Assembly (NCBI RefSeq): GCF_040939125.1
Contig: NZ_CP162495.1
Span: forward strand, 1 to 64,000
From: Clostridium sp. BJN0013
GTDB taxonomy: Bacteria > Bacillota > Clostridia > Clostridiales > Clostridiaceae
Length of the DNA stretch: 64,000 bases
Reading direction: 5' to 3'
Shown here: piece by piece, positions 1 to 64,000 of the stretch
How the letters are laid out: every line of letters begins with the position of its first letter
Position numbering within the stretch: the first letter of the stretch is position 1
Position numbers and translations under genes: made by a program
The notes under the pieces: generated by a model
What the model was told of the DNA's origin: nothing
The model's database searches: none
Seen by the model: only the letters and a program-made list of their open reading frames with translations

Positions 1-1356
1 ATGAATGCCCATTTAAAAGAAATATGGGAACAATGTTTAAACATAATAAAAGGTGAGACTACTGAAGTAAGCTTTAATACGTGGATCAAAAGTATTACTC
101 CTATATCTATTGAAAATGATACATTTATGTTAACTGTACCAAATGACCTTACCAAAGGTATACTAAGTAACAAATATACTGACTTAATAATTAGGGCACT
201 GCAAATGGTTACTTCAAAAAAATATAATGTTAAATTTTTAATTTCATCTGAATTAACAGAAGAATTTTTAACTTTAGATACAACAAATGAACAAAATATA
301 AAAAGTTCAATAATAGTAACCGATGAGATGTCCACTATGTTAAACCCAAAATATACTTTTACCTCATTTGTTATAGGCAACAGTAATAGATTTGCCCATG
401 CAGCTTCCCTTGCTGTAGCAGAATCACCTGCAAAAGCATATAATCCTTTATTTATATATGGAGGAGTAGGTTTAGGTAAAACCCACTTAATGCACGCTAT
501 AGGACATCATATATTGCATAATAATACCAACTGTAAAGTAGTGTATGTTTCTTCTGAAAAATTCACTAATGAATTAATAAATTCTATAAAGGATGACAAA
601 AATGTTGAATTTAGAAACAAGTATAGAAACATAGATGTTTTACTTATAGATGATATTCAATTTATAGCTGGTAAAGAAAGAACCCAAGAAGAATTTTTTC
701 ATACTTTCAATGCACTATATGAAGCTAATAAACAAATAATTCTATCAAGCGATAGACCTCCAAAGGAAATACCTACACTGGAAGATAGACTTAGATCTAG
801 ATTCGAATGGGGGCTTATAGCTGATATCCAACCCCCTGACTTCGAAACAAGAATGGCTATATTAAAAAAGAAAGCTGACGTTGAAAAATTGAATATTCCA
901 AACGAGGTAATGGCATACATAGCAACAAAAATCAAATCAAATATAAGGGAACTAGAAGGAGCTTTAATACGAATAGTTGCCTTTTCTTCACTTACAAACA
1001 AAGAAATAAGCATAGATTTGGCAACAGAAGCATTAAAAGATATAATATCAAGTGGTCAATCAAAACAAGTTACAATAGAATTAATACAGGATGTGGTGTC
1101 TAACTACTATAATTTAAAAGTATCTGATTTTAAATCATCAAGAAGAACTAGAAATGTGGCTTTTCCAAGACAAATAGCAATGTATTTATGTAGAAAACTC
1201 ACAGATATGTCCTTACCTAAAATAGGAGAAGAATTTGGTGGGAGAGATCATACAACTGTAATACATGCTTATGAAAAGATATCCAATAATTTAAAAAAAG
1301 ATGAAAGTCTTAAAAATGCTGTAAATGATTTAACAAAAAGATTAAATCAACAATAG
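1..1356 (+). CDS. dnaA: Chromosomal replication initiator DnaA
   Basis: DnaA is the AAA+ ATPase that binds DnaA boxes and melts oriC. The 451-residue protein has the usual length and order: N-terminal helicase-loading domain, variable linker, AAA+ core and C-terminal DNA-binding domain. Walker A is GGVGLGKT (residues 154-161), Walker B is LLIDDIQF (about 214-221), and the C-terminal signature [11 protein letters not shown] lies near residue 413. The window begins at its ATG, the conventional zero of a chromosome. The gene is followed by DnaA boxes and dnaN, the classical Firmicute origin arrangement. Confidence 0.98.
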
Positions 1357-1610
1357 TTATTAACAAACATTGTTGATAACTATGTTAATATTAAATTAAA
1401 AAGATACTACAATTATTATTTTTTTAAATAATGTGGATAATGTGGATAATGCAAATTTTATTCACATACTTATCCACACTTATTTTTTATTCTTTTTTCA
1501 ATTATACCAACATTTTTAAGACTTATTAACATATCCACAGTCTCTACTACTACTACTACTAAATATAATTATCTATCTATATAGATAATCATAAAAAAGG
1601 AGGTACTTAG
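1357..1610. other. oriC: Replication origin region (dnaA-dnaN intergenic oriC)
   Basis: Consensus DnaA boxes TGTGGATAA occur head to tail at 1432-1440 and 1441-1449, and TTATCCACA occurs on the other strand at 1470-1478. A near-consensus box (ATATCCACA, 1531-1539) is followed directly by six CTA triplets (1544-1561) and an AT-rich stretch to about 1595. This matches the DnaA box, DnaA-trio and unwinding-element arrangement described for Bacillus subtilis. An 11-bp imperfect inverted repeat at 1356-1380, overlapping the dnaA stop, may act as a terminator or as weak DnaA boxes. Confidence 0.85.
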
Positions 1611-2714
1611 ATGAAATTTCTATGTACAAAAAATAAATTACAAGAATCCATATTTACAGTTCAAAAAGCAATAACTGGTAAATCTAGTATGCCCGTGTTG
1701 AACGGTATACTTTTAGAAGCCTATGATAATACAGTGAAATTAACAGGTTCTGACATAGACTTAAGTATAATAACAACAATCCAAGCAGAAGTAGAAGAAG
1801 AAGGAGCTATAGTAATTGATTCAAGAATATTTGGAGATATTATACGAAAATTACCAAACGATAATATATATATATCTACAATTGAAAATAACTCTGTAGA
1901 AATATTGTGTCAAAAATCAAAATTTAATATTATTCACATGAATGCAGAAGATTTTCCTGAGATACCTAATATAAATGAAAATATATTTTTTTCTATACCC
2001 CAAAATACATTAAAAAATATGATAAAAGGTACCATATTTGCTACAGCACAAGATGAGGCAAGACCCATACTTACAGGTATTCTATTTGAAATTAAAAATA
2101 AAAAATTAAATTTAGTAGCTTTAGATGGATATAGGTTAGCTTTAAAATCCGAACTTCTAGATAATGAAAATGTAATAAATGCTGTTATTCCAGGAAAAAC
2201 GTTAAATGAAGTTTCAAAAATTTTAGGAGATGATGATGAAAATGTAAATATAACTTTTACTCCAAATCATATATTATTTAATTTAATAAATACAAAGATT
2301 ATATCCAGACTGTTACAAGGTGAATTTATAAAATATAATTCTATAATTCCAGAAGAGTATAGTCTTAGGGTAACAGCTAAAAAAAATGAATTATTAGATT
2401 GTATTGAAAGAGCTTCGTTAATGGCCAAAGATAGTAATACAAATTTAATAAAGCTAAAAATAGAACAAAATAACATGATTATAACTTCTAATTCTCAAAT
2501 AGGAATGGTTAGGGAAGAGTTAAATATACTGCTAGAAGGAAATACACTCCAAATTGCATTTAATTCAAAGTACTTAATAGATGTACTTAGGATAATGGAA
2601 GATGAAGAAATTATAATGGAATTTTCAGGTAGTGTAAGCCCTTGTATCATAAAAAATAGCAAAAAAAATAATTGTATTTACCTAGTATTACCTGTAAGAC
2701 TATTAAATAATTAA
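1611..2714 (+). CDS. dnaN: DNA polymerase III sliding clamp (beta subunit)
   Basis: This is the beta sliding clamp, a ring-forming dimer that tethers DNA polymerase III to the template. It has 367 residues, typical for the family, and ends in the expected PVRLLNN-type tail (bacterial clamps end near PMRL). A strong Shine-Dalgarno AAGGAGG lies at 1598-1604 before the ATG. It follows oriC in the conserved dnaA-dnaN order. Confidence 0.97.
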   Translation: MKFLCTKNKLQESIFTVQKAITGKSSMPVLNGILLEAYDNTVKLTGSDIDLSIITTIQAEVEEEGAIVIDSRIFGDIIRKLPNDNIYISTIENNSVEILCQKSKFNIIHMNAEDFPEIPNINENIFFSIPQNTLKNMIKGTIFATAQDEARPILTGILFEIKNKKLNLVALDGYRLALKSELLDNENVINAVIPGKTLNEVSKILGDDDENVNITFTPNHILFNLINTKIISRLLQGEFIKYNSIIPEEYSLRVTAKKNELLDCIERASLMAKDSNTNLIKLKIEQNNMIITSNSQIGMVREELNILLEGNTLQIAFNSKYLIDVLRIMEDEEIIMEFSGSVSPCIIKNSKKNNCIYLVLPVRLLNN

Positions 2715-2741
2715 AAATAAATAAATTGGAGATAATGTAAG

Positions 2742-2948
2742 ATGAATGAAATTAAAGTTAATACAGATATAATAAGGTTGGACTCTTTTTTAAAATGGTG
2801 TGGGGCAGTTTCACAAGGATGTGAAGCTAAAATATTCATAAAAGATGGTATGGTAAAAGTAAATGGAGAAGTAGAAACAAGGAGGGGAAGGAAGCTATTT
2901 AAAGGCTATATAGTTGAATTTGGAGGAAATACGTATAGAATTATATAA
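2742..2948 (+). CDS. yaaA: S4-domain RNA-binding protein (YaaA/RlbA type)
   Basis: A 68-residue protein consisting of a single S4 RNA-binding domain: RLDSFLKWCGAVSQGCEAK, then IKDGMVKVNGEVETRRGRKL. Proteins of this type sit between dnaN and recF in most Firmicutes; the B. subtilis homologue has been linked to ribosome assembly. The gene is 27 bp after dnaN, presumably co-transcribed. Confidence 0.9.
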   Translation: MNEIKVNTDIIRLDSFLKWCGAVSQGCEAKIFIKDGMVKVNGEVETRRGRKLFKGYIVEFGGNTYRII

Positions 2949-3001
2949 ATTATTCTATATAAACATTAAGAATTTATTATTAATTGTCAATTATATATTT
3001 G

Positions 3002-3010
3002 TGATATAAT
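3002..3010 (+). promoter_or_regulatory. Possible extended -10 promoter before recF
   Basis: TGATATAAT is an extended -10 box. A weak TTGTCA lies at 2984-2989 with a short 15-bp spacer. It may give recF transcription independent of dnaN. Confidence 0.35.
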
Positions 3011-3028
3011 TATAAATAGGTGTTTTTA

Positions 3029-4123
3029 ATGTATATAAAGTATTTAAAATTAATTAATTTTAGAAATTACAGAAAATTAGATATAGAATTTAATAAAAAT
3101 ATAAATATATTCATAGGAGATAATGCACAGGGAAAGACAAATATATTAGAAAGTATATATTACTGCAGTATAGGTAAATCACCTAGAACAAATAGAGATA
3201 AAGAATTAATAAATTGGGATAATAAAGAGTCATATATAAAAGTCCATGTGTTAAAAAAGTCATTAGATAAAAAAATAGAAATAAAAATATTTAAAGAAGG
3301 AAAAAAAGGAATAAATATAAATTCTATAAAAATAAGTAAATTATCTGAGCTTATGGGAGTTCTTAATGTAGTTATGTTTTCACCAGAAGATTTAAAAATA
3401 ATAAAAGAATCTCCTGTTTATAGAAGGAAATTTTTAGATATTGAACTTTGTAAATTCAGCAAAAAATATTATTATAGCTTGGTTCAGTATAATAAAGTAT
3501 TAAGTCAGAGAAATATTATTCTTAAAAATTGGGATAAAAGTAATTATGTAGATATTCTTCAAGTATATGATAAACAATTATCAAAATATGGTGGAGTTAT
3601 AATAAGACTTAGGAATAAGTATTTAAAAAAACTTAGTGAAAAAGGAAAAGTTATTCACAGTAACATAACTTCAGGAGTTGAAAATATAGAATTTAAATAT
3701 ATAACATGTTTAACAAGTTTTGATAAAATAGAAGATAACCTATTTGAAATTTTAGAATTTAATAGAAAAAAAGATATATATAAAGGTAGTACACTCTATG
3801 GACCCCATAGAGATGATTTTATTGTGAATATAAATGGAATTAACGCCAGAAATTTTGGTTCTCAAGGACAGCAAAGAACCTCAATTTTGACTATGAAATT
3901 TGCTTCCCTTGAAATAATAAAAGAAATTATAGGGGAATATCCTGTATTGCTTTTGGATGACGTTTTATCTGAATTGGATAAAAACAGGCAAAAATATATA
4001 TTAAGTTCTATAAAGGAAATACAAACATTTATAACTTGTACTGGAATTGATGATATAAAAAAATATATAGTAGATGAAGCTCAACTATTTACTGTAAGAA
4101 AAGGTAAAGTTAGCAGAATTTAA
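3029..4123 (+). CDS. recF: DNA replication and repair protein RecF
   Basis: RecF is an SMC-like ATPase that loads RecA at single-strand gaps. The Walker A motif is GDNAQGKTN near residue 32, the ABC-type signature region is NFGSQGQQRTS, and Walker B is LLLDDVLSELD. I chose ATG at 3029, giving 364 residues, because MYIKYLKLINFRNY is the family's usual N-terminus. An in-frame GTG at 3020 would leave no room for a ribosome binding site. Confidence 0.95.
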   Translation: MYIKYLKLINFRNYRKLDIEFNKNINIFIGDNAQGKTNILESIYYCSIGKSPRTNRDKELINWDNKESYIKVHVLKKSLDKKIEIKIFKEGKKGININSIKISKLSELMGVLNVVMFSPEDLKIIKESPVYRRKFLDIELCKFSKKYYYSLVQYNKVLSQRNIILKNWDKSNYVDILQVYDKQLSKYGGVIIRLRNKYLKKLSEKGKVIHSNITSGVENIEFKYITCLTSFDKIEDNLFEILEFNRKKDIYKGSTLYGPHRDDFIVNINGINARNFGSQGQQRTSILTMKFASLEIIKEIIGEYPVLLLDDVLSELDKNRQKYILSSIKEIQTFITCTGIDDIKKYIVDEAQLFTVRKGKVSRI

Positions 4124-4142
4124 TTTTGAAAGGAGATTGTTT

Positions 4143-4406
4143 ATGTTTCTACACTTAGGTGAAAATATAGTTGTTCCAATAAAAGATGTAATTGGTATAT
4201 TTAATGTTGAAACTTCAACATATAGTTCTGATACAACTCAATTTTTAAGGATGGCTGAAGAAGATGGATTTATACAAAAAATTACAAAGGATAAACCTAA
4301 ATCTTTTATTATTGCAGAAGTTAATAAAAAGAGTAAAATTTACTTGTCACCTATATCTTCATCCACATTAACTAAAAGATCGGAAATTCTATACTATGAA
4401 CTTTAA
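4143..4406 (+). CDS. remB: Extracellular matrix regulator RemB (DUF370)
   Basis: An 87-residue DUF370 protein beginning MFLHLGENIVVPIKDVIGIF, with a second conserved patch KPKSFIIAEV. The orthologue between recF and gyrB in B. subtilis (YaaB/RemB) is involved in biofilm matrix regulation, so the DNA-binding role is inherited by homology. ATG at 4143 is preceded at a good distance by AGGAG (4131-4135). An upstream in-frame TTG at 4137 is too close to that site. Confidence 0.88.
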   Translation: MFLHLGENIVVPIKDVIGIFNVETSTYSSDTTQFLRMAEEDGFIQKITKDKPKSFIIAEVNKKSKIYLSPISSSTLTKRSEILYYEL

Positions 4407-6341
<1,935 letters not shown>

Positions 6342-6357
6342 TAGAGAGGTGTATTTG

Positions 6358-8778
6358 ATGTTTGATGAAGGAAAAGTTTTACCAATAGATATAAGTCAGG
6401 AGATGAAAAAGAGTTATATAGATTATGCAATGAGCGTTATTGTCAGCCGTGCACTACCAGATGTACGTGATGGATTAAAACCAGTTCATAGAAGAATATT
6501 ATATTCTATGTATGAACTTGGGCTTACTCCTGAAAAAGGCTATAGGAAATGTGCAAGAATTGTAGGAGATGTTTTAGGTAAATACCATCCACATGGAGAT
6601 TCATCTGTTTACGATGCTCTTGTTAGAATGGCCCAGGACTTTTCTATTAGATATACTTTGGTTGATGGTCATGGAAATTTTGGTTCTGTAGATGGAGATA
6701 GTGCTGCAGCTATGAGGTATACAGAAGCCAAAATGAATAAAATAACTGTTGAGATGTTAAGGGGAATAAATAAAAATACAGTAGACTTTATTCCAAATTT
6801 TGATGGTGAAGAAAAGGAACCATCGGTTTTGCCTTCAAGATTTCCAAATTTACTTGTGAATGGTTCTGCGGGAATAGCAGTAGGTATGGCTACCAATATA
6901 CCGCCACATAATCTTGTTGAAGTTATAAATGGAGTTATAATGATAATAGAGAATCCAGAAGTTACTATTCACGAACTTATGACATCTATAAAAGGGCCTG
7001 ATTTTCCAACATCAGGAATAATAGTTGGTACATCTGGTATAAAAAGTGCTTATGAAACTGGAAGAGGAAAGATAATAGTAAGGGCTAAAACTGAAATTCA
7101 AGAAGAAAAAGGGAAAAATAGAATAGTAATAACTGAAATTCCATATCAGGTGAACAAATCCAAACTTATAGAAAATATGGCGGATTTGGTTAAAAATAAA
7201 AGAGTAGACGGTATATCGGATATTAGAGATGAGTCAGATAGAGATGGAATGAGAATTGTTGTAGAATTGAAAAGAGATGCCAATGCTAATATAACTTTAA
7301 ATCAGTTGTATAAACATACAAGGATGCAGGATACTTTTGGAGTTATAATGCTCACACTTGTAGATAATGAGCCTAAAGTTTTAAATTTAAAACAGATGCT
7401 TGTGCATTATTTAAAATTTCAAGAAGAGATTTTAACCAGAAGGACTAAATTTGAATTGGATAAAGCAGAAGCGAGAGCTCATATTCTAGAAGGATTAAAA
7501 ATAGCATTGGATTATATCGATGAAGTAATAAGTTTGATAAGATCGTCTAAAACTACAGAAATTGCACGAAATGGTTTAATAGATAAGTTTAATCTTTCTG
7601 AAAAACAGGCTCAGGCTATTTTGGAGATGAAACTTCAAAGACTTACAGGGCTTGAAAGAGAAAAAATTGAAAATGAGTATAATGAATTAATGAATATAAT
7701 AAAACATCTTAAAGAAATATTAGAGAATAAATCAGTTCTATTAAATATGATTAAGGATGAACTGATTGAAATAAGAGATAAATATGGTGATGAAAGAAGA
7801 ACTGAAATACAAATAAGTAATGATGATATAAATATTGAGGATCTTATTGAAGAGGAAGAAGTAGTTATAACTCTAACTCATGCAGGATATATAAAAAGAA
7901 TTTCTGCAGATACTTATTCTTCACAGAGAAGAGGAGGAAAGGGCATACAAGCTATGACTACAAAGGAAGATGATTTTGTAGAGCATATATTTATTACTTC
8001 CACTCATAGTCATATTTTATTTTTCACCAATAAAGGCAAAGTATATAAATTAAAAGGTTACGAAATTCCTGATGCAGGTAGAACAGCTAAAGGTACTAAT
8101 CTGGTTAACTTGTTGCCTTTAGATGGAGATGAGCAGATTCAAGCAGTTATATCTTTTAAAGAGATTGACGATGATAATTATTTTATAATGGCTACTAAGC
8201 AGGGATTAGTTAAAAAGACTGAAATAAAGCAATATGCATCTATAAGGAAAAGTGGATTAAATGCTATAAATTTAAGAGATGGAGATGAACTTATAGGTGT
8301 TAAAATGACTACAGGTGGTAGTGAAGTGATAATTTTTACGAAAAATGGATACGCTATAAGATTTAGTGAAAAAGATGTAAGACCTACTGGAAGGAATACC
8401 ACAGGAGTTAAAGCTATAACTTTAAGGAAAAAAGATATTGCTGTTGCTATGGATATTGCAAGCAATGATGGAGATATTTTAGTAGTTAGTGAAAATGGGT
8501 TTGGAAAAAGAACTCCAGTAACTGAATATACTATCCATAGAAGAGGAGGAAAAGGAATTATAACTTATAGGTCTACAGAAAAGACAGGTTTAATAGTAGG
8601 TGCTAGAGTTGTAAAAGATGAGGATGAAATGATGCTTATAAATAGTAGCAATGTAGCTATAAGACTTAATGTATCTGATATTTCTACTACTAGTAGAAAT
8701 GCTATGGGAGTTACTCTTATGCGTACAGAAGAGGAACAGAGAGTTGTGGCTATAGCTAAAATAAATTGTACTGAATAA
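6358..8778 (+). CDS. gyrA: DNA gyrase subunit A
   Basis: The breakage-reunion subunit of gyrase. The catalytic tyrosine is in [10 protein letters not shown] (about residue 121), and the quinolone-determining segment reads [12 protein letters not shown]. The C-terminal GyrA box QRRGGKG (about residue 523) separates it from ParC. ATG at 6358 gives 806 residues and follows the RBS AGAGAGG. An in-frame GTG at 6349 overlaps that site. Confidence 0.98.
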
Positions 8779-8871
8779 GTAATAGATTTAATTGCTGAAA
8801 ATTGTTTATCCCAATTCTGGAATTAACTAAGGTTCCCATCTTATTCAGAGTGGTGTATAAACACTGCTACG

Positions 8872-8940
8872 TATCTTTTAAGTTCTTCTGTTTAGATGGA
8901 GATATAGGCAAATTCCACCTGAACATAAGAATTACTTGAT
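8872..8940 (+). repeat. Dispersed hairpin repeat, copy A
   Basis: An imperfect inverted repeat of about 70 bp whose right arm reads CACCTGAACATAAGAATTACTTGAT and whose left arm begins AAGTTCTTCTGTTTAGATG. The same right arm recurs at 15266-15290 and 22289-22314. The upstream segment (8808-8870, containing CCCAATTCTGG and an AACACTG block) loosely resembles the segment upstream of copy C. It may be the remnant of a small mobile element. Confidence 0.6.
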
Positions 8941-8947
8941 TTTAAAT

Positions 8948-8996
8948 AAATCAAGGATGTCTTTTATTGTCTAAACTTCCCAGATATCCTTGATTT
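8948..8996 (+). terminator. Hairpin downstream of gyrA
   Basis: An 11-bp perfect inverted repeat, AAATCAAGGAT / ATCCTTGATTT, with a 27-nt loop lies after gyrA and repeat copy A. The right arm contains a short T-run, so it may end gyrA transcription, but the loop is long for a classical intrinsic terminator. Confidence 0.5.
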
Positions 8997-9069
8997 TAGA
9001 TATTTCATTAAAAGAATTGAAAAATAAAAAAATTATTTGTCTATATATATATAAATATTTAAAAATGTA

Positions 9070-9098
9070 TTGACGACATTAAATTTAAATGATAGAAT
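9070..9098 (+). promoter_or_regulatory. rRNA operon promoter
   Basis: TTGACG (9070-9075) and TAGAAT (9093-9098) are separated by exactly 17 bp in an AT-rich context about 385 bp upstream of 16S. No other strong promoter is visible between gyrA and the rRNA genes. Confidence 0.7.
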
Positions 9099-9190
9099 GT
9101 AAAAGTCGTAAGGGATTGTAACAGTTTTTTCATTAAAGTTTGGGTGTATTTAGTAGTGTTTTAATAATGTTACAATGTTTGCGAAATAAA

Positions 9191-9458
9191 ATGATCCTTG
9201 AAAATTAAACAGAATGAAGAACATAGGTAAACTTATTTATTAAGAATAAACCAGCAATTCTTTTGAGCTGCGAGAGCAGTAGAGGAAGTAATTTCGTAAT
9301 TAAGTATATTTACTTAGTATTTTGCTGAAAGAGATATACTAAAATTACTAGTAGCGAGTACAGCGAGGAAAAGGCTGAATGAGGAGCGGAACTTACTTGT
9401 GTAATTGAGCACCGGAATGAGGCATTTGACGAAGCTGGGCGAAGCTAATAGTAATTTT
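9191..9458 (+). promoter_or_regulatory. 16S leader: processing-stem arm, boxA-like site and leader unit copy 1
   Basis: Bases 9191-9215 are complementary to 11060-11084 (23 of 25 positions by Watson-Crick pairing), giving the long stem that normally brackets 16S precursor RNA for RNase III. The same bases contain a boxA-like CCTTGAAAA. Bases 9356-9458 are the first copy of a unit of about 103 nt that recurs before 23S. Confidence 0.7.
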
Positions 9459-9481
9459 CAACAGAGTCAAATAAAACTTTT

Positions 9482-14392
<4,911 letters not shown>

Positions 14393-14449
14393 AATAATAT
14401 TTACTGTGCAATTTTGAGGGGATAAAACTCCTGAACAAAAGAATAGAAA

Positions 14450-14566
14450 TCTGGTGGCAATAACGTGGAGGCAACACCCCTTACCATTTCGAACAGGAAG
14501 GTTAAGTTCCACAGTGCCCATGGTACTGCAGGGGAGGCCCTGTGGGAGAGCAGGTCGCTGCCGGGT
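14450..14566 (+). rRNA. rrf: 5S ribosomal RNA
   Basis: A 5S rRNA of about 117 nt, starting TCTGGTGGCAATAACGTGG and ending CGCTGCCGGG. It contains the conserved CATTTCGAACAGGAAGGTTAAG segment in two halves (14487-14510). It closes the rRNA operon directly before tRNA-Met. Confidence 0.95.
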
Positions 14567-14575
14567 AAAAAATAA

Positions 14576-14652
14576 GGATCTTTAGCTCAGTTGGTTAGAG
14601 CAACCGGCTCATAACCGGTTGGTCCGGGGTTCGAGTCCCTGAAGGTCCACCA
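14576..14652 (+). tRNA. tRNA-Met (CAT anticodon)
   Basis: A complete 77-nt cloverleaf with encoded CCA. The acceptor arms GGATCTT and AAGGTCC pair, the D arm is GCTC...GAGC, the anticodon loop is CTCATAA (anticodon CAT), and the T arm contains GGTTCGAGTCC. Elongator Met is most likely, since Clostridium rRNA operons often end with it. Ile2 (lysidine) shares the anticodon and is less likely. Confidence 0.9.
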
Positions 14653-14653
14653 T

Positions 14654-14684
14654 AAAAGAACTACATTTATTATGTAGTTCTTTT
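14654..14684 (+). terminator. Terminator of the rRNA-tRNA operon
   Basis: A perfect 13-bp stem, AAAAGAACTACAT / ATGTAGTTCTTTT, with a 5-nt loop and a T-rich tail lies directly after tRNA-Met. Confidence 0.9.
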
Positions 14685-14839
14685 CTTTATATCTTAATTT
14701 TAGTCGATTTTATATACCAGTTACTCTGCATTTGAAAGGGAGATGAATACATATATTTTATAGGATAAAACAATTCTATTGGGCTATTACGTCTAAAGTA
14801 AATGAAAATGATATTAAATTTGTAAAAAATATTTTAAAT

Positions 14840-15247
14840 ATGCAGGAATTAAAATTATTTAATAAATTATCCATACAAGAACAGAAACATTCTATAAAGG
14901 TAGCATATGATATAAAATTTTTTTGTAAAGAAAATAATAAAATTAATATAGATTTATTACTAAAGGCAGCACTTCTTCATGACATAGGTAAAATATATAA
15001 GAAATTAAATTTAATGGATAAATCTGTAATTGTATTATTGAATAGCATATCTAAAGGCAAAATAAAAAAGTTCTTTAAAAATAAAAAAATAAATGTGTAT
15101 TATAATCATGGTAGAATTGGAAGAGAATTATTAGAGAGGATAAAATGTGATGAACAATTACTTTATCTAATAGAACATCATCATAATTTTGAAATACATG
15201 ATAATTTAGAACTGACTGTACTTAGGTTTTATGATAAAAAAAATTAA
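14840..15247 (+). CDS. HD-domain phosphohydrolase (5' end uncertain)
   Basis: The protein has HD-family metal-binding motifs: LLHDIGK, then NHGRIGRELL, then IEHHHN, so hydrolysis of a phosphate ester or nucleotide is likely. ATG at 14840 lacks a good RBS. The same frame stays open upstream and encodes RIKQFYWAITSKVNENDIKF, which looks like protein. The strong AAAGGGAG (14736-14742) stands about 10 nt before an ATA at 14753. The original start was probably there, giving 164 residues, and the ATG is now ATA. Either AUA initiation or a truncated protein follows. Confidence 0.75.
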   Translation: MQELKLFNKLSIQEQKHSIKVAYDIKFFCKENNKINIDLLLKAALLHDIGKIYKKLNLMDKSVIVLLNSISKGKIKKFFKNKKINVYYNHGRIGRELLERIKCDEQLLYLIEHHHNFEIHDNLELTVLRFYDKKN

Positions 15248-15265
15248 ATTATTATAAACAGACCT

Positions 15266-15290
15266 CTCCTGAACCTAAGAATTACTTGAT
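15266..15290 (+). repeat. Dispersed hairpin repeat, copy B (right arm only)
   Basis: CTCTCCTGAACCTAAGAATTACTTGAT matches the right arm of copies A and C. No clear left arm is present, so this copy is a fragment. The longest match, AAGAATTACTTGAT, is shared exactly with copy A. Confidence 0.6.
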
Positions 15291-15348
15291 ATAATCAAAT
15301 GAATTGTTTATATATGGAAAAGTATTTAAGTTTTCATTGTATAATGTT

Positions 15349-15379
15349 AAAATATAAATAACATTATTATTTATATTTT
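15349..15379 (+). promoter_or_regulatory. Perfect palindrome before niaR (possible operator)
   Basis: AAAATATAAATAA, a CATTA loop and TTATTTATATTTT form a perfect 13-bp inverted repeat just downstream of a TATAAT (15340-15345) and 25 bp before the niaR start. Autoregulation is an inference. Confidence 0.4.
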
Positions 15380-15403
15380 AAAATTATAGTATTGGAGGTT
15401 ATA

Positions 15404-15919
15404 ATGGATTCAAAGAAAAGAAGAATATATATTAGAGAAATTCTTGAGAAAAGTGATACGCCTCAAAAAGGCCATATTTTATCCGAAAAGTTAGGTGTGA
15501 CTAGACAGATAATAGTTAAGGATATAGCTATTTTAAGGGCTGAAGGTAAAGATATAATAGCAACTCCAGAAGGATATCTAATTCCAAAATCTGAAAAGAA
15601 TCTAATAAAACAGGTAATAGCAGTTTCTCACAAAACTACTGAAATAGAAGATGAACTTAAAACTATAGTTAAGTTTGGTGGCAAAGTTCAAGATGTAATA
15701 GTAGAACATTCTATTTATGGAGAAATAAAAGCTATGCTTATGATAAAAACCCTATATGATGTAGAAAATTTTATGAATAAGGTAAGGGAACATAAGGCTG
15801 AACCTTTGCTTGTATTAACAGGGGGAGTTCATCTGCACACTATAGTGGCAGAAAATTATGATATACTTGAAAATATAAAAGGTGAATTAAAAGATAAAAA
15901 TTATATAATCTATGATTAA
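15404..15919 (+). CDS. niaR: NiaR-type transcriptional repressor (HTH + 3H domain)
   Basis: A niacin-responsive repressor of NAD biosynthesis and nicotinate uptake genes by homology. An N-terminal winged helix (ILSEKLGVTRQIIVKDIAIL, about residues 24-43) is followed by a 3H domain named for its histidines, here in VSHKTTE, VEHSIYGEI and GGVHLHT, which bind metal and ligand. It has 171 residues. ATG at 15404 follows TTGGAGG at a normal distance. No nad gene is adjacent, so its targets lie elsewhere. Confidence 0.85.
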   Translation: MDSKKRRIYIREILEKSDTPQKGHILSEKLGVTRQIIVKDIAILRAEGKDIIATPEGYLIPKSEKNLIKQVIAVSHKTTEIEDELKTIVKFGGKVQDVIVEHSIYGEIKAMLMIKTLYDVENFMNKVREHKAEPLLVLTGGVHLHTIVAENYDILENIKGELKDKNYIIYD

Positions 15920-15955
15920 ATTATGTTGATTATGTTTATAAAAGAGGTGATGTTT

Positions 15956-18670
15956 ATGAAAAAGAAAATAGTATGGAGCAGTCTAATAGTAATTTTATTT
16001 GTATGTATTTTATTTTTAAATAAAATTGTAAATTTTATAATCAATATAGAATGGTATAAAGAAGTGGGATATTTAACAGTTTACTTTACAAAGCTTATAG
16101 CTATGTGTAAGCTTATGATACCTTTATTTATAATAATTTTTATAGGCATAGCACTTTATTGGAGAAGTTTAAGATTAAGTATTATAAAGTATAGAAAGGT
16201 TTTCGAAGTAAATAATAATAAAGTTAAAAATGAAAAAAGAATATTTATTATTGTAAACTTAATTGTATCGTTTTTATTTTCTTATGCATTTGCAGCAACT
16301 TATTGGTATAGAATTTTACAGTTTAATAATTCAGTTCCTTTTAATGTTAAGGATCCAATTTTAAATTTAGATGTATCCTTTTATATATTTAAATTACCGC
16401 TTATACAATCATTACATAGTATGATTTTAAGTTTAATAGTTCTCTTAGGATTAATAACTCTTTTTACTTATTTTATATTAAGCGTTAAAGACAAAGTAAT
16501 GTCAAGAAATTTTAAAAAAGGCTTTGATAAAATAGATATTCTAAATAGTGGAATAACCAGGTTTGCAGGAAAACAATTAGCAGTTTTAGCTGCACTTATA
16601 ATGATTTGTGTATCAATAGGATATATTTTAAAATGTATTGGACTTGTATATAGCCAAAAAGGTGTAACTTTTGGTGCAGGTTATACAGACGTTCATGTAA
16701 GTTTATTATTATATAAGATAATAGCAGCAGCATCAATTATTTCAGCTGTAGTTATATTTATAAGTATACTTGTAAGTAAAGTTAAACCTATAATAGTATC
16801 CATAACTGTAATAGTATCCTTAATTTTAATTAAAAGTTTGTCTTATGCTGTAGTTCAAAATTTTATTGTAAAATCTAATCAAAAAACATTGGAGCAACCT
16901 TATATAAAATATAATATTGATTATACACGTAAAGCATTTAATATTGAAAATATTGATTCTAACCCTTTTCAAGTTAAAGATAATTTAACTTCACAGGATA
17001 TAGATAACAATATGGATACAATAAATAATATAAGGATAAATTCTTTTGAGCCTACTTTAGAATTTTACAATCAGGTTCAAATAATAAGATATTATTATAA
17101 ATTTAATAATATTGATGTGGATAGATATAATATAAATGGAAAATTTAATCAGATATTTATAGGTACCAGAGAAATAGATACTAAGGCTATAGATCCTAAT
17201 ACCTGGCAAAATAGACATCTTATATATACCCATGGCTATGGTATAGTAATGAATAAAGTTAATTCTGTAACTTCAGAAGGACAGCCTAATTTTGTCATAA
17301 AAGATATGCCGCCTCAAAACTCTACAGATATAAAGCTTAATAATGCAAGAATATATTTTGGTGAAAAAACTGATGATTATGCTATAGTTGATACCAAATT
17401 AAAGGAGTTTGATTATCCAAAAGGCAGTGAAAATGCAACTAATAATTATGATGGTAGTGCGGGAATAAAATTAGGTTTTATTAATAGAATATTATTTGCA
17501 ATAAATCAAAAAGATATAAACTTTCTTTTATCTCGTGACATATTAAAAGAAAGTAAAATATTAATAAATAGGAGTATAAAGGATAGAGTAAGTAAAATCG
17601 CACCATTTTTAAATTATGATTCGGATCCTTATATAGTTATGAGTGGCGGTAAACTTTATTGGATATTAGATGGATATACAGTTTCAGATAGATATCCTTT
17701 TTCACAACCACAAAATAATTTAAATTATATAAGAAATTCTGTGAAAGTTATTGTAGATGCTGAAAATGGAAATGTTAATTTCTATATAATGGATAAAAGT
17801 GATCCTATAGTACAGAGTTATGCCAAGATATTTCCAGATTTATTTAAAGATATAAATAAATTACCATCGGATATAGTTCAACATTTTAAATATCCAAAAG
17901 ATTTATTTAATATTCAATGCAGTGTACTTGGGAAATATCATGTAACAGATCCTGGGGTATTTTATAGTGGTGAAGATCTATGGGAAGTAGCTAAAAATCA
18001 AAAGCAAGTCAGTGGGGAAAAATATTCAATGGAATCCTCATATATGGTTATGAAACTTCCAAATGAGCAGAAAGATGAAATGATATTATTGCAGTATTTT
18101 AATATGAGAGATAAAGATAATATGGTAGCGTTATTTGGAGCTAGGATGGATGGGGAAAATTACGGGAAGATGGTTCTCTATAAATTTCCTGCAGAAAAAA
18201 CTGTATATAGTCCTTATTTATTTAAACAAAAGCTAAATCAAGATACTACAATATCCAGTCAGTTATCTCTTTGGAATAAAGATGGTTCTCAAGTTCAATT
18301 TGGTGACACCATAATAGTTCCTATCAATCAATCTCTTGTTTATGTGGAGCCTATGTACTTAAGAGCTAGTGGAAAAGAAGGCATACCAGAGATGAAAAGA
18401 GTTATAGTATCTTATAGCGATAAAATGGTATTAGCTGAAAGTATAGATGATGCACTGCAGCAGATATTCAGTTATAAACAAAAATCTGAAGAAGAAAATT
18501 CCAATGAATCTCAAATAGAAACACCTTCTTCTGATATTAATGCAGAAAAGTTAAAAGAGGCAAAAAGTTTGTATGAACAGGCATTGGAAGCTCAGAAAAA
18601 TGGAGATTGGTCAAAGTATGGAGAAAATATTAAAAAACTTGGTGATATAATAGATTCGTTACAAAAATAA
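15956..18670 (+). CDS. UPF0182 family large membrane protein
   Basis: A 904-residue member of UPF0182 (COG1615), whose function is unknown. The first 300 residues contain about seven hydrophobic segments. A large soluble region follows with family-typical stretches such as [20 protein letters not shown] and [12 protein letters not shown]. The C-terminal 40 residues ([20 protein letters not shown]) form a short helical tail. ATG at 15956 follows AGAGGTG at the right distance; the ATG at 15950 is too close to it. Confidence 0.88.
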
Positions 18671-18718
18671 AAGACGTAAAATTAAATAATCTTGTTTTTG
18701 TTGAAGGGAAGATTTAAT

Positions 18719-20113
18719 ATGGATTATGATGTACTTATATTGGGCGGTGGAATAGTAGGATGTGCAGTTTCATATGAACTTTCGAAATATAATTTAAATA
18801 TAGCATTGATTGAAAAAGATTATGATATAGCAGATGATGTAGCTTTAATAGATTCTTCTATAGTTTATGATGGACTGGAATGTGAGGATACCCTATTAGC
18901 TAAACTAGAACTTATGGGGAATAAAATTATGCCAGAACTTGCCTCTAAGTTTAATATATTCTTTAAAAAAAAAGGATGTTTATTATTGGCAGATAGTAAA
19001 AAAGATGAAGAAAAATTAGTTAAGATGTATGATACAGCATTGAATAGGGGAATAGAAAATATATATTTATTGGATAATTCTAAAGATATATATAATCTAG
19101 AGCCAAGTTTAAATAAAAATATAAAAAAAGCTATTTATTCTAAAAATACAGCAGTTATTTCACCATATGATTTGGCAATTTCATATGGTGAGATTGCTTT
19201 TGATAATGGTGTGAATTTTAAATTAGGTGAGGAAGTTTTAGATATAAAAAACATATCTAAGGGATTTAGAGTAATAACCAATAAAAATAAATTTACTTGT
19301 AATATGGTTGTAAATACAACTCCAAGGGAAAGTTATAGTATAGATAGGGAAAATAAACTTAATAAAAAAAAGAAGTATTTAAAATATTTTCTGTTGGAAG
19401 AAAATTCGACTAAGGCATATAAAAATATCATATCTGTTATTAGAGAAAATGATGATAAAATATATACCATTCCTACTAAAGAAAATGGTATATTGATAGT
19501 TTTAAAGAATAATAGAAAAATAAGTAATGAAGAAGGATTAAAAAAAATTAAATATTTTATAAGAGATATATCAGAGAAAAATATTATACCATTTTATGAG
19601 TCTACATGTTATGATGATTTTTTAATTATAGATGATAGTTTAATAGATAAGGGCTATATTAAGATATTCGGAAAGCATTATGGTCAGGTTACTATGACTC
19701 CGGCAATTACAAATATAGTATGTGAAACTATAGTTAGCAATTTAAACTGTGTTTTAAAAAAGGATTTTATAGATAAAAGAAGAGAAGTTTATAAATTTAG
19801 AGATCTTTCAAATATAAATAGACAAAATATAATAAATTTAAATAAGAAATATGGAAAAATGATATGTTATTGTAAAAAAGTTACAGAAGGCGAAATTATA
19901 GATTCCATAAGAAGACCTCTTGGAGCTCGCACTATAGAAGGAATAAAACGAAGAACAAGTGCTACCTTTGGGAAATGTAAAGGATCTCAATGTCTTTGTA
20001 AGGTTGCATCAATTTTAGCTAGGGAGATAAATAAAGATATGACAGATATACTTAAAGATTCTAAAAATTCTAATATTATATTAGGGAGAATAAAAGAATT
20101 TGACGAGATGTAA
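18719..20113 (+). CDS. FAD-dependent oxidoreductase with BFD-like [2Fe-2S] domain (GlpA-like)
   Basis: A DAO/glycerol-3-phosphate-dehydrogenase-type flavoprotein of 464 residues. The FAD-binding Rossmann motif GGGIVGCAVSYEL starts at residue 9. A C-terminal BFD-like domain carries CYCKKVTEGE and CKGSQCLCK, the four-cysteine iron-sulfur pattern. The segment usually reading NSGIVHAG is DSSIVYDG here, so the active site has drifted. The substrate is unknown. It is followed after 17 bp by a DUF1667 gene, its usual partner in anaerobes. Confidence 0.82.
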   Translation: MDYDVLILGGGIVGCAVSYELSKYNLNIALIEKDYDIADDVALIDSSIVYDGLECEDTLLAKLELMGNKIMPELASKFNIFFKKKGCLLLADSKKDEEKLVKMYDTALNRGIENIYLLDNSKDIYNLEPSLNKNIKKAIYSKNTAVISPYDLAISYGEIAFDNGVNFKLGEEVLDIKNISKGFRVITNKNKFTCNMVVNTTPRESYSIDRENKLNKKKKYLKYFLLEENSTKAYKNIISVIRENDDKIYTIPTKENGILIVLKNNRKISNEEGLKKIKYFIRDISEKNIIPFYESTCYDDFLIIDDSLIDKGYIKIFGKHYGQVTMTPAITNIVCETIVSNLNCVLKKDFIDKRREVYKFRDLSNINRQNIINLNKKYGKMICYCKKVTEGEIIDSIRRPLGARTIEGIKRRTSATFGKCKGSQCLCKVASILAREINKDMTDILKDSKNSNIILGRIKEFDEM

Positions 20114-20130
20114 TTGGGAGGAGTTATAAA

Positions 20131-20496
20131 TTGATTAAAGAAGTAATTTTTGGTGAGTGCAGTAAAAAGTCTGATGTTAATGTAAATATATATAACGACA
20201 ACTTGAAAATTAACAATCATTTATGTAATAAAAAGGATAATCTCACAAAATTAAATATTGATAGTAAGTGTGATATATTTACTACTGTTGTTAGAATAAA
20301 AGGTTCAGATTGTAATGTAGTACCAGTGAAAAGTTCCAGACCTTTAAATAAGAGCTTATGGTTAGAGTGTTCAAAGGTTTTAAGTAGAATACACGTGGGA
20401 GCACCTATAAAACTAGGGGATATTATTTGTAAGAATATTTTGAATACTGGAGTTGATATAATTTGTACCAAAAGTATTGATAAAAGAAAGCAATAA
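20131..20496 (+). CDS. DUF1667 family protein lacking the usual cysteine motif
   Basis: 121 residues. The C-terminal half (IHVGAPIKLGDIICKNILNTGVDI in two parts) is typical of DUF1667, a small partner of GlpA-like oxidoreductases. The family normally opens with a CxxCPxGC cluster; here the matching position reads FGECSKKSDVNV, so it probably no longer holds an iron-sulfur centre. The TTG start is supported by GGGAGGAG (20116-20123). It is likely translated with the upstream flavoprotein. Confidence 0.7.
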   Translation: MIKEVIFGECSKKSDVNVNIYNDNLKINNHLCNKKDNLTKLNIDSKCDIFTTVVRIKGSDCNVVPVKSSRPLNKSLWLECSKVLSRIHVGAPIKLGDIICKNILNTGVDIICTKSIDKRKQ

Positions 20497-20765
20497 ATTT
20501 TTAGTTTTTACTTTATTATTTTCTACATGTTGGTTATAATAAATGATGGATATGTAGTTATATATTAATATTAGACTAATTTTATGTAATCTAAAAATAA
20601 AGTCAACTGATAAATAGAGTATTAGCTTTATATAATTATTTAGGGGAGTCAGTGTTTTGGTATAAGTTGATATAATGATATTGTTAATTTGTCTTTGAAA
20701 TATTAATAAATTGTATTATATCGTTATAATCTTAAGAATAATCATTAATTGATTATTTATTAATT

Positions 20766-20820
20766 GGAGTGTCAACACGGAGTCTTTGGTCCTTGAGAGG
20801 TATAAGGCTCCATTTGTTTT
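20766..20820 (+). promoter_or_regulatory. Possible attenuator in the serS leader
   Basis: GGAGTCTT (20779-20786) can pair with AAGGCTCC (20804-20811) over 8 bp, followed by ATTTGTTTTT. A second GGAG at 20766-20769 competes for the same CTCC. The T-box consensus GGGTGG(N)ACCGCG is not visible. The 368-base gap before serS otherwise shows only AT-rich sequence. Confidence 0.45.
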
Positions 20821-20864
20821 TAATAGAAAAATAGAAATTATGCATAAGCCAAGGAGGATTAACT

Positions 20865-22145
20865 ATGTTAGATTTAAAAAGGATAAGAAATAATCCAGAA
20901 GAAATAAAAAAACAACTTTTAAATAGGGGAGAAGATTTTGAACTATCAATTATTGATGAAGTAGTATCTTTAGATGAAAAAAGAAGAAAAATTTTAGTTG
21001 AAGTAGAAGCTTTAAAAAATAAAAGAAATCAAGATTCTGGGGAAATAGCTAAAATAAAAAGAACTGGTGGAAATGCAGATACTTTAGTTTTAGAAATGAA
21101 ACAAGTTTCGGATGATATAAAAGAATATGATATTCAGTTATCAGAAATAAATGATAAAATAGAGTACATAATGCTTAGAATACCTAATATCCCTCATCCA
21201 GCAGTTCCAGAAGGAAAACTGGATGAGGATAATGTAGAAATTAGACGATGGATGGAACCTACTAAATTTGAATTTCAACCTAAAGCTCACTGGGATATAG
21301 GTACAAATCTTAATATACTTGACTTTGAAAGAGGAGGAAAAGTAGCAGGCTCTAGGTTTACTTTTTATAGGGGGTTAGGAGCACGACTTGAAAGAGCTGT
21401 TGTATCTTATTATTTAGATTTTCACACCGAAAAACACGGATATGAAGAGATATTACCACCTTATATGGTAAATAGAACCAGTATGATTGGTACAGGACAA
21501 CTTCCAAAGTTTGAAGAAGATGCTTTTAGGGTAGCAAATAATGATTTTTTTTTAATTCCAACTGCAGAGGTTCCAGTAACTAATTTTTATAGAAATGAAA
21601 TATTAAAAGGAGAAGATCTTCCAATAAAACATGTTGCATATAGTGCATGTTTTAGAGCCGAAGCAGGTTCAGCAGGAAGAGATACTAGAGGGATTATAAG
21701 GCAACATCAATTTAATAAGGTTGAGCTTGTTAAGTTTACAAAACCTGAACAATCTTATGATGAACTTGAGAAATTAACTAATGACGCAGAAGATGTACTT
21801 AAGGGATTAAAAATTCCATATAGAGTAGTTAAGATATGTAAGGGAGATCTTGGATTTACAGCTACACTTAAGTATGATATAGAGGTTTGGATGCCAAGTT
21901 ATAATAGATATGTAGAAATATCAAGTTGTAGTAATTTCGAAGATTTTCAAGCAAGACGAGTTAATATTAAATATAAGGAAACTCCAAAGGATAAACCAAA
22001 ATATATTCATACATTAAATGGTTCTGGAGTAGCTATAGGGAGAACTGTGGCAGCCATTTTAGAAAATTATCAACAAGATGATGGAAGTGTATTAATTCCT
22101 GAAGTATTAAAACCATATATGGGTGGAAGAGAAATGATAAAATAA
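20865..22145 (+). CDS. serS: Seryl-tRNA synthetase
   Basis: The class II synthetase that charges tRNA-Ser. It has 426 residues, with an N-terminal coiled-coil arm (about residues 30-105) that grips the long variable arm. Class II motif 2 is [21 protein letters not shown] in two parts (about residues 264-284), and motif 3 is [15 protein letters not shown] (about 386-400). The RBS AAGGAGG precedes the ATG by 9 nt. Two tRNA-Ser genes lie 300-500 bp downstream. Confidence 0.97.
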
Positions 22146-22149
22146 TTGT

Positions 22150-22314
22150 TGATAAAAATTCAATTTATCTGAATGCGGCAATTGGCTGACATCCCCAGCT
22201 TCTTCAAATTGGGGGATAAGCACTGTTATATGTGTGAATAAGTAATTCTAAGGTTTAGATGGAGGAAGGCATTCATTATGAGTAAATCTCATCTGAACCT
22301 TAGAATTACTTGAT
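22150..22314 (+). repeat. Dispersed hairpin repeat, copy C (most complete)
   Basis: The arms AAGTAATTCTAAGGTTTAGATG (22239-22260, given here as 22 nt in the window) and CATCTGAACCTTAGAATTACTTGAT pair almost fully, ending at TTGAT. Upstream lies a smaller hairpin, ATCCCC...GGGGGAT, and a GCACTGTTATATG block. About 165 bp in all. It lies between serS and the tRNA-Ser genes and is the best-preserved copy. Confidence 0.65.
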
Positions 22315-22352
22315 AACATAAAACTTTTTCAGTATTTTTATTGTAAAGTCTA

Positions 22353-22381
22353 TTGACAGCTAAAAAACTTCATGTTATAGT
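22353..22381 (+). promoter_or_regulatory. Promoter of the tRNA-Ser genes
   Basis: TTGACA (22353-22358) and TATAGT (22376-22381) with a 17-bp spacer, 60 bp upstream of the first tRNA. Confidence 0.75.
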
Positions 22382-22440
22382 AGTTAAGGTGAACTGAGGA
22401 AAATATTATGAATAAGAAACTAGTAAAAAGCTGGTATTAT

Positions 22441-22531
22441 GGAAAGATGGTCGAGTTGGTTTAAGGCACCGGTCTTGAAAACCGGCGTACGGGTGACCGT
22501 ACCAAGGGTTCGAATCCCTTTCTTTCCGCCA
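22441..22531 (+). tRNA. tRNA-Ser (TGA anticodon)
   Basis: A 91-nt class II tRNA with long variable arm (GTACGGGTGACCGTAC) and encoded CCA. The anticodon loop CTTGAAA gives TGA. The acceptor arms GGAAAGA and TCTTTCC pair. Confidence 0.95.
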
Positions 22532-22555
22532 TTAATATATTTAAAAGTAGGGCAT

Positions 22556-22647
22556 GGAGAAATACTCAAGTGGCCAAAGAGGCGCCCCTGCTAAGGGCGT
22601 AGGTCGGGGTGACCGGCGCGAGGGTTCAAATCCCTCTTTCTCCGCCA
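22556..22647 (+). tRNA. tRNA-Ser (GCT anticodon), probable prophage attachment site
   Basis: A 92-nt class II tRNA. The anticodon loop CTGCTAA gives GCT, the variable arm is GTCGGGGTGACCGGC, and CCA is encoded. The acceptor arms GGAGAAA and TTTCTCC pair. The integrase gene begins 140 bp downstream and reads toward it, so its 3' end is the likely attB/attL core. Confidence 0.95.
22621..22647 (+). other. Candidate attL core (tRNA-Ser 3' end)
   Basis: The T arm and acceptor 3' end of tRNA-Ser(GCT) is where tyrosine integrases commonly recombine. I find no second copy of this sequence in the window, so attR should lie to the right of 64000. Placement rests on context only. Confidence 0.45.
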
Positions 22648-22744
22648 TAGGTTTTATTAAAATGCATTAAGCTTTATGAATGGCGTAAAATCAAGGCTTT
22701 AGAGAAATGACGTATCATTAAGAGTTATTAAAAGTTACTATAAT

Positions 22745-22788
22745 TGTAGTACTAACTGTAGTAAAAATTGTAGTAAAATAAATGTAGT
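22745..22788 (+). promoter_or_regulatory. Direct repeats TGTAGT x4, candidate integrase arm sites
   Basis: TGTAGT occurs at 22745, 22757, 22769 and 22783 (spacing 12, 12 and 14 bp). The array lies between the presumed attachment core and the 3' end of the integrase gene, where arm-type binding sites are expected. Confidence 0.5.
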
Positions 22789-23957
22789 CAATCAAGGAAG
22801 TTATCCAGTAAACTGGTTGCTTCTTTTTTTCGTTCTTCAGATACATGGACATAAGTTTTTCGTGTAGTGTCTATGTCTATATGCCCAAGTAGAGCTTGAA
22901 TTACATTTAAGTCACCACTTTGTTCGTAAAGTCTAGTAGCATATGTATGTCTTAAACTATGGAAGGTCAAATCACTGGATATATTTAATTTTTTATATAC
23001 TTTTTTTACTGCTCTGAGTGGAGTCTTGTCATTTAAAAAATCTCCATTCTTATTGCAAAATACCAGGTCCATTTTTTTATATTTTTTAGGATTTTTAACT
23101 TTCTCTTTTAAAAATTCTTTGTGTTTAGATTTTAATAAACTAAATAATTTTTTAGGAATTGGTACATATCTTACTTCATCATTTTTGGTATCTGCAAGAG
23201 TTTTTACATAACCAGTAACTTCGTTATTTTCGTTATATATAGCTTGCTTGCTATAAGTTTCATTAACATATATCGTATCTTCTTTAAAATTGATCTTATG
23301 CCATTCAAGACCTAGAAGTTCACCCTCCCTTAATCCAGTAGATAAATCAAAATAAATCATGAGATTATAGCCCTCGTGTATATGCTCTAATAAATATTTT
23401 GTTAGTTTATTTTGCTCATCTATAGTTAAAAATTTCTTCTTTTTTATTTTCTTGATATGAGGGAGGACAACGGCATTGCATGGATTTTTAACAATATAAT
23501 CCTGGTTAAGAGCTTCGGTTAGTGATGATTTGATTAATCTCACTATATATTTTATATTATTTGCTGAAGTATCAATGCAATTGATAAATTCTTGTATCTG
23601 GCTTGCCTTTAAATCTTTAAGTTTGCTATCTCCTATAGCTGATGTTTCAATATAGTTTTTATAGATTCCATAATATCTTTGGAATGACCTTGGCTTTAAA
23701 CTATTCTTTTTATATTCAATTAACCAAATGTTAATCCACTGCTTTAGCGTCAATTCTTCTTTGGCAAAGTCAATTCTTTCAAAGTCTCTGGTGAACTTTC
23801 TTACTTTTTTAATTATTTCTTTTTCAGACATTGCATATAATACTTTCCTTTTTGGTTTTCCTGTTAAAGGGTTAATTCCCACAGTGAAAGATGCAGCCCA
23901 CCTGCCGTCTTTTCTCTGGTATATAGATCCTTCTCCATTTTGTCTGCGCTTTTTCAT
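22788..23957 (-). CDS. int: Phage integrase, tyrosine recombinase
   Basis: Site-specific recombinase of the Tn916/phage integrase type, 389 residues. An N-terminal AP2-like arm-binding domain (GEGSIYQRKDGRWAASFTVG) precedes a SAM-like core-binding domain (about 70-170) and the catalytic domain. Catalytic residues are visible in STGLREGELLGLEW (Arg), HSLRHTYATRL (His-x-x-Arg) and LGHIDIDTTRKTYVHV (His and nucleophile Tyr). It reads toward tRNA-Ser and defines the prophage's left end. A good RBS (AAGGAGGCACTT) precedes the ATG. Confidence 0.97.
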   Translation of the reverse strand: MKKRRQNGEGSIYQRKDGRWAASFTVGINPLTGKPKRKVLYAMSEKEIIKKVRKFTRDFERIDFAKEELTLKQWINIWLIEYKKNSLKPRSFQRYYGIYKNYIETSAIGDSKLKDLKASQIQEFINCIDTSANNIKYIVRLIKSSLTEALNQDYIVKNPCNAVVLPHIKKIKKKKFLTIDEQNKLTKYLLEHIHEGYNLMIYFDLSTGLREGELLGLEWHKINFKEDTIYVNETYSKQAIYNENNEVTGYVKTLADTKNDEVRYVPIPKKLFSLLKSKHKEFLKEKVKNPKKYKKMDLVFCNKNGDFLNDKTPLRAVKKVYKKLNISSDLTFHSLRHTYATRLYEQSGDLNVIQALLGHIDIDTTRKTYVHVSEERKKEATSLLDNFLD

Positions 23958-24021
23958 TACATAAGTGCCTCCTTATTACAAACTGATGTTCTGATTAAAA
24001 TTAAAAAATATATAGGAGTAT

Positions 24022-24041
24022 TAGCTCCTATTTAATTTTTT
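24022..24041 (-). terminator. Hairpin between dinD-like gene and integrase
   Basis: ATAGGAG-TATTAG-CTCCTAT is followed by an AT-rich stretch ending in a T-run on the plus strand. It stands in the 119-bp gap upstream of the integrase. Orientation is uncertain. Confidence 0.35.
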
Positions 24042-24076
24042 TAATATGAATTATTATGTTTTAACAACTAGTTATA

Positions 24077-24934
24077 TTATTTTTCTGGAAATTTATTCTG
24101 TTCGTCGTTTTCTTTGATGGATGATATATCTTTATATTTGCGTTCAAGCTTTCTTATATCTTCTTCTACTGGCAAGTCTTCAGGCATAGTACCTCCGAGA
24201 TCTTCAATAGTTTGTCTAACTTTTTTACCAACATGATAGTGAGCTTTATTGGCATCATTTTTATTAATTATGTTTTCTCTTTTTAATTTTTCTTCTGCTT
24301 GTGTTGCACGAAATAGATTTGCAGCTAATTCTGTACTACCCATGTGATCTAATAATTGTTCAGATTTTTTTAATTTTTTATAGTTTTTTATTTCTTTACA
24401 ATCCATTTCATTATAAAGCCCTTTATAACCATGATTTTGAAATATAGCATATTCAATTTTAGTTTTCACACCTGCATTATTGGCGGCAGTAGCTAAATTT
24501 TTATTATGCTTTTTAACTTCATGTCTCAGAGCTAATCTTCTTGTTTCATCCCTTTGTTTATCTGTAATTTCTTGTTTTCTAGTTTGTATTGCAAAATAAG
24601 TTTGACCTAATGCAACTGATTTTTTGCTAGGATCAGAATTTTGTACTATTAAATAACAGGCATAGCGAGTTAAACAATAATCCTCTACCTTTCTCTTTGA
24701 ATTGCTCCCGATTGCTACCATTTTGTGTACTTGCGCAAAATGGTCTGATTCGTTCTCATGGCTATTTTCACAAGATTTAATAGCTTTCTTTATGACTGGT
24801 AAAAAATTTCTATAGCTTTGATACTCAAGTTCAACCATCAGTTCTCTGGCATACCAATATTCAGTGCCTTTTTTACTGATTTTTTTAATTTTTTCAAAAG
24901 GAGATTCAAAATTATTATTTTCTAAATCACTCAT
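24077..24934 (-). CDS. dinD: DinD-like DNA damage-inducible protein
   Basis: A 285-residue homologue of DinD, which in E. coli is SOS-induced and inhibits RecA activity. Family features are YWYARELMVELEYQSYRNF (BRO-N-like N-terminus), VEDYCLTRYACYLIVQN and QTYFAIQTRKQE. No Cheo-type SOS box is obvious upstream. In a lysogen it could tie the prophage to host DNA damage; that role is inferred. Confidence 0.85.
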   Translation of the reverse strand: MSDLENNNFESPFEKIKKISKKGTEYWYARELMVELEYQSYRNFLPVIKKAIKSCENSHENESDHFAQVHKMVAIGSNSKRKVEDYCLTRYACYLIVQNSDPSKKSVALGQTYFAIQTRKQEITDKQRDETRRLALRHEVKKHNKNLATAANNAGVKTKIEYAIFQNHGYKGLYNEMDCKEIKNYKKLKKSEQLLDHMGSTELAANLFRATQAEEKLKRENIINKNDANKAHYHVGKKVRQTIEDLGGTMPEDLPVEEDIRKLERKYKDISSIKENDEQNKFPEK

Positions 24935-24952
24935 AAGACCATTCCCTTCTAT

Positions 24953-24992
24953 AATTTAGTATAATCTGGGTTTAGTGGATTTATACTAAATT
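24953..24992. promoter_or_regulatory. 12-bp inverted repeat upstream of dinD
   Basis: AATTTAGTATAA (24953-24964) and TTATACTAAATT (24981-24992) are perfectly complementary, with a 16-nt loop. This is either an operator for the leftward dinD gene or a terminator of the gene ending at 25003. Confidence 0.4.
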
Positions 24993-25002
24993 TAGTCTTT
25001 AT

Positions 25003-26073
25003 TTAATCAATATATCTATTTAATACTTCAATCAATCTATCTGAATATGAGTATAAATCATCTAAAGAATTTAATTCGTATTTTGTATGAGTTTTATCTT
25101 CATTAGGTAATGTCAGTATTTTTTTTACGTTAAGAGATAACCTGCAGATCCACTTTCTTGTATTACCATCAAATAAGACTCCAAAATATGATTCAGTATC
25201 TTTATATGTAATATGTGATAAATCGATAGTATTTCTAAGAATTGATTTTATTATTGCGTATGCTTCAAGTTCTTCAACTGTAGTCAGAATTTCGTGTTTA
25301 TCTTCAACAATATCATCTGTAACAGCAATTTCTTCTTTTGATGTATTATTAACTTCTGAATCTGTTCCTTTTAATGTTTCTCTGAATTTATTGCTCATGG
25401 TTTCATTTATAAATTGATTAAGCGATTTTTTAACTATTGGAATAAATTTTTCTATGATGGAGGAAGTTCTTCTGCCTTCGTAAATTTCACCTAATATATA
25501 ATTAGCAAAATCTTCAGATGGTTTTTCCATTTGTTTTTTAAAAAAATCTTTTATAAGACTTGTATATTTTAATTCTGATGCTGAGTTAACAATTGCATCC
25601 ACATCCAACTCATCTTTTGAAAAGCCTTCTAAGTATTTAATAGAACTATCTTTTAAATCAAATAAATCAATTTCAAAAAACGGTTTCTCATCCATTTTAT
25701 TTGGTTCATCTAAATCAGTGAAAAATCTATATTTTATTCCATTTGTCAATACTCCAAATTTTGCTGATGATGTAGTGTAATATCTAAAAAGTTGTGATCC
25801 ATGTTTATCGAGGTTATCATTGCATTCTTTTGCTTCTATAAGAATTGTAGGGGTACCATTTATAAGAATAGCATAATCAACCTTTTCGCCTTTTTTTACT
25901 CCATAATCAGCATCAAATTCAGGACAAAATTCAAGTGGGTTAAATACATCATACCCTAACATTTGGAAAAATGGTAATATTAATGATTGTTTAGTTGCCT
26001 CCTCTGTTTTTATTTGATTTACCAGCGTTTCGGCTCTATCTGATAGCGCTTGTATTTTTTCTTTGATTTCCAT
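25003..26073 (-). CDS. Type I restriction HsdR N-terminal-like nuclease protein
   Basis: A 356-residue protein with an HsdR_N-type PD-(D/E)xK domain: E25, then D66 in EKVDYAIL, then E80-A-K82 in ILIEAKE, followed by the family Q/Y region QLFRYYTT. There is no helicase domain. A separate C-terminal part (about 250-356) probably binds a partner or DNA. Stand-alone proteins of this kind are frequent in prophages, and a defence or exclusion role is plausible but unproven. Confidence 0.75.
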   Translation of the reverse strand: MEIKEKIQALSDRAETLVNQIKTEEATKQSLILPFFQMLGYDVFNPLEFCPEFDADYGVKKGEKVDYAILINGTPTILIEAKECNDNLDKHGSQLFRYYTTSSAKFGVLTNGIKYRFFTDLDEPNKMDEKPFFEIDLFDLKDSSIKYLEGFSKDELDVDAIVNSASELKYTSLIKDFFKKQMEKPSEDFANYILGEIYEGRRTSSIIEKFIPIVKKSLNQFINETMSNKFRETLKGTDSEVNNTSKEEIAVTDDIVEDKHEILTTVEELEAYAIIKSILRNTIDLSHITYKDTESYFGVLFDGNTRKWICRLSLNVKKILTLPNEDKTHTKYELNSLDDLYSYSDRLIEVLNRYID

Positions 26074-26164
26074 TTAACCTCATCCTTTCTCATATGTTAC
26101 ACATAATTACAAAATTTTCTCAAAAGTGTAAAAATAAAAACTCAAAATTATAAAATTGAGTAAG

Positions 26165-26500
26165 TCACTTAATGCTATATAATTTATTAGCTACATTATC
26201 GGCAGAAAGCTCCATATATGTACACTGCATGTCCAATCCTATTATGTATCCTATGTTAGGTATATCTTCAGTGATATGTTTTATTTCATGTAAAAAGACA
26301 TGACATTGAGTTTCATAATTTATATTGCCGTTTAGTATGAGATGATAATTTTGCCGCCTGCTTAAGTAAACAAAACCTAATATGCTTGCCGGAATATTAA
26401 AGGCTATAGTGGTCTTTATATTAAATGCATTCATCACCTCATAGAAAGGAATATCTTTATTTAAAAGTGATCTTAACAAGGGCTTATCCAATATGTCCAT
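26165..26500 (-). CDS. ImmA/IrrE-like metallopeptidase
   Basis: A 111-residue protein with the zinc-peptidase motif HEIKH (residues 71-75) and a downstream MELSADNVA that supplies the third ligand. ImmA proteases cleave CI-type repressors to trigger excision. A repressor lies three genes upstream in the same leftward block, so that target is a reasonable inference. ATG at 26500 is set by GGGGG seven bases upstream; an in-frame TTG at 26515 overlaps it. Confidence 0.82.
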   Translation of the reverse strand: MDILDKPLLRSLLNKDIPFYEVMNAFNIKTTIAFNIPASILGFVYLSRRQNYHLILNGNINYETQCHVFLHEIKHITEDIPNIGYIIGLDMQCTYMELSADNVANKLYSIK

Positions 26501-26527
26501 AATATCATCCCCCAAACATTACACAAT

Positions 26528-26929
26528 TTAGTCTCCAAAATTTTTATTGGATAAATCTTTTATAAAATCGTAAGCTTTTTCACCTTTAGTTGACGTTTTA
26601 GAAATATTTTTAATGGCTCTGTCATGCAGAGTGTAGTTCCTTTCTATTGTTTCATTTACTTCTGCAAATTTACGATCCATTTGCTCGGATAAATTTTTTT
26701 GCCACTCAACCAATAACTGTATATCTCCACCACGTTTTTCAAGCATTACAGAATTCTTTTTAACTCCTACCTCTACAGAGCTTAATCTACCTTCAACGGA
26801 ATCCATTCTACTTTCAACTGAGCCTAATCTACTTTCAACAGAATCTATCTTTTCATTTACACCTTTAAATCCATTTTGCATTTCAGCATACATTTTAGTC
26901 ATTAGATCAAATACCTTATCTTCTTCCAT
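26528..26929 (-). CDS. Coiled-coil protein with heptad repeats
   Basis: I do not recognise a family. The 133-residue protein carries a strict 7-residue repeat, approximately DSVESRL, from about residue 27 to 52. A second helical part follows, with no cysteines or membrane segments. ATG at 26929 follows GAGAGGGGG. It lies between the repressor and the ImmA-like gene, 12 bp from the latter, so it may belong to the lysogeny module. Confidence 0.75.
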   Translation of the reverse strand: MEEDKVFDLMTKMYAEMQNGFKGVNEKIDSVESRLGSVESRMDSVEGRLSSVEVGVKKNSVMLEKRGGDIQLLVEWQKNLSEQMDRKFAEVNETIERNYTLHDRAIKNISKTSTKGEKAYDFIKDLSNKNFGD

Positions 26930-26973
26930 CTTAATTCCCCCTCTCAATATATTTTATATGTATGGATATATAT

Positions 26974-27369
26974 TTATCCATCATTTCTGTCTTCCTCATC
27001 TTCGATTGCTTTTATAATCCGAATAATTTTTTTAATATCATTAGGAGACATATCTCTAGTTTGCTTAAATAGTAATTTTAAATCTTCTCTATCTTTTAGT
27101 GAATCCCAAAACTGCGCTAATTCCGGATCATCATTTATGGATTCAGCTATTTTATCGGCGGAGTCGGTTGTATTCTTAATATTAGTATTTCCTAGAAGAT
27201 AATCTATTGAAACATCAAAAATAGATGATAACAATTTTAATGTTTCAGTATCTGGTTCCCGGCTACCATTTTCATATTTGCTTATGGTTTGCTGAGTTAC
27301 TCCAAGTTTTTCAGCCAATTCAGATTGGCTCATATCATGTTTTTTTCTTAATAGTGATAAGCGCTTCAT
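26974..27369 (-). CDS. CI-like prophage repressor (XRE family)
   Basis: A 131-residue repressor. An N-terminal helix-turn-helix (MSQSELAEKLGVTQQTISKY, about residues 13-32; then ENGSREPDTETL) is followed by a variable C-terminal half rich in acidic residues, with no LexA-type autoprotease residues. That fits cleavage by the ImmA-like protease rather than self-cleavage. ATG at 27369 follows a strong AGGAGGTG. It is divergent from the cro-like gene across the operator array. Confidence 0.9.
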   Translation of the reverse strand: MKRLSLLRKKHDMSQSELAEKLGVTQQTISKYENGSREPDTETLKLLSSIFDVSIDYLLGNTNIKNTTDSADKIAESINDDPELAQFWDSLKDREDLKLLFKQTRDMSPNDIKKIIRIIKAIEDEEDRNDG

Positions 27370-27396
27370 TTTTGCACCTCCTATCAATTTATATAC

Positions 27397-27502
27397 TACT
27401 ACTATATGGCGTAAAAATAAATATACAAAAAGGCGTAATTTTATATTGACATACACCTAAAAGGCGTATATAATAAAATTAATGAAACACCAAAAAGGCG
27501 TA
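27397..27502. promoter_or_regulatory. Lysis-lysogeny switch: operators and divergent promoters
   Basis: Four 17-bp sites of the form TACACC-N5-GGCGTA end at 27413, 27437, 27468 and 27502. The GGCGTA half is invariant and the left half varies; the best match, TACACC-TAAAA-GGCGTA, is at 27452-27468. A consensus rightward promoter, TTGACA (27446-27451)-17 bp-TATAAT (27469-27474), has an operator filling its spacer. A leftward promoter (minus strand) has TTTGTA at 27429-27424 and TATAGT at 27406-27401, covered by the first operator. Confidence 0.75.
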
Positions 27503-27525
27503 CAAACGAAGGGAGGCTTGCTTAT

Positions 27526-27768
27526 ATGAAAAGGCAAAATTTAATAGATGCACGAGGGAATAAAAGTCAATTAAATGTTTCAAAAATATTAGGTATTTCA
27601 CAAAAATATTTAAGTAAAATAGAATTGGGTCAGAGAACACCAAGCGCACCACTTTTAGCAAAAATTTCATATTATTATCAACAACCGTTAGAAGCGTTGT
27701 TCCCAGATATTTTTTTAAATAAAAATACGCCAAAACGTCGTATAAATAATCAAAAACAGATCATTTAA
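27526..27768 (+). CDS. Cro-like helix-turn-helix regulator
   Basis: An 80-residue XRE protein (SQLNVSKILGISQKYLSKIE, about residues 14-33, then LGQRTPSAPLLAKIS), the first gene of the rightward early operon. It starts 52 bp after the predicted -10 box and has RBS GAAGGGAGG. A fifth operator-like site (27726-27742) is embedded in its 3' end. Confidence 0.85.
   Translation: MKRQNLIDARGNKSQLNVSKILGISQKYLSKIELGQRTPSAPLLAKISYYYQQPLEALFPDIFLNKNTPKRRINNQKQII
27726..27742. promoter_or_regulatory. Fifth operator-like palindrome inside the cro-like gene
   Basis: TACGCC-AAAAC-GTCGTA has the same 6-5-6 geometry as the switch operators and differs from a perfect palindrome at one position. It could act as a distal site for looping or a roadblock. 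Confidence 0.5.
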
Positions 27769-27808
27769 TGCCATAATCTAATTCTACCAGTAAAAGGAAG
27801 TGATTTGA

Positions 27809-28255
27809 ATGGACAAAGAGTGCAGAAATATCTACCAAATAGCGAGGGAAAGTGCAGGCTTGACCCAAGAAAAAGCATCAGAACTAATGGACATATGTGT
27901 TGAAAGCTTAAGGGCTTATGAGGGGGGAAGAAGAATACCGCCGGACCGTATAGTTATCAAGATGATAGAAATTTATAATACACAGTATCTTGCATATCAA
28001 CATCTGAAGACAAGTGCTGAAGTTGGTCAGAGATATCTACCAAATATAGAAATTAAAGATTTACCAGCATCAATATTAAAGCTACACACAGAAATTAAGG
28101 ATTATATCGATCGTGAAGATCTACTTATGGAAATTGGTTCTGATGGAAAAGTGTCAGAAGGTGAAGCACGTGACTTCAAAAGAATTTGTAAAGAAGTTGA
28201 CGATATACTTGAAGCAATTTATACATTTAAATTTTCTAAACAAAAATCTGAGTAA
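27809..28255 (+). CDS. XRE-family phage regulator
   Basis: 148 residues. The N-terminal helix-turn-helix (AGLTQEKASELMDICVESLR, then AYEGGRRIPPDRIVIKMIEI) is joined to a helical C-terminal region. It probably acts in early gene control. RBS AAAGGAAG lies upstream. It is a typical second gene of clostridial prophage early operons. Confidence 0.8.
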   Translation: MDKECRNIYQIARESAGLTQEKASELMDICVESLRAYEGGRRIPPDRIVIKMIEIYNTQYLAYQHLKTSAEVGQRYLPNIEIKDLPASILKLHTEIKDYIDREDLLMEIGSDGKVSEGEARDFKRICKEVDDILEAIYTFKFSKQKSE

Positions 28256-28273
28256 AAGAGAGGAGCGAAAGAG

Positions 28274-28516
28274 TTGGATGAGCTTATTCTCAAAGAACTT
28301 GAAGATATAAAAAACTTGGTAAGTAGGCAGACAGAACCTAAACAATTATTTGGTGTTATAGAATTTGCTGAATTGGCAGGTATGAAGCCAAGGAGGGTTA
28401 GGGAATTATGTAATGTCAAAGGTTTTCCATGTACTAGAGATGAAAGAAAAATATACGTTCACAGAGAGGCTTTTGACTGGATTAAAAAAAGACGGGAATT
28501 ACCACAGGATAATTGA
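28274..28516 (+). CDS. Small helix-turn-helix protein, excisionase-like
   Basis: 80 residues with a MerR/excisionase-like winged helix: GVIEFAELAGMKPRRVRELC, then IYVHREAFDWIKKRRELP. It could be the excisionase or an early activator. The TTG start lies 8 nt after AGAGGAG. The stop overlaps the region of the next gene's RBS. Confidence 0.65.
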   Translation: MDELILKELEDIKNLVSRQTEPKQLFGVIEFAELAGMKPRRVRELCNVKGFPCTRDERKIYVHREAFDWIKKRRELPQDN

Positions 28517-28533
28517 AAATAGGAGGGATGAAG

Positions 28534-28836
28534 TTGAGTAACTTGATAACAAAACAAGTAAATTTTCATGGAGACAATTTAATGGCTGCTAAAGATAAAA
28601 ACACAGGAAAGATTTATACGGGAGTTAGTTATATTTGCAGAGGTATTGGATTAACTAAAGATCAAAAAGATAGACAAGTCAAGAATGTTCAATCAGATTT
28701 AGTTCTAAATAGAGGGTGCGTCAAATTTGGGGCAGGGGTATTTGACCTAAATAATCCAACGCTTGCAATGGATATAGACTTTTTACCTCTATGGTTAGCA
28801 AAAATTTCAATAACGCCTAAGAAGAACTTGAAATAA
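28534..28836 (+). CDS. Phage antirepressor N-terminal domain protein, shortened
   Basis: About 100 residues matching only the N-terminal domain of phage antirepressors (KIYTGVSYICRGIGLTKDQK, then RQVKNVQSDLVLNRG and LPLWLAKISITP). Full-length relatives continue after LAKISITP for another 150 residues or so; here the frame stops after KKNLK. A TTG start at 28534 is best placed relative to AGGAGG (28521-28526). It may be a truncated remnant or a deliberate single-domain protein. Confidence 0.65.
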   Translation: MSNLITKQVNFHGDNLMAAKDKNTGKIYTGVSYICRGIGLTKDQKDRQVKNVQSDLVLNRGCVKFGAGVFDLNNPTLAMDIDFLPLWLAKISITPKKNLK

Positions 28837-28856
28837 ATAGAAAGGAGGGATAAGAC

Positions 28857-29645
28857 TTGAGTAATATAATGCCCATGGAATTTAAGAATCAGAGAATTAT
28901 GACTACTAAGGTTTTGGCTGAACAATATGGAACAAATGAACAAAACATAAGTAAAAACTTCACTAGAAATTCAGAAAGATTTGTAGAAGGTAAACATTAT
29001 TTTAAATTGGAAGGTGAGGAATTAAAGGAATTTAAAGGGTATGTACTAAATGACGAAAGCCTAAAATTTGTATCTATTTTATATTTATGGACAGACAGGG
29101 GAGCAGCGAGACATGCAAAAATTTTAGATACTGACGAAGCATGGGATATATATGAGGAGTTAGAAGAAACTTATTTCAGGGTTAAGGAAAGTAAACCAAC
29201 ATGCATAGAAGATGTTTTGATTCAGTCACTTCAAGAAATGAAGGACATGCGCTTACAGATTGAGGAAGCCAAGAAACAAACAATTGAAGTAAAAGAAGAA
29301 GTGCAGGATATAAGAAATGTAATTACATTGAATCCACAAGCAGCGTGGCGCCGAGAGTGTAATAGGATTTTAAATGCTATAGGAAGAGAACTTGGAGATT
29401 ATAAGGCTCCAAAGGATCAGGTGTATGAAGCTCTGAAAGTAAGGGGTAAATGCAGACCCAATGTATTGATCGTAAATCTTAAGAAAAGAGCTAAAGAAAA
29501 TGGCATGGCTCCAAGTAAAATAGAAAAATTAAACATACTTGATGTGCTGGAAAATGAGCCAAGGCTTAAAGAAATATATGTAACTATAGTAAAGGAAATG
29601 GCCATTAAAAATGGAGTAAGGATAAGGGAGGAGGTTGCAATATAA
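28857..29645 (+). CDS. ORF6N/ORF6C antirepressor-like protein
   Basis: 262 residues. The N-terminal ORF6N domain (NQRIMTTKVLAEQYGTNEQN, then ISKNFTRNSERFVEGKHYF) is followed by a coiled linker (about 115-155) and an ORF6C-like C-terminal domain (AAWRRECNRILNAIGRELGD). Such proteins counteract phage repressors or alter early transcription. The TTG start is set by AAAGGAGGG eight bases upstream. Confidence 0.82.
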   Translation: MSNIMPMEFKNQRIMTTKVLAEQYGTNEQNISKNFTRNSERFVEGKHYFKLEGEELKEFKGYVLNDESLKFVSILYLWTDRGAARHAKILDTDEAWDIYEELEETYFRVKESKPTCIEDVLIQSLQEMKDMRLQIEEAKKQTIEVKEEVQDIRNVITLNPQAAWRRECNRILNAIGRELGDYKAPKDQVYEALKVRGKCRPNVLIVNLKKRAKENGMAPSKIEKLNILDVLENEPRLKEIYVTIVKEMAIKNGVRIREEVAI

Positions 29646-29858
29646 ATGACCAACTCAAGGAAAATTAAAATTGGTGTATTTGCAGGAGCACAGGTAACAC
29701 GCAGGGAATTGGCTCAGGCTATTGTACAGGAGTTGTGTTACCCGCATGAAAATATTGATTACTACACTGATAATTTAGGGAGTCTACCCCTAGATGAATA
29801 TTCAGAGGAATTGAAGAATATGGAACGACCATGTAGGAGGAGGAAAGTAAATGTTTGA
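29646..29858 (+). CDS. Hypothetical protein, 70 aa
   Basis: Not recognised. It opens MTNSRKIKIGVFAGAQVTRR, and the C-terminus is basic (RPCRRRKVNV). It starts directly after the ORF6N gene (TAAATG) and overlaps the next gene by 8 bp, so it is translationally coupled on both sides. Confidence 0.6.
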   Translation: MTNSRKIKIGVFAGAQVTRRELAQAIVQELCYPHENIDYYTDNLGSLPLDEYSEELKNMERPCRRRKVNV

Positions 29859-30060
29859 TGCCACTGAGGTAAAAGGATATAACAAGCTAAATAATGACGA
29901 TAAGGAGCTTTTCAAAAGGTTTTGTAAAAAGTTTTATGATGCATGGGAATATCCAGAGAAGCATAAACCGGTAAAAGTGCAAAAAATGAAGGGGTATTTG
30001 AAGGTGACTTTGGTTGATGTTAGCTGGTTGCATATTACTAAGGATTGTGAGTGGTATTAG
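29851..30060 (+). CDS. Hypothetical protein, 69 aa
   Basis: Not recognised. It is a small mixed charged and aromatic protein (KRFCKKFYDAWEYPEKHKPV) ending WLHITKDCEWY. RBS AGGAGGAGG lies inside the preceding gene. Confidence 0.6.
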   Translation: MFDATEVKGYNKLNNDDKELFKRFCKKFYDAWEYPEKHKPVKVQKMKGYLKVTLVDVSWLHITKDCEWY

Positions 30061-30093
30061 GTATGGAGAGGGAGAGGAGGAAGAGAGCGACAA

Positions 30094-30222
30094 GTGGTGA
30101 AGAAATTTACATTAACAATACCGGCAGAATTATTAAACCAAGTGAGAAAAAAGGCTAATAGAAAAGGAATGTCTGTGAATGAATACATTCTCTTAATAAT
30201 TAGCCAAGGACTATGTATTTAG
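30094..30222 (+). CDS. Small ribbon-helix-helix protein (42 aa)
   Basis: The reading frame encodes KKFTLTIPAELLNQVRKKAN then RKGMSVNEYILLIISQGL, a compact Arc/MetJ fold: one beta strand and two helices. A GTG at 30094 or 30097 is the probable start, after GAGGAGGAAG (30075-30084). It is convergent with the next gene, whose stop overlaps its stop by about 3 bp. Confidence 0.6.
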   Translation: MVKKFTLTIPAELLNQVRKKANRKGMSVNEYILLIISQGLCI

Positions 30223-30368
30223 ATATCCTTATTTTTTTCAATATGCTCTTTTATAAGCATTTCAATTTCTTTATTGACAGAACGACCATGATTTTCTGCT
30301 ATAACACGAAGCTTCTGTAGTAATTCAATTGGAATTCTTAGAGTAAACTTTGACAATTGAGAAGCCAT
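30219..30368 (-). CDS. Arc-family ribbon-helix-helix repressor (49 aa)
   Basis: SKFTLRIPIELLQKLRVIAE then NHGRSVNKEIEMLIKEHIEK is a clear Arc-like DNA-binding protein with the conserved N-K-E-I helix. A very good RBS, AAAGGAGGT, precedes the ATG on the minus strand. It faces away from the RHH gene at 30490 across a short region of repeated sites, suggesting an Arc/Mnt-like immunity circuit. Confidence 0.75.
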   Translation of the reverse strand: MASQLSKFTLRIPIELLQKLRVIAENHGRSVNKEIEMLIKEHIEKNKDI

Positions 30369-30386
30369 GAAGTATATACCTCCTTT

Positions 30387-30486
30387 GCCATCAATATGAC
30401 ACCATAACTATAACATATTTTAAAAACAAAATAAATACTTGACGGCATATTGACGGCATGATAATATAATTATAGGAGGTGACGGC
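30387..30486. promoter_or_regulatory. Divergent promoter region with repeated TGACGGC sites
   Basis: TTGACGGCAT occurs at 30439-30448 and again at 30450-30459 (11-bp period), and TGACGGC once more at 30480-30486. A related element, on the minus strand at 30389-30403 (GTCATATTGATGGCA), matches 30444-30458 at 13 of 15 positions. TTGACG (30439-30444)-17 bp-TAATAT (30462-30467) is a rightward promoter built from these repeats. Confidence 0.6.
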
Positions 30487-30489
30487 TAA

Positions 30490-30633
30490 ATGGTGGCAAA
30501 ACAAAGAATCACAATAAGGATGCCTGAGAAGCTAAATTTGGAACTTTCTAATAAAGCAAAAGAAATAGGAATAAGTAAAAATTCATTAGTTCTGCAAATA
30601 TTGTGGAAGAAAGTAAAGGAGGAAAAAGTATGA
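30490..30633 (+). CDS. Ribbon-helix-helix protein (47 aa)
   Basis: VAKQRITIRMPEKLNLELSN then KAKEIGISKNSLVLQILWKK: an Arc-type beta strand plus two helices. The start ATG follows GGAGGTGACGG, which also contains a copy of the repeated site. Its TGA overlaps the ATG of the next gene (ATGA). Confidence 0.7.
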   Translation: MVAKQRITIRMPEKLNLELSNKAKEIGISKNSLVLQILWKKVKEEKV

Positions 30634-31424
30634 ACAATAAAGCTATTAGGATGTTTGAAGGACAGGAAATAAAAGTAACGACAGATAAAGGAACTACACT
30701 GATAAATTTAGCTTGTACAGCTAGGGTATGCGGATTAACTAAAATAGCTAAAAGTGGCAACCAAACTGTTAGATGGACAGATAAAGGAGTTGCAGAAAAA
30801 TTAAAAATTATTCATTCCACCAATGTGGAACGCCATATAAAGGAGGAAATAGTTTTCATTTTAGATGAAATAGAAAATGCAGATGATAGAAATTCTATTT
30901 ATATATCAAGTTGGTTAAGTAAGAGATTGGCAATAGAGTGTCATAGTGACAAGGCTATGAAGTATAAAAACTTCTTAGTTACCTTGGATGAAGATTTTCA
31001 AAATGGAAAATTATTCACAAGGGATAATACTGAACTGGAACTTATAAACAAGCAGTTTAATCTTCTGATTAAGAAAACCACAGAACATGACAATGAATTA
31101 GAAGATCATAACAACAGAATACAGAAAATGGAAAATAACATGACAATAGACCATGCACAACAGGAAAAATTGAATAGATATGGCAGAGCTAAAGTAGTTG
31201 AAGTTTTAGGTGGTAAAGGTACTAATGCCTATGAAAAATTAAAAGGTAGGGCATTTTCAAAGTTCTGGAATGGGTATAAGAGGTGTTTTGGGGTTAGTAG
31301 TTATAAGGACACATCGGTTAAAGATATGGATAAAGCATATGCCTTTATAGATAGTTGGACACCAGATGAAGAATTTGGACTTGCTATACGTGGTGCCAAT
31401 GCACAGATAAGTATAGTTAAATAA
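30630..31424 (+). CDS. Antirepressor-like protein with ORF6C domain
   Basis: 264 residues. The N-terminal part carries an antirepressor-type fold (FEGQEIKVTTDKGTTLINLA, and CGLTKIAKSGNQTVRW), then a coiled linker (about residues 145-170), and then an ORF6C-like C-terminus (KVVEVLGGKGTNAYEKLKGR, and FWNGYKRCFGVSSYKD). ATG at 30630 follows AAAGGAGG. It is translationally coupled to the upstream RHH gene, a pairing similar to Arc/Ant of phage P22. Confidence 0.75.
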   Translation: MNNKAIRMFEGQEIKVTTDKGTTLINLACTARVCGLTKIAKSGNQTVRWTDKGVAEKLKIIHSTNVERHIKEEIVFILDEIENADDRNSIYISSWLSKRLAIECHSDKAMKYKNFLVTLDEDFQNGKLFTRDNTELELINKQFNLLIKKTTEHDNELEDHNNRIQKMENNMTIDHAQQEKLNRYGRAKVVEVLGGKGTNAYEKLKGRAFSKFWNGYKRCFGVSSYKDTSVKDMDKAYAFIDSWTPDEEFGLAIRGANAQISIVK

Positions 31425-31448
31425 GGGTTTTGGAGAGGAGGAAGAACA

Positions 31449-31703
31449 GTGAAGGAAAATTGGTATGCACTTCTAATAGCTTCACAACGTCCAGTTGGTG
31501 TAGAACAGGCTTTTAGAATGATGAATGGGGATTCAATAGGAAGGAAGAAGAAATATTCCAAATTCACACAAGATGATATTGAATATATGAAAAATCTCAA
31601 AAGTGAAGGATACACATATAAGCAGATCGGAGAAGTATATGGCATATCAGAACATGCTGTACGTTTAAGAATTTATAGAAGAAAGCAGGTGGAAATAGCA
31701 TGA
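31449..31703 (+). CDS. Helix-turn-helix protein, 84 aa
   Basis: The C-terminal half is a sigma-like helix-turn-helix (YMKNLKSEGYTYKQIGEVYG then ISEHAVRLRIYRRK). The N-terminus, WYALLIASQRPVGVEQAF, is unfamiliar. It probably binds DNA. The GTG start follows GGAGAGGAGG. Confidence 0.6.
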   Translation: MKENWYALLIASQRPVGVEQAFRMMNGDSIGRKKKYSKFTQDDIEYMKNLKSEGYTYKQIGEVYGISEHAVRLRIYRRKQVEIA

Positions 31704-31879
31704 TAAAACAATTATTTCAAGATTCCGATATTCAAGTGACTGACCAAGAGTTCAAAGAAATAATGCAAATTACCACAGACGACATAAGGGAAAACAGGGT
31801 TAAGTTCGGTAAAAAGACAAGCCTGGAGCAGATGTTTATTATAGCAAAGAGAAGTTTAAAAGTGATGATGAGTGCTTGA
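31700..31879 (+). CDS. Hypothetical protein, 59 aa
   Basis: Not recognised. MIKQLFQDSDIQVTDQEFKE is the start of an acidic, helical small protein. Its ATG overlaps the previous stop (ATGA), which indicates coupling. Confidence 0.55.
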   Translation: MIKQLFQDSDIQVTDQEFKEIMQITTDDIRENRVKFGKKTSLEQMFIIAKRSLKVMMSA

Positions 31880-31892
31880 AGGAGGCCAATAG

Positions 31893-32042
31893 ATGAGAGA
31901 TAAGAAGTTTGTGAAGCTGCAGAAGGAAAACAAAAATCTAAAAGCACTTTTAGAAGAAAGCTTTGATTTTATAGAATTCTACAGAGAAAGAGCAAGGTAC
32001 TTGGAAGGTGTGTACAAGCAGTTGGATATTAAGAAGGATTAG
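31893..32042 (+). CDS. Hypothetical protein, 49 aa, helical
   Basis: Not recognised. It is a predicted helix or coiled coil (KLQKENKNLKALLEESFDFI, then EFYRERARYLEGVYKQL). RBS GAAGGAGG precedes the ATG. Confidence 0.55.
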   Translation: MRDKKFVKLQKENKNLKALLEESFDFIEFYRERARYLEGVYKQLDIKKD

Positions 32043-32055
32043 GAGGTTGGAGTAG

Positions 32056-32403
32056 ATGCAAAGAAAAATTGAATTCAGATGCTGGGATAAATGGACAAAA
32101 CAAATGTTACCAGTGTTAAGTATAGATTGCAAGGAAACTTATTCTTCGGAAAGAGGAAATATCGTATTAATGCAGTACACAGGATTGAAAGACAAAAATG
32201 GTGTAGAAATTTATGAGGGCGATATAGTAACAGATGGCATAATTAATTACGTTGTTGCTTTTTATATGGGCTCATGGCGTTTAAAACGAAATATAAAGGG
32301 TGACACATGGTGGAAATCTTTATACAGATATATTACAAACTATAAGTATAAAGTTATTGGTAACATTTATGCTAACCCAGAGCTTTTAAAAGAAGGTGAG
32401 TAA
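32056..32403 (+). CDS. YopX family phage protein
   Basis: 115 residues with the YopX signature: EFRCWDKWTKQML, then LMQYTGLKDKNGVEIYEGDI and VIGNIYANPELL. The family is common in Firmicute phages and its function is unknown. RBS TAGGAGG lies 10 bases upstream. Confidence 0.88.
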   Translation: MQRKIEFRCWDKWTKQMLPVLSIDCKETYSSERGNIVLMQYTGLKDKNGVEIYEGDIVTDGIINYVVAFYMGSWRLKRNIKGDTWWKSLYRYITNYKYKVIGNIYANPELLKEGE

Positions 32404-32404
32404 C

Positions 32405-32545
32405 ATGGATGCACTTACAGAAAAGAAACTTAGAGAGTGCGAACTGGATAACAATGGAGAACTTTATGATCCGGTATCTGGGGAAACTTTTAAAGATATT
32501 GATGTGCTGACAGATGAAGAAGTAAAAATATTTGTGGAGGGATAG
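32405..32545 (+). CDS. Hypothetical protein, 46 aa, acidic
   Basis: Not recognised. It contains LYDPVSGETFKDIDVLTDEE. It begins 1 bp after the YopX stop and is likely coupled to it. Confidence 0.5.
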   Translation: MDALTEKKLRECELDNNGELYDPVSGETFKDIDVLTDEEVKIFVEG

Positions 32546-32548
32546 AAT

Positions 32549-32827
32549 ATGTGGATTAGATCACAAGACAAGAAAAGGCTTATAGATGCTGAGATGATAG
32601 AGATTTGTGATAATAGGATTTTTGTCAGTGAATTACCAAGTGAAATGATAACATCAGGTATTTGCGTTGGAAAGTATGGGAGTGAAGAGAGGGCTGTTGA
32701 GGTATTGGATGGGATACAGAATGCTTTAGACACATATATAAATGATAAAAATTTCAATTTAGCTCTTACTAACGCGCCTGACACAGCAACATCATTATAT
32801 CCGATATTTCAAATGCCAGAGAAATAA
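32549..32827 (+). CDS. Hypothetical phage protein, 92 aa
   Basis: Small protein of a type often seen in clostridial and lactobacillar phages (MWIRSQDKKRLIDAEMIEIC, and GKYGSEERAVEVLDGIQNAL). Function unknown. RBS TGGAGGG precedes the ATG. Confidence 0.65.
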   Translation: MWIRSQDKKRLIDAEMIEICDNRIFVSELPSEMITSGICVGKYGSEERAVEVLDGIQNALDTYINDKNFNLALTNAPDTATSLYPIFQMPEK

Positions 32828-33017
32828 AAAAAGAGCTCTTACAAAAAGAGCCAATGAATAATTAATCATTATCCCCATTCTAACGCAGAATGGGGGAAAA
32901 ATCAAATATGGGAGAGAATGATATATGATTTCTTTATATATTATGTAGCAGTGTAATTTATGTGAGTAGTATTTATTACTTCTATAGAAAAAAGTAAATA
33001 TGTAGGAGGTGCAAAAG
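32828..33017 (+). other. Gap before the recombination genes, with a perfect hairpin
   Basis: CCCCATTCT-AACGC-AGAATGGGG (32873-32895) is a 9-bp perfect stem without a T-run. An AGAGCTCTT...AAGAGCC element (32831-32852) precedes it. The rest is AT-rich and may hold a promoter for yqaJ-recT. Confidence 0.4.
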
Positions 33018-33962
33018 TTGTACAAGGTATTGACCAAAACTAAAGATATGACAGAAATAGAATGGCTAAAGAGCAGGCAGCAAGGGATTGGAGGCTCTGA
33101 TGCAGGGGCAATCCTTGGAGTGAATAATTATAAAACGCCCTTTGATGTATATATTGATAAAACTCAAGACATAGTTGAACCAAACGAACAAAGTGAAGCT
33201 GCTTATTGGGGTAATATTCTTGAAGATAATGTTGCAAGAGAATTTACCAAAAGGACAGGCAAAAAAGTAAGAAAGAGAAATGCAATTCTTCAAAATATAG
33301 AATATCCATTTATGATAGCCAATGTTGATAGAGAGGTAGTAGGAGAAAATTCAGTGCTTGAATGTAAAACTACGAGTGGATGGAATTCTAAAGAGTGGGT
33401 GGATGAAGAAATACCTGCCAATTATTTAGTTCAGGTAAATCATTATATGGCAGTGGCAGGATATGAAAAAGCGTATATATGTGTACTTATAGGAGGACAA
33501 CGCTATTTATACAAAGAGATAGAAAGAGACGAGGAACTTATACAGATACTTATACAGGCAGAAAAAGACTTTTGGGAAAATCATATCCTTAAAAGGGTAC
33601 CTCCGCCATTGGATGGTTCCAGTGCTGCAGAGAAATATCTAAAGGAAAGATTTAAGGATTCAGCTCAAGGAGTTGCTATAAATTTAAGTTCTGAATACAA
33701 AGATAAAATCAGTGATTATTTTGAACTTAAAAATACAATAAAAACCCTTGATCTGCAGGCAAAAGAAATTGAAAACAACATAAAGTTTGAACTAGGCGAG
33801 GCAGAGATTGGGTATGCTCCTGATTACGAGATTAATTGGAAGAGTGTAACCTCCAATAGGTTTGATAGCAAAAGGTTCAAAACGGAGCACCCTGAGCTAT
33901 TTAAACAGTATTTAAATACTAGCTCATACAGAAAATTTAGTATTAAGGAGGCAGATGCGTAA
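33018..33962 (+). CDS. YqaJ-type phage exonuclease
   Basis: A lambda-exonuclease-like 5'-3' exonuclease of the PD-(D/E)xK superfamily, working with RecT in single-strand annealing. From the TTG at 33018, 314 residues: GIGGSDAGAILG (about 23-34), WGNILEDNVAREF, and the active site D104 with E115-C-K117 in NVDREVVGENSVLECKT. TTG at 33018 is correctly spaced from AGGAGG; the in-frame GTG at 33009 lies inside that RBS. Confidence 0.9.
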   Translation: MYKVLTKTKDMTEIEWLKSRQQGIGGSDAGAILGVNNYKTPFDVYIDKTQDIVEPNEQSEAAYWGNILEDNVAREFTKRTGKKVRKRNAILQNIEYPFMIANVDREVVGENSVLECKTTSGWNSKEWVDEEIPANYLVQVNHYMAVAGYEKAYICVLIGGQRYLYKEIERDEELIQILIQAEKDFWENHILKRVPPPLDGSSAAEKYLKERFKDSAQGVAINLSSEYKDKISDYFELKNTIKTLDLQAKEIENNIKFELGEAEIGYAPDYEINWKSVTSNRFDSKRFKTEHPELFKQYLNTSSYRKFSIKEADA

Positions 33963-34159
33963 TGGGAAATCCAGCATTTAGAACACTTATAAATAGCTTT
34001 AATGCTCAATTGAAGACTATGAATAATGAAGATTTTAAATTATATGATCCAAGCGATTGTGAGTATTTTATAGATTCTATATATTATGACAGTGATAAAG
34101 ATAAAATAATGTGCAAGTTTAAGGAGGATAAAGAACAATGGCAACAACAGAGAGTTTAA
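33962..34159 (+). CDS. Hypothetical protein, 65 aa
   Basis: Not recognised. Acidic, with many aspartates (CEYFIDSIYYDSDKDKIMCK). It lies between yqaJ and recT, overlaps both (1 bp and 22 bp), and is therefore tightly coupled to the recombination pair. Confidence 0.6.
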   Translation: MGNPAFRTLINSFNAQLKTMNNEDFKLYDPSDCEYFIDSIYYDSDKDKIMCKFKEDKEQWQQQRV

Positions 34160-35004
34160 AAAAGCAATTAGTTAAAAATAAAAAGGATAATTCAAATACA
34201 TCTGTAGGGGCAACCGTTAAAGGGATATTAAACAGTCCGGCCATAAAGAAAAGGTTTGAAGAAATTTTGAAACAAAAAGCACCGCAGTACATGAGTTCAA
34301 TAATAAATTTAGTTAATGGAGATACGGACCTTCAGAAATGCCATCCAATGAGCGTTGTAGCAAGTGCTATGGTAGCAGCTACTTTAGATTTACCTGTGGA
34401 TAAGAACCTAGGCTATGCGTGGGTAGTACCATATAAAAATAAAGCACAATTTCAATTGGGTTATAAGGGGTATATACAGTTAGCATTAAGAACCTCACAG
34501 TATAAACACATAAATGCAATAGCTGTGCATGAAGGAGAACTTATAAGTTGGAACCCATTAACCGAAGAATTAGAAATAAATTTTGAAAATAAAGAATCGG
34601 ATGCAGTAATTGGATATGCAGGATATTTTGAATTAAACAATGGATTTAGAAAATCTGTCTATTGGACCAAAGAACAAATTGATAAACACAAAAATAAGTT
34701 TTCTAAAAGTGATTTTGGATGGAAAAACAATTATGATGCTATGGCTATAAAAACAGTTATAAGGAATATGCTGTCGAAGTGGGGAATACTTAGCATAGAA
34801 ATGCAAAGTGCATATATTGCAGATCAAGCTCTAATAAAAGATGGCATTTTAAAGGGTGAGGATATTGAAAGTAATATTGATTATATAGATGACATTGAAG
34901 ATGATATAGAAGCTGAAGATGCAGAGTATACAGAATTTGAAAGAGAAGATAATGAGAAAGATATATACAAAGGCACACCGTTTGAAGAAGGTGTGGAAAG
35001 CTAG
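34138..35004 (+). CDS. recT: RecT single-strand annealing protein
   Basis: A 288-residue RecT family recombinase. Family stretches are CHPMSVVASAMVAATLDLPV, NLGYAWVVPYKNKAQFQLGY and KGYIQLALRTSQYK. The last 45 residues are strongly acidic. It anneals DNA processed by the upstream YqaJ exonuclease, for phage replication and recombination. Confidence 0.95.
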   Translation: MATTESLKKQLVKNKKDNSNTSVGATVKGILNSPAIKKRFEEILKQKAPQYMSSIINLVNGDTDLQKCHPMSVVASAMVAATLDLPVDKNLGYAWVVPYKNKAQFQLGYKGYIQLALRTSQYKHINAIAVHEGELISWNPLTEELEINFENKESDAVIGYAGYFELNNGFRKSVYWTKEQIDKHKNKFSKSDFGWKNNYDAMAIKTVIRNMLSKWGILSIEMQSAYIADQALIKDGILKGEDIESNIDYIDDIEDDIEAEDAEYTEFEREDNEKDIYKGTPFEEGVES

Positions 35005-35107
35005 AATTATTTTAGAGATTACAAAGCAGGACTGCCGGTACCGATCTGGCAGACTGCTTAAAATTCCGATATGTCCAGTAATTTATTTTAGTAGAAAAGG
35101 TGAGATT

Positions 35108-35998
35108 ATGGCAGAGATTAAGTGGATTAAGATAACAACAACAATGTTTGATGATGAAAAAATTAAATTAATAGATGCAATGCCTGAACGTGACACTATA
35201 TTTTACATATGGATGCGTCTTTTAGTGCAGGCCGGCAAGACAAACGCAGGAGGATATATATTCCTTACAGAGGATATACCTTACACTGATGAAATGCTAT
35301 CAACAATCTTCAATAGGCCTCTTAATACTGTTAGGCTTGCCTTGGATACTCTAAAGAATTTTGGAATGATTGAAAGGTCTGAAAATAATGATTTAAAAAT
35401 AACTAATTGGGACAAACACCAAAATGTTGATGAAATGGATAAAATAAGGGAACAAACGAGGAAAAGGGTTGCTAAATGTAGGGCTAAGAAAAAGATAGCT
35501 GAACCTAGTAACGAAGAAAATAAAAATAGTAACGCTACTGTAACGTTACGTAACGGAACAGAAAGAGAGAGAGAAGAAGATCTAGATAAAGATAATAAGA
35601 GAGAGAGAAGAGAGAAAAAAGATCTCTCTCTCGATAATAAAGCATTAGAACTTTGTAAATATTGGGAAGTTCTGAAACCAGGTGAAAATATAACTGCACA
35701 CTTAGCAGCTTTAAAGATATTTATAAACACCTATGGCTATGACTGGTGCAAAGAAGCACTGCAAATTATGGTCAAGAACAAAAATAAATTTATTTTAAGC
35801 TACATGGAGAAGATTTTAAAAAATTGGCTTGTGGAAGGAAAAAGTGAGGAATGTGGAACTTCCAAGAAAGAAAAGAATGCTCCTAAACCGCCATCTTACA
35901 AGGTTGTAAATCAAGGGTGTTGCCCTGTTTGCGGAGGCAAGGGGGTAGTAAGACAAAACAATGAATGGGTGGAATGTCCTAAGTGCAGGGGAGGTTAG
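35108..35998 (+). CDS. Phage replisome organizer protein
   Basis: A 296-residue initiator-like protein with the phage replisome organizer N-terminal domain (WIKITTTMFDDEKIKLIDAM, then YIWMRLLVQAGKTNAGGYI). The middle is charged (ERERE-type repeats), a DnaD-like helical part follows, and the C-terminus is a CxxC-type zinc ribbon (CPVCGGKG...CPKCRGG). It should recruit the adjacent DnaB helicase. ATG at 35108 follows AAAGGTGAG; the frame is open upstream but overlaps recT. Confidence 0.85.
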   Translation: MAEIKWIKITTTMFDDEKIKLIDAMPERDTIFYIWMRLLVQAGKTNAGGYIFLTEDIPYTDEMLSTIFNRPLNTVRLALDTLKNFGMIERSENNDLKITNWDKHQNVDEMDKIREQTRKRVAKCRAKKKIAEPSNEENKNSNATVTLRNGTEREREEDLDKDNKRERREKKDLSLDNKALELCKYWEVLKPGENITAHLAALKIFINTYGYDWCKEALQIMVKNKNKFILSYMEKILKNWLVEGKSEECGTSKKEKNAPKPPSYKVVNQGCCPVCGGKGVVRQNNEWVECPKCRGG

Positions 35999-36001
35999 AA
36001 A

Positions 36002-37345
36002 TTGAATAACGTGACAGCTTTGCCAAACAGTATTGAGGCTGAAAGGGGAGTTATAGGCACCATACTAAACAATAATCAGGCCATGGATATAGCTCTGGAA
36101 TTAATTACGCCTGAAGATTTTTACAGAGAAAATCACAAGGTAATATTTAAAGCTCTAGTGAATTTGCATGAAAAAAATGCAGCTATGGACCTGTTGACAG
36201 TGAGTGAGCAGCTGAAAGACGGATTGAAAGAAATCGGGGGAATTACTTACCTGTCACAGCTTATGGGAGCCTACACTCCAACATCAAGCATAAAAGAATA
36301 TGCCTTGATAGTGAAAGACAAAAGCAATAAAAGAAAAATAATAAAAATAGCCAATGAAATGATGCTGGATGCCTGCAATAACTCCAGTGTGGAGGATATT
36401 TTAAACAAAGCAGAAAGTAAGATTCTGGATATAAACAGCTATAAGGATTCAGAAATAGTCACTGCCAAAACAGTTGCCATGAACGCCTATGAAAAAATAG
36501 AAGAAAATTACAATAAGGGCGGGGGATTGGCAGGTTTAGCAACTGGTATAAAATCCATGGATAACATGACTGGAGGATTGGAACCAGGGGACTACGTGAT
36601 ACTTGCGGCAAGACCTAGCATGGGTAAAAGTGCCATGATGCTTGAAATATCGGAAAACGTGGCAAAACAGGGTAAGTCAGTGTTGGTATTCAGTCTCGAA
36701 ATGACCAAAGAAAAGCTGATGAACAGGCTGTTTTCAAGCTTGACAAAAATACCACTTGAGAGAATAAAGACCGGGGAGTTAACTTCACCTGAGTGGAATA
36801 AGCTTGCAAATGCTGCTAATTTCATATGCCAGCAGAAATTATACTTTGATGATAAAGGCGGCCAAAGCGTAAATGAAATACGCTCTAAGTCCCGAAAAGC
36901 CAAGCTGCAATATGACCTGGATTTAATCGTAATAGACTATATTGGGAAAATACAGGGACAAGGCGAAAACAGGAATCAGGAATTGAGCAGGATATCAGAT
37001 GCGCTTAAGAATTTAGCCAAAGAACTAAAAATACCCATTGTGGTTTTATGCCAGTTATCTCGTGCACCTGAGGCCAGATCGGATCATAGGCCAATGCTTT
37101 CGGATTTAAGAGAATCAGGGTCTATAGAACAGGATGCGGATATAGTTATTATGCTGTACAGGGATGAATACTACAATGCGGAAACTGAGGAAAAGAATAT
37201 CATGGAAGCCATTGTAACTAAGAGCAGGGATGGGAAGACAGGAACTGTTAAATTGTATTGGGATGGTAATACCCAAAGGATTAGAGAACTGGATTATGTC
37301 CATGAGGGAAGTTATAACCCTGAAATATTTGGAAGAGGTGAGTAA
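36002..37345 (+). CDS. dnaB: Replicative DNA helicase DnaB type
   Basis: A 447-residue hexameric helicase. The N-terminal DnaB domain starts ALPNSIEAERGVIGTIL. The RecA-like core has Walker A ARPSMGKSAM (about residue 200), Walker B LIVIDYIGKIQ and LSDLRESGSIEQDADIV. The TTG start is supported by GGGGAGG. It is probably loaded at the phage origin by the upstream organizer. Confidence 0.95.
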   Translation: MNNVTALPNSIEAERGVIGTILNNNQAMDIALELITPEDFYRENHKVIFKALVNLHEKNAAMDLLTVSEQLKDGLKEIGGITYLSQLMGAYTPTSSIKEYALIVKDKSNKRKIIKIANEMMLDACNNSSVEDILNKAESKILDINSYKDSEIVTAKTVAMNAYEKIEENYNKGGGLAGLATGIKSMDNMTGGLEPGDYVILAARPSMGKSAMMLEISENVAKQGKSVLVFSLEMTKEKLMNRLFSSLTKIPLERIKTGELTSPEWNKLANAANFICQQKLYFDDKGGQSVNEIRSKSRKAKLQYDLDLIVIDYIGKIQGQGENRNQELSRISDALKNLAKELKIPIVVLCQLSRAPEARSDHRPMLSDLRESGSIEQDADIVIMLYRDEYYNAETEEKNIMEAIVTKSRDGKTGTVKLYWDGNTQRIRELDYVHEGSYNPEIFGRGE

Positions 37346-37348
37346 TAG

Positions 37349-37516
37349 ATGGTGAATAGGTGGCAGATTTTTAATTACCTGAAGGGTGGAAACAACGAGA
37401 TAAGCGTGAAAGACATAGAAAGGGCTCCAGTAGAAGAACTCAGAGAAGGCTTAATAGAGTTTATATTATACAAGCGTTTGATAACACGTGAGGAAAAAGA
37501 GAGGGCAATAAAATAA
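37349..37516 (+). CDS. Hypothetical protein, 55 aa
   Basis: Not recognised. It contains QIFNYLKGGNNEISVKDIER and a helical C-terminus. It begins 3 bp after the helicase and has an upstream GAAGAGGTG RBS. Confidence 0.55.
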   Translation: MVNRWQIFNYLKGGNNEISVKDIERAPVEELREGLIEFILYKRLITREEKERAIK

Positions 37517-37530
37517 CAAGGAGGAATCAA

Positions 37531-37788
37531 TTGAGTATGAAATCAACAGGAATAGTTAGAAAAGTAGACCAGCTGGGTAGAGTAGTTCTACCGAAGGAGT
37601 TAAGAAAAAAATTGGATATGCCAGAGGGTGTACCGTTGGAAATGGTTGTAAATGGAGATGAAATTATTTTAAAAAAGTATAAGCCTGCTTGTATATTCTG
37701 CGGAGGAACAGAGGATGTTGTGAAGTGGAAAGGGAAAAAGGTGTGCCAGAGGTGCTTGGATAACCTTAAGACAAGTAGATTGAGGTGA
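37531..37788 (+). CDS. AbrB-like transition-state regulator with zinc ribbon
   Basis: 85 residues. The N-terminal AbrB/SpoVT swapped-hairpin domain (STGIVRKVDQLGRVVLPKEL) is followed by a CxxC...CxxC ribbon (ACIFCGGTEDV, KVCQRCLDN). It resembles host AbrB and could compete for host promoters in stationary phase. The TTG at 37531 is 6 nt from AAGGAGG; ATG at 37537 is the alternative. Confidence 0.85.
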   Translation: MSMKSTGIVRKVDQLGRVVLPKELRKKLDMPEGVPLEMVVNGDEIILKKYKPACIFCGGTEDVVKWKGKKVCQRCLDNLKTSRLR

Positions 37789-37793
37789 TAAAA

Positions 37794-38118
37794 ATGGCAG
37801 TTGCATTCGAAAGGAAAAAAGAAACCCTTGACTTCGTAAGAGATAATTGGGAAATTATGCCCAAAAAAGATATGGCGAAGAAATTAGTAATAAGGACAAA
37901 TGCTTTGAATATTTCAGCAAGAATGATGATAACGTAAAAATCAATTAATTAAAAAGGCGTCAAAAAAATTTAAAATTCCAAAATCCTTAGTAGAATCCTA
38001 TTATTGTGAATGGAAAAATAAGTATATGGATTGTAATATAAAAGGATATAATCATAATCCGTGGCACAAGGATAAAAATGTGATGAGAGTTAGACAAAAG
38101 CAGAGGGTGAGGGCGTGA
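37794..38118 (+). pseudogene. Frameshifted small phage gene
   Basis: The first part (47 codons from ATG 37794: MAVAFERKKETLDFVRDNWE...) stops at 37937. A second open stretch in the +1 frame (37933-38118) encodes NQLIKKASKKFKIPKSLVES then YYCEWKNKYMDCNIKGYNHN, which reads like genuine protein. One or two indels around 37925-37940 would join them. The family is not recognised; the N-terminal part looks DNA-binding. Confidence 0.5.
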
Positions 38119-38282
38119 GAAGTAAATTAATAATCATAGAGAATGTCAGACCCATAAAATTTGGTAATCAGATAGGAATGAAGATGGATGAACTGGACAG
38201 AGGAACAATACCAGGAATATCTCAAAAAGAGAGGGCAGAAGGTAGAGAAACCAAAAGTAAAAAGGCAGAAATACAGGAATAA
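38115..38282 (+). CDS. Possible small protein overlapping the DUF1064 gene (55 aa)
   Basis: A GTG at 38115 opens a frame with RSKLIIIENVRPIKFGNQIG then MKMDELDRG, and a charged tail. It overlaps the next gene by 95 bp in another frame. RBS AGAGGGTGAGG. It could be real, or only its first 30 codons may matter. Confidence 0.3.
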   Translation: MRSKLIIIENVRPIKFGNQIGMKMDELDRGTIPGISQKERAEGRETKSKKAEIQE

Positions 38283-38589
38283 GGGTGTATGGCATGATGG
38301 AGTATATTTCAGGAGTCAGCTGGAGATGAAGAGGTACTGCCAGTTAAAACTTTTATTCTATGCTGGGGAAATTGCAGGATTTATATTGCAACCGGAGTTT
38401 ATTATTCAGGAGGGCAAAGAAGAGAAAAGAGCTATAACTTATACTGCTGATTTTCTGGTTTTGAATAATGATGGTACCTACAGTGTTGAAGATACCAAAG
38501 GGTATGAAAGTCAGCAGTGGAGGAGAACGTACAAGCAGTTTAAATTGAGGTATCCAGATATTGATTTGAAAGTATTGAAAGAAGTGTGA
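38188..38589 (+). CDS. DUF1064 family nuclease-like protein
   Basis: A 133-residue DUF1064 protein: FRSQLEMKRYCQLKLLFYAG, FILQPEF, then TYTADFLVLNNDGTYSVEDT-K. The E..D..(E/D)xK arrangement resembles Holliday-junction resolvases and PD-(D/E)xK nucleases. Phages often place it in the replication region. Activity is inferred. Confidence 0.82.
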   Translation: MNWTEEQYQEYLKKRGQKVEKPKVKRQKYRNKGVWHDGVYFRSQLEMKRYCQLKLLFYAGEIAGFILQPEFIIQEGKEEKRAITYTADFLVLNNDGTYSVEDTKGYESQQWRRTYKQFKLRYPDIDLKVLKEV

Positions 38590-38591
38590 GT

Positions 38592-38735
38592 ATGGATAAG
38601 TCCAAGAAAATTCAAATAGATAGACTAGAAAAGAGCTTACAATGCCTAAAAGAAAAGCTATTAACAGATAGGCCAGAACAGTACAAGGCTATGGCTTCTG
38701 GATATATAAGACAAATTGAAGAATTGAGAAGGTGA
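38592..38735 (+). CDS. Hypothetical protein, 47 aa, helical
   Basis: Not recognised. MDKSKKIQIDRLEKSLQCLK begins an all-helical small protein. It starts 2 bp after DUF1064 and overlaps the next frame. Confidence 0.5.
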   Translation: MDKSKKIQIDRLEKSLQCLKEKLLTDRPEQYKAMASGYIRQIEELRR

Positions 38736-38740
38736 ACGTA

Positions 38741-39061
38741 TTGAAACTAAAACTAATGGTACTTAGGAAGCTGATAGACAGTAAAGGTAATAAAATAGAC
38801 AACCGTACAATGACCTGGGAGAATTGGAAAGATAAAGTTTTAGAAGAAGCAGGAGAGTTATGCAGAGCTCTCTCTTCTGGGAATAAGAAAGACATAATGG
38901 AAGAGGTGTTGGATGTTATTCAGGTGGGCATAGGAATTTTAGCGAAGTTGTTTAGAGAGAAAGTTGATATACCCCAAGGGCTTCATAGGCATAATAAAAA
39001 GCTTATAGATAGGGGTTGTGAGGCTTGTGGGGAGATTAGATTTAATGTTAGCAGGAAGTAG
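38741..39061 (+). CDS. MazG-like nucleotide pyrophosphohydrolase-type protein
   Basis: About 106 residues with the helical MazG/dUTPase-like pattern: KVLEEAGELCRALSSGNKKD, then IMEEVLDVIQVGIGILAKLF. The E-E-x-x-D metal-binding residues fit an NTP pyrophosphatase acting on nucleotide pools or alarmones. TTG at 38741 is preferred over GTG 38732, given the position of GAGAAGGTGA. Confidence 0.78.
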   Translation: MKLKLMVLRKLIDSKGNKIDNRTMTWENWKDKVLEEAGELCRALSSGNKKDIMEEVLDVIQVGIGILAKLFREKVDIPQGLHRHNKKLIDRGCEACGEIRFNVSRK

Positions 39062-39070
39062 GTGGGGAAA

Positions 39071-39769
39071 ATGAAATTATTAATTGGAAAAATTAAGAAT
39101 GGTTGCAGTAAAGACTTGCAGGAACTAAGAGGAATTAAGCTAGTGGGATTTACAATAGACGAGGAAGATAAGAAATTACATGGAATCCATCCTATAAATT
39201 TAGGTGATATGGAAAAATTTTATAAGTTTAGTTTTGAAGGGCTTAAAAATGATATATCAGAGGATTATGACTACTGTATATGGTATTTGCTTGGGGAAGA
39301 TTGTGAATTTGTATCCAGTATAAATCTAAATGAATTAGAAGATATAAGAGAATTTACCAAGGAAGATGATGAACTGTATGGAAAGAATCTTGAAGAGTTT
39401 AAGAAAATACACCACTTTTATGATATGGAGCAGCGAATCAAAGATGAAGAAAAAGCTGAAAATAAAGCCAACGAAGAGTTCCTGAAAGAAAAGAAACAGA
39501 AAATTGAGGTGCGTGTTCGTGGTGAGACTGAAACAATAGATGCTGTGATATATAAGGGTTTTGGCATACACAATCCATTGGGCATAGAAGATAGTTCTTT
39601 TAAAACCATAACAATTTTGGAAGGCGATAATAAAGGATTAGCCATGATACTTTATTGCAAAACCTCAAAGTGTGAAACTTTAATTGATGAGATGAGAGAA
39701 TCTATAGGAGATAAGGCTGTTGCAAATGAAGATAGGGTTAAGTTAGCTGAAATAGTGAAGAAATATTAG
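39071..39769 (+). CDS. Hypothetical protein, 232 aa
   Basis: No family recognised. It is acidic, with an N-terminal globular half (KNGCSKDLQELRGIKLVGFT), a highly charged helical centre (about 125-150, KAENKANEEFLKEKKQKIEV) and a C-terminal globular part ending AEIVKKY. ATG at 39071 follows GGTGGGG. Confidence 0.65.
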   Translation: MKLLIGKIKNGCSKDLQELRGIKLVGFTIDEEDKKLHGIHPINLGDMEKFYKFSFEGLKNDISEDYDYCIWYLLGEDCEFVSSINLNELEDIREFTKEDDELYGKNLEEFKKIHHFYDMEQRIKDEEKAENKANEEFLKEKKQKIEVRVRGETETIDAVIYKGFGIHNPLGIEDSSFKTITILEGDNKGLAMILYCKTSKCETLIDEMRESIGDKAVANEDRVKLAEIVKKY

Positions 39770-39948
39770 AAGTTGATACGTACTTCAAATATTATATGAT
39801 GAACCCAAACACTGGGGATTTGAGCATCCCCGGCACAAGGATTTATTATTGGAAAATGAAAATTAAAATGGAGATTAAAATAATACTTTAATAAACAGTA
39901 TGTCCAAAATTAGATTTATTATACAGGGAATTTGAAGAAGGTGAGTAG

Positions 39949-40122
39949 ATGGAACATTTAATAAAATTGGGTTATACGTTTATAGGAGTATGGGCTTTAA
40001 TTAGCATAGTTGGGATAATAGGCTTTTATATAGTTGTTAGGAATTGCAAGAAGGAAAGTGCAAAGAGCTATAAGGAGTTTAAAAAGGAATGGGACAGGCA
40101 TGGGAGGAGGTTAGAAAGATAA
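39949..40122 (+). CDS. Small single-pass membrane protein, 57 aa
   Basis: One clear transmembrane segment, YTFIGVWALISIVGIIGFYI (about residues 9-28), is followed by a basic cytoplasmic tail. RBS GAAGAAGGTGAG. The function is unknown, and the position in the early region argues against a holin. Confidence 0.6.
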   Translation: MEHLIKLGYTFIGVWALISIVGIIGFYIVVRNCKKESAKSYKEFKKEWDRHGRRLER

Positions 40123-40739
40123 TGGAAGTATTGATAGCAGAACGTAAACATATAGATTTAACCAAACACTGTAAAATAAGATATGTAGAGAGAGTGAAAG
40201 GAATAACTGGTGACTTTGCTGTTCAGGAATATATGATAGCCAATGATGAACGAATAATACAGGATGTAAATAAGATATTCACTTATTCCGATTTCCTGAT
40301 AGAGGGTAAGATTGGTGAGGATAAGGTAGTCAGGAGATTTTATGTGAAGGATGATATACTCCTTGTTTTAAGTAAAGACGAGTCTGTGATTGTTACACTT
40401 ATTAAAGTAGACTTTGGGTTCCCTAGGAAAACTAACAGGGGAATTGTTAAGGACCTTCTGGAGGAAATAAATTTACTGAAGGAAGATTTAGAGGAAAGTG
40501 AAAAATCTATAACCGATTATGTGAATGCTAGAAGTTTGGAAAGGGAAAGGTATTTCGATAAAATCCAACTGCTGCAGGAAGAAATTAATTCTCTTAGCTT
40601 AACCATAAAACAAATTGATGTTGATATAGAGAAGAAGAGGGAGAGTACCAAGGTTTCAAAACTTAAAATAAAGGAATATGTGAATATGATTTGCAATTCC
40701 AGGGCTTTTAAGGATGATTTGAAACAGATGGGTAAGTGA
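40122..40739 (+). CDS. Hypothetical protein, 205 aa, coiled-coil C-terminus
   Basis: No family recognised. The N-terminal domain (HCKIRYVERVKGITGDFAVQ, then KVVRRFYVKDDILLVLSKDE) looks like a small alpha/beta fold. Residues 120-185 form a long coiled coil. ATG at 40122 overlaps the previous stop (TAATG) and has GGGAGGAGG upstream. Confidence 0.65.
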   Translation: MEVLIAERKHIDLTKHCKIRYVERVKGITGDFAVQEYMIANDERIIQDVNKIFTYSDFLIEGKIGEDKVVRRFYVKDDILLVLSKDESVIVTLIKVDFGFPRKTNRGIVKDLLEEINLLKEDLEESEKSITDYVNARSLERERYFDKIQLLQEEINSLSLTIKQIDVDIEKKRESTKVSKLKIKEYVNMICNSRAFKDDLKQMGK

Positions 40740-40788
40740 GAGATATAAGGAATAGACATAATTAAATAAGTTCATGGGAGGGAACTGT

Positions 40789-41325
40789 ATGTTGGACAAA
40801 GAAACATTTAAAAGGACAGAAGGTAAGCTGTATGGCTATTTTAGAGATTTAAAAGAAATGGAAGCTTTGGAACTGGAATGCAAAGACCTTCAAGATCAGG
40901 AAGAGAGTATTCAATGGGATATAAAGCACTGTAATGTATATGTTGTTGCAGACAGCCACATGAGCCCTAGTTTTAGTGAAAAGGTACAGACAAGCCCTAC
41001 AGGAGAAAGTACAGCAGAAAAAGGAATTGTTAGAGAAATTGAAAAGCTTGAGGATGAACTTGAGTATGTTGGAAGAAAGCTCCGTAAGAATATGGCCAGA
41101 ATAAGGCAGTTAAAAAGAAATACAGCTCCGTTGAAGAAAGTACTGACAGTCCCTCCACTATCAGAAGAAATCATGCAATTCATTATTTATAAGTACAAGC
41201 TAAACAAGGGCGTCGGGTGGATAGCAACTGAAATGTATGGTGGTGTGAGAAGTACTGCCTACAGGTGGCGAGAGGACATACTGGAGGATATTGTGAAGTG
41301 GGAAAGGGTGTATAAAGTTGGATAG
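40789..41325 (+). CDS. ArpU/sigma-like late transcription regulator
   Basis: 178 residues. A coiled N-terminal part (ELECKDLQDQEESIQWDIKH) leads to a C-terminal sigma region 4-like helix-turn-helix (LNKGVGWIATEMYGGVRSTA, YRWREDILEDI). ArpU/LtrC-like proteins close the early region of many Gram-positive phages and activate late genes. The nearest candidate target is the 11-bp repeat array at 43055. ATG at 40789 follows GGGAGGG. Confidence 0.7.
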   Translation: MLDKETFKRTEGKLYGYFRDLKEMEALELECKDLQDQEESIQWDIKHCNVYVVADSHMSPSFSEKVQTSPTGESTAEKGIVREIEKLEDELEYVGRKLRKNMARIRQLKRNTAPLKKVLTVPPLSEEIMQFIIYKYKLNKGVGWIATEMYGGVRSTAYRWREDILEDIVKWERVYKVG

Positions 41326-41390
41326 ACATAATGTTGACAATATATATTATAATATAATTAGCTTTTTAATCGTGAAAGGAGAATTTTGAT

Positions 41391-41978
41391 ATGTATGATA
41401 GTGACATAAGATCATTTTTGTATAGAGATTTTTCAAAAGAACCAATGTATGTAAATGATACTAGCACTATCGTTGTGCCTGAAATGAGCATATTAAACGG
41501 CTATGTTAGGATAGACATAGCCGTAATCAATGGTTTATTTCATGGATATGAAATAAAAAGTGATATGGATACCTTGCAAAGGTTGCCTAGACAATCAGAA
41601 TATTATAGTAAAGTTTTTGATAGAATGGTATTAGTAACAACCAAGAAATATGTGAATGAAGTAAAGAAAATAATACCCAAATGGTGGGGAATTAAATACT
41701 ATAATGAAAATAAAGAGCTTAAAACTGTTAGAAAAGGACGTATTAATAACAAAGTAGATCCATTTTCAAGACTAACTATTTTATGGAAGGACGAACTTAT
41801 AGAACTAATTGCTAGATATACAGACAAAAAATATAAGAGCAAAACAAAACGTGCTCTTATAGATATGATTTTAAAAGAAGTTCCAAATAATGAAATAATA
41901 GATTATACAAGGACTATAATTAAACTTAGATATAATTGGAGAGCTGTTTCAATATTACAGCTATGTGGTGAGCAGTAG
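41391..41978 (+). CDS. sce7726 family protein, PD-(D/E)xK-like
   Basis: A 195-residue protein of the sce7726 family. A nuclease-like active site is visible: E31, D42 in YVRIDIAVINGLFHGYEIKS, then E54-x-K56, followed by a Q/R-rich helix (LQRLPRQSEYY). The C-terminal half (KDELIELIARYTDKKYKSKT) may bind a partner. It begins after a TTGACA-containing AT-rich gap, so it may have its own promoter, and ends tail to tail with the beta-family gene. Confidence 0.78.
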   Translation: MYDSDIRSFLYRDFSKEPMYVNDTSTIVVPEMSILNGYVRIDIAVINGLFHGYEIKSDMDTLQRLPRQSEYYSKVFDRMVLVTTKKYVNEVKKIIPKWWGIKYYNENKELKTVRKGRINNKVDPFSRLTILWKDELIELIARYTDKKYKSKTKRALIDMILKEVPNNEIIDYTRTIIKLRYNWRAVSILQLCGEQ

Positions 41979-42939
41979 AAATTGTAACCCAATCTCTGCT
42001 TCTACCAGGACCTTTTTTATTAATAGATTTGGTGTATATTTGATTATCTCCATATGAAAAGTCTTTTCCGTAGAAAAAATTGGAATTAACTATTTTAGCA
42101 CACATGTCAAAAACTGAAACAATATAAGTATTTTTTATCCTGTCTTTTTTACCCTTTTGTACATAATAAAAATTATCAGTTGTATATTTTATTTTTGGCA
42201 GAATGCCATATTGAAGTTTTGAAAAGTCCATTTCTGTATCTGTAAATTTATTAACACCGTAGTCAGAATATATTAGTTTGTCCATTAAGTTTTTATATTC
42301 GGGGAGATTTAAAGCTTTATTAAATATACTAAATTCATATCTTTTATACGATTTTTCTTCACCTGCTTCTAAGGTACTTAAATTTTGGGGAAATGATGTA
42401 GATGAAATGATTATTTTGTTTATGTTATCATGATATTGTTCCAATTGGTGTAATACTTGATTTAATGCTACGTATTTTAAAGAAGCTGATTCCATATCTT
42501 GAACAAAAATTAAATCTAATATTATATCAATTTTTAAATTTGTTTCTTTTTTAAATATGTTTTTAAAAAATTCGGTATAGCTTAAAGAATCAAGAGGTTC
42601 AGGAATTGCTAATCTTATACATATTTCATCAAATTGGTCTTCTATAGAAGAAATGCTATTAAATAAATCATCAATATAAAATATAGGAATTATGTGCAGT
42701 GGTTTATTTCTTGAAGTTAATTTTTTATAAAAGTTAATATCTGTTTCCTCATAATGAGAAGTATCAATAAAAGCGTGCTCTAAGCCTGTTTCTTGTATTT
42801 GACTTAGCAAACTATTTGCATCTATTGCATCTACTAATTCAATTACAGGGAAAATTTTTTCAATCTGTTCTTTGCTCAACTTTTTGATAGAATCTTTTTC
42901 ACCTGGCTTCCATTTTAATATAGGAACATATTTAATCAT
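41926..42939 (-). CDS. Beta family protein (PF14350-type)
   Basis: A 337-residue protein of the T4 beta-like family: YVPILKWKPGEKDSIKKLSK at the N-terminus, VIELVDAIDA, and a C-terminus with GPGRSRDWVTISTAHHIAVI. The function is unknown, and relatives occur in mobile islands beside sce7725/sce7726 proteins. It is the only leftward gene between the early and late blocks and overlaps the sce7726 gene convergently by 53 bp. RBS GGAGGG upstream. Confidence 0.75.
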   Translation of the reverse strand: MIKYVPILKWKPGEKDSIKKLSKEQIEKIFPVIELVDAIDANSLLSQIQETGLEHAFIDTSHYEETDINFYKKLTSRNKPLHIIPIFYIDDLFNSISSIEDQFDEICIRLAIPEPLDSLSYTEFFKNIFKKETNLKIDIILDLIFVQDMESASLKYVALNQVLHQLEQYHDNINKIIISSTSFPQNLSTLEAGEEKSYKRYEFSIFNKALNLPEYKNLMDKLIYSDYGVNKFTDTEMDFSKLQYGILPKIKYTTDNFYYVQKGKKDRIKNTYIVSVFDMCAKIVNSNFFYGKDFSYGDNQIYTKSINKKGPGRSRDWVTISTAHHIAVILKQLSNYI

Positions 42940-43054
42940 TTTTATCCCTCCTGTTTTTAATAAATATTATTAAACCAACTTTAAAGTATAAAATTTATTT
43001 ATTTTAATAGTAGATTAAAATGTAAAATTATGCAATAGACAGCAAAAAAATCGT

Positions 43055-43130
43055 GAGACAAAAATGAGACAGATTTGAGACAAAAATAGGACAAAGTTGG
43101 GACAAAATTCATCTAAAAGTGTTATATACT
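43055..43130 (+). promoter_or_regulatory. Five 11-bp direct repeats and candidate late promoter
   Basis: GAGACA, GAGACA, GAGACA, AGGACA and GGGACA begin at 43055, 43066, 43077, 43088 and 43099: an exact 11-bp period. The last repeat overlaps the -35 position of a promoter with TATACT at 43125-43130. No good -35 hexamer is present, as expected for an activated promoter. Confidence 0.65.
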
Positions 43131-43298
43131 ATATATAGTCGATTATGGTTAAAATGAAAAATTGCAAACTGCATTGCAATAACTCATATACAAACTCTCC
43201 CTTAAAATAAACCTCTAGCCCCGAGGTTAAATGGGGCTGCCAATACGGGAAACCGTAAATAAAAATTATACTATATATGTGTGTATATCAGAAGGTAG

Positions 43299-43324
43299 GC
43301 ACTGTTAAATCAGTGCTTATTTTG
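43299..43324 (+). terminator. Terminator-like hairpin 1 in the late leader
   Basis: GCACTG-TTAAAT-CAGTGC followed by TTATTTTG. It has the same layout as the second hairpin at 43537 and as hairpins inside the late operon. Confidence 0.55.
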
Positions 43325-43536
43325 TATATTGTTTACAAATAGTTATTACATAGGACATTAGATTGTAACAAATACCATATATAATAAATATTATAACAGA
43401 TTATAAATTAGTTCCCTACCATATGAAGATTTAACCCGGTGTCTGTGGTTGCAGGACACATTAAACTCAAATGCAACCGCCAGAAGTTCGTATACTACAT
43501 AATAGTCTCCTTTAAAAATAATGTTATTAAAAGCAG

Positions 43537-43564
43537 GCACCTGTCATCTAGGGTGCTTATTTTG
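43537..43564 (+). terminator. Terminator-like hairpin 2 in the late leader
   Basis: GCACC (43537-43541) and GGTGC (43552-43556) form the stem; TTATTTTG follows. It is flanked by AGGCAC and TTGTAC, like hairpin 1, so the two look duplicated. Confidence 0.5.
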
Positions 43565-43659
43565 TACATAATTGAATAATATGGGTTTATTACCAGTGGA
43601 TTAATATTTATATGATTTCACTCATTCTTTATACTAATTAAAAAAAGGAGTGAATTAGT

Positions 43660-43833
43660 ATGTCTGAGATAGATAATATTCTATCACAAATAGAGTCTTT
43701 AAAAAGAAATCTTGACAATCTAATCACGCAGAAAGATAGTTTATTGGATCCAGAAATAATTATTGCAAGTCAAATGCTAGATTCAATGTTAAATAAATAT
43801 AGTAAAATAATTAAAGAGAAAATGGATAAATAA
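43660..43833 (+). CDS. Spo0E-like aspartyl-phosphate phosphatase
   Basis: A 57-residue Spo0E family protein: NILSQIESLKRNLDNLITQK then DSLLDPEIIIASQMLDSMLN, with the family core SQ-x-LD (here SQMLD) and a two-helix hairpin shape. Spo0E proteins remove the phosphate from Spo0A~P and delay sporulation. This copy is carried by the prophage, directly before the late genes. RBS AAAAGGAG. Confidence 0.85.
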   Translation: MSEIDNILSQIESLKRNLDNLITQKDSLLDPEIIIASQMLDSMLNKYSKIIKEKMDK

Positions 43834-43849
43834 AAAACAGGTGAGAGGT

Positions 43850-44023
43850 ATGAAGATAAGAGAAACCTTGAAAGAAAAGCTTGACCAAGATAAAAAATTA
43901 AATAAAGATAAACTAAGGAGAGGCGAATACCTCTCCTTTTATGATATAGAAAAATTAATGAGGCATGATTGCTACAGGAGGGTCAAGGGTGCTGTTAGGA
44001 GGGTAAGGTGGAATGGTATATAA
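43850..44023 (+). CDS. Hypothetical basic protein, 57 aa
   Basis: Not recognised. Very rich in Lys and Arg (RVKGAVRRVRWNGI at the C-terminus). ATG at 43850 follows GAGAGG. It overlaps the next gene by 11 bp. Confidence 0.55.
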   Translation: MKIRETLKEKLDQDKKLNKDKLRRGEYLSFYDIEKLMRHDCYRRVKGAVRRVRWNGI

Positions 44024-44198
44024 TCCATCAATTCATGAATGCCCAAAGGATTGTGAAACCTGTGGAAAGACACCAGAAGATAAAGAAAGCTGTAAAGATG
44101 AGTTTATAAAATACTGTGGGGAATGCCCTAATAGGGAATGGAAAAGGGTATTTGTCTGTAGGTGTAAGAATACTATTTGTAAGTATGGTTTTGAATAG
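44013..44198 (+). CDS. Cysteine-rich small protein, 61 aa
   Basis: Ten cysteines in 61 residues (HECPKDCETCGKTPEDKESC, then YCGECPNREW and CRCKNTICKYG) suggest two zinc sites. No family recognised. Coupled to the preceding gene. Confidence 0.6.
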   Translation: MVYNPSIHECPKDCETCGKTPEDKESCKDEFIKYCGECPNREWKRVFVCRCKNTICKYGFE

Positions 44199-44307
44199 AA
44201 GGTGAGGTGAGAAAGATAATAAAAAATTTCCATTAAGTTCATATATTATAAATAGTTACAATATATTATAAGTTTATAGTATATAAATTTAAGAAGGGGG
44301 ATTTATA

Positions 44308-44424
44308 TTGAAAAAAGTAGCTATGAAAATAATATGGGTTATTATAGCCACCGCATTGGTACTTCCTTTTATATTAACACTAATAATTAGTTATCCCAAA
44401 ATTATACATAATATGATGAAATAA
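44308..44424 (+). CDS. Small membrane peptide, 38 aa
   Basis: A TTG start after GAAGGGGG, then one long hydrophobic helix (IIWVIIATALVLPFILTLII). It lies just upstream of terminase. Function unknown. Confidence 0.5.
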   Translation: MKKVAMKIIWVIIATALVLPFILTLIISYPKIIHNMMK

Positions 44425-44487
44425 AAAATATATTAACTGAAGTTTCATCCAAAACAAAACGAATAGGCAGGTGGTGACAATGTAACT

Positions 44488-45033
44488 ATGGCTAAAACAA
44501 AATGGGATACCGTAAAAGATAAATTGATATTGGTTGAAGGTTGGGCTAGGGATGGGCTCACTGAGGGACAAATAGCAAAGAATTTGGGCATAAGTGAGAG
44601 CACATTAAATGGATATAAGAAAAAGTATCCGGAGTTTTTACAGTCCTTAAAAAAGGGAAAAGAGGTAATTGACTTTGAAGTGGAAAATGCACTTTTAAAA
44701 AGGGCATTGGGCTATGAATATACAGAAGTTACCAGAGAAAGAATGATAAGAAAAGACGAAAAAGGGAAGGTACTTACTGATATACATGGCTTCCCAACAT
44801 ATGATATGGTGGTTACTAAAACGGTTAAAAAGGAAGTTACACCGGATACCACGGCGCAAATATTCTGGCTCAAGAACAGGAAGCCTGAAGAATGGAGAAA
44901 TAAGAGAGATGTTGAGCATAGTGGGGAGGTAACACAAAATATTAATAATAAAACGGATTTATCTAACTTAAGTGACGAGGAGTTGAACACACTTGAAAAA
45001 ATCATTGGTAAGTCAACTTCCAACACTGAATGA
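44488..45033 (+). CDS. terS: Terminase small subunit
   Basis: 181 residues. The N-terminal helix-turn-helix (DGLTEGQIAKNLGISESTLN) recognises the packaging site; the C-terminal part (IFWLKNRKPEEWRNKRDVEH) is typical of TerS. It overlaps terL by 41 bp. The RBS is weak (GGTGGTGA). Confidence 0.9.
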   Translation: MAKTKWDTVKDKLILVEGWARDGLTEGQIAKNLGISESTLNGYKKKYPEFLQSLKKGKEVIDFEVENALLKRALGYEYTEVTRERMIRKDEKGKVLTDIHGFPTYDMVVTKTVKKEVTPDTTAQIFWLKNRKPEEWRNKRDVEHSGEVTQNINNKTDLSNLSDEELNTLEKIIGKSTSNTE

Positions 45034-46429
45034 AATAAGAATAGAAAAAGCTAAAAGACATCTGATTGATTTTACGCATTGGACTTTTCCTCAATACATA
45101 GTTAATGATCATCATAGAAGATATGCTAGTGCTCTTGATAAATTTGCAAAAGGTGAAATAAAAAATCTGATGGTATTTATGCCACCACAGCATGGCAAAA
45201 GTGAATTGTGTAGCAGAAGACTTCCAGCTAAACTTTTAGGAGACAACCCTAATTTAAGAATAGCTCTGGCATCTTATAATCATAATTTTGCAAGCAAATT
45301 CAATAGAGATGTTCAGAGAATTGTTGACAGTCAAGAATATAAGCTGTTATATCCCAAAACAAGAATTCCGTCTAAGGGTTTAAAAACTAATGGTACATGG
45401 CTTAGAAATTCAGAAGAATTTGAAGTTATAGATCATAGGGGCAGTTTTATTACTGTAGGTGTAGGTGGAGGTTTAACAGGTAGACCAGTAGATATAGGAA
45501 TCATAGATGACCCTTATAAAGATCCTGCTGATGCATGGAGTCCCACAGTAAGACAAAATGTACAAGATTGGTATGACACAGTATTTAAAACTCGTTTGCA
45601 TAATGATAGCCAACAACTTATAACCCTTACCAGATGGCACCAAGATGATTTAGCAGGAACGTTATTGAAAAGAGAATCAGAAGAATGGGATGTAGTTATT
45701 TTCCCAGCTATTAAGATAGGGCCTCCAACAGAAGAGGATCCAAGACAAGAAGGAGAAGCTTTATGGAAAAACAAACATAGCCTTAAAAAATTACTTTCTG
45801 TTAAAAAGCAAAACCCTTATATATTTGAATCCATGTATCAGCAAAATCCTAAGCCAGCAGAAGGGTTATTATTCCCTATAGAAAGCTTACACAAATTTAC
45901 TATGGAAGACATTAAAAATAAACCTAGTGATGGAGTTATAGCAGGTATAGATTTGGCAGACAAGGGAGAAGATTTTTATTGTATGTTGGTTGCTTTAATT
46001 ATAGAAGGCAAGATATATATTGTAGATTGTGTATTTACTCAACAACCAGTAGAAAAGACAGAACCTCTTACAATATCCTTGTTGAAGCAATATGATGTTT
46101 TTAAATGTAGGATAGAAAGTAATGGGGCCGGTGAAATGTATTGCAGAAGCTTAAAAACAAAATGCCTAGAGGAAGGAGCTGTTACTTCTTTTGATCCGGT
46201 ATTTACAACGACCAATAAAGAGACGAGAATTTTATTATCAAGTGGGCAGATTAAAGAACATTTATACTTTAGGTCTGATTACGAATATGGGAGCCAATAC
46301 GAAAAGTTTATGGACAACTTAACTAATTATACTATTCAGGGCAAAAACGAACACGATGATGCACCAGATGCAGCAGCTATGATTATAGATTTAATAATGA
46401 AGAGTGGACTTAAATTTTTATTGGAGTAA
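44993..46429 (+). CDS. terL: Terminase large subunit
   Basis: The packaging ATPase and nuclease, 478 residues. Walker A-like PPQHGKSE (64-71), Walker B DIGIIDDPY, and the nuclease residues in IAGIDLADKGEDFYCMLVAL and HDDAPDAAAM. The TTG start lies inside terS. It pumps DNA into the prohead through the downstream portal. Confidence 0.95.
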   Translation: MKKSLVSQLPTLNEIRIEKAKRHLIDFTHWTFPQYIVNDHHRRYASALDKFAKGEIKNLMVFMPPQHGKSELCSRRLPAKLLGDNPNLRIALASYNHNFASKFNRDVQRIVDSQEYKLLYPKTRIPSKGLKTNGTWLRNSEEFEVIDHRGSFITVGVGGGLTGRPVDIGIIDDPYKDPADAWSPTVRQNVQDWYDTVFKTRLHNDSQQLITLTRWHQDDLAGTLLKRESEEWDVVIFPAIKIGPPTEEDPRQEGEALWKNKHSLKKLLSVKKQNPYIFESMYQQNPKPAEGLLFPIESLHKFTMEDIKNKPSDGVIAGIDLADKGEDFYCMLVALIIEGKIYIVDCVFTQQPVEKTEPLTISLLKQYDVFKCRIESNGAGEMYCRSLKTKCLEEGAVTSFDPVFTTTNKETRILLSSGQIKEHLYFRSDYEYGSQYEKFMDNLTNYTIQGKNEHDDAPDAAAMIIDLIMKSGLKFLLE

Positions 46430-46437
46430 TGTTAAGT

Positions 46438-46460
46438 AGAGTTTATATAACTCTTTTTTA
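46438..46460 (+). terminator. Hairpin between terL and portal
   Basis: AGAGTT-TATAT-AACTCT followed by TTTTTTATTTTG, directly before the portal RBS. No new promoter is visible downstream, so read-through or antitermination must be common. Confidence 0.6.
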
Positions 46461-46483
46461 TTTTGCACGAAAGGAGGTTGAAT

Positions 46484-48040
46484 ATGAACAGCAGAAGACA
46501 TAGAAAAAGAAAAAAATATAATATAGATGCTAAACCTAAAACAAATAATATAAAGCCTCCTAAGGGACTTGTTACAGATTCATTTTCAAATGTACTTGCC
46601 AGATTGGGCTATGGAACACCAAACCTGTTAGAAGGTACAGAATATCCTCTCACAAGGATTACACAGGATTATGGGCTTATGAATAGCTTGTATAGATCCA
46701 ATTGGATAATAAGAAAGATTATAGATACTATCCCGGATGATATGTGTAAGAATTGGATACAGGTAACTACAGAACTTGAACCGGACCAAATAAGGCAATT
46801 ACAAAAACTAGAGAGAAGAACCAAGTTAAAAGCCAAGATACTTGAAGGGCTTAAATGGGGGAGGCTTTATGGTGGTGCCGGTGGTTTGATAATAATAGAT
46901 GGACATGAGAATATACTAGACCAGCCACTAGAATATGATGATATAATGCCAGATAGCTTCAAGGGACTATTTATAACAGATAGATGGAGTGGCATAACAC
47001 CAAGTCAGAATATAGTTGAAGATATAAACAGTCCTGATTTTGGAACACCTGAATTTTATAATGTAGTTGCAGATGGAGGGAAAATAATAAGAGTACATCA
47101 TAGCAGGGTTGTAAAATTCATAGGTAGAAAACTTCCGTATTGGGAGGAACTTGCAGAGCAGTATTGGGGAGCCAGTGAGGTTGAAATCGTGTTTGATGAA
47201 CTTAAAAAGAGAGATAATACTAGCTGGAATATTGCTCAATTGATATTTTTAGCAGATTTAAGGGTATTAAAATTAGATGGAGTAAGGGAAATGCTTAGTA
47301 TAGGAAATGATAAAGCCGCACAAAGAGCGTGGAAAGCTATAGAAGCACAGAATATGCTAATGAGCAATATGGGATTACAAATACTGAATTCAGGTGAAGA
47401 ATTAGAAAGACACCCATATTCTTTTAGTGGATTGAATGACATATATCAATCTTTTATGTTAGATGTAGCTGGAGCCTGTGAAATACCTGTAACACGATTA
47501 TTTGGGCGTTCTCCTGCTGGCATGGATGCAACCGGTGAAAGCGATATGCTAAATTACTACGACACTATAGAAGAAAAACAAGAATCTACATTGAGGCCAG
47601 TATTAGATCAATTATTGCCTGTATTATGCATGAGTGAATTTGGAGCTATGCCGGATGATTTGGATTATGACTTTAACCCTGTTCGAACACCGGATGGAAA
47701 TGAATTGGCAGATTTATCTAGTAAAAATACTGCTGTTGTAATAAGTGCTTATACAAACGGATTAGTAAGTCAGAAAACAGCATTAAGAGAGCTTAAACAG
47801 CAAAGTAATGTAACTGGCCTGTTTAGCAATATATCTGATGAGGAAATAGAAAAAGCAGATGATTCGACTGTTGATGAAGGAGAATTGGAAGGATTGAATA
47901 ATTATGGTAGCGAAAACAGCTCAGGACCTTTGGAAGCCGAAAAGATTAATAGAGAAGAGATATCAAAGAACATTAAAACGGGCAATGAAGATTCTTCAAC
48001 AAAATTTAAATGGTTTAAGAAATCCAAGAGAAATACTTAG
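46484..48040 (+). CDS. Portal protein (DUF1073 family)
   Basis: 518 residues. The DUF1073 portal core includes YGLMNSLYRSNWIIRKIIDT, KWGRLYGGAGGLIIIDGHE and the clip/stem region DVAGACEIPVTRLFGRSPAG. It forms the dodecameric ring for DNA entry. Databases sometimes label this family anti-CBASS Acb1-like, but nothing here shows that enzyme domain. ATG at 46484 follows AAAGGAGG. It overlaps the next gene by 137 bp. Confidence 0.9.
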   Translation: MNSRRHRKRKKYNIDAKPKTNNIKPPKGLVTDSFSNVLARLGYGTPNLLEGTEYPLTRITQDYGLMNSLYRSNWIIRKIIDTIPDDMCKNWIQVTTELEPDQIRQLQKLERRTKLKAKILEGLKWGRLYGGAGGLIIIDGHENILDQPLEYDDIMPDSFKGLFITDRWSGITPSQNIVEDINSPDFGTPEFYNVVADGGKIIRVHHSRVVKFIGRKLPYWEELAEQYWGASEVEIVFDELKKRDNTSWNIAQLIFLADLRVLKLDGVREMLSIGNDKAAQRAWKAIEAQNMLMSNMGLQILNSGEELERHPYSFSGLNDIYQSFMLDVAGACEIPVTRLFGRSPAGMDATGESDMLNYYDTIEEKQESTLRPVLDQLLPVLCMSEFGAMPDDLDYDFNPVRTPDGNELADLSSKNTAVVISAYTNGLVSQKTALRELKQQSNVTGLFSNISDEEIEKADDSTVDEGELEGLNNYGSENSSGPLEAEKINREEISKNIKTGNEDSSTKFKWFKKSKRNT

Positions 48041-48746
48041 AGAAATTAAAAAGTTCTCCAATAGCCATGAATTCAAGAAATTCGCAGAAGCAGAAGCCTT
48101 AAAAATGGTTACTCATGTATTTGCAGATGCAGGCCGTACATGGAGACAGGCAGCAGCCAAAAATGGCAAAGGTAGTGAGATATACAAAGCTCTAAAGAAA
48201 GAGTTACAAGGACCAATAGGAGGGGCTATAAGTGCACAAGTAGAACAAAACGCTACTTTGATTAGAACATTACCTCAAGGCGTGGCAAGAGAAGTTACAC
48301 AACATATTGCAGAGGAAACATTTAAAAGTAGGAGGCCAGAGGATTTAACAGAAGAAATTAAGGAATTGTTTAGTTATAAGGCTCAAATAAGAGCTCAAAC
48401 TATTGCACGTACTGAAACAGCCAAGGCAAATACAGCTTTAACTCATGCTAGAAGCAAACAACTTGGCTTGAATTGGTATATATGGAGAACTGCCGAAGAT
48501 GTAAGGGTTAGAAGTGCACATGCTTTAATGGATGATGTTATATGTTCCTGGGATAATCCTCCAAACCCTGAATTACTTAATCATGAGAAAAGAAATTATG
48601 GGAATTATAATCCAGGAGAGATATTTAACTGTAGATGTTTTCCAGCACCCATAGTAAATATAGACTTTGAAAAATTCCCTCACAAAGTATGCTACCAAGA
48701 AAAGATAATTACAATGACTAAGAAACAATTTTTAGAGATTATGTAA
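47904..48746 (+). CDS. Minor head (head morphogenesis) protein
   Basis: 280 residues, of the SPP1 gp7/Mu gpF type. The core is IRAQTIARTETAKANTALTH followed by WIWR-like TAEDVRVRSAHALMDD and the CxC motif region GEIFNCRCFPAPIV. It joins portal and capsid during assembly. ATG at 47904 follows AAGGA. A later start at 47985 would shorten the overlap with the portal gene but has no good RBS. Confidence 0.88.
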   Translation: MVAKTAQDLWKPKRLIEKRYQRTLKRAMKILQQNLNGLRNPREILREIKKFSNSHEFKKFAEAEALKMVTHVFADAGRTWRQAAAKNGKGSEIYKALKKELQGPIGGAISAQVEQNATLIRTLPQGVAREVTQHIAEETFKSRRPEDLTEEIKELFSYKAQIRAQTIARTETAKANTALTHARSKQLGLNWYIWRTAEDVRVRSAHALMDDVICSWDNPPNPELLNHEKRNYGNYNPGEIFNCRCFPAPIVNIDFEKFPHKVCYQEKIITMTKKQFLEIM

Positions 48747-48759
48747 GGAGGAATGATGT

Positions 48760-48954
48760 ATGCATAGAGTATGTTTTTGCGGTTGCTGTAGCGATAAAGG
48801 TGACGAATATATGTGCGAAGGAACATGTTCCAATTATACTTTAAAATCCTATGGTTACAAATTAAAAAAAGGTGAATGTGAAAAACCATATTTTAAAACA
48901 ACAAATAAAAATGATCTAAAAGATAGTATATTAAATAGTACCAAAGTTAAATAA
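48760..48954 (+). CDS. Cysteine-rich small protein, 64 aa
   Basis: RVCFCGCCSDKGDEYMCEGT with more cysteines to residue 40 suggests a zinc-binding knuckle. No family recognised. RBS AAGGAGG. Found among the head genes but probably not structural. Confidence 0.55.
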   Translation: MHRVCFCGCCSDKGDEYMCEGTCSNYTLKSYGYKLKKGECEKPYFKTTNKNDLKDSILNSTKVK

Positions 48955-48971
48955 GCCTTAGAGGGCTTTTT
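48953..48971 (+). terminator. Hairpin before the protease/scaffold gene
   Basis: AAGCC-TTAGAG-GGCTT with a T-run and the trailer TTTATTTTGC, then the RBS GAAAGGTGG. Same layout as at 46438. Confidence 0.5.
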
Positions 48972-48996
48972 ATTTTGCCTGAAAGGTGGTGATTAA

Positions 48997-50340
48997 TTGA
49001 AAGCGTATTTCGGAGTACCAATTTCACCTAATATTACAGAAACACCGGATGGGTTTTATATATGCAAGAATGTTCCCATAGCCCGTACTGGTTGGTATGA
49101 ATATACGGATGAAGAGCTAGGTCTAGATGATAGAGACAAAATCTATAAAGTATATAGAAGTCCAGAAGAAGTTTTTAAACCTGCAGCAATAGCAAGCTTT
49201 AATGGTAAAGTTGTTACAAATGAGCATCCCTCAGAATGGGTAACACCAGACAATGCCAAAATCTATATGAAAGGAACAAGCCAGAATATAAGGCAATCCA
49301 AAGATGAACCCGATTTATTACTGGCAGATTTAATTATTTATGATGCAGATTTAATAAAAGCAATACAAGAAGGTAAAAGAGAAGTATCTTGTGGATATGA
49401 CTGTAATTACGTAGACAACGGAGACAATACATATTCACAAACAGATATATGCGGTAACCATATAGCAGTTGTAGAAGCTGGTAGAGCAGGGAACCGTGTA
49501 GCAATAAAAGATTCAAAAAATAAAATTGAGGAAGGAGAAAAAAAGATGTCAAGTAAAATAAAACTACCAACCAAAAAGCACTCAAGAGTTACTGACATGT
49601 TAGCAGCTATAGGATTGAAGCATTTTGCTACAGATGCAGATGCAGAGGAGGTTCTGGACGCTGTAGATGCCATGGCAGAAGAAAAGAAGTGCAATGATGA
49701 GGAACCGCCTGTAGAAGAAAAGAAGGAGGAAGTAAAGGACCAGAGCCCAGAACTTGAATCCAAAATTGATAAAATATGTGGTTTGATTTGCCAGCAACTT
49801 GGTATAAAACCGCAGGAAGATGAAGCTCCTACAGGAATAGAGGCAAAGCTTGAAAAGTTAAATGATTCCATAAAAGCTTTGGCAGAAAAGAAAGGTGAAA
49901 CCGAAGAAGATCCTGAAAAAGCCATTGATGAAGTTATCTCTAAATTGGAAGGTTCCAAGCAAGAAGATGAAGACCTCCCAAATGAAGAAGAAATAACAAT
50001 TGAGCCGGAAGAAATAACAGATGAAGAACCAAAAGAAGAAGAAAAATCACCTGCAAAAGATGATTTCTATAAAGCTCAATTTTTAAAGCAGATGAAGCCT
50101 ATAGTAGCTCAGATACAGGACAAGGCAGCTAAAAAGAAAGCTTGTGATGCACTTATTAATACAGTAAGGATGAAAGCACCACAAGATAAGAATAATTCTT
50201 ATGCATCTATAGTTAAAGGCAGAAAGAAAAAAGCAGCAGACAAGCAGAAAATGAGTGATGCAGAATATCAGGAAAAAGTAGCGAACTTAGGAATGGAAAT
50301 AGCTAAAAAGTTCAATCCACATTATAAGGAGGTAAAATAA
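48997..50340 (+). CDS. DUF2213 capsid maturation protease with scaffold domain
   Basis: 447 residues. The N-terminal DUF2213 protease domain (about 1-180) includes NGKVVTNEHPSEWVTPDN, SCGYDCNYVDNG and GNHIAVVEAGRAG (candidate Ser/His catalytic residues). A scaffold part rich in Glu and Lys (about 185-375) and a basic C-terminal helix (about 376-447) follow. The protease cleaves the scaffold during prohead maturation. The TTG start follows GAAAGGTGG. Confidence 0.85.
   Translation: MKAYFGVPISPNITETPDGFYICKNVPIARTGWYEYTDEELGLDDRDKIYKVYRSPEEVFKPAAIASFNGKVVTNEHPSEWVTPDNAKIYMKGTSQNIRQSKDEPDLLLADLIIYDADLIKAIQEGKREVSCGYDCNYVDNGDNTYSQTDICGNHIAVVEAGRAGNRVAIKDSKNKIEEGEKKMSSKIKLPTKKHSRVTDMLAAIGLKHFATDADAEEVLDAVDAMAEEKKCNDEEPPVEEKKEEVKDQSPELESKIDKICGLICQQLGIKPQEDEAPTGIEAKLEKLNDSIKALAEKKGETEEDPEKAIDEVISKLEGSKQEDEDLPNEEEITIEPEEITDEEPKEEEKSPAKDDFYKAQFLKQMKPIVAQIQDKAAKKKACDALINTVRMKAPQDKNNSYASIVKGRKKKAADKQKMSDAEYQEKVANLGMEIAKKFNPHYKEVK
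49546..50340 (+). CDS. Possible nested scaffold protein from an internal start
   Basis: An in-frame ATG at 49546 stands 8 nt after GAGGAAGGAG, exactly at the protease-scaffold junction. It would yield a 264-residue scaffold alone, like lambda C and Nu3. The frame is the same as the full gene. Confidence 0.5.
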   Translation: MSSKIKLPTKKHSRVTDMLAAIGLKHFATDADAEEVLDAVDAMAEEKKCNDEEPPVEEKKEEVKDQSPELESKIDKICGLICQQLGIKPQEDEAPTGIEAKLEKLNDSIKALAEKKGETEEDPEKAIDEVISKLEGSKQEDEDLPNEEEITIEPEEITDEEPKEEEKSPAKDDFYKAQFLKQMKPIVAQIQDKAAKKKACDALINTVRMKAPQDKNNSYASIVKGRKKKAADKQKMSDAEYQEKVANLGMEIAKKFNPHYKEVK

Positions 50341-50341
50341 T

Positions 50342-50848
50342 ATGCCAGGTGCAGCAATAGGTAAAATATTAGGTTTAGGTTATCCAGGAAATGTAGCTAG
50401 ACAGGCTGATGCAATCATAACCCAGAGACCAGTTAAGGGAGATCCAATATCTTTTGGAGATCCAGTTATATTAAATTCAGATAACACTTACACAAAATTT
50501 GCAGCTGCCAATACAGCAGCACAATTTGCAGGTATAGCAGTAAGAGAAGTAAAACAGGCTACAGATTATTATCCAGTAGGAGGAAATTACAAAGAAAATG
50601 AGCCTTGTGACGTTATTTCAAGGGGAACAGTTACAATAGTTTGTAATGTAGGGACGCCTACAGCTGGCGGCTCTGTTTATCTTAGAATAACAGAAAACGC
50701 AACTATTCCAAATGGAGTTGTAGGAGGATTTGAAGCAGCAGCAGACGGAACAAATACAATTGAACTTACAAATGTTAAATTTACTACTGGTGATATAGAT
50801 GCAGACAAGGTTGCAGAAGTTACTATACTTACTAAATTACAGCCTTAA
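50342..50848 (+). CDS. Structural cement (capsid decoration) protein
   Basis: 168 residues. It has the glycine-rich start GKILGLGYPGNVARQADAII and repeated beta-type segments (ISRGTVTIVCNVGTPTAGGS) typical of cement proteins that stabilise capsids. Placed between protease and capsid genes, as expected. Confidence 0.78.
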   Translation: MPGAAIGKILGLGYPGNVARQADAIITQRPVKGDPISFGDPVILNSDNTYTKFAAANTAAQFAGIAVREVKQATDYYPVGGNYKENEPCDVISRGTVTIVCNVGTPTAGGSVYLRITENATIPNGVVGGFEAAADGTNTIELTNVKFTTGDIDADKVAEVTILTKLQP

Positions 50849-50863
50849 AAGGAGGAATGAAAA

Positions 50864-51874
50864 GTGGAAACAATAGATACTTATAGCAATAAAACTTTGG
50901 CTTTACCCGGAGTTGGCAGAATGCCGACAACAGATTCGGCAATTGGTACAGGACTAGCCTTTCTGCGTGGCGAGTTAGAAAAAAGAGATCCTAGACTTTT
51001 AGAACCATTGGTAAATATAGATTGGCCTAGAGATATAGTTGCAAAAACAGGTGGCGGATGGAGTGAATTCTCTTCAAACACTTTTGTTGATTATGCTGGG
51101 ACTGGCGGCTCAAACAAGGGCATAATTGGAGGGCAAACTAATAATATTCCTATTGTACAGGGCAATATTACAAAAGATATTTTTAAGGTATTTACATGGA
51201 GCAATATTCTTAAGGTACCCTTTGTAGATCAATCAAAAATGCAGACAATAGGACGTTCCCTTGACCAGATATATGATAAAGGACTGAGACTTAATTATAA
51301 CAAGACAATAGATTTTCTGGTATATCAGGGTTGGGATAAAGAAGATATTTATGGCCTTGTAAATAATCCTCAAGTTACAGCTTCATTGGTAGACGCTGGC
51401 GCAAGTACTGAAACAAAATGGTCAAAGAAAACGGCAGATGAAATACTTCATGATATAAACCAGGTTATAAATGATACATGGGCGAATTCAGAGTATGATA
51501 TTACAGGCATGGCAAACCATATATTAATACCACCTGCTCAATACACTGATATAGTATCAAGGAAGGTATCTGAAGCTGGCAATGTATCTATCCTTGAATA
51601 TCTTTTGAAAAACAACATAGCAAATAATCAAGGAAGACAGCTTGCGATTGTACCATCAAGATGGTGTATAGGTGCTGGAACCGGTGGAACTGACAGAATG
51701 GTTGCATACGTAAACGATGATGATAGAGTTAACTTTGACTTACCTGTACCTTTGAGTAGAGGAATGAGTAGCCCTGATGTTAAAGAATTGAGTTATCTTA
51801 CTGCATATGTAGCTCAAATATCACAGGTTAAAATACTTTACTATCAGTGCTTTAGATACAGAGACGGTATATAA
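50864..51874 (+). CDS. Major capsid protein (DUF2184 family)
   Basis: 336 residues with DUF2184 features: YSNKTLALPGVGRMPTTDSA, WPRDIVAKTGGGWSEFSSN and VKILYYQCFRYRDGI. It likely adopts the HK97 fold. The GTG start follows AAAGGAGG. The codon pattern is richer in GC than its neighbours, as is common for abundantly made capsid proteins. Confidence 0.9.
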   Translation: METIDTYSNKTLALPGVGRMPTTDSAIGTGLAFLRGELEKRDPRLLEPLVNIDWPRDIVAKTGGGWSEFSSNTFVDYAGTGGSNKGIIGGQTNNIPIVQGNITKDIFKVFTWSNILKVPFVDQSKMQTIGRSLDQIYDKGLRLNYNKTIDFLVYQGWDKEDIYGLVNNPQVTASLVDAGASTETKWSKKTADEILHDINQVINDTWANSEYDITGMANHILIPPAQYTDIVSRKVSEAGNVSILEYLLKNNIANNQGRQLAIVPSRWCIGAGTGGTDRMVAYVNDDDRVNFDLPVPLSRGMSSPDVKELSYLTAYVAQISQVKILYYQCFRYRDGI

Positions 51875-51887
51875 GGGAGGTAATTTT

Positions 51888-52148
51888 ATGTTAAGAATAT
51901 TTACTAAGCAAGCTTTTGAATTTAGAGATTCAGAAGGTAAGATGGTGCAGGCAAAATATAATGAGTTTTCTGAATTACCTGATTGGGTTGAAAAAACCCC
52001 AACATATCAATTAGGTGTAAAAGATGGATTGATAGTGGCATATGGAAATAAGACAGTTTCAACAGAAACAAATAAACCTGCAGAGGAAAACAAACCAGCA
52101 GAAACAAATAAACAGGATGCTAAACCATCTACTAACACTAAAAAGTAG
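51888..52148 (+). CDS. Hypothetical head protein, 86 aa
   Basis: The N-terminal half is a small beta-rich domain (AFEFRDSEGKMVQAKYNEFS). The C-terminal 25 residues are a low-complexity tail rich in Thr, Asn, Glu and Pro (TETNKPAEENKPAETNKQDA). No family recognised. It sits between the capsid and connector genes. Confidence 0.65.
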   Translation: MLRIFTKQAFEFRDSEGKMVQAKYNEFSELPDWVEKTPTYQLGVKDGLIVAYGNKTVSTETNKPAEENKPAETNKQDAKPSTNTKK

Positions 52149-52158
52149 GTGATTTTTT

Positions 52159-52638
52159 ATGCCTTATTTAAATGGAATTATAGGAGATGCTTCCAATTTA
52201 TCATTTGGAAGCAATCCTCCTTATGCAATAGAAGATTTTTTGCAGGTATATCCTCAATTTGGAAATGATGCAAACAACAATTCTGTAATACCCACAGCTA
52301 TAATACAAATGTATATAAATTTAGCTACTACCTGCATTAAAAAAGACAAATGGTTTGATGCCTGGGAAGTTGCTATGGGATGGTTTATTGCTCATTTTCT
52401 TACTTTGTATTTACAAGGAACAGCAGATCCTAATAGTGGGGCAGCAGGAGTATTACAAGCCGGTCAAACTAGAGGTTTAGATACGTCTGTAAGTGCCGGT
52501 GGTGTATCTGTAAGTACAGATTATGGGACAATAACACAGGATTTAAACGGATGGGCTGGGTGGAAGCTCACAATATATGGAACACAGCTTGCGAGTATGG
52601 CAAGAATTATCGGGATTGGTGGCAGTTACGCCTATTAG
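52159..52638 (+). CDS. Head-tail connector (DUF4054)
   Basis: 159 residues: AIEDFLQVYPQFGNDANNNS, AWEVAMGWFIAHFLTLYLQG, then a glycine-rich end. DUF4054 proteins act as head completion adaptors next to the portal. Confidence 0.82.
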   Translation: MPYLNGIIGDASNLSFGSNPPYAIEDFLQVYPQFGNDANNNSVIPTAIIQMYINLATTCIKKDKWFDAWEVAMGWFIAHFLTLYLQGTADPNSGAAGVLQAGQTRGLDTSVSAGGVSVSTDYGTITQDLNGWAGWKLTIYGTQLASMARIIGIGGSYAY

Positions 52639-52650
52639 GAGGTAATTTGT

Positions 52651-53298
52651 ATGCTTGATAAATTAATAGATGTTATGGTGACAAAAGATTTGACAAATGA
52701 TTTACTACAATCCTTAAAAGAATTAAGCAATAAAAAAATATGTATAGGAGTACCGCAGGAGGATAACACCGAAAGAGGAGATGTAAAATATAATCTTACT
52801 CATAAAAGAAAAATAAAACAAGGTAGTAATTCAAGAACCAATCAAAGGATTACAAATGCACAATTATTATATATTCATTCTAACGGAGTAAGAAGTAATT
52901 CCATGATAAAAGCTATGCAACATGATATTGATTCAGGAACGCCATATTCAAGAGCATATGAGTTTTTTGTACATGAGCATGGTTCACCTTTATTTAGGAT
53001 ACCACCTAGGCCTGTGCTTGCACCTGCTATTGAAAATTCTAAAGATGTAATTGCTGAAGCTATGAAACAAGCTATGAAAAGTATACTAAACAATAGAGAT
53101 GTTTCAACTCAGTTAGGCAAAGTAGGAATGCTAGGACAAAATATCTGTAGAAAATGGTTTACGGATCCTGAGAATAAGTGGGCATCAAACAGCCCTTTGA
53201 CTATAAAACAAAAAAGAAAGAACAGTGATAAACCACTCATTGATACGGGAGCATTACGTAATAGTATTACTTATGTTATAAGGGATGATTCACAATGA
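52651..53298 (+). CDS. Virion morphogenesis (neck) protein
   Basis: 215 residues. YIHSNGVRSNSMIKAMQHDI, EHGSPLFRIPPRPVLAPAIE and PLIDTGALRNSITYVI are family marks of neck or tail-completion proteins. Its stop overlaps the next start (ATGA). Confidence 0.75.
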   Translation: MLDKLIDVMVTKDLTNDLLQSLKELSNKKICIGVPQEDNTERGDVKYNLTHKRKIKQGSNSRTNQRITNAQLLYIHSNGVRSNSMIKAMQHDIDSGTPYSRAYEFFVHEHGSPLFRIPPRPVLAPAIENSKDVIAEAMKQAMKSILNNRDVSTQLGKVGMLGQNICRKWFTDPENKWASNSPLTIKQKRKNSDKPLIDTGALRNSITYVIRDDSQ

Positions 53299-53660
53299 TT
53301 AATTTAAGTAGAGTAATAACAGATCCACGTATAGCACAAAAGCAGCCATTTACAGTATGGCGTAAATCTACTACATGGCAGGGCGGGAGACCAACCTCAA
53401 CAGAACTTCCTATATCCATAGTTGGGATTATAACCCCTGCAAACCCCAGAGATTTACAACAGGTTCCAGAAGGTGATAGAGTCGGTGGAGAAATAACTAT
53501 ACTTACTATTCAACCTATATATATTACAAGAGCAGGAGATGAGCAGGGCATTTCAGATGAGGTTGAGTGGGACGGAGATAGATACCGTGTATTTAATGTA
53601 TTCCCGTGGAAAGACTATGGATTTTATCATGGGATAGGAATTCGCAAGACAAGTAAGTAG
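53295..53660 (+). CDS. Head-tail joining protein, 121 aa
   Basis: A beta-rich protein with TVWRKSTTWQGGRPTSTELP and DEVEWDGDRYRVFNVFPWKD, resembling stopper or joining proteins. Coupled to the preceding neck gene. Confidence 0.65.
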   Translation: MINLSRVITDPRIAQKQPFTVWRKSTTWQGGRPTSTELPISIVGIITPANPRDLQQVPEGDRVGGEITILTIQPIYITRAGDEQGISDEVEWDGDRYRVFNVFPWKDYGFYHGIGIRKTSK

Positions 53661-53668
53661 GTGATTAT

Positions 53669-54226
53669 ATGGCAGATGTACAGGATACAGTACTTACATT
53701 AAAACAAATTGAAGATATATTCTTTGCAGAAACATGTAAAATGCTAGGATTAGATCCTACATTACCAGAGAATCAAGGCAAGGTGAGGTTTGCGTGGCCT
53801 ACCGATGGATCTCCGGGATGGAGCATAGATGAAGATATAGTATTTTTAAGAATAACACCTCAGGATGATAGGATAGCTAGGATATTTGATACAGTTTTTA
53901 ATACAGAGGATTCGGAGTATGCTTTAAAAGAAACGGGATATACAAGGGTTCATAAAGTGGATTGGTGTATCTATGGTCCTAATTCATATGACATTGCAGA
54001 TAAAATAAGATTTAAAGTACTTAGCAGAGATTATTTGGAGAATTTTAAAGCCAATAATCTTTTTTTAATTACAGACGTAACAATGCCCGTTAGAATCCCC
54101 GAACTTTTTAATGGACAATGGTGGGAAAGGGTAGATTTTCAAGCTTCTTACAATGAATTGGTAGTACGCAGAAGCCAATTACCGTACATAATAGGTACGG
54201 ATATAAGATTAATAACAAGCAGATAG
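53669..54226 (+). CDS. Phage neck terminator protein (LIC_12616-like)
   Basis: 185 residues: VRFAWPTDGSPGWSIDEDIV, DWCIYGPNSYDIADKIRFKV and GQWWERVDFQASYNELVVRR. This family ends the tail tube at the neck. It closes the head-neck block; a terminator-like hairpin follows. Confidence 0.78.
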   Translation: MADVQDTVLTLKQIEDIFFAETCKMLGLDPTLPENQGKVRFAWPTDGSPGWSIDEDIVFLRITPQDDRIARIFDTVFNTEDSEYALKETGYTRVHKVDWCIYGPNSYDIADKIRFKVLSRDYLENFKANNLFLITDVTMPVRIPELFNGQWWERVDFQASYNELVVRRSQLPYIIGTDIRLITSR

Positions 54227-54249
54227 AGAGATTAAATCTCTCTTTTTTT
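54226..54249 (+). terminator. Hairpin between neck and sheath genes
   Basis: GAGAGATT-A-AATCTCTC followed by seven T. A clear intrinsic-terminator shape inside the late operon, immediately before the sheath RBS. Confidence 0.7.
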
Positions 54250-54272
54250 ATTGCAAAAAAGGAGGTTAAACA

Positions 54273-55748
54273 ATGACAACTTTACCTTTAAGTGATGTAG
54301 TAAATGTTTCTGTTAACGTTGGGCCTGTCAATTCTGTACGTACTAGTTTTAACTTAGGATTAATAGTAGGACAGTCTACAATTATATCCACCGATGAAAG
54401 AGTTAAAACTTATGCAAAAACAGCCGACATGATCGCTGACGGATGGACAGGAAATGAACCAGAATATTTAGCAGCACAAATATATTTTTCGCAGTCTCCA
54501 CAGCCTGCAAAAGTAGCAATAGGCGTACAGATTGCACCAGAAACAGCAGTTGCTGCGGTAACAGCATGTAGAAATGCTAATGCCGAATGGTATGCATGTA
54601 CTGTGTGCGGTGCAGCAAAAGCAGATATACAAGCCATTGCAGCTTATATAGATTCAGCAGATCCACCATCAGCATATTTTTACACAACTCATGATGAAGA
54701 TGTATTGAACGGTGTGTCTGGAAATATTATGGACTTATTAAAGAAAAATAATGTTCACAGAACCTTAGGACAATATAGTACAGATTCTATTCAAACACAA
54801 GGATACGAAACAGGCGGAGCAGGAGCAGCAACGGATATTCACAGCGGAACAGATAATGAATTTAACATTGCTTTAGATGGAGATGCTACACCTAAGAACA
54901 TAACTCTTACATTATCTAATTGCACAAGCGGGGAAACTACAGCAGCAGAAATTGAAAGACAAATACAAGCTTTAGGGGGAGATGTATATTCTAATGTTAA
55001 AGTAGAATATTCCGTAGATCATTATGTTATAACTTCTCCTAGCTATGGAGATGGAAGTCAGGTGAGAATTACAGCAGCAACAGAAAATGATATATCAGAA
55101 GAATTGAAGATAGGTGCCGCAAATGGAGCCGTAGATACAGATGGAGAAACTATTTATAAAGAATCTGTAGTAGCAATTATGGGTTATGCCATGGGAGCTA
55201 ACACTCAAACCGCCAATAGTGCATATACTTTAGATGCTAAATCAGAAGTTGGAGTATCTACAGAGGATTTGACAAATACACAACTGACTAAAATCAAAGG
55301 TTATAACGGAAATGCTTATGTAAGTAGAGGAAGCGTCTATAGTTTATTTGAAAATGGAACTATGGCAGATGGGACTTTCTTTGATGAATTAATAAATTTA
55401 GATATGCTTTCAAATAATTTACAAATAGCAGTATTGAATATGTTTACAGGTAATTCTAAAATTCCACAAGATGATACTGGGATGCAAATGTTAGTTAATG
55501 CTTTAACTACACCACTTGAAAATGCTGTAAATATAGGATTTGTTACTCCGGGAATATGGAACTCAGAACCAATATTGGCCGTAAAAACCGGTGACATGTT
55601 AAGTGCAGGTTATAAAATATTATTTGATTCAGTTTCTAGCCAATCTCAAGCTGATAGAGATGCAAGAAAAGCCCCACCGGTATACGTGCTTGCTAAACTT
55701 GCAGGAGCTTTTCATAACGCACAAATTGGCGTATATATCAATAGATAA
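54273..55748 (+). CDS. Contractile tail sheath protein (DUF3383)
   Basis: 491 residues. The DUF3383 features are TSFNLGLIVGQSTIISTDER, AAQIYFSQSPQPAKVAIGV and the C-terminal DARKAPPVYVLAKLAGAFHN. It is the sheath of a contractile tail, so the prophage is of the myovirus kind. RBS AAAGGAGG. Confidence 0.88.
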   Translation: MTTLPLSDVVNVSVNVGPVNSVRTSFNLGLIVGQSTIISTDERVKTYAKTADMIADGWTGNEPEYLAAQIYFSQSPQPAKVAIGVQIAPETAVAAVTACRNANAEWYACTVCGAAKADIQAIAAYIDSADPPSAYFYTTHDEDVLNGVSGNIMDLLKKNNVHRTLGQYSTDSIQTQGYETGGAGAATDIHSGTDNEFNIALDGDATPKNITLTLSNCTSGETTAAEIERQIQALGGDVYSNVKVEYSVDHYVITSPSYGDGSQVRITAATENDISEELKIGAANGAVDTDGETIYKESVVAIMGYAMGANTQTANSAYTLDAKSEVGVSTEDLTNTQLTKIKGYNGNAYVSRGSVYSLFENGTMADGTFFDELINLDMLSNNLQIAVLNMFTGNSKIPQDDTGMQMLVNALTTPLENAVNIGFVTPGIWNSEPILAVKTGDMLSAGYKILFDSVSSQSQADRDARKAPPVYVLAKLAGAFHNAQIGVYINR

Positions 55749-55760
55749 GGAGGGGTAGAA

Positions 55761-56201
55761 ATGGCATTAACTTTCAATACCTATAGTTTTCAAGATGTTA
55801 CTGTAACATTTGACCATACGTATGGAAAAAGAAGTTCTGTTGGGGCAGGATTAGGGAGTATTACAGTCGGAATGACACAAACAAAAACTGTGCAAGAAGT
55901 CGGAGCCGATGGAGTTGTTATGGTAAGTAAAGTTTTAGGAGAAAATGGAACTATTACAATTACTGTACAACAAACTAGCCAATTACACAAATATTTGATT
56001 AACTGGTATAACTATATAAATGATTCATCAATTCCTACAAACGAATGGGCTTCTATGACAATAACCATTATGTCTCCAACAATGGGGGATGTAATTACAG
56101 CATACGGAGTATCCCCTCAAAAATTAGCAGATAGAGTATATCAATCTCAAGGGCAAATGTATTCGTGGTCATTGATGGCAGCTAAAATTATTCATGAATA
56201 G
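55761..56201 (+). CDS. Tail tube protein (DUF3277-like)
   Basis: 146 residues: NTYSFQDVTVTFDHTYGKRS, GVVMVSKVLGENGTITITVQ and LADRVYQSQGQMYSWSLMA. It forms the inner tube inside the sheath encoded just upstream. Confidence 0.82.
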   Translation: MALTFNTYSFQDVTVTFDHTYGKRSSVGAGLGSITVGMTQTKTVQEVGADGVVMVSKVLGENGTITITVQQTSQLHKYLINWYNYINDSSIPTNEWASMTITIMSPTMGDVITAYGVSPQKLADRVYQSQGQMYSWSLMAAKIIHE

Positions 56202-56212
56202 AGGGTGGTTAA

Positions 56213-56668
56213 ATGGAAGATGTAAATAAAAGAATAACATATAAAGATATAAAAATAGGAACCAGAACATTTAAACTTAATAAGTTTGATGCGCTTACAG
56301 GTTCCTATATGCTTTTTAAATTAATTGGATTAATTGCACCTTTGTTTAAAAATGCCGAATCTAAAAATAGCAAAGATGCAAATATAGATGATATTGATAT
56401 TTCAGAAGCATTAAAAACTTTAACGAGTTTGCCTAAGGAAGATTTTGAATATATACAACAAAATTGTCTTAGAGTAGTAAATGAAGTTCATCCAAATGGC
56501 ATGTTGTCTCCATCCGTTTTGGATGAAAATAATAATTTTGGAATAGCAGACTATGATTTGCCACTTATATTGAATTTAACTGTACAGTCTTTGATATTTA
56601 ATGTTAGTGGTTTTTTCAACGAACCCCTCTCGGGATTGAACCTAGAGGGGTTGAATATATTCCAGTAG
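56213..56668 (+). CDS. Tail assembly chaperone, short form
   Basis: 151 residues, sitting exactly where phages encode a chaperone before the tape measure. No strong motif is visible (FKLNKFDALTGSYMLFKLIG). A slippery heptamer occurs at 56611-56617, so a share of ribosomes should shift into the following frame and make a longer form, like lambda G and GT. Confidence 0.82.
   Translation: MEDVNKRITYKDIKIGTRTFKLNKFDALTGSYMLFKLIGLIAPLFKNAESKNSKDANIDDIDISEALKTLTSLPKEDFEYIQQNCLRVVNEVHPNGMLSPSVLDENNNFGIADYDLPLILNLTVQSLIFNVSGFFNEPLSGLNLEGLNIFQ
56611..56652 (+). promoter_or_regulatory. Programmed -1 frameshift site
   Basis: The zero-frame codons GGT TTT TTC contain the slippery heptamer T_TTT_TTC (56611-56617). 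Four bases later begins a perfect 9-bp stem, AACCCCTCT (56622-56630) and AGAGGGGTT (56644-56652), with a 13-nt loop. After the shift the frame is open for 78 codons to 56853. Confidence 0.85.
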
Positions 56669-56853
56669 AATTTCAAAATATAAATGCTTTCGTATATGCT
56701 CCGGTAGTAGCTAAGATATGGAAACAACATGAGGTTTGGGACGGAACATATACATTGGATGATCTTTTGGATGCACATGAAATATTGGCTATAAAGTCAG
56801 AAAATGAAGCAAGAGCTATGGAAGCATCACAACAGGAGGGGGGAGTATATTAA
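56617..56853 (+). CDS. Tail assembly chaperone, frameshift extension
   Basis: Read in the -1 frame after the slippery site: QRTPLGIEPRGVEYIPVEFQ, then NINAFVYAPVVAKIWKQHEV and TYTLDDLLDAHEILA. It has no independent start or RBS. The fused product would be about 213 residues. Its stop overlaps the tape measure ATG (TAATG). Confidence 0.8.
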   Translation, partial: QRTPLGIEPRGVEYIPVEFQNINAFVYAPVVAKIWKQHEVWDGTYTLDDLLDAHEILAIKSENEARAMEASQQEGGVY

Positions 56854-58730
56854 TGGATCTTAATGTAATAAAAGAGTATTTGATCGGAATTGGTTTTAAG
56901 CTCAATGAGGATTCTTACAATCAATTCCAACAGACAATGAAAAATGCAGAAGGAAACATAAAAAACTTTGCTAATAACAACAAAGACAATATGTCTTCTT
57001 TACAGAAATTCTTTCAATTATTTAATGGTTCTTTAAAAGACAATATGGGAATAATAGCTAAAATTCTTCCAGAAACCAAAGCCCCTTTCCTGCAATTAAT
57101 TGCTTTCATAGAATTATTACATAAGGGTGTCAATAAAGTTTCGACGGGATTCAAGGGCATAAAAACAGATACCATAAAAGGTGACAATGTTAAAAAAGCT
57201 TCTGAAACCATGGAGGAACTTTCAAAAAAAACAAAAGAAACTCAATCGCCCTTTGTTCAATTAATAGAACTAGTTAAGATATTAAATATAGAAATAAATA
57301 AACTTTCTTATAATTTACAAAATATAAAAACTCCTGATATGTCAGAAGTTGGCTTAAAACAAATGGAATCTGGATATTCTGTTCCTCAGAATGGTGCTGA
57401 TTCGGGAAAAGAAACTCTTAATAAAATGCCAACTGAATTAAATAAAACTTCTCAAGCTTTAGAAAGTGTATCTAATAAAAGTAATGATGCTAAAACATCT
57501 TTATTATTGTTGAAAGAAAATGGAGGAAAAGCTATAGAAGATTTAGCAAAGACCTCAAAAATATCTTTAGGATTAATCGCAGGGGCATTTGCGGGTATTG
57601 CGGCTATAGCAATAGCATCATGGAAAACACTCACAAGTTTAGCCAGTCAGGATTTAGGATATCAGAAATTAGCCATGCGGTTATGGACTACAACAGAAAA
57701 TGCCAAGGAAGTAGATATGGCTCTGAAAACTATGAAAATATCCATGCAGGATCTTTGGCTAAGTCCAGAATTATTACAGCAATTTAACCAGCTAAGGCAG
57801 GATTCGGCACAGTTAAAGCTTCCGTCTGATGCAGAGGATAAATTGAAACTCGTAAGGAGTATAGTTTTTGAATTTAAAAGATTAAAGCAGGCAGGAAGTT
57901 TGGCCTTTCAATGGATAGGGTATTATATTTCAAAATATGCCGGTGGACCTTTGGCTGATATTCATCAAGCATTAAATGGATTTGTTGATTGGGTGCTCAA
58001 AAATATTCCAGAGGCAGCAAAAATTATTGGAACAATTCTGGGTGTTCTATTTAGATTGATTTTAGATGCAATACAAACAATAGGAATTGTGTTGAAACCT
58101 ATTATTAATACAATAAGTTTAATTATAGAAGTTATTGGGAAAATACCAGCGCCAATCAAGGCCATAATTGCTTTAGTAGTAGCCTTGCAAATAGCCTTAG
58201 CAACGGGACCTTTGGGAGTTTTGTTTCTTATAATAGCAGCTTTAGATGATATATATACTTATTTTAGGGGAGGAAAATCGGTTATAGGAGGCTTCTTTGA
58301 TAAATTTAAAGAGGGAGCTAATGCAATAAAAGATATCAAAGATGGATGGAATGGCTTTTGGAGAGGTATAGAAAATTTTGTAGATAGAATTAGAGCAAAA
58401 ATTAAGAACTTAATTAATGATATTAAAAATATCCCATTAGTTAAAGGTATAAACGAAATTAAAAATATCCCAGATGATATAAAATCAAAAATAAAAGGAT
58501 TTGCAGGGAGTGTAAAGAAAGGTGTATCTTCTGTAACCTCGTATATATTACCTCGAAGTAGTACTACAAATAATAAAAATTCTACCATGAATAATACTAA
58601 TCACAATAATACTACTAATAATTTTAATATTTACGGAACTACGCCTACAGGTACAGCCAATGCAATAGATAGTAAATTAAATAAGACTAAAACTAGCATT
58701 TTAACACGTAATCTAGGGGGGATCTATTGA
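56853..58730 (+). CDS. Tape measure protein
   Basis: 625 residues, mostly helical, setting tail length. The N-terminus IKEYLIGIGFKLNEDSYNQF is typical of tape measures of this kind. Hydrophobic segments lie near 232-250 (LGLIAGAFAGIAAIAIA) and 390-470 (several). A short Asn/Thr-rich stretch precedes the C-terminus. Fairly short for a myovirus, suggesting a tail of under 100 nm. Confidence 0.85.
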   Translation: MDLNVIKEYLIGIGFKLNEDSYNQFQQTMKNAEGNIKNFANNNKDNMSSLQKFFQLFNGSLKDNMGIIAKILPETKAPFLQLIAFIELLHKGVNKVSTGFKGIKTDTIKGDNVKKASETMEELSKKTKETQSPFVQLIELVKILNIEINKLSYNLQNIKTPDMSEVGLKQMESGYSVPQNGADSGKETLNKMPTELNKTSQALESVSNKSNDAKTSLLLLKENGGKAIEDLAKTSKISLGLIAGAFAGIAAIAIASWKTLTSLASQDLGYQKLAMRLWTTTENAKEVDMALKTMKISMQDLWLSPELLQQFNQLRQDSAQLKLPSDAEDKLKLVRSIVFEFKRLKQAGSLAFQWIGYYISKYAGGPLADIHQALNGFVDWVLKNIPEAAKIIGTILGVLFRLILDAIQTIGIVLKPIINTISLIIEVIGKIPAPIKAIIALVVALQIALATGPLGVLFLIIAALDDIYTYFRGGKSVIGGFFDKFKEGANAIKDIKDGWNGFWRGIENFVDRIRAKIKNLINDIKNIPLVKGINEIKNIPDDIKSKIKGFAGSVKKGVSSVTSYILPRSSTTNNKNSTMNNTNHNNTTNNFNIYGTTPTGTANAIDSKLNKTKTSILTRNLGGIY

Positions 58731-59302
58731 TGGCTACAGAAAAAGCTACAACATATATAGATACTAACCCTGGAAGTTCCACAGAAGGCAAATATATATT
58801 TGATGCTTTCTTTAATATACAACATGATACTACATTAACTATAACTGAAAGCCCTGTACAAACAGGAGCAAGTATTTCAGATCATGCTTACATGGAACCT
58901 AAAGAATTAACATTTGAAATAGGCATGAGTGATGTAATGACAAGATCTAGAGATTGGCAATTTGAAGCTGAAAATGGAAGTACAAGATCCATAACAGCTT
59001 ATCTTTTTCTAAGACAACTACAGGAAGACAGAATACCTTGTACAATTGTCACAAGATTAGGAACATATAATAATATGCTTGTAGAAACCATAAGTGCTCC
59101 AGACGACAATACAACAGCTTTCGGACTTAAAGCTACGGTTACAATGAGAGAAATACTTGTCGTAGCTGTAACTACTGTTAAAATATCTGCTAGGCCTCAA
59201 ACTAGTACTACAACTAACAGCGGAGATCAAAAAGCAGAGAAAGCAGATGAGAGTATATTGAAAAAAATAGAGGGTTTATGGGATCAGGTAACTGGAAAAT
59301 AA
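58730..59302 (+). CDS. Tail or baseplate structural protein, 190 aa
   Basis: It contains YIFDAFFNIQHDTTLTITES, AYMEPKELTFEIGMSDVMTR and TVTMREILVVAV, a beta-rich pattern as in baseplate hub or Dit-like proteins. Exact identity is uncertain. It starts at the tape measure stop; TTG 58727 is an alternative start. Confidence 0.65.
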   Translation: MATEKATTYIDTNPGSSTEGKYIFDAFFNIQHDTTLTITESPVQTGASISDHAYMEPKELTFEIGMSDVMTRSRDWQFEAENGSTRSITAYLFLRQLQEDRIPCTIVTRLGTYNNMLVETISAPDDNTTAFGLKATVTMREILVVAVTTVKISARPQTSTTTNSGDQKAEKADESILKKIEGLWDQVTGK

Positions 59303-59364
59303 GCAATATAAGAAAATTAGCACATTGAAAAGGTACTTTTATATTTAAAAGGGAAGTGATAACT

Positions 59365-59505
59365 TTGAATAAAGAAACAGAAGAAAGATTGAAATCACTA
59401 GAAAAAAGAGTAGCTGTACTTGAAGATAAAATGCAAGTACAGCCATCAGAAAAAATGATCAACAACATTCCTAGAATTGATGAAAGGGTTGCAATAAGAG
59501 GTTAA
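59365..59505 (+). CDS. Short coiled-coil protein, 46 aa
   Basis: ETEERLKSLEKRVAVLEDKM is a clear heptad coiled coil. The TTG start follows AAAAGGGAAG. No family recognised. Confidence 0.55.
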   Translation: MNKETEERLKSLEKRVAVLEDKMQVQPSEKMINNIPRIDERVAIRG

Positions 59506-59521
59506 TTAATGAGGTGGAAAT

Positions 59522-59776
59522 ATGATAAATGAAACAACATATAATAAATGTATTGATATAAAAGAAATGATTGCTCCCGAAGTACCAATTCAGGAACAAC
59601 CCAAAGCAAAAAAATATGATTTTAAACAAATCGCTAGTGAATTGCAAGAAATTTTGGTTAAGCATGATATATATTTAGATCAATTCGATCCGTTAATACA
59701 ATATTTAAAATCAAAAATCATGCATGAAACTAAAGCTCAAAAAAGAAATAACGAGACTAGGATTCAAATTCTTTGA
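59522..59776 (+). CDS. Hypothetical protein, 84 aa
   Basis: Not recognised; helical and charged (QIASELQEILVKHDIYLDQF). RBS GAGGTGG. It overlaps the opposite-strand gene by 20 bp. Confidence 0.55.
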   Translation: MINETTYNKCIDIKEMIAPEVPIQEQPKAKKYDFKQIASELQEILVKHDIYLDQFDPLIQYLKSKIMHETKAQKRNNETRIQIL

Positions 59777-60017
59777 TGAACGCTAATCCTTTATAAGATA
59801 ATCTTATTTCACGTTGAATACTTGGAAATAAGTTTCCGCAAGCATCTTTTTGAAAAGATAGACCTTCTATTAATCCAATATCAACGCATCTAAGTATTGC
59901 ATCATCAAAATTTATATCACCGAGTTTTGACAATACACTTTTAGGATCTTCATTATCACGAATTTGAATTAGGATTTCATATATTAGTTTGTCAAATTCT
60001 TCTATGCTTTTGAACAT
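59757..60017 (-). CDS. Small leftward protein in the tail region, 86 aa (YjcQ-like?)
   Basis: FKSIEEFDKLIYEILIQIRD then DDAILRCVDIGLIEGLSFQK resembles the winged-helix shape of YjcQ-type phage proteins, with weak certainty. It is opposite to all the surrounding genes. The RBS GGAGGTGAT (minus strand, complement of 60022-60030) lies in a hairpin that could hide it. Confidence 0.6.
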   Translation of the reverse strand: MFKSIEEFDKLIYEILIQIRDNEDPKSVLSKLGDINFDDAILRCVDIGLIEGLSFQKDACGNLFPSIQREIRLSYKGLAFIKEFES

Positions 60018-60019
60018 AG

Positions 60020-60040
60020 TTATCACCTCCATGGTGATAA
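60020..60040 (-). promoter_or_regulatory. Hairpin that covers the RBS of the leftward gene
   Basis: TTATCACC-TCCAT-GGTGATAA is a perfect 8-bp inverted repeat; its arm is the RBS of the gene starting at 60017. Translation may depend on opening this stem, or the palindrome may be an operator. Confidence 0.5.
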
Positions 60041-60134
60041 TTCTACAAAATAACACAAAATCCTCTTATGTCAAAAATAGTTTAAATCCTCTTTGAAATG
60101 TTGTATTATGGAATTAAAAAGGGGGATTTTAACT

Positions 60135-61619
60135 ATGAAAAGAAAACTCATAGAATTTATTTGTGTAGTTGCTGTTACTTTACTTTTTGGAATTAGTGTT
60201 AAGGCTGATTCTTTGCAAGTTAATAGGTTGGGTGGATATAGCAGATATGAGACAAATATTAATGTTGTACAACAAGGCTGGCAAAAATCAGATTATGCAA
60301 TTGTGGTAGGAGGAGAAAATTTTCCAGATGCTTTAAGCGCTACAGTTTTAGCTAAAAAGTATAATGCACCTATATTTTTAACATTACCTACTGGAATAGA
60401 TTATACCATAGAAAATGAATTTGATAGATTAGGAGTAAAAAAAGTTTTTATAATTGGTGGTCCTGGTGTAATATCCACTTTAACAGAAGATACTCTTGAT
60501 CAAAAAGGAATAGAATACGAAAGAATATATGGAACAAATAGATATCAGACATCAATAGCTATAGCTAATAAAATAGGTACTCAAAATGGTGTGGTTGTTG
60601 CTACAGGAGATGATTTTGCAGATGCTTTATCAGTAGCACCTATAGCAGGAAAATTACAGATGCCTATAATACTTTCTCAACAAGGTGTTTTGGATTCTAT
60701 ACAAAAGAAGTTTATTTCAGAAAATACTATTTCTAAAACTTATATAATAGGTAATACAGATATAATAAGTGATAATGTAGCTTCTAAATTTCCGAATGTC
60801 CAGAGGATAGCTACGGAAAGCGATAGATTTTCTAGAAATTTAGATATAATAGCTACTTTCGGCAATGATATTGATTTTAGTACAGCAATATTAGCTTATG
60901 GTGGAGATTTTGCAGATGCATTAAGCGCATCTGCCTTGGGAGCCTTAAATGGAAATCCAATAGTTTTAACAGGTGAATATTCATTATTCAAATATACAGA
61001 AAAGGCAAATAATAATCTTATAGAAACTTTATTAGGAAATGTCGGTGTTAAAAACATATATAAGCTATCATTTAAAGGAAGTATAATTGATAGTGGCTTA
61101 GATAATATAATAAATGGAACTAATGCTTTAAGTACTATAAAATCTAAAGTAACACTTGGATCAAATTTAGTATTTGGTTCTACGGGAACTTATAGTTATG
61201 ATGGTAGTAATTATTATCGTATATCTTTATATCACGAAGTGAATAATAAACCAGTAAATAATTTTTATCAATATGACTTTCTCGTAGATGCTCTAACAGG
61301 GGATACTTATAAAATAGATAATACTACGAATGAAATAACGCCATTAAATATTACTAATATAGAAGATACAACTTCTGCCAGTATTTTAACTCCTGAACAA
61401 GCATTAGATTTAGTTAAATCAAAAGTAAAATTAGATGATGGATATAGTCTTGATATTTCGTCAGATGAATCGTATAGAATAGCTAATTATAATGATGAAA
61501 ACTATTATCGTGTGGTTGAAAATTATAAAGATTATTATGAAGTATGCGAATATCTAGTTAATATGAAAACAGGACAAATTATAAAACATACTCAAGAAGG
61601 ATATGCTCCAATGGACTGA
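60135..61619 (+). CDS. Secreted cell-wall-binding repeat (CWB2) protein
   Basis: 494 residues. A signal peptide (about 1-23, with LIEFICVVAVTLLFGISVKA) precedes three CWB2 repeats, seen as RLGGYSRYETNINV, IYGTNRYQTSIAIA and the ATESDRFSRNLDII repeat, each with (G/A)DDFADALS-like cores. CWB2 anchors clostridial S-layer proteins to wall polymers. The C-terminal 130 residues hold PepSY-like segments (TPEQALDLVKSKVKL). ATG at 60135 follows GGGGG. It is not a virion component by type. Confidence 0.85.
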   Translation: MKRKLIEFICVVAVTLLFGISVKADSLQVNRLGGYSRYETNINVVQQGWQKSDYAIVVGGENFPDALSATVLAKKYNAPIFLTLPTGIDYTIENEFDRLGVKKVFIIGGPGVISTLTEDTLDQKGIEYERIYGTNRYQTSIAIANKIGTQNGVVVATGDDFADALSVAPIAGKLQMPIILSQQGVLDSIQKKFISENTISKTYIIGNTDIISDNVASKFPNVQRIATESDRFSRNLDIIATFGNDIDFSTAILAYGGDFADALSASALGALNGNPIVLTGEYSLFKYTEKANNNLIETLLGNVGVKNIYKLSFKGSIIDSGLDNIINGTNALSTIKSKVTLGSNLVFGSTGTYSYDGSNYYRISLYHEVNNKPVNNFYQYDFLVDALTGDTYKIDNTTNEITPLNITNIEDTTSASILTPEQALDLVKSKVKLDDGYSLDISSDESYRIANYNDENYYRVVENYKDYYEVCEYLVNMKTGQIIKHTQEGYAPMD

Positions 61620-61647
61620 TTTAGAAAAATAAAAATATATAAATTAG

Positions 61648-61674
61648 AGAATCACTTAAATGTGGTTCTTTTTT
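61648..61674 (+). terminator. Terminator after the CWB2 gene
   Basis: AGAATCAC-TTAAAT-GTGGTTCT (one G-T pair) with a run of six T. The rest of the 315-base gap to the next gene has an 8-bp hairpin CCTTGTAA / TTACAAGG near 61764-61790 and the promoter described next. Confidence 0.75.
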
Positions 61675-61894
61675 ACTATGTAAAGAAGTGAAGTATCATC
61701 CAATATGAAAAGATGTCAATAGCATTTAGTACCCTTTAAAAAATTTTTAAAATAAAATTTATCCTTGTAACCATTGATATTACAAGGTTTAACGTAATAT
61801 CATGTAAAGAACACTTTTAGAAATAGTAGAGGTATTAAAAAAATCTATGATACAATATTTTTTGTGAAGAGAATTAAAAATACTCCTTAACTTC

Positions 61895-61923
61895 TTGACT
61901 TTATAGTTTCATGAAACTATAAT
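61895..61923 (+). promoter_or_regulatory. Promoter with a perfect 20-bp palindromic operator
   Basis: TTGACT (61895-61900), 17 bp, TATAAT (61918-61923). The palindrome TATAGTTTCATGAAACTATA (61902-61921) fills the spacer and enters the -10 box, so any bound protein must block RNA polymerase. Confidence 0.8.
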
Positions 61924-61934
61924 AATAATAGGAG

Positions 61935-62087
61935 GTGAGGAAAATTAAACAAATAAGTGTAAGATTTGATGATGAACTCCATAAAAAGGTAAAATATTTA
62001 TTGGTAGATATAGAAAAAAGTTTTAACGAATATATATTGGGGTTAATCAGAGAAGACTTACTGAAAAGAGAAAAGCAAAAAAAATAA
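61935..62087 (+). CDS. Ribbon-helix-helix protein of the second switch
   Basis: IKQISVRFDDELHKKVKYLL then VDIEKSFNEYILGLIREDLL is an Arc-like DNA-binding protein. The in-frame GTG at 61935 is part of the RBS AGGAGGTGAGG. The position where an ATG is expected, 61944, is ATT, 7 bases after that RBS, so the true start may be AUU (47 residues). It probably binds the upstream palindrome. Confidence 0.65.
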   Translation: MRKIKQISVRFDDELHKKVKYLLVDIEKSFNEYILGLIREDLLKREKQKK

Positions 62088-62178
62088 AGATAATCTTAAT
62101 TCTTTCCACGGAGCAAGATTATCTTTACGCAGAGACTATTCTCTGTGAAATATTGTATCATAAAGGATAGTCTCTTTC
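62086..62178 (+). promoter_or_regulatory. Two hairpins between the RHH and antirepressor genes
   Basis: AAAGATAATCTT and AAGATTATCTTT form a 12-bp perfect stem that starts at the RHH stop codon. AGAGACTAT and ATAGTCTCT form a 9-bp stem downstream. Together they could reduce antirepressor expression relative to the RHH gene. Confidence 0.55.
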
Positions 62179-62208
62179 AAGATTGAAAAAAGAAGGAGAA
62201 GATGCAAT

Positions 62209-63075
62209 GTGAATGAAGTTATAATTGTTAATAGTAATCAATTGAGGATTAAAGAATATAAAAATCAAAGAGTTGTTACAACGTGGGATATTGCCAGATT
62301 GCATAATATAGATTCTAAAATAATAAGAGATAATTTTAGAAATAACAAGTCGAAGCTTATAGAAAATGAAGATTATTTTCTAATTCCGAAGCAAAGTAAT
62401 TTTGCTAGCGATTTAATCGTCAGCAAAGAAGTTGATTACCATGCTTTAAATGCAGCTAAAGAAATAGTAGCATTCACAGAAAGTGGATATTTGATGATAA
62501 CAAAGCCAATGCAAGATGAACTATCTTGGCAAGTACAAAGGCAATTAGTTAAGGGGTATTTTAAATTGCAGGAAATCAAACAAAAGGTTGAAGAAAATTT
62601 TAATGAAACGTCAAATAAATCCCCAAATAATCAATTGGAAAAACTTGAAAACGTAAATAAGTCATTAGAGTTTCTAACACCATTATTAGATTATGCCGGA
62701 GTAGACAATACTATTAAATTATTAGTAGCTAAATCCTTTTTCTCAAAAGCTGGAATTGATATACCTGTAGACATACAAGCAGATCAAAAATATTACGATA
62801 CTAAACAAATAGGTAATATGATAGGGATGTATTCTAAATCAGGTAAGCCAGCATATATGGCAGTAAATGAGATATTAAAATTATTAGACATTGAAGAAAG
62901 CGAAAAAACAGCAGTATGGGAAACTAATGGAGCGTGGCAAGGAACAGTTACTAAGTATAGTGATTCGGTGGTAAATAAAGTAAAGGAATGGCTAGAAGAA
63001 AATGATCATCCCGCAGATATACCAAGTAAGAATAAAACTTTCCACGTATCATATAGTGGAGGTGTGCAATTATGA
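62209..63075 (+). CDS. Phage antirepressor (ORF6N-type N-terminus)
   Basis: 288 residues. The N-terminal domain NQRVVTTWDIARLHNIDSKI then ENEDYFLIPK is ORF6N-like. A linker and a C-terminal domain with IGNMIGMYSKSGKPAYMAVN and KVKEWLEENDHP follow. The GTG start follows AAGGAGAAG. It is unusual to find an antirepressor between tail genes. Confidence 0.82.
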   Translation: MNEVIIVNSNQLRIKEYKNQRVVTTWDIARLHNIDSKIIRDNFRNNKSKLIENEDYFLIPKQSNFASDLIVSKEVDYHALNAAKEIVAFTESGYLMITKPMQDELSWQVQRQLVKGYFKLQEIKQKVEENFNETSNKSPNNQLEKLENVNKSLEFLTPLLDYAGVDNTIKLLVAKSFFSKAGIDIPVDIQADQKYYDTKQIGNMIGMYSKSGKPAYMAVNEILKLLDIEESEKTAVWETNGAWQGTVTKYSDSVVNKVKEWLEENDHPADIPSKNKTFHVSYSGGVQL

Positions 63076-63227
63076 ACACAGCCATCAAACAAACTAAAAG
63101 CTTCAAATTTGCTTCTAATGTTATCGGAAGAGATATTTGCAGCACAGATGAATTGACAAGCAAAGACTATTACGCGCTTATACGATTCTTTTTTAAAGAT
63201 AAATTGGGTGAGGTAATGGAAGCATGA
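63072..63227 (+). CDS. Hypothetical protein, 51 aa
   Basis: Not recognised (FKFASNVIGRDICSTDELTS, then DYYALIRFFFKDKLGEV). Overlaps the genes on both sides by 4 bp (ATGA), so it is translated with the antirepressor. Confidence 0.55.
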   Translation: MNTAIKQTKSFKFASNVIGRDICSTDELTSKDYYALIRFFFKDKLGEVMEA

Positions 63228-63559
63228 ATAAAGAATTTGATAAAAAGAATAGAGTCCCAATGTGGGGCAGAACTGACTATCACTGTGAATATTGTGGTTG
63301 CCCTATTAATTTATGGACACCAATGGAAACATATAAAAGTGATAGATGTTGTGAGTTATATAGTGACTTTTATGATGTAATAGATGAACTAGAAGAAAGA
63401 AAAATACCATATAGATATAGAGATATTTTAAAAGAATGTTTGAAATTTAAACATGAATATCCTGATATTCCAGATTTTGAAGCAAGTTTGCATGAAATGA
63501 TTGAGGAAGATGTAGACACAGGTGTTATTTCAGAATTATATATACAAGAACCCAATTAA
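63224..63559 (+). CDS. Hypothetical protein with a CxxC site, 111 aa
   Basis: YHCEYCGCPINLWTPMETYK suggests a zinc-binding N-terminus; the rest is acidic and helical (EASLHEMIEEDVDTGVISEL). No family recognised. Last gene of the accessory island. Confidence 0.6.
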   Translation: MNKEFDKKNRVPMWGRTDYHCEYCGCPINLWTPMETYKSDRCCELYSDFYDVIDELEERKIPYRYRDILKECLKFKHEYPDIPDFEASLHEMIEEDVDTGVISELYIQEPN

Positions 63560-63592
63560 AAGTAATTAAATAAAACATTTTAAAATACTCAA

Positions 63593-63616
63593 GTCCACTT
63601 TTTAGTGGGCTTTTTT
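63593..63616 (+). terminator. Terminator at the end of the accessory island
   Basis: GTCCACT-TTTT-AGTGGGC with six T. It separates the island from the returning baseplate genes. Confidence 0.8.
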
Positions 63617-63630
63617 AGTGTGGTGATTAT

Positions 63631-63957
63631 ATGGCAAATCAAGTAATACCTTTAACAACAAGCCCCAACAATACATTTACATGTACTGTAGCTGTAAATG
63701 GTGAAAAGAAGAAATTCTATTTTTTCTTAAGATACAATACAGAAGCCAGATATTGGGTTATGGATTTATCGGATGAAAATAAAGTTCCTATAGTTTCATC
63801 AATACCTCTTATAAGTGGAATAAATATTTTAGAACAATATGAGTATTTACAAATAGGTAGAGCTTATATAGTTAAAACAGATGATAGTTTACTTGCAGAT
63901 ATACCAGATACTACTAATTTAGGTACAGATTTTAAACTTTTATGGATTGACAATTGA
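63631..63957 (+). CDS. Baseplate plug protein (DUF6983-like)
   Basis: 108 residues: IPLTTSPNNTFTCTVAVNGE, YFFLRYNTEARYWVMDLSDE, GRAYIVKTDDSLLADIPDTT and a LGTDFKLLWID ending. These are usual marks of small plug proteins of contractile-tail baseplates. It shows that baseplate genes resume after the island. Confidence 0.78.
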   Translation: MANQVIPLTTSPNNTFTCTVAVNGEKKKFYFFLRYNTEARYWVMDLSDENKVPIVSSIPLISGINILEQYEYLQIGRAYIVKTDDSLLADIPDTTNLGTDFKLLWIDN

Positions 63958-63968
63958 GGTGATTAAAT

Positions 63969-64000
63969 GTGAGTATACAACAAACGGTTTGGAGTTTTTT
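63969..64000 (+). CDS. Start of the next baseplate gene (partial)
   Basis: GTG at 63969 opens SIQQTVWSFF and runs off the window. RBS TGAGGTGAT. Too short to identify. Confidence 0.45.
   Translation, partial: MSIQQTVWSF

Follow-up and report, generated by a model that had tools for sequence, protein, structure and literature searches.

A five-unit, one-turn repeat array as the putative operator of a RinA/ArpU-like late regulator in a clostridial prophage

Five direct repeats of 11 bp stand in front of a putative late promoter in the window, as we call the whole stretch of 64,000 nucleotides of Clostridium sp. BJN0013 analysed here, and we propose that they very probably serve as the operator for a late activator encoded by the phage itself, the RinA/ArpU-like protein of 40774-41325. 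This reading is based on the head-to-tail arrangement of the units on one face of the DNA, the near-fixed distance of the last unit to the -10 region, the conservation of the array together with the regulator and the occurrence of one-turn arrays in the regulator family. In temperate phages that infect Gram-positive bacteria, packaging genes are under the control of RinA-type activators, for whose operators the accessible part of PMC13123087 gives no description beyond imperfect repeats. If our reading is correct, these operators would share a common syntax, with one unit per helical turn, the last unit at the -35 position and a period of 10 or 11 bp that depends on the regulator clade. Such a syntax would aid the finding of late promoters from sequence and makes the contact between activator and polymerase directly testable.

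The array and its promoter

43055-43065, plus strand: putative operator unit 1, GAGACAAAAAT, starting with GAGACA (sequence, TRF)
43066-43076, plus strand: putative operator unit 2, GAGACAGATTT, starting with GAGACA (sequence)
43077-43087, plus strand: putative operator unit 3, GAGACAAAAAT, starting with GAGACA (sequence)
43088-43098, plus strand: putative operator unit 4, AGGACAAAGTT, starting with AGGACA (sequence)
43099-43109, plus strand: putative operator unit 5, GGGACAAAATT, starting with GGGACA and overlapping the -35 position (sequence)
43123-43130, plus strand: -10 region, TATATACT, 18 bp after the last array unit (sequence)

Read directly, the five units are spaced by exactly 11 bp and each is preceded by a T. 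The sequence-only reading had placed five GAGACA or GGGACA repeats at these starts; its positions and spacing hold, but unit 4 reads AGGACA. TRF called a period of 11 with 4.9 copies at 43054-43107, and also a period of 22 there. There are 81 RRGACA sites on the plus strand of the window, and the longest run of such sites, with spacings of 6-30 considered on both strands, is the array itself (5 at spacing 11), followed by a run of 3 at spacing 22 that comes from the same array. For comparison, 200 simulated 64-kb sequences (Markov-1) were examined for spacings of 7-30; their longest run consisted of one site in 12, two in 187 and three in one. That the five-unit array is real and exceeds chance is confirmed.

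With a 17-bp spacer to TATACT, the -35 place is occupied by ACAAAA (43102-43107), which is no consensus -35 and overlaps unit 5. This bears out the earlier claim that the last repeat covers a missing -35 box. The -10 sequences of relatives read TATATACT, TATATAAT or TACATACT, and in the 15 distinct clostridial arrays listed with a scored gap, the last unit is separated from TAYATAMT by 18 bp in 13 and by 17 bp in 2. This count leaves out the clostridial loci L146, L147, L274 and L285, in which the chain is interrupted or the -10 is different; by eye, the gap is 17 bp in L274 and L285. Also kept out of it is a search of viral contigs by pattern alone (three GRGACA units), which gave at least 120 stretches. 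Among the matches listed, the clostridial promoter is absent from nearly all of these arrays, the exceptions being L024, L027 and L116 with TAYATAMT at 15, 26 and 34 bp, respectively.

Direct repeats upstream of terS could also be replication iterons, which are direct repeats too, or a packaging site. The near-fixed distance to the -10 and the presence of the same array before unrelated terminases (see below) speak against both, and we regard this explanation as highly improbable.

A second promoter-like stretch, GACATTA..GTAACAAATAC..TATATAAT, is present in the window at about 43353-43395, and similar stretches are seen in several leaders.

The regulator and its locus

40774-41325, plus strand: RinA/ArpU-like late regulator, 183 aa (phrog_36, 2.4e-16; AlphaFold2)
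41391-41978: sce7726-family protein, cargo, between regulator and array
41926-42939, minus strand: Beta-protein, cargo, between regulator and array
43660-43833: Spo0E-like small protein (PF09388, 5.7e-12), first ORF after the late leader
44488-45033, plus strand: small terminase subunit, late gene (phrog_309, 2.7e-67)
44993-46429, plus strand: large terminase subunit, late gene (phrog_38, 3.6e-102)

The regulator ORF contains an in-frame ATG at 40789, a possible start and the one chosen in the sequence-only reading. Its sole significant PHROG match is phrog_36, annotated as 'transcriptional regulator' (2.4e-16 over residues 4-176). For phi11 RinA, too, this family scores far better than any other (1.9e-38). 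Compared with the single RinA sequence by hhalign, the regulator gave no significant match (probability 0.2, E 0.3); as judged from these comparisons, the relation between the two proteins runs through the common phrog_36 model only. No match to the regulator at or above the cut-off was obtained with Pfam, none to DUF722 or phrog_2198, the family of Alt, in the Pfam and PHROG scans, and none by tblastn in the phage record collection. The AlphaFold2 model has a mean pLDDT of 77.5 and places helices at residues 9-51, 80-121, 129-142, 147-155 and 161-180, the first two being long and the last three forming a C-terminal unit with a block pLDDT of about 65-79. The predicted fold is compatible with a mechanism in which one helix-turn-helix reads each unit, and is no proof of it.

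The regulator gene lies ahead of terS (44488), from which the two cargo genes and three small ORFs separate it, and judged from gene order only it would stand at the end of the early region. The sce7726-family and Beta-protein genes are convergent and overlapping and match the PADLOC models cll and PD-Lambda-2_C; we regard the pair as candidate defence cargo. The leader downstream of the array promoter measures about 530 bp and is followed by the Spo0E-like gene, two small ORFs, terS and terL. One might guess that the Spo0E-like protein possibly meddles with host sporulation.

A second prophage of this genome, at 1.69 Mb, agrees with that of the window in regulator, cargo, array and leader. 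In the stretch compared, the two copies are free of mismatches for the first 1.8 kb, up to about 300 bp past the array start, and then diverge, and the large terminase of the second prophage is unrelated to that of the window (best E 0.02). Since the two prophages share this block but differ in the large terminase, the array goes with the regulator and not with the packaging genes, and regulator, array and leader move as a block independently of the latter. The second copy is recent and is no independent evidence of conservation.

Array and regulator in related loci

Near-full-length matches to the regulator, with 47-100% identity, were found in 17 loci by the IMG/VR and genome scans. These are partly redundant, as L013 and L017 share one contig and the pairs L139 and L015, L141 and L143, and L140 and L144 look identical. 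An 11-bp array of 3 to 6 units lies downstream of the regulator in all 17 loci (8 of 8 in the IMG/VR set). The distance from the regulator match to the array is 48-53 bp in 8 loci and 810-2177 bp, with other genes between, in 9. As to the ArpU-like protein, which had been named as prime suspect, the family assignment (phrog_36) and the co-occurrence in 17 of 17 loci strengthen the suspicion; that it binds the array and activates the promoter we infer.

Outside this set, L147 (34% identity, regulator frame broken) has three degenerate units and L148 (27% identity) another 11-bp word, GCATAAAAAAC. The array is absent in the 1.4 and 4.0 kb downstream of the partial matches L149 and L150, whose regulator genes are both broken; the L149 remnant has 57% identity over residues 62-173. 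A six-unit array of C. tyrobutyricum (L003/L008) is located on a contig in which a regulator match is absent.

The array could alternatively be the operator of another protein, such as a phage repressor, a second Ltr-like regulator or a host factor, with the ArpU-like protein acting elsewhere. In the window, the array is indeed 1.7 kb away from the regulator, no regulator stands beside the array in L008, and in L313 two regulator-like genes precede one array of 15.6 copies, which leaves the pairing ambiguous. Nevertheless, the presence of the array in 17 of 17 loci with a close regulator, together with the one-turn arrays that accompany related regulators elsewhere, in other genera and other families, speaks for the phage's own activator, and we consider an operator of another protein unlikely.

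Two arrays deserve mention. In the C. tyrobutyricum prophage remnant (L008, 5920-10123), the six-unit array and a leader RNA directly precede ORFs that by eye resemble lysis genes and a small terminase, and another prophage might drive these in trans. In L006 (1036-1590), which comes from a different genus (G075), a 130-aa ORF with a regulator-like C-terminus (by eye) is immediately followed by six 11-bp units carrying GGGACA or similar words.

One-turn arrays across the regulator family

Relatives of the regulator were present in 31 of 200 genomes, and 30 loci were examined for lags of 8-14. The best lag was 11 within 1.5 kb in 16 of them (raw counts without shuffles, several margins being small), the array was further away than 1.5 kb in three (the window, L311 and L312), and 11 of these remote-relative loci had no best-lag-11 array within 1.5 kb. 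A separate set consisted of 110 phrog_36 loci of Clostridiaceae, 30 from an initial selection and 80 hand-picked down the same listing with a few near-duplicates skipped, and is partly redundant. The 80 bp preceding and the 220 bp following the end of the phrog_36 gene were matched against themselves. Lag 10 gave the best self-match in 25 loci and lag 11 in 31, against 4 and 9 in a control stretch. With z>3.5 relative to dinucleotide shuffles, lag 10 was found in 13 loci, lag 11 in 22 and lag 20 in 9; the remaining lags reached at most 2 each, and a control stretch 700-1000 bp on had 0 at both 10 and 11. About two thirds of the 110 loci have no significant array. Among 25 phrog_36 loci from other Bacillota families, lag 10 passed z>3.5 in 7 and lag 11 in 5 (11 distinct loci), and lags 15 and 20 in one each, with one each at 7, 11 and 20 in the control.

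The core words differ between arrays, and one-turn arrays with words other than GRGACA beside further family members were not anticipated in the sequence-only reading. Arrays of 11 bp contain GRGACA, GGAATTA (seven units in L297), TGCAAC, TGCATT, TGGTAC or CACCAAT, and those of 10 bp TGGCACA, TGTCACT or TGATACT. This variety bears on the idea that the array is mainly structural, in that A-tracts phased at 11 bp would introduce a bend that aids RNA polymerase, no dedicated protein being involved. In the window and several relatives, G/C-containing cores do alternate with A-rich spacers. However, conservation extends beyond the A-tracts to the cores, and 10-bp arrays with few A-tracts, such as the TGGCACA repeats, stand beside family members, which renders a purely structural role very unlikely.

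The period of the array is a trait of the regulator clade. In a sample of 42 non-redundant regulators, 11 with 10 bp and 31 with 11 bp, the nearest-neighbour regulator has the same period in 40, where 25.4 are expected and 0 of 20,000 permutations reached this value. The sample was drawn from the Clostridiaceae loci at z>3, the window and L265, which were added by hand, and eleven loci outside Clostridiaceae; it includes L347 at z 3.3 and omits L358 (best lag 15). By eye and post hoc, a helix signature R-x-H, taken as the motif [RK]-[LIMA]-H-[GSDT], is found in the last 60 residues of 11 of 11 period-10 regulators and 0 of 31 period-11 regulators. For distant regulators, no significant correlation between the core word and helix-turn-helix similarity was seen (Mantel Spearman 0.09, with 420 of 5,000 permutations as high); core similarity was 0.905 in the 11 regulator pairs with at least 60% identity versus 0.42 below 40%. 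In this test, 14 of 53 loci were dropped (protein piece under 80 aa) and the other 39 were reduced to 24.

In L313 (2233-2404), an 11-bp unit is repeated in tandem 15.6 times up to a TATAAT; this array stands after two regulator-like genes, the second identified by eye.

The leader RNA and terminators

43210-43280, plus strand: leader RNA element, with an H-type pseudoknot at 43210-43239 and a GAAA-loop hairpin at 43245-43256 (pairing, covariance model)
43292-43323, plus strand: terminator-like hairpin 1 (pattern scan)
43535-43558, plus strand: terminator-like hairpin 2 (pattern scan)

In 12 sequences of the leader element, 94.1% of cells are paired, compared with 23-47% in slid controls, and six pairs are changed on both sides. 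Conservation of the hairpin helix is a selection effect, because the 12 sequences were gathered by a word covering the hairpin; the pseudoknot helices lay outside this word. A covariance model built from these sequences, the window among them, gave 46 matches, in 8 of 13 genomes of the genus and with seven copies in Clostridium sp. BJN0013. Thirty matches were fetched, corresponding to 24 distinct loci (L293 was omitted, its flank being cut), and a terminator-like hairpin adjoins the element in 20 of the 24, versus 1.25% in simple shuffles. The element is seen after GRGACA as well as GGAATTA arrays, and in L266 after what may be a 10-bp repeat of two units; several copies have no recognisable array nearby. 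Rfam gave only matches far below the gathering scores for 40000-46000, blastn against the phage record collection one weak, short match, and the leader RNA was not found in the literature or family libraries searched.

The position of the element before a terminator suggests a control of termination. As two terminator-like hairpins and a pseudoknot RNA, neither of them anticipated in the sequence-only reading, precede the first late gene, the promoter by itself may be insufficient to account for late expression, and antitermination may be needed as well for the late genes. We also considered the leader as a packaging (cos/pac) site and rejected this, since the two prophages of the genome share the leader yet have unrelated large terminases. 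That the leader pseudoknots, with their CCA ends, are tRNA-like is mentioned only in passing; of the 110 family loci, 2 contain tRNAs according to ARAGORN.

Several structures near these leaders are listed here as observations in their own right. A tRNA-Tyr in L273 (8829-8916) has its end precisely where the leader element has its conserved CCA, and takes the place of the pseudoknot, a tRNA-Asn follows the array in L146 (6979-7055), and a tRNA-Lys lies between alt and terS of TP901-1 (L261, 5135-5209). In the window, a second possible H-type pseudoknot before the second terminator (43439-43482) combines GTGTC/GACAC with a loop GGTTGCA pairing with TGCAACC, and similar forms are readable in L015, L142 and L273.

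Discussion

We propose that each unit of the array would be read by one helix-turn-helix of the activator and that neighbouring protomers would contact each other along one face of the DNA, resulting in cooperativity. The protomer on the last unit would occupy the place of sigma region 4 at the -35 position and recruit the host RNA polymerase to the bare -10. The recruited polymerase would start a transcript leading into terS and the structural genes. If the leader RNA controls termination, it would constitute a second layer of late control. One might tentatively speculate on a two-step scheme, in which the array fires the promoter and the pseudoknot RNA acts as a put-like antiterminator or attenuator before terS, with R-x-H helices reading 10-bp units and the others 11-bp units; we regard this scheme as possible but doubtful.

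Among the known systems, phi11 RinA, required for late gene expression according to the part of PMC13123087 available, is similar to the window regulator in that it belongs to phrog_36 and is encoded just upstream of terS. Downstream of rinA, two TGGCAG words spaced by 11 bp can be read by eye; only these two units are seen there, and RinA has 140 aa compared with 183 aa for the window regulator. The late activator Alt of TP901-1 recognises four imperfect direct repeats located between -76 and -32 (PMC13123087, accessible part), which by arithmetic are about 11 bp each, as in the window array. Repeats of roughly 10-11 bp are also readable by eye after alt, which lies before terS. In contrast to the window regulator, Alt belongs to phrog_2198 and DUF722 and matches phrog_36 at only 0.005. 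Ltr regulators generally bind four imperfect repeats, and in the case of phi13 Ltr (Ltr family IV), the late promoter is active only with the repeats that lie upstream of it (same source, as far as accessible). The phi13 ltr gene is, like the window regulator, upstream of the late promoter, whereas its repeats are 18 bp long in three and a half copies and the window units span one turn each. No title on a clostridial array or on a one-turn rule was found in the literature searched, which was mostly without subscription papers. As far as these partly accessible sources go, the use of imperfect repeats by RinA, Ltr and Alt activators is known, and the one-turn grammar is new.
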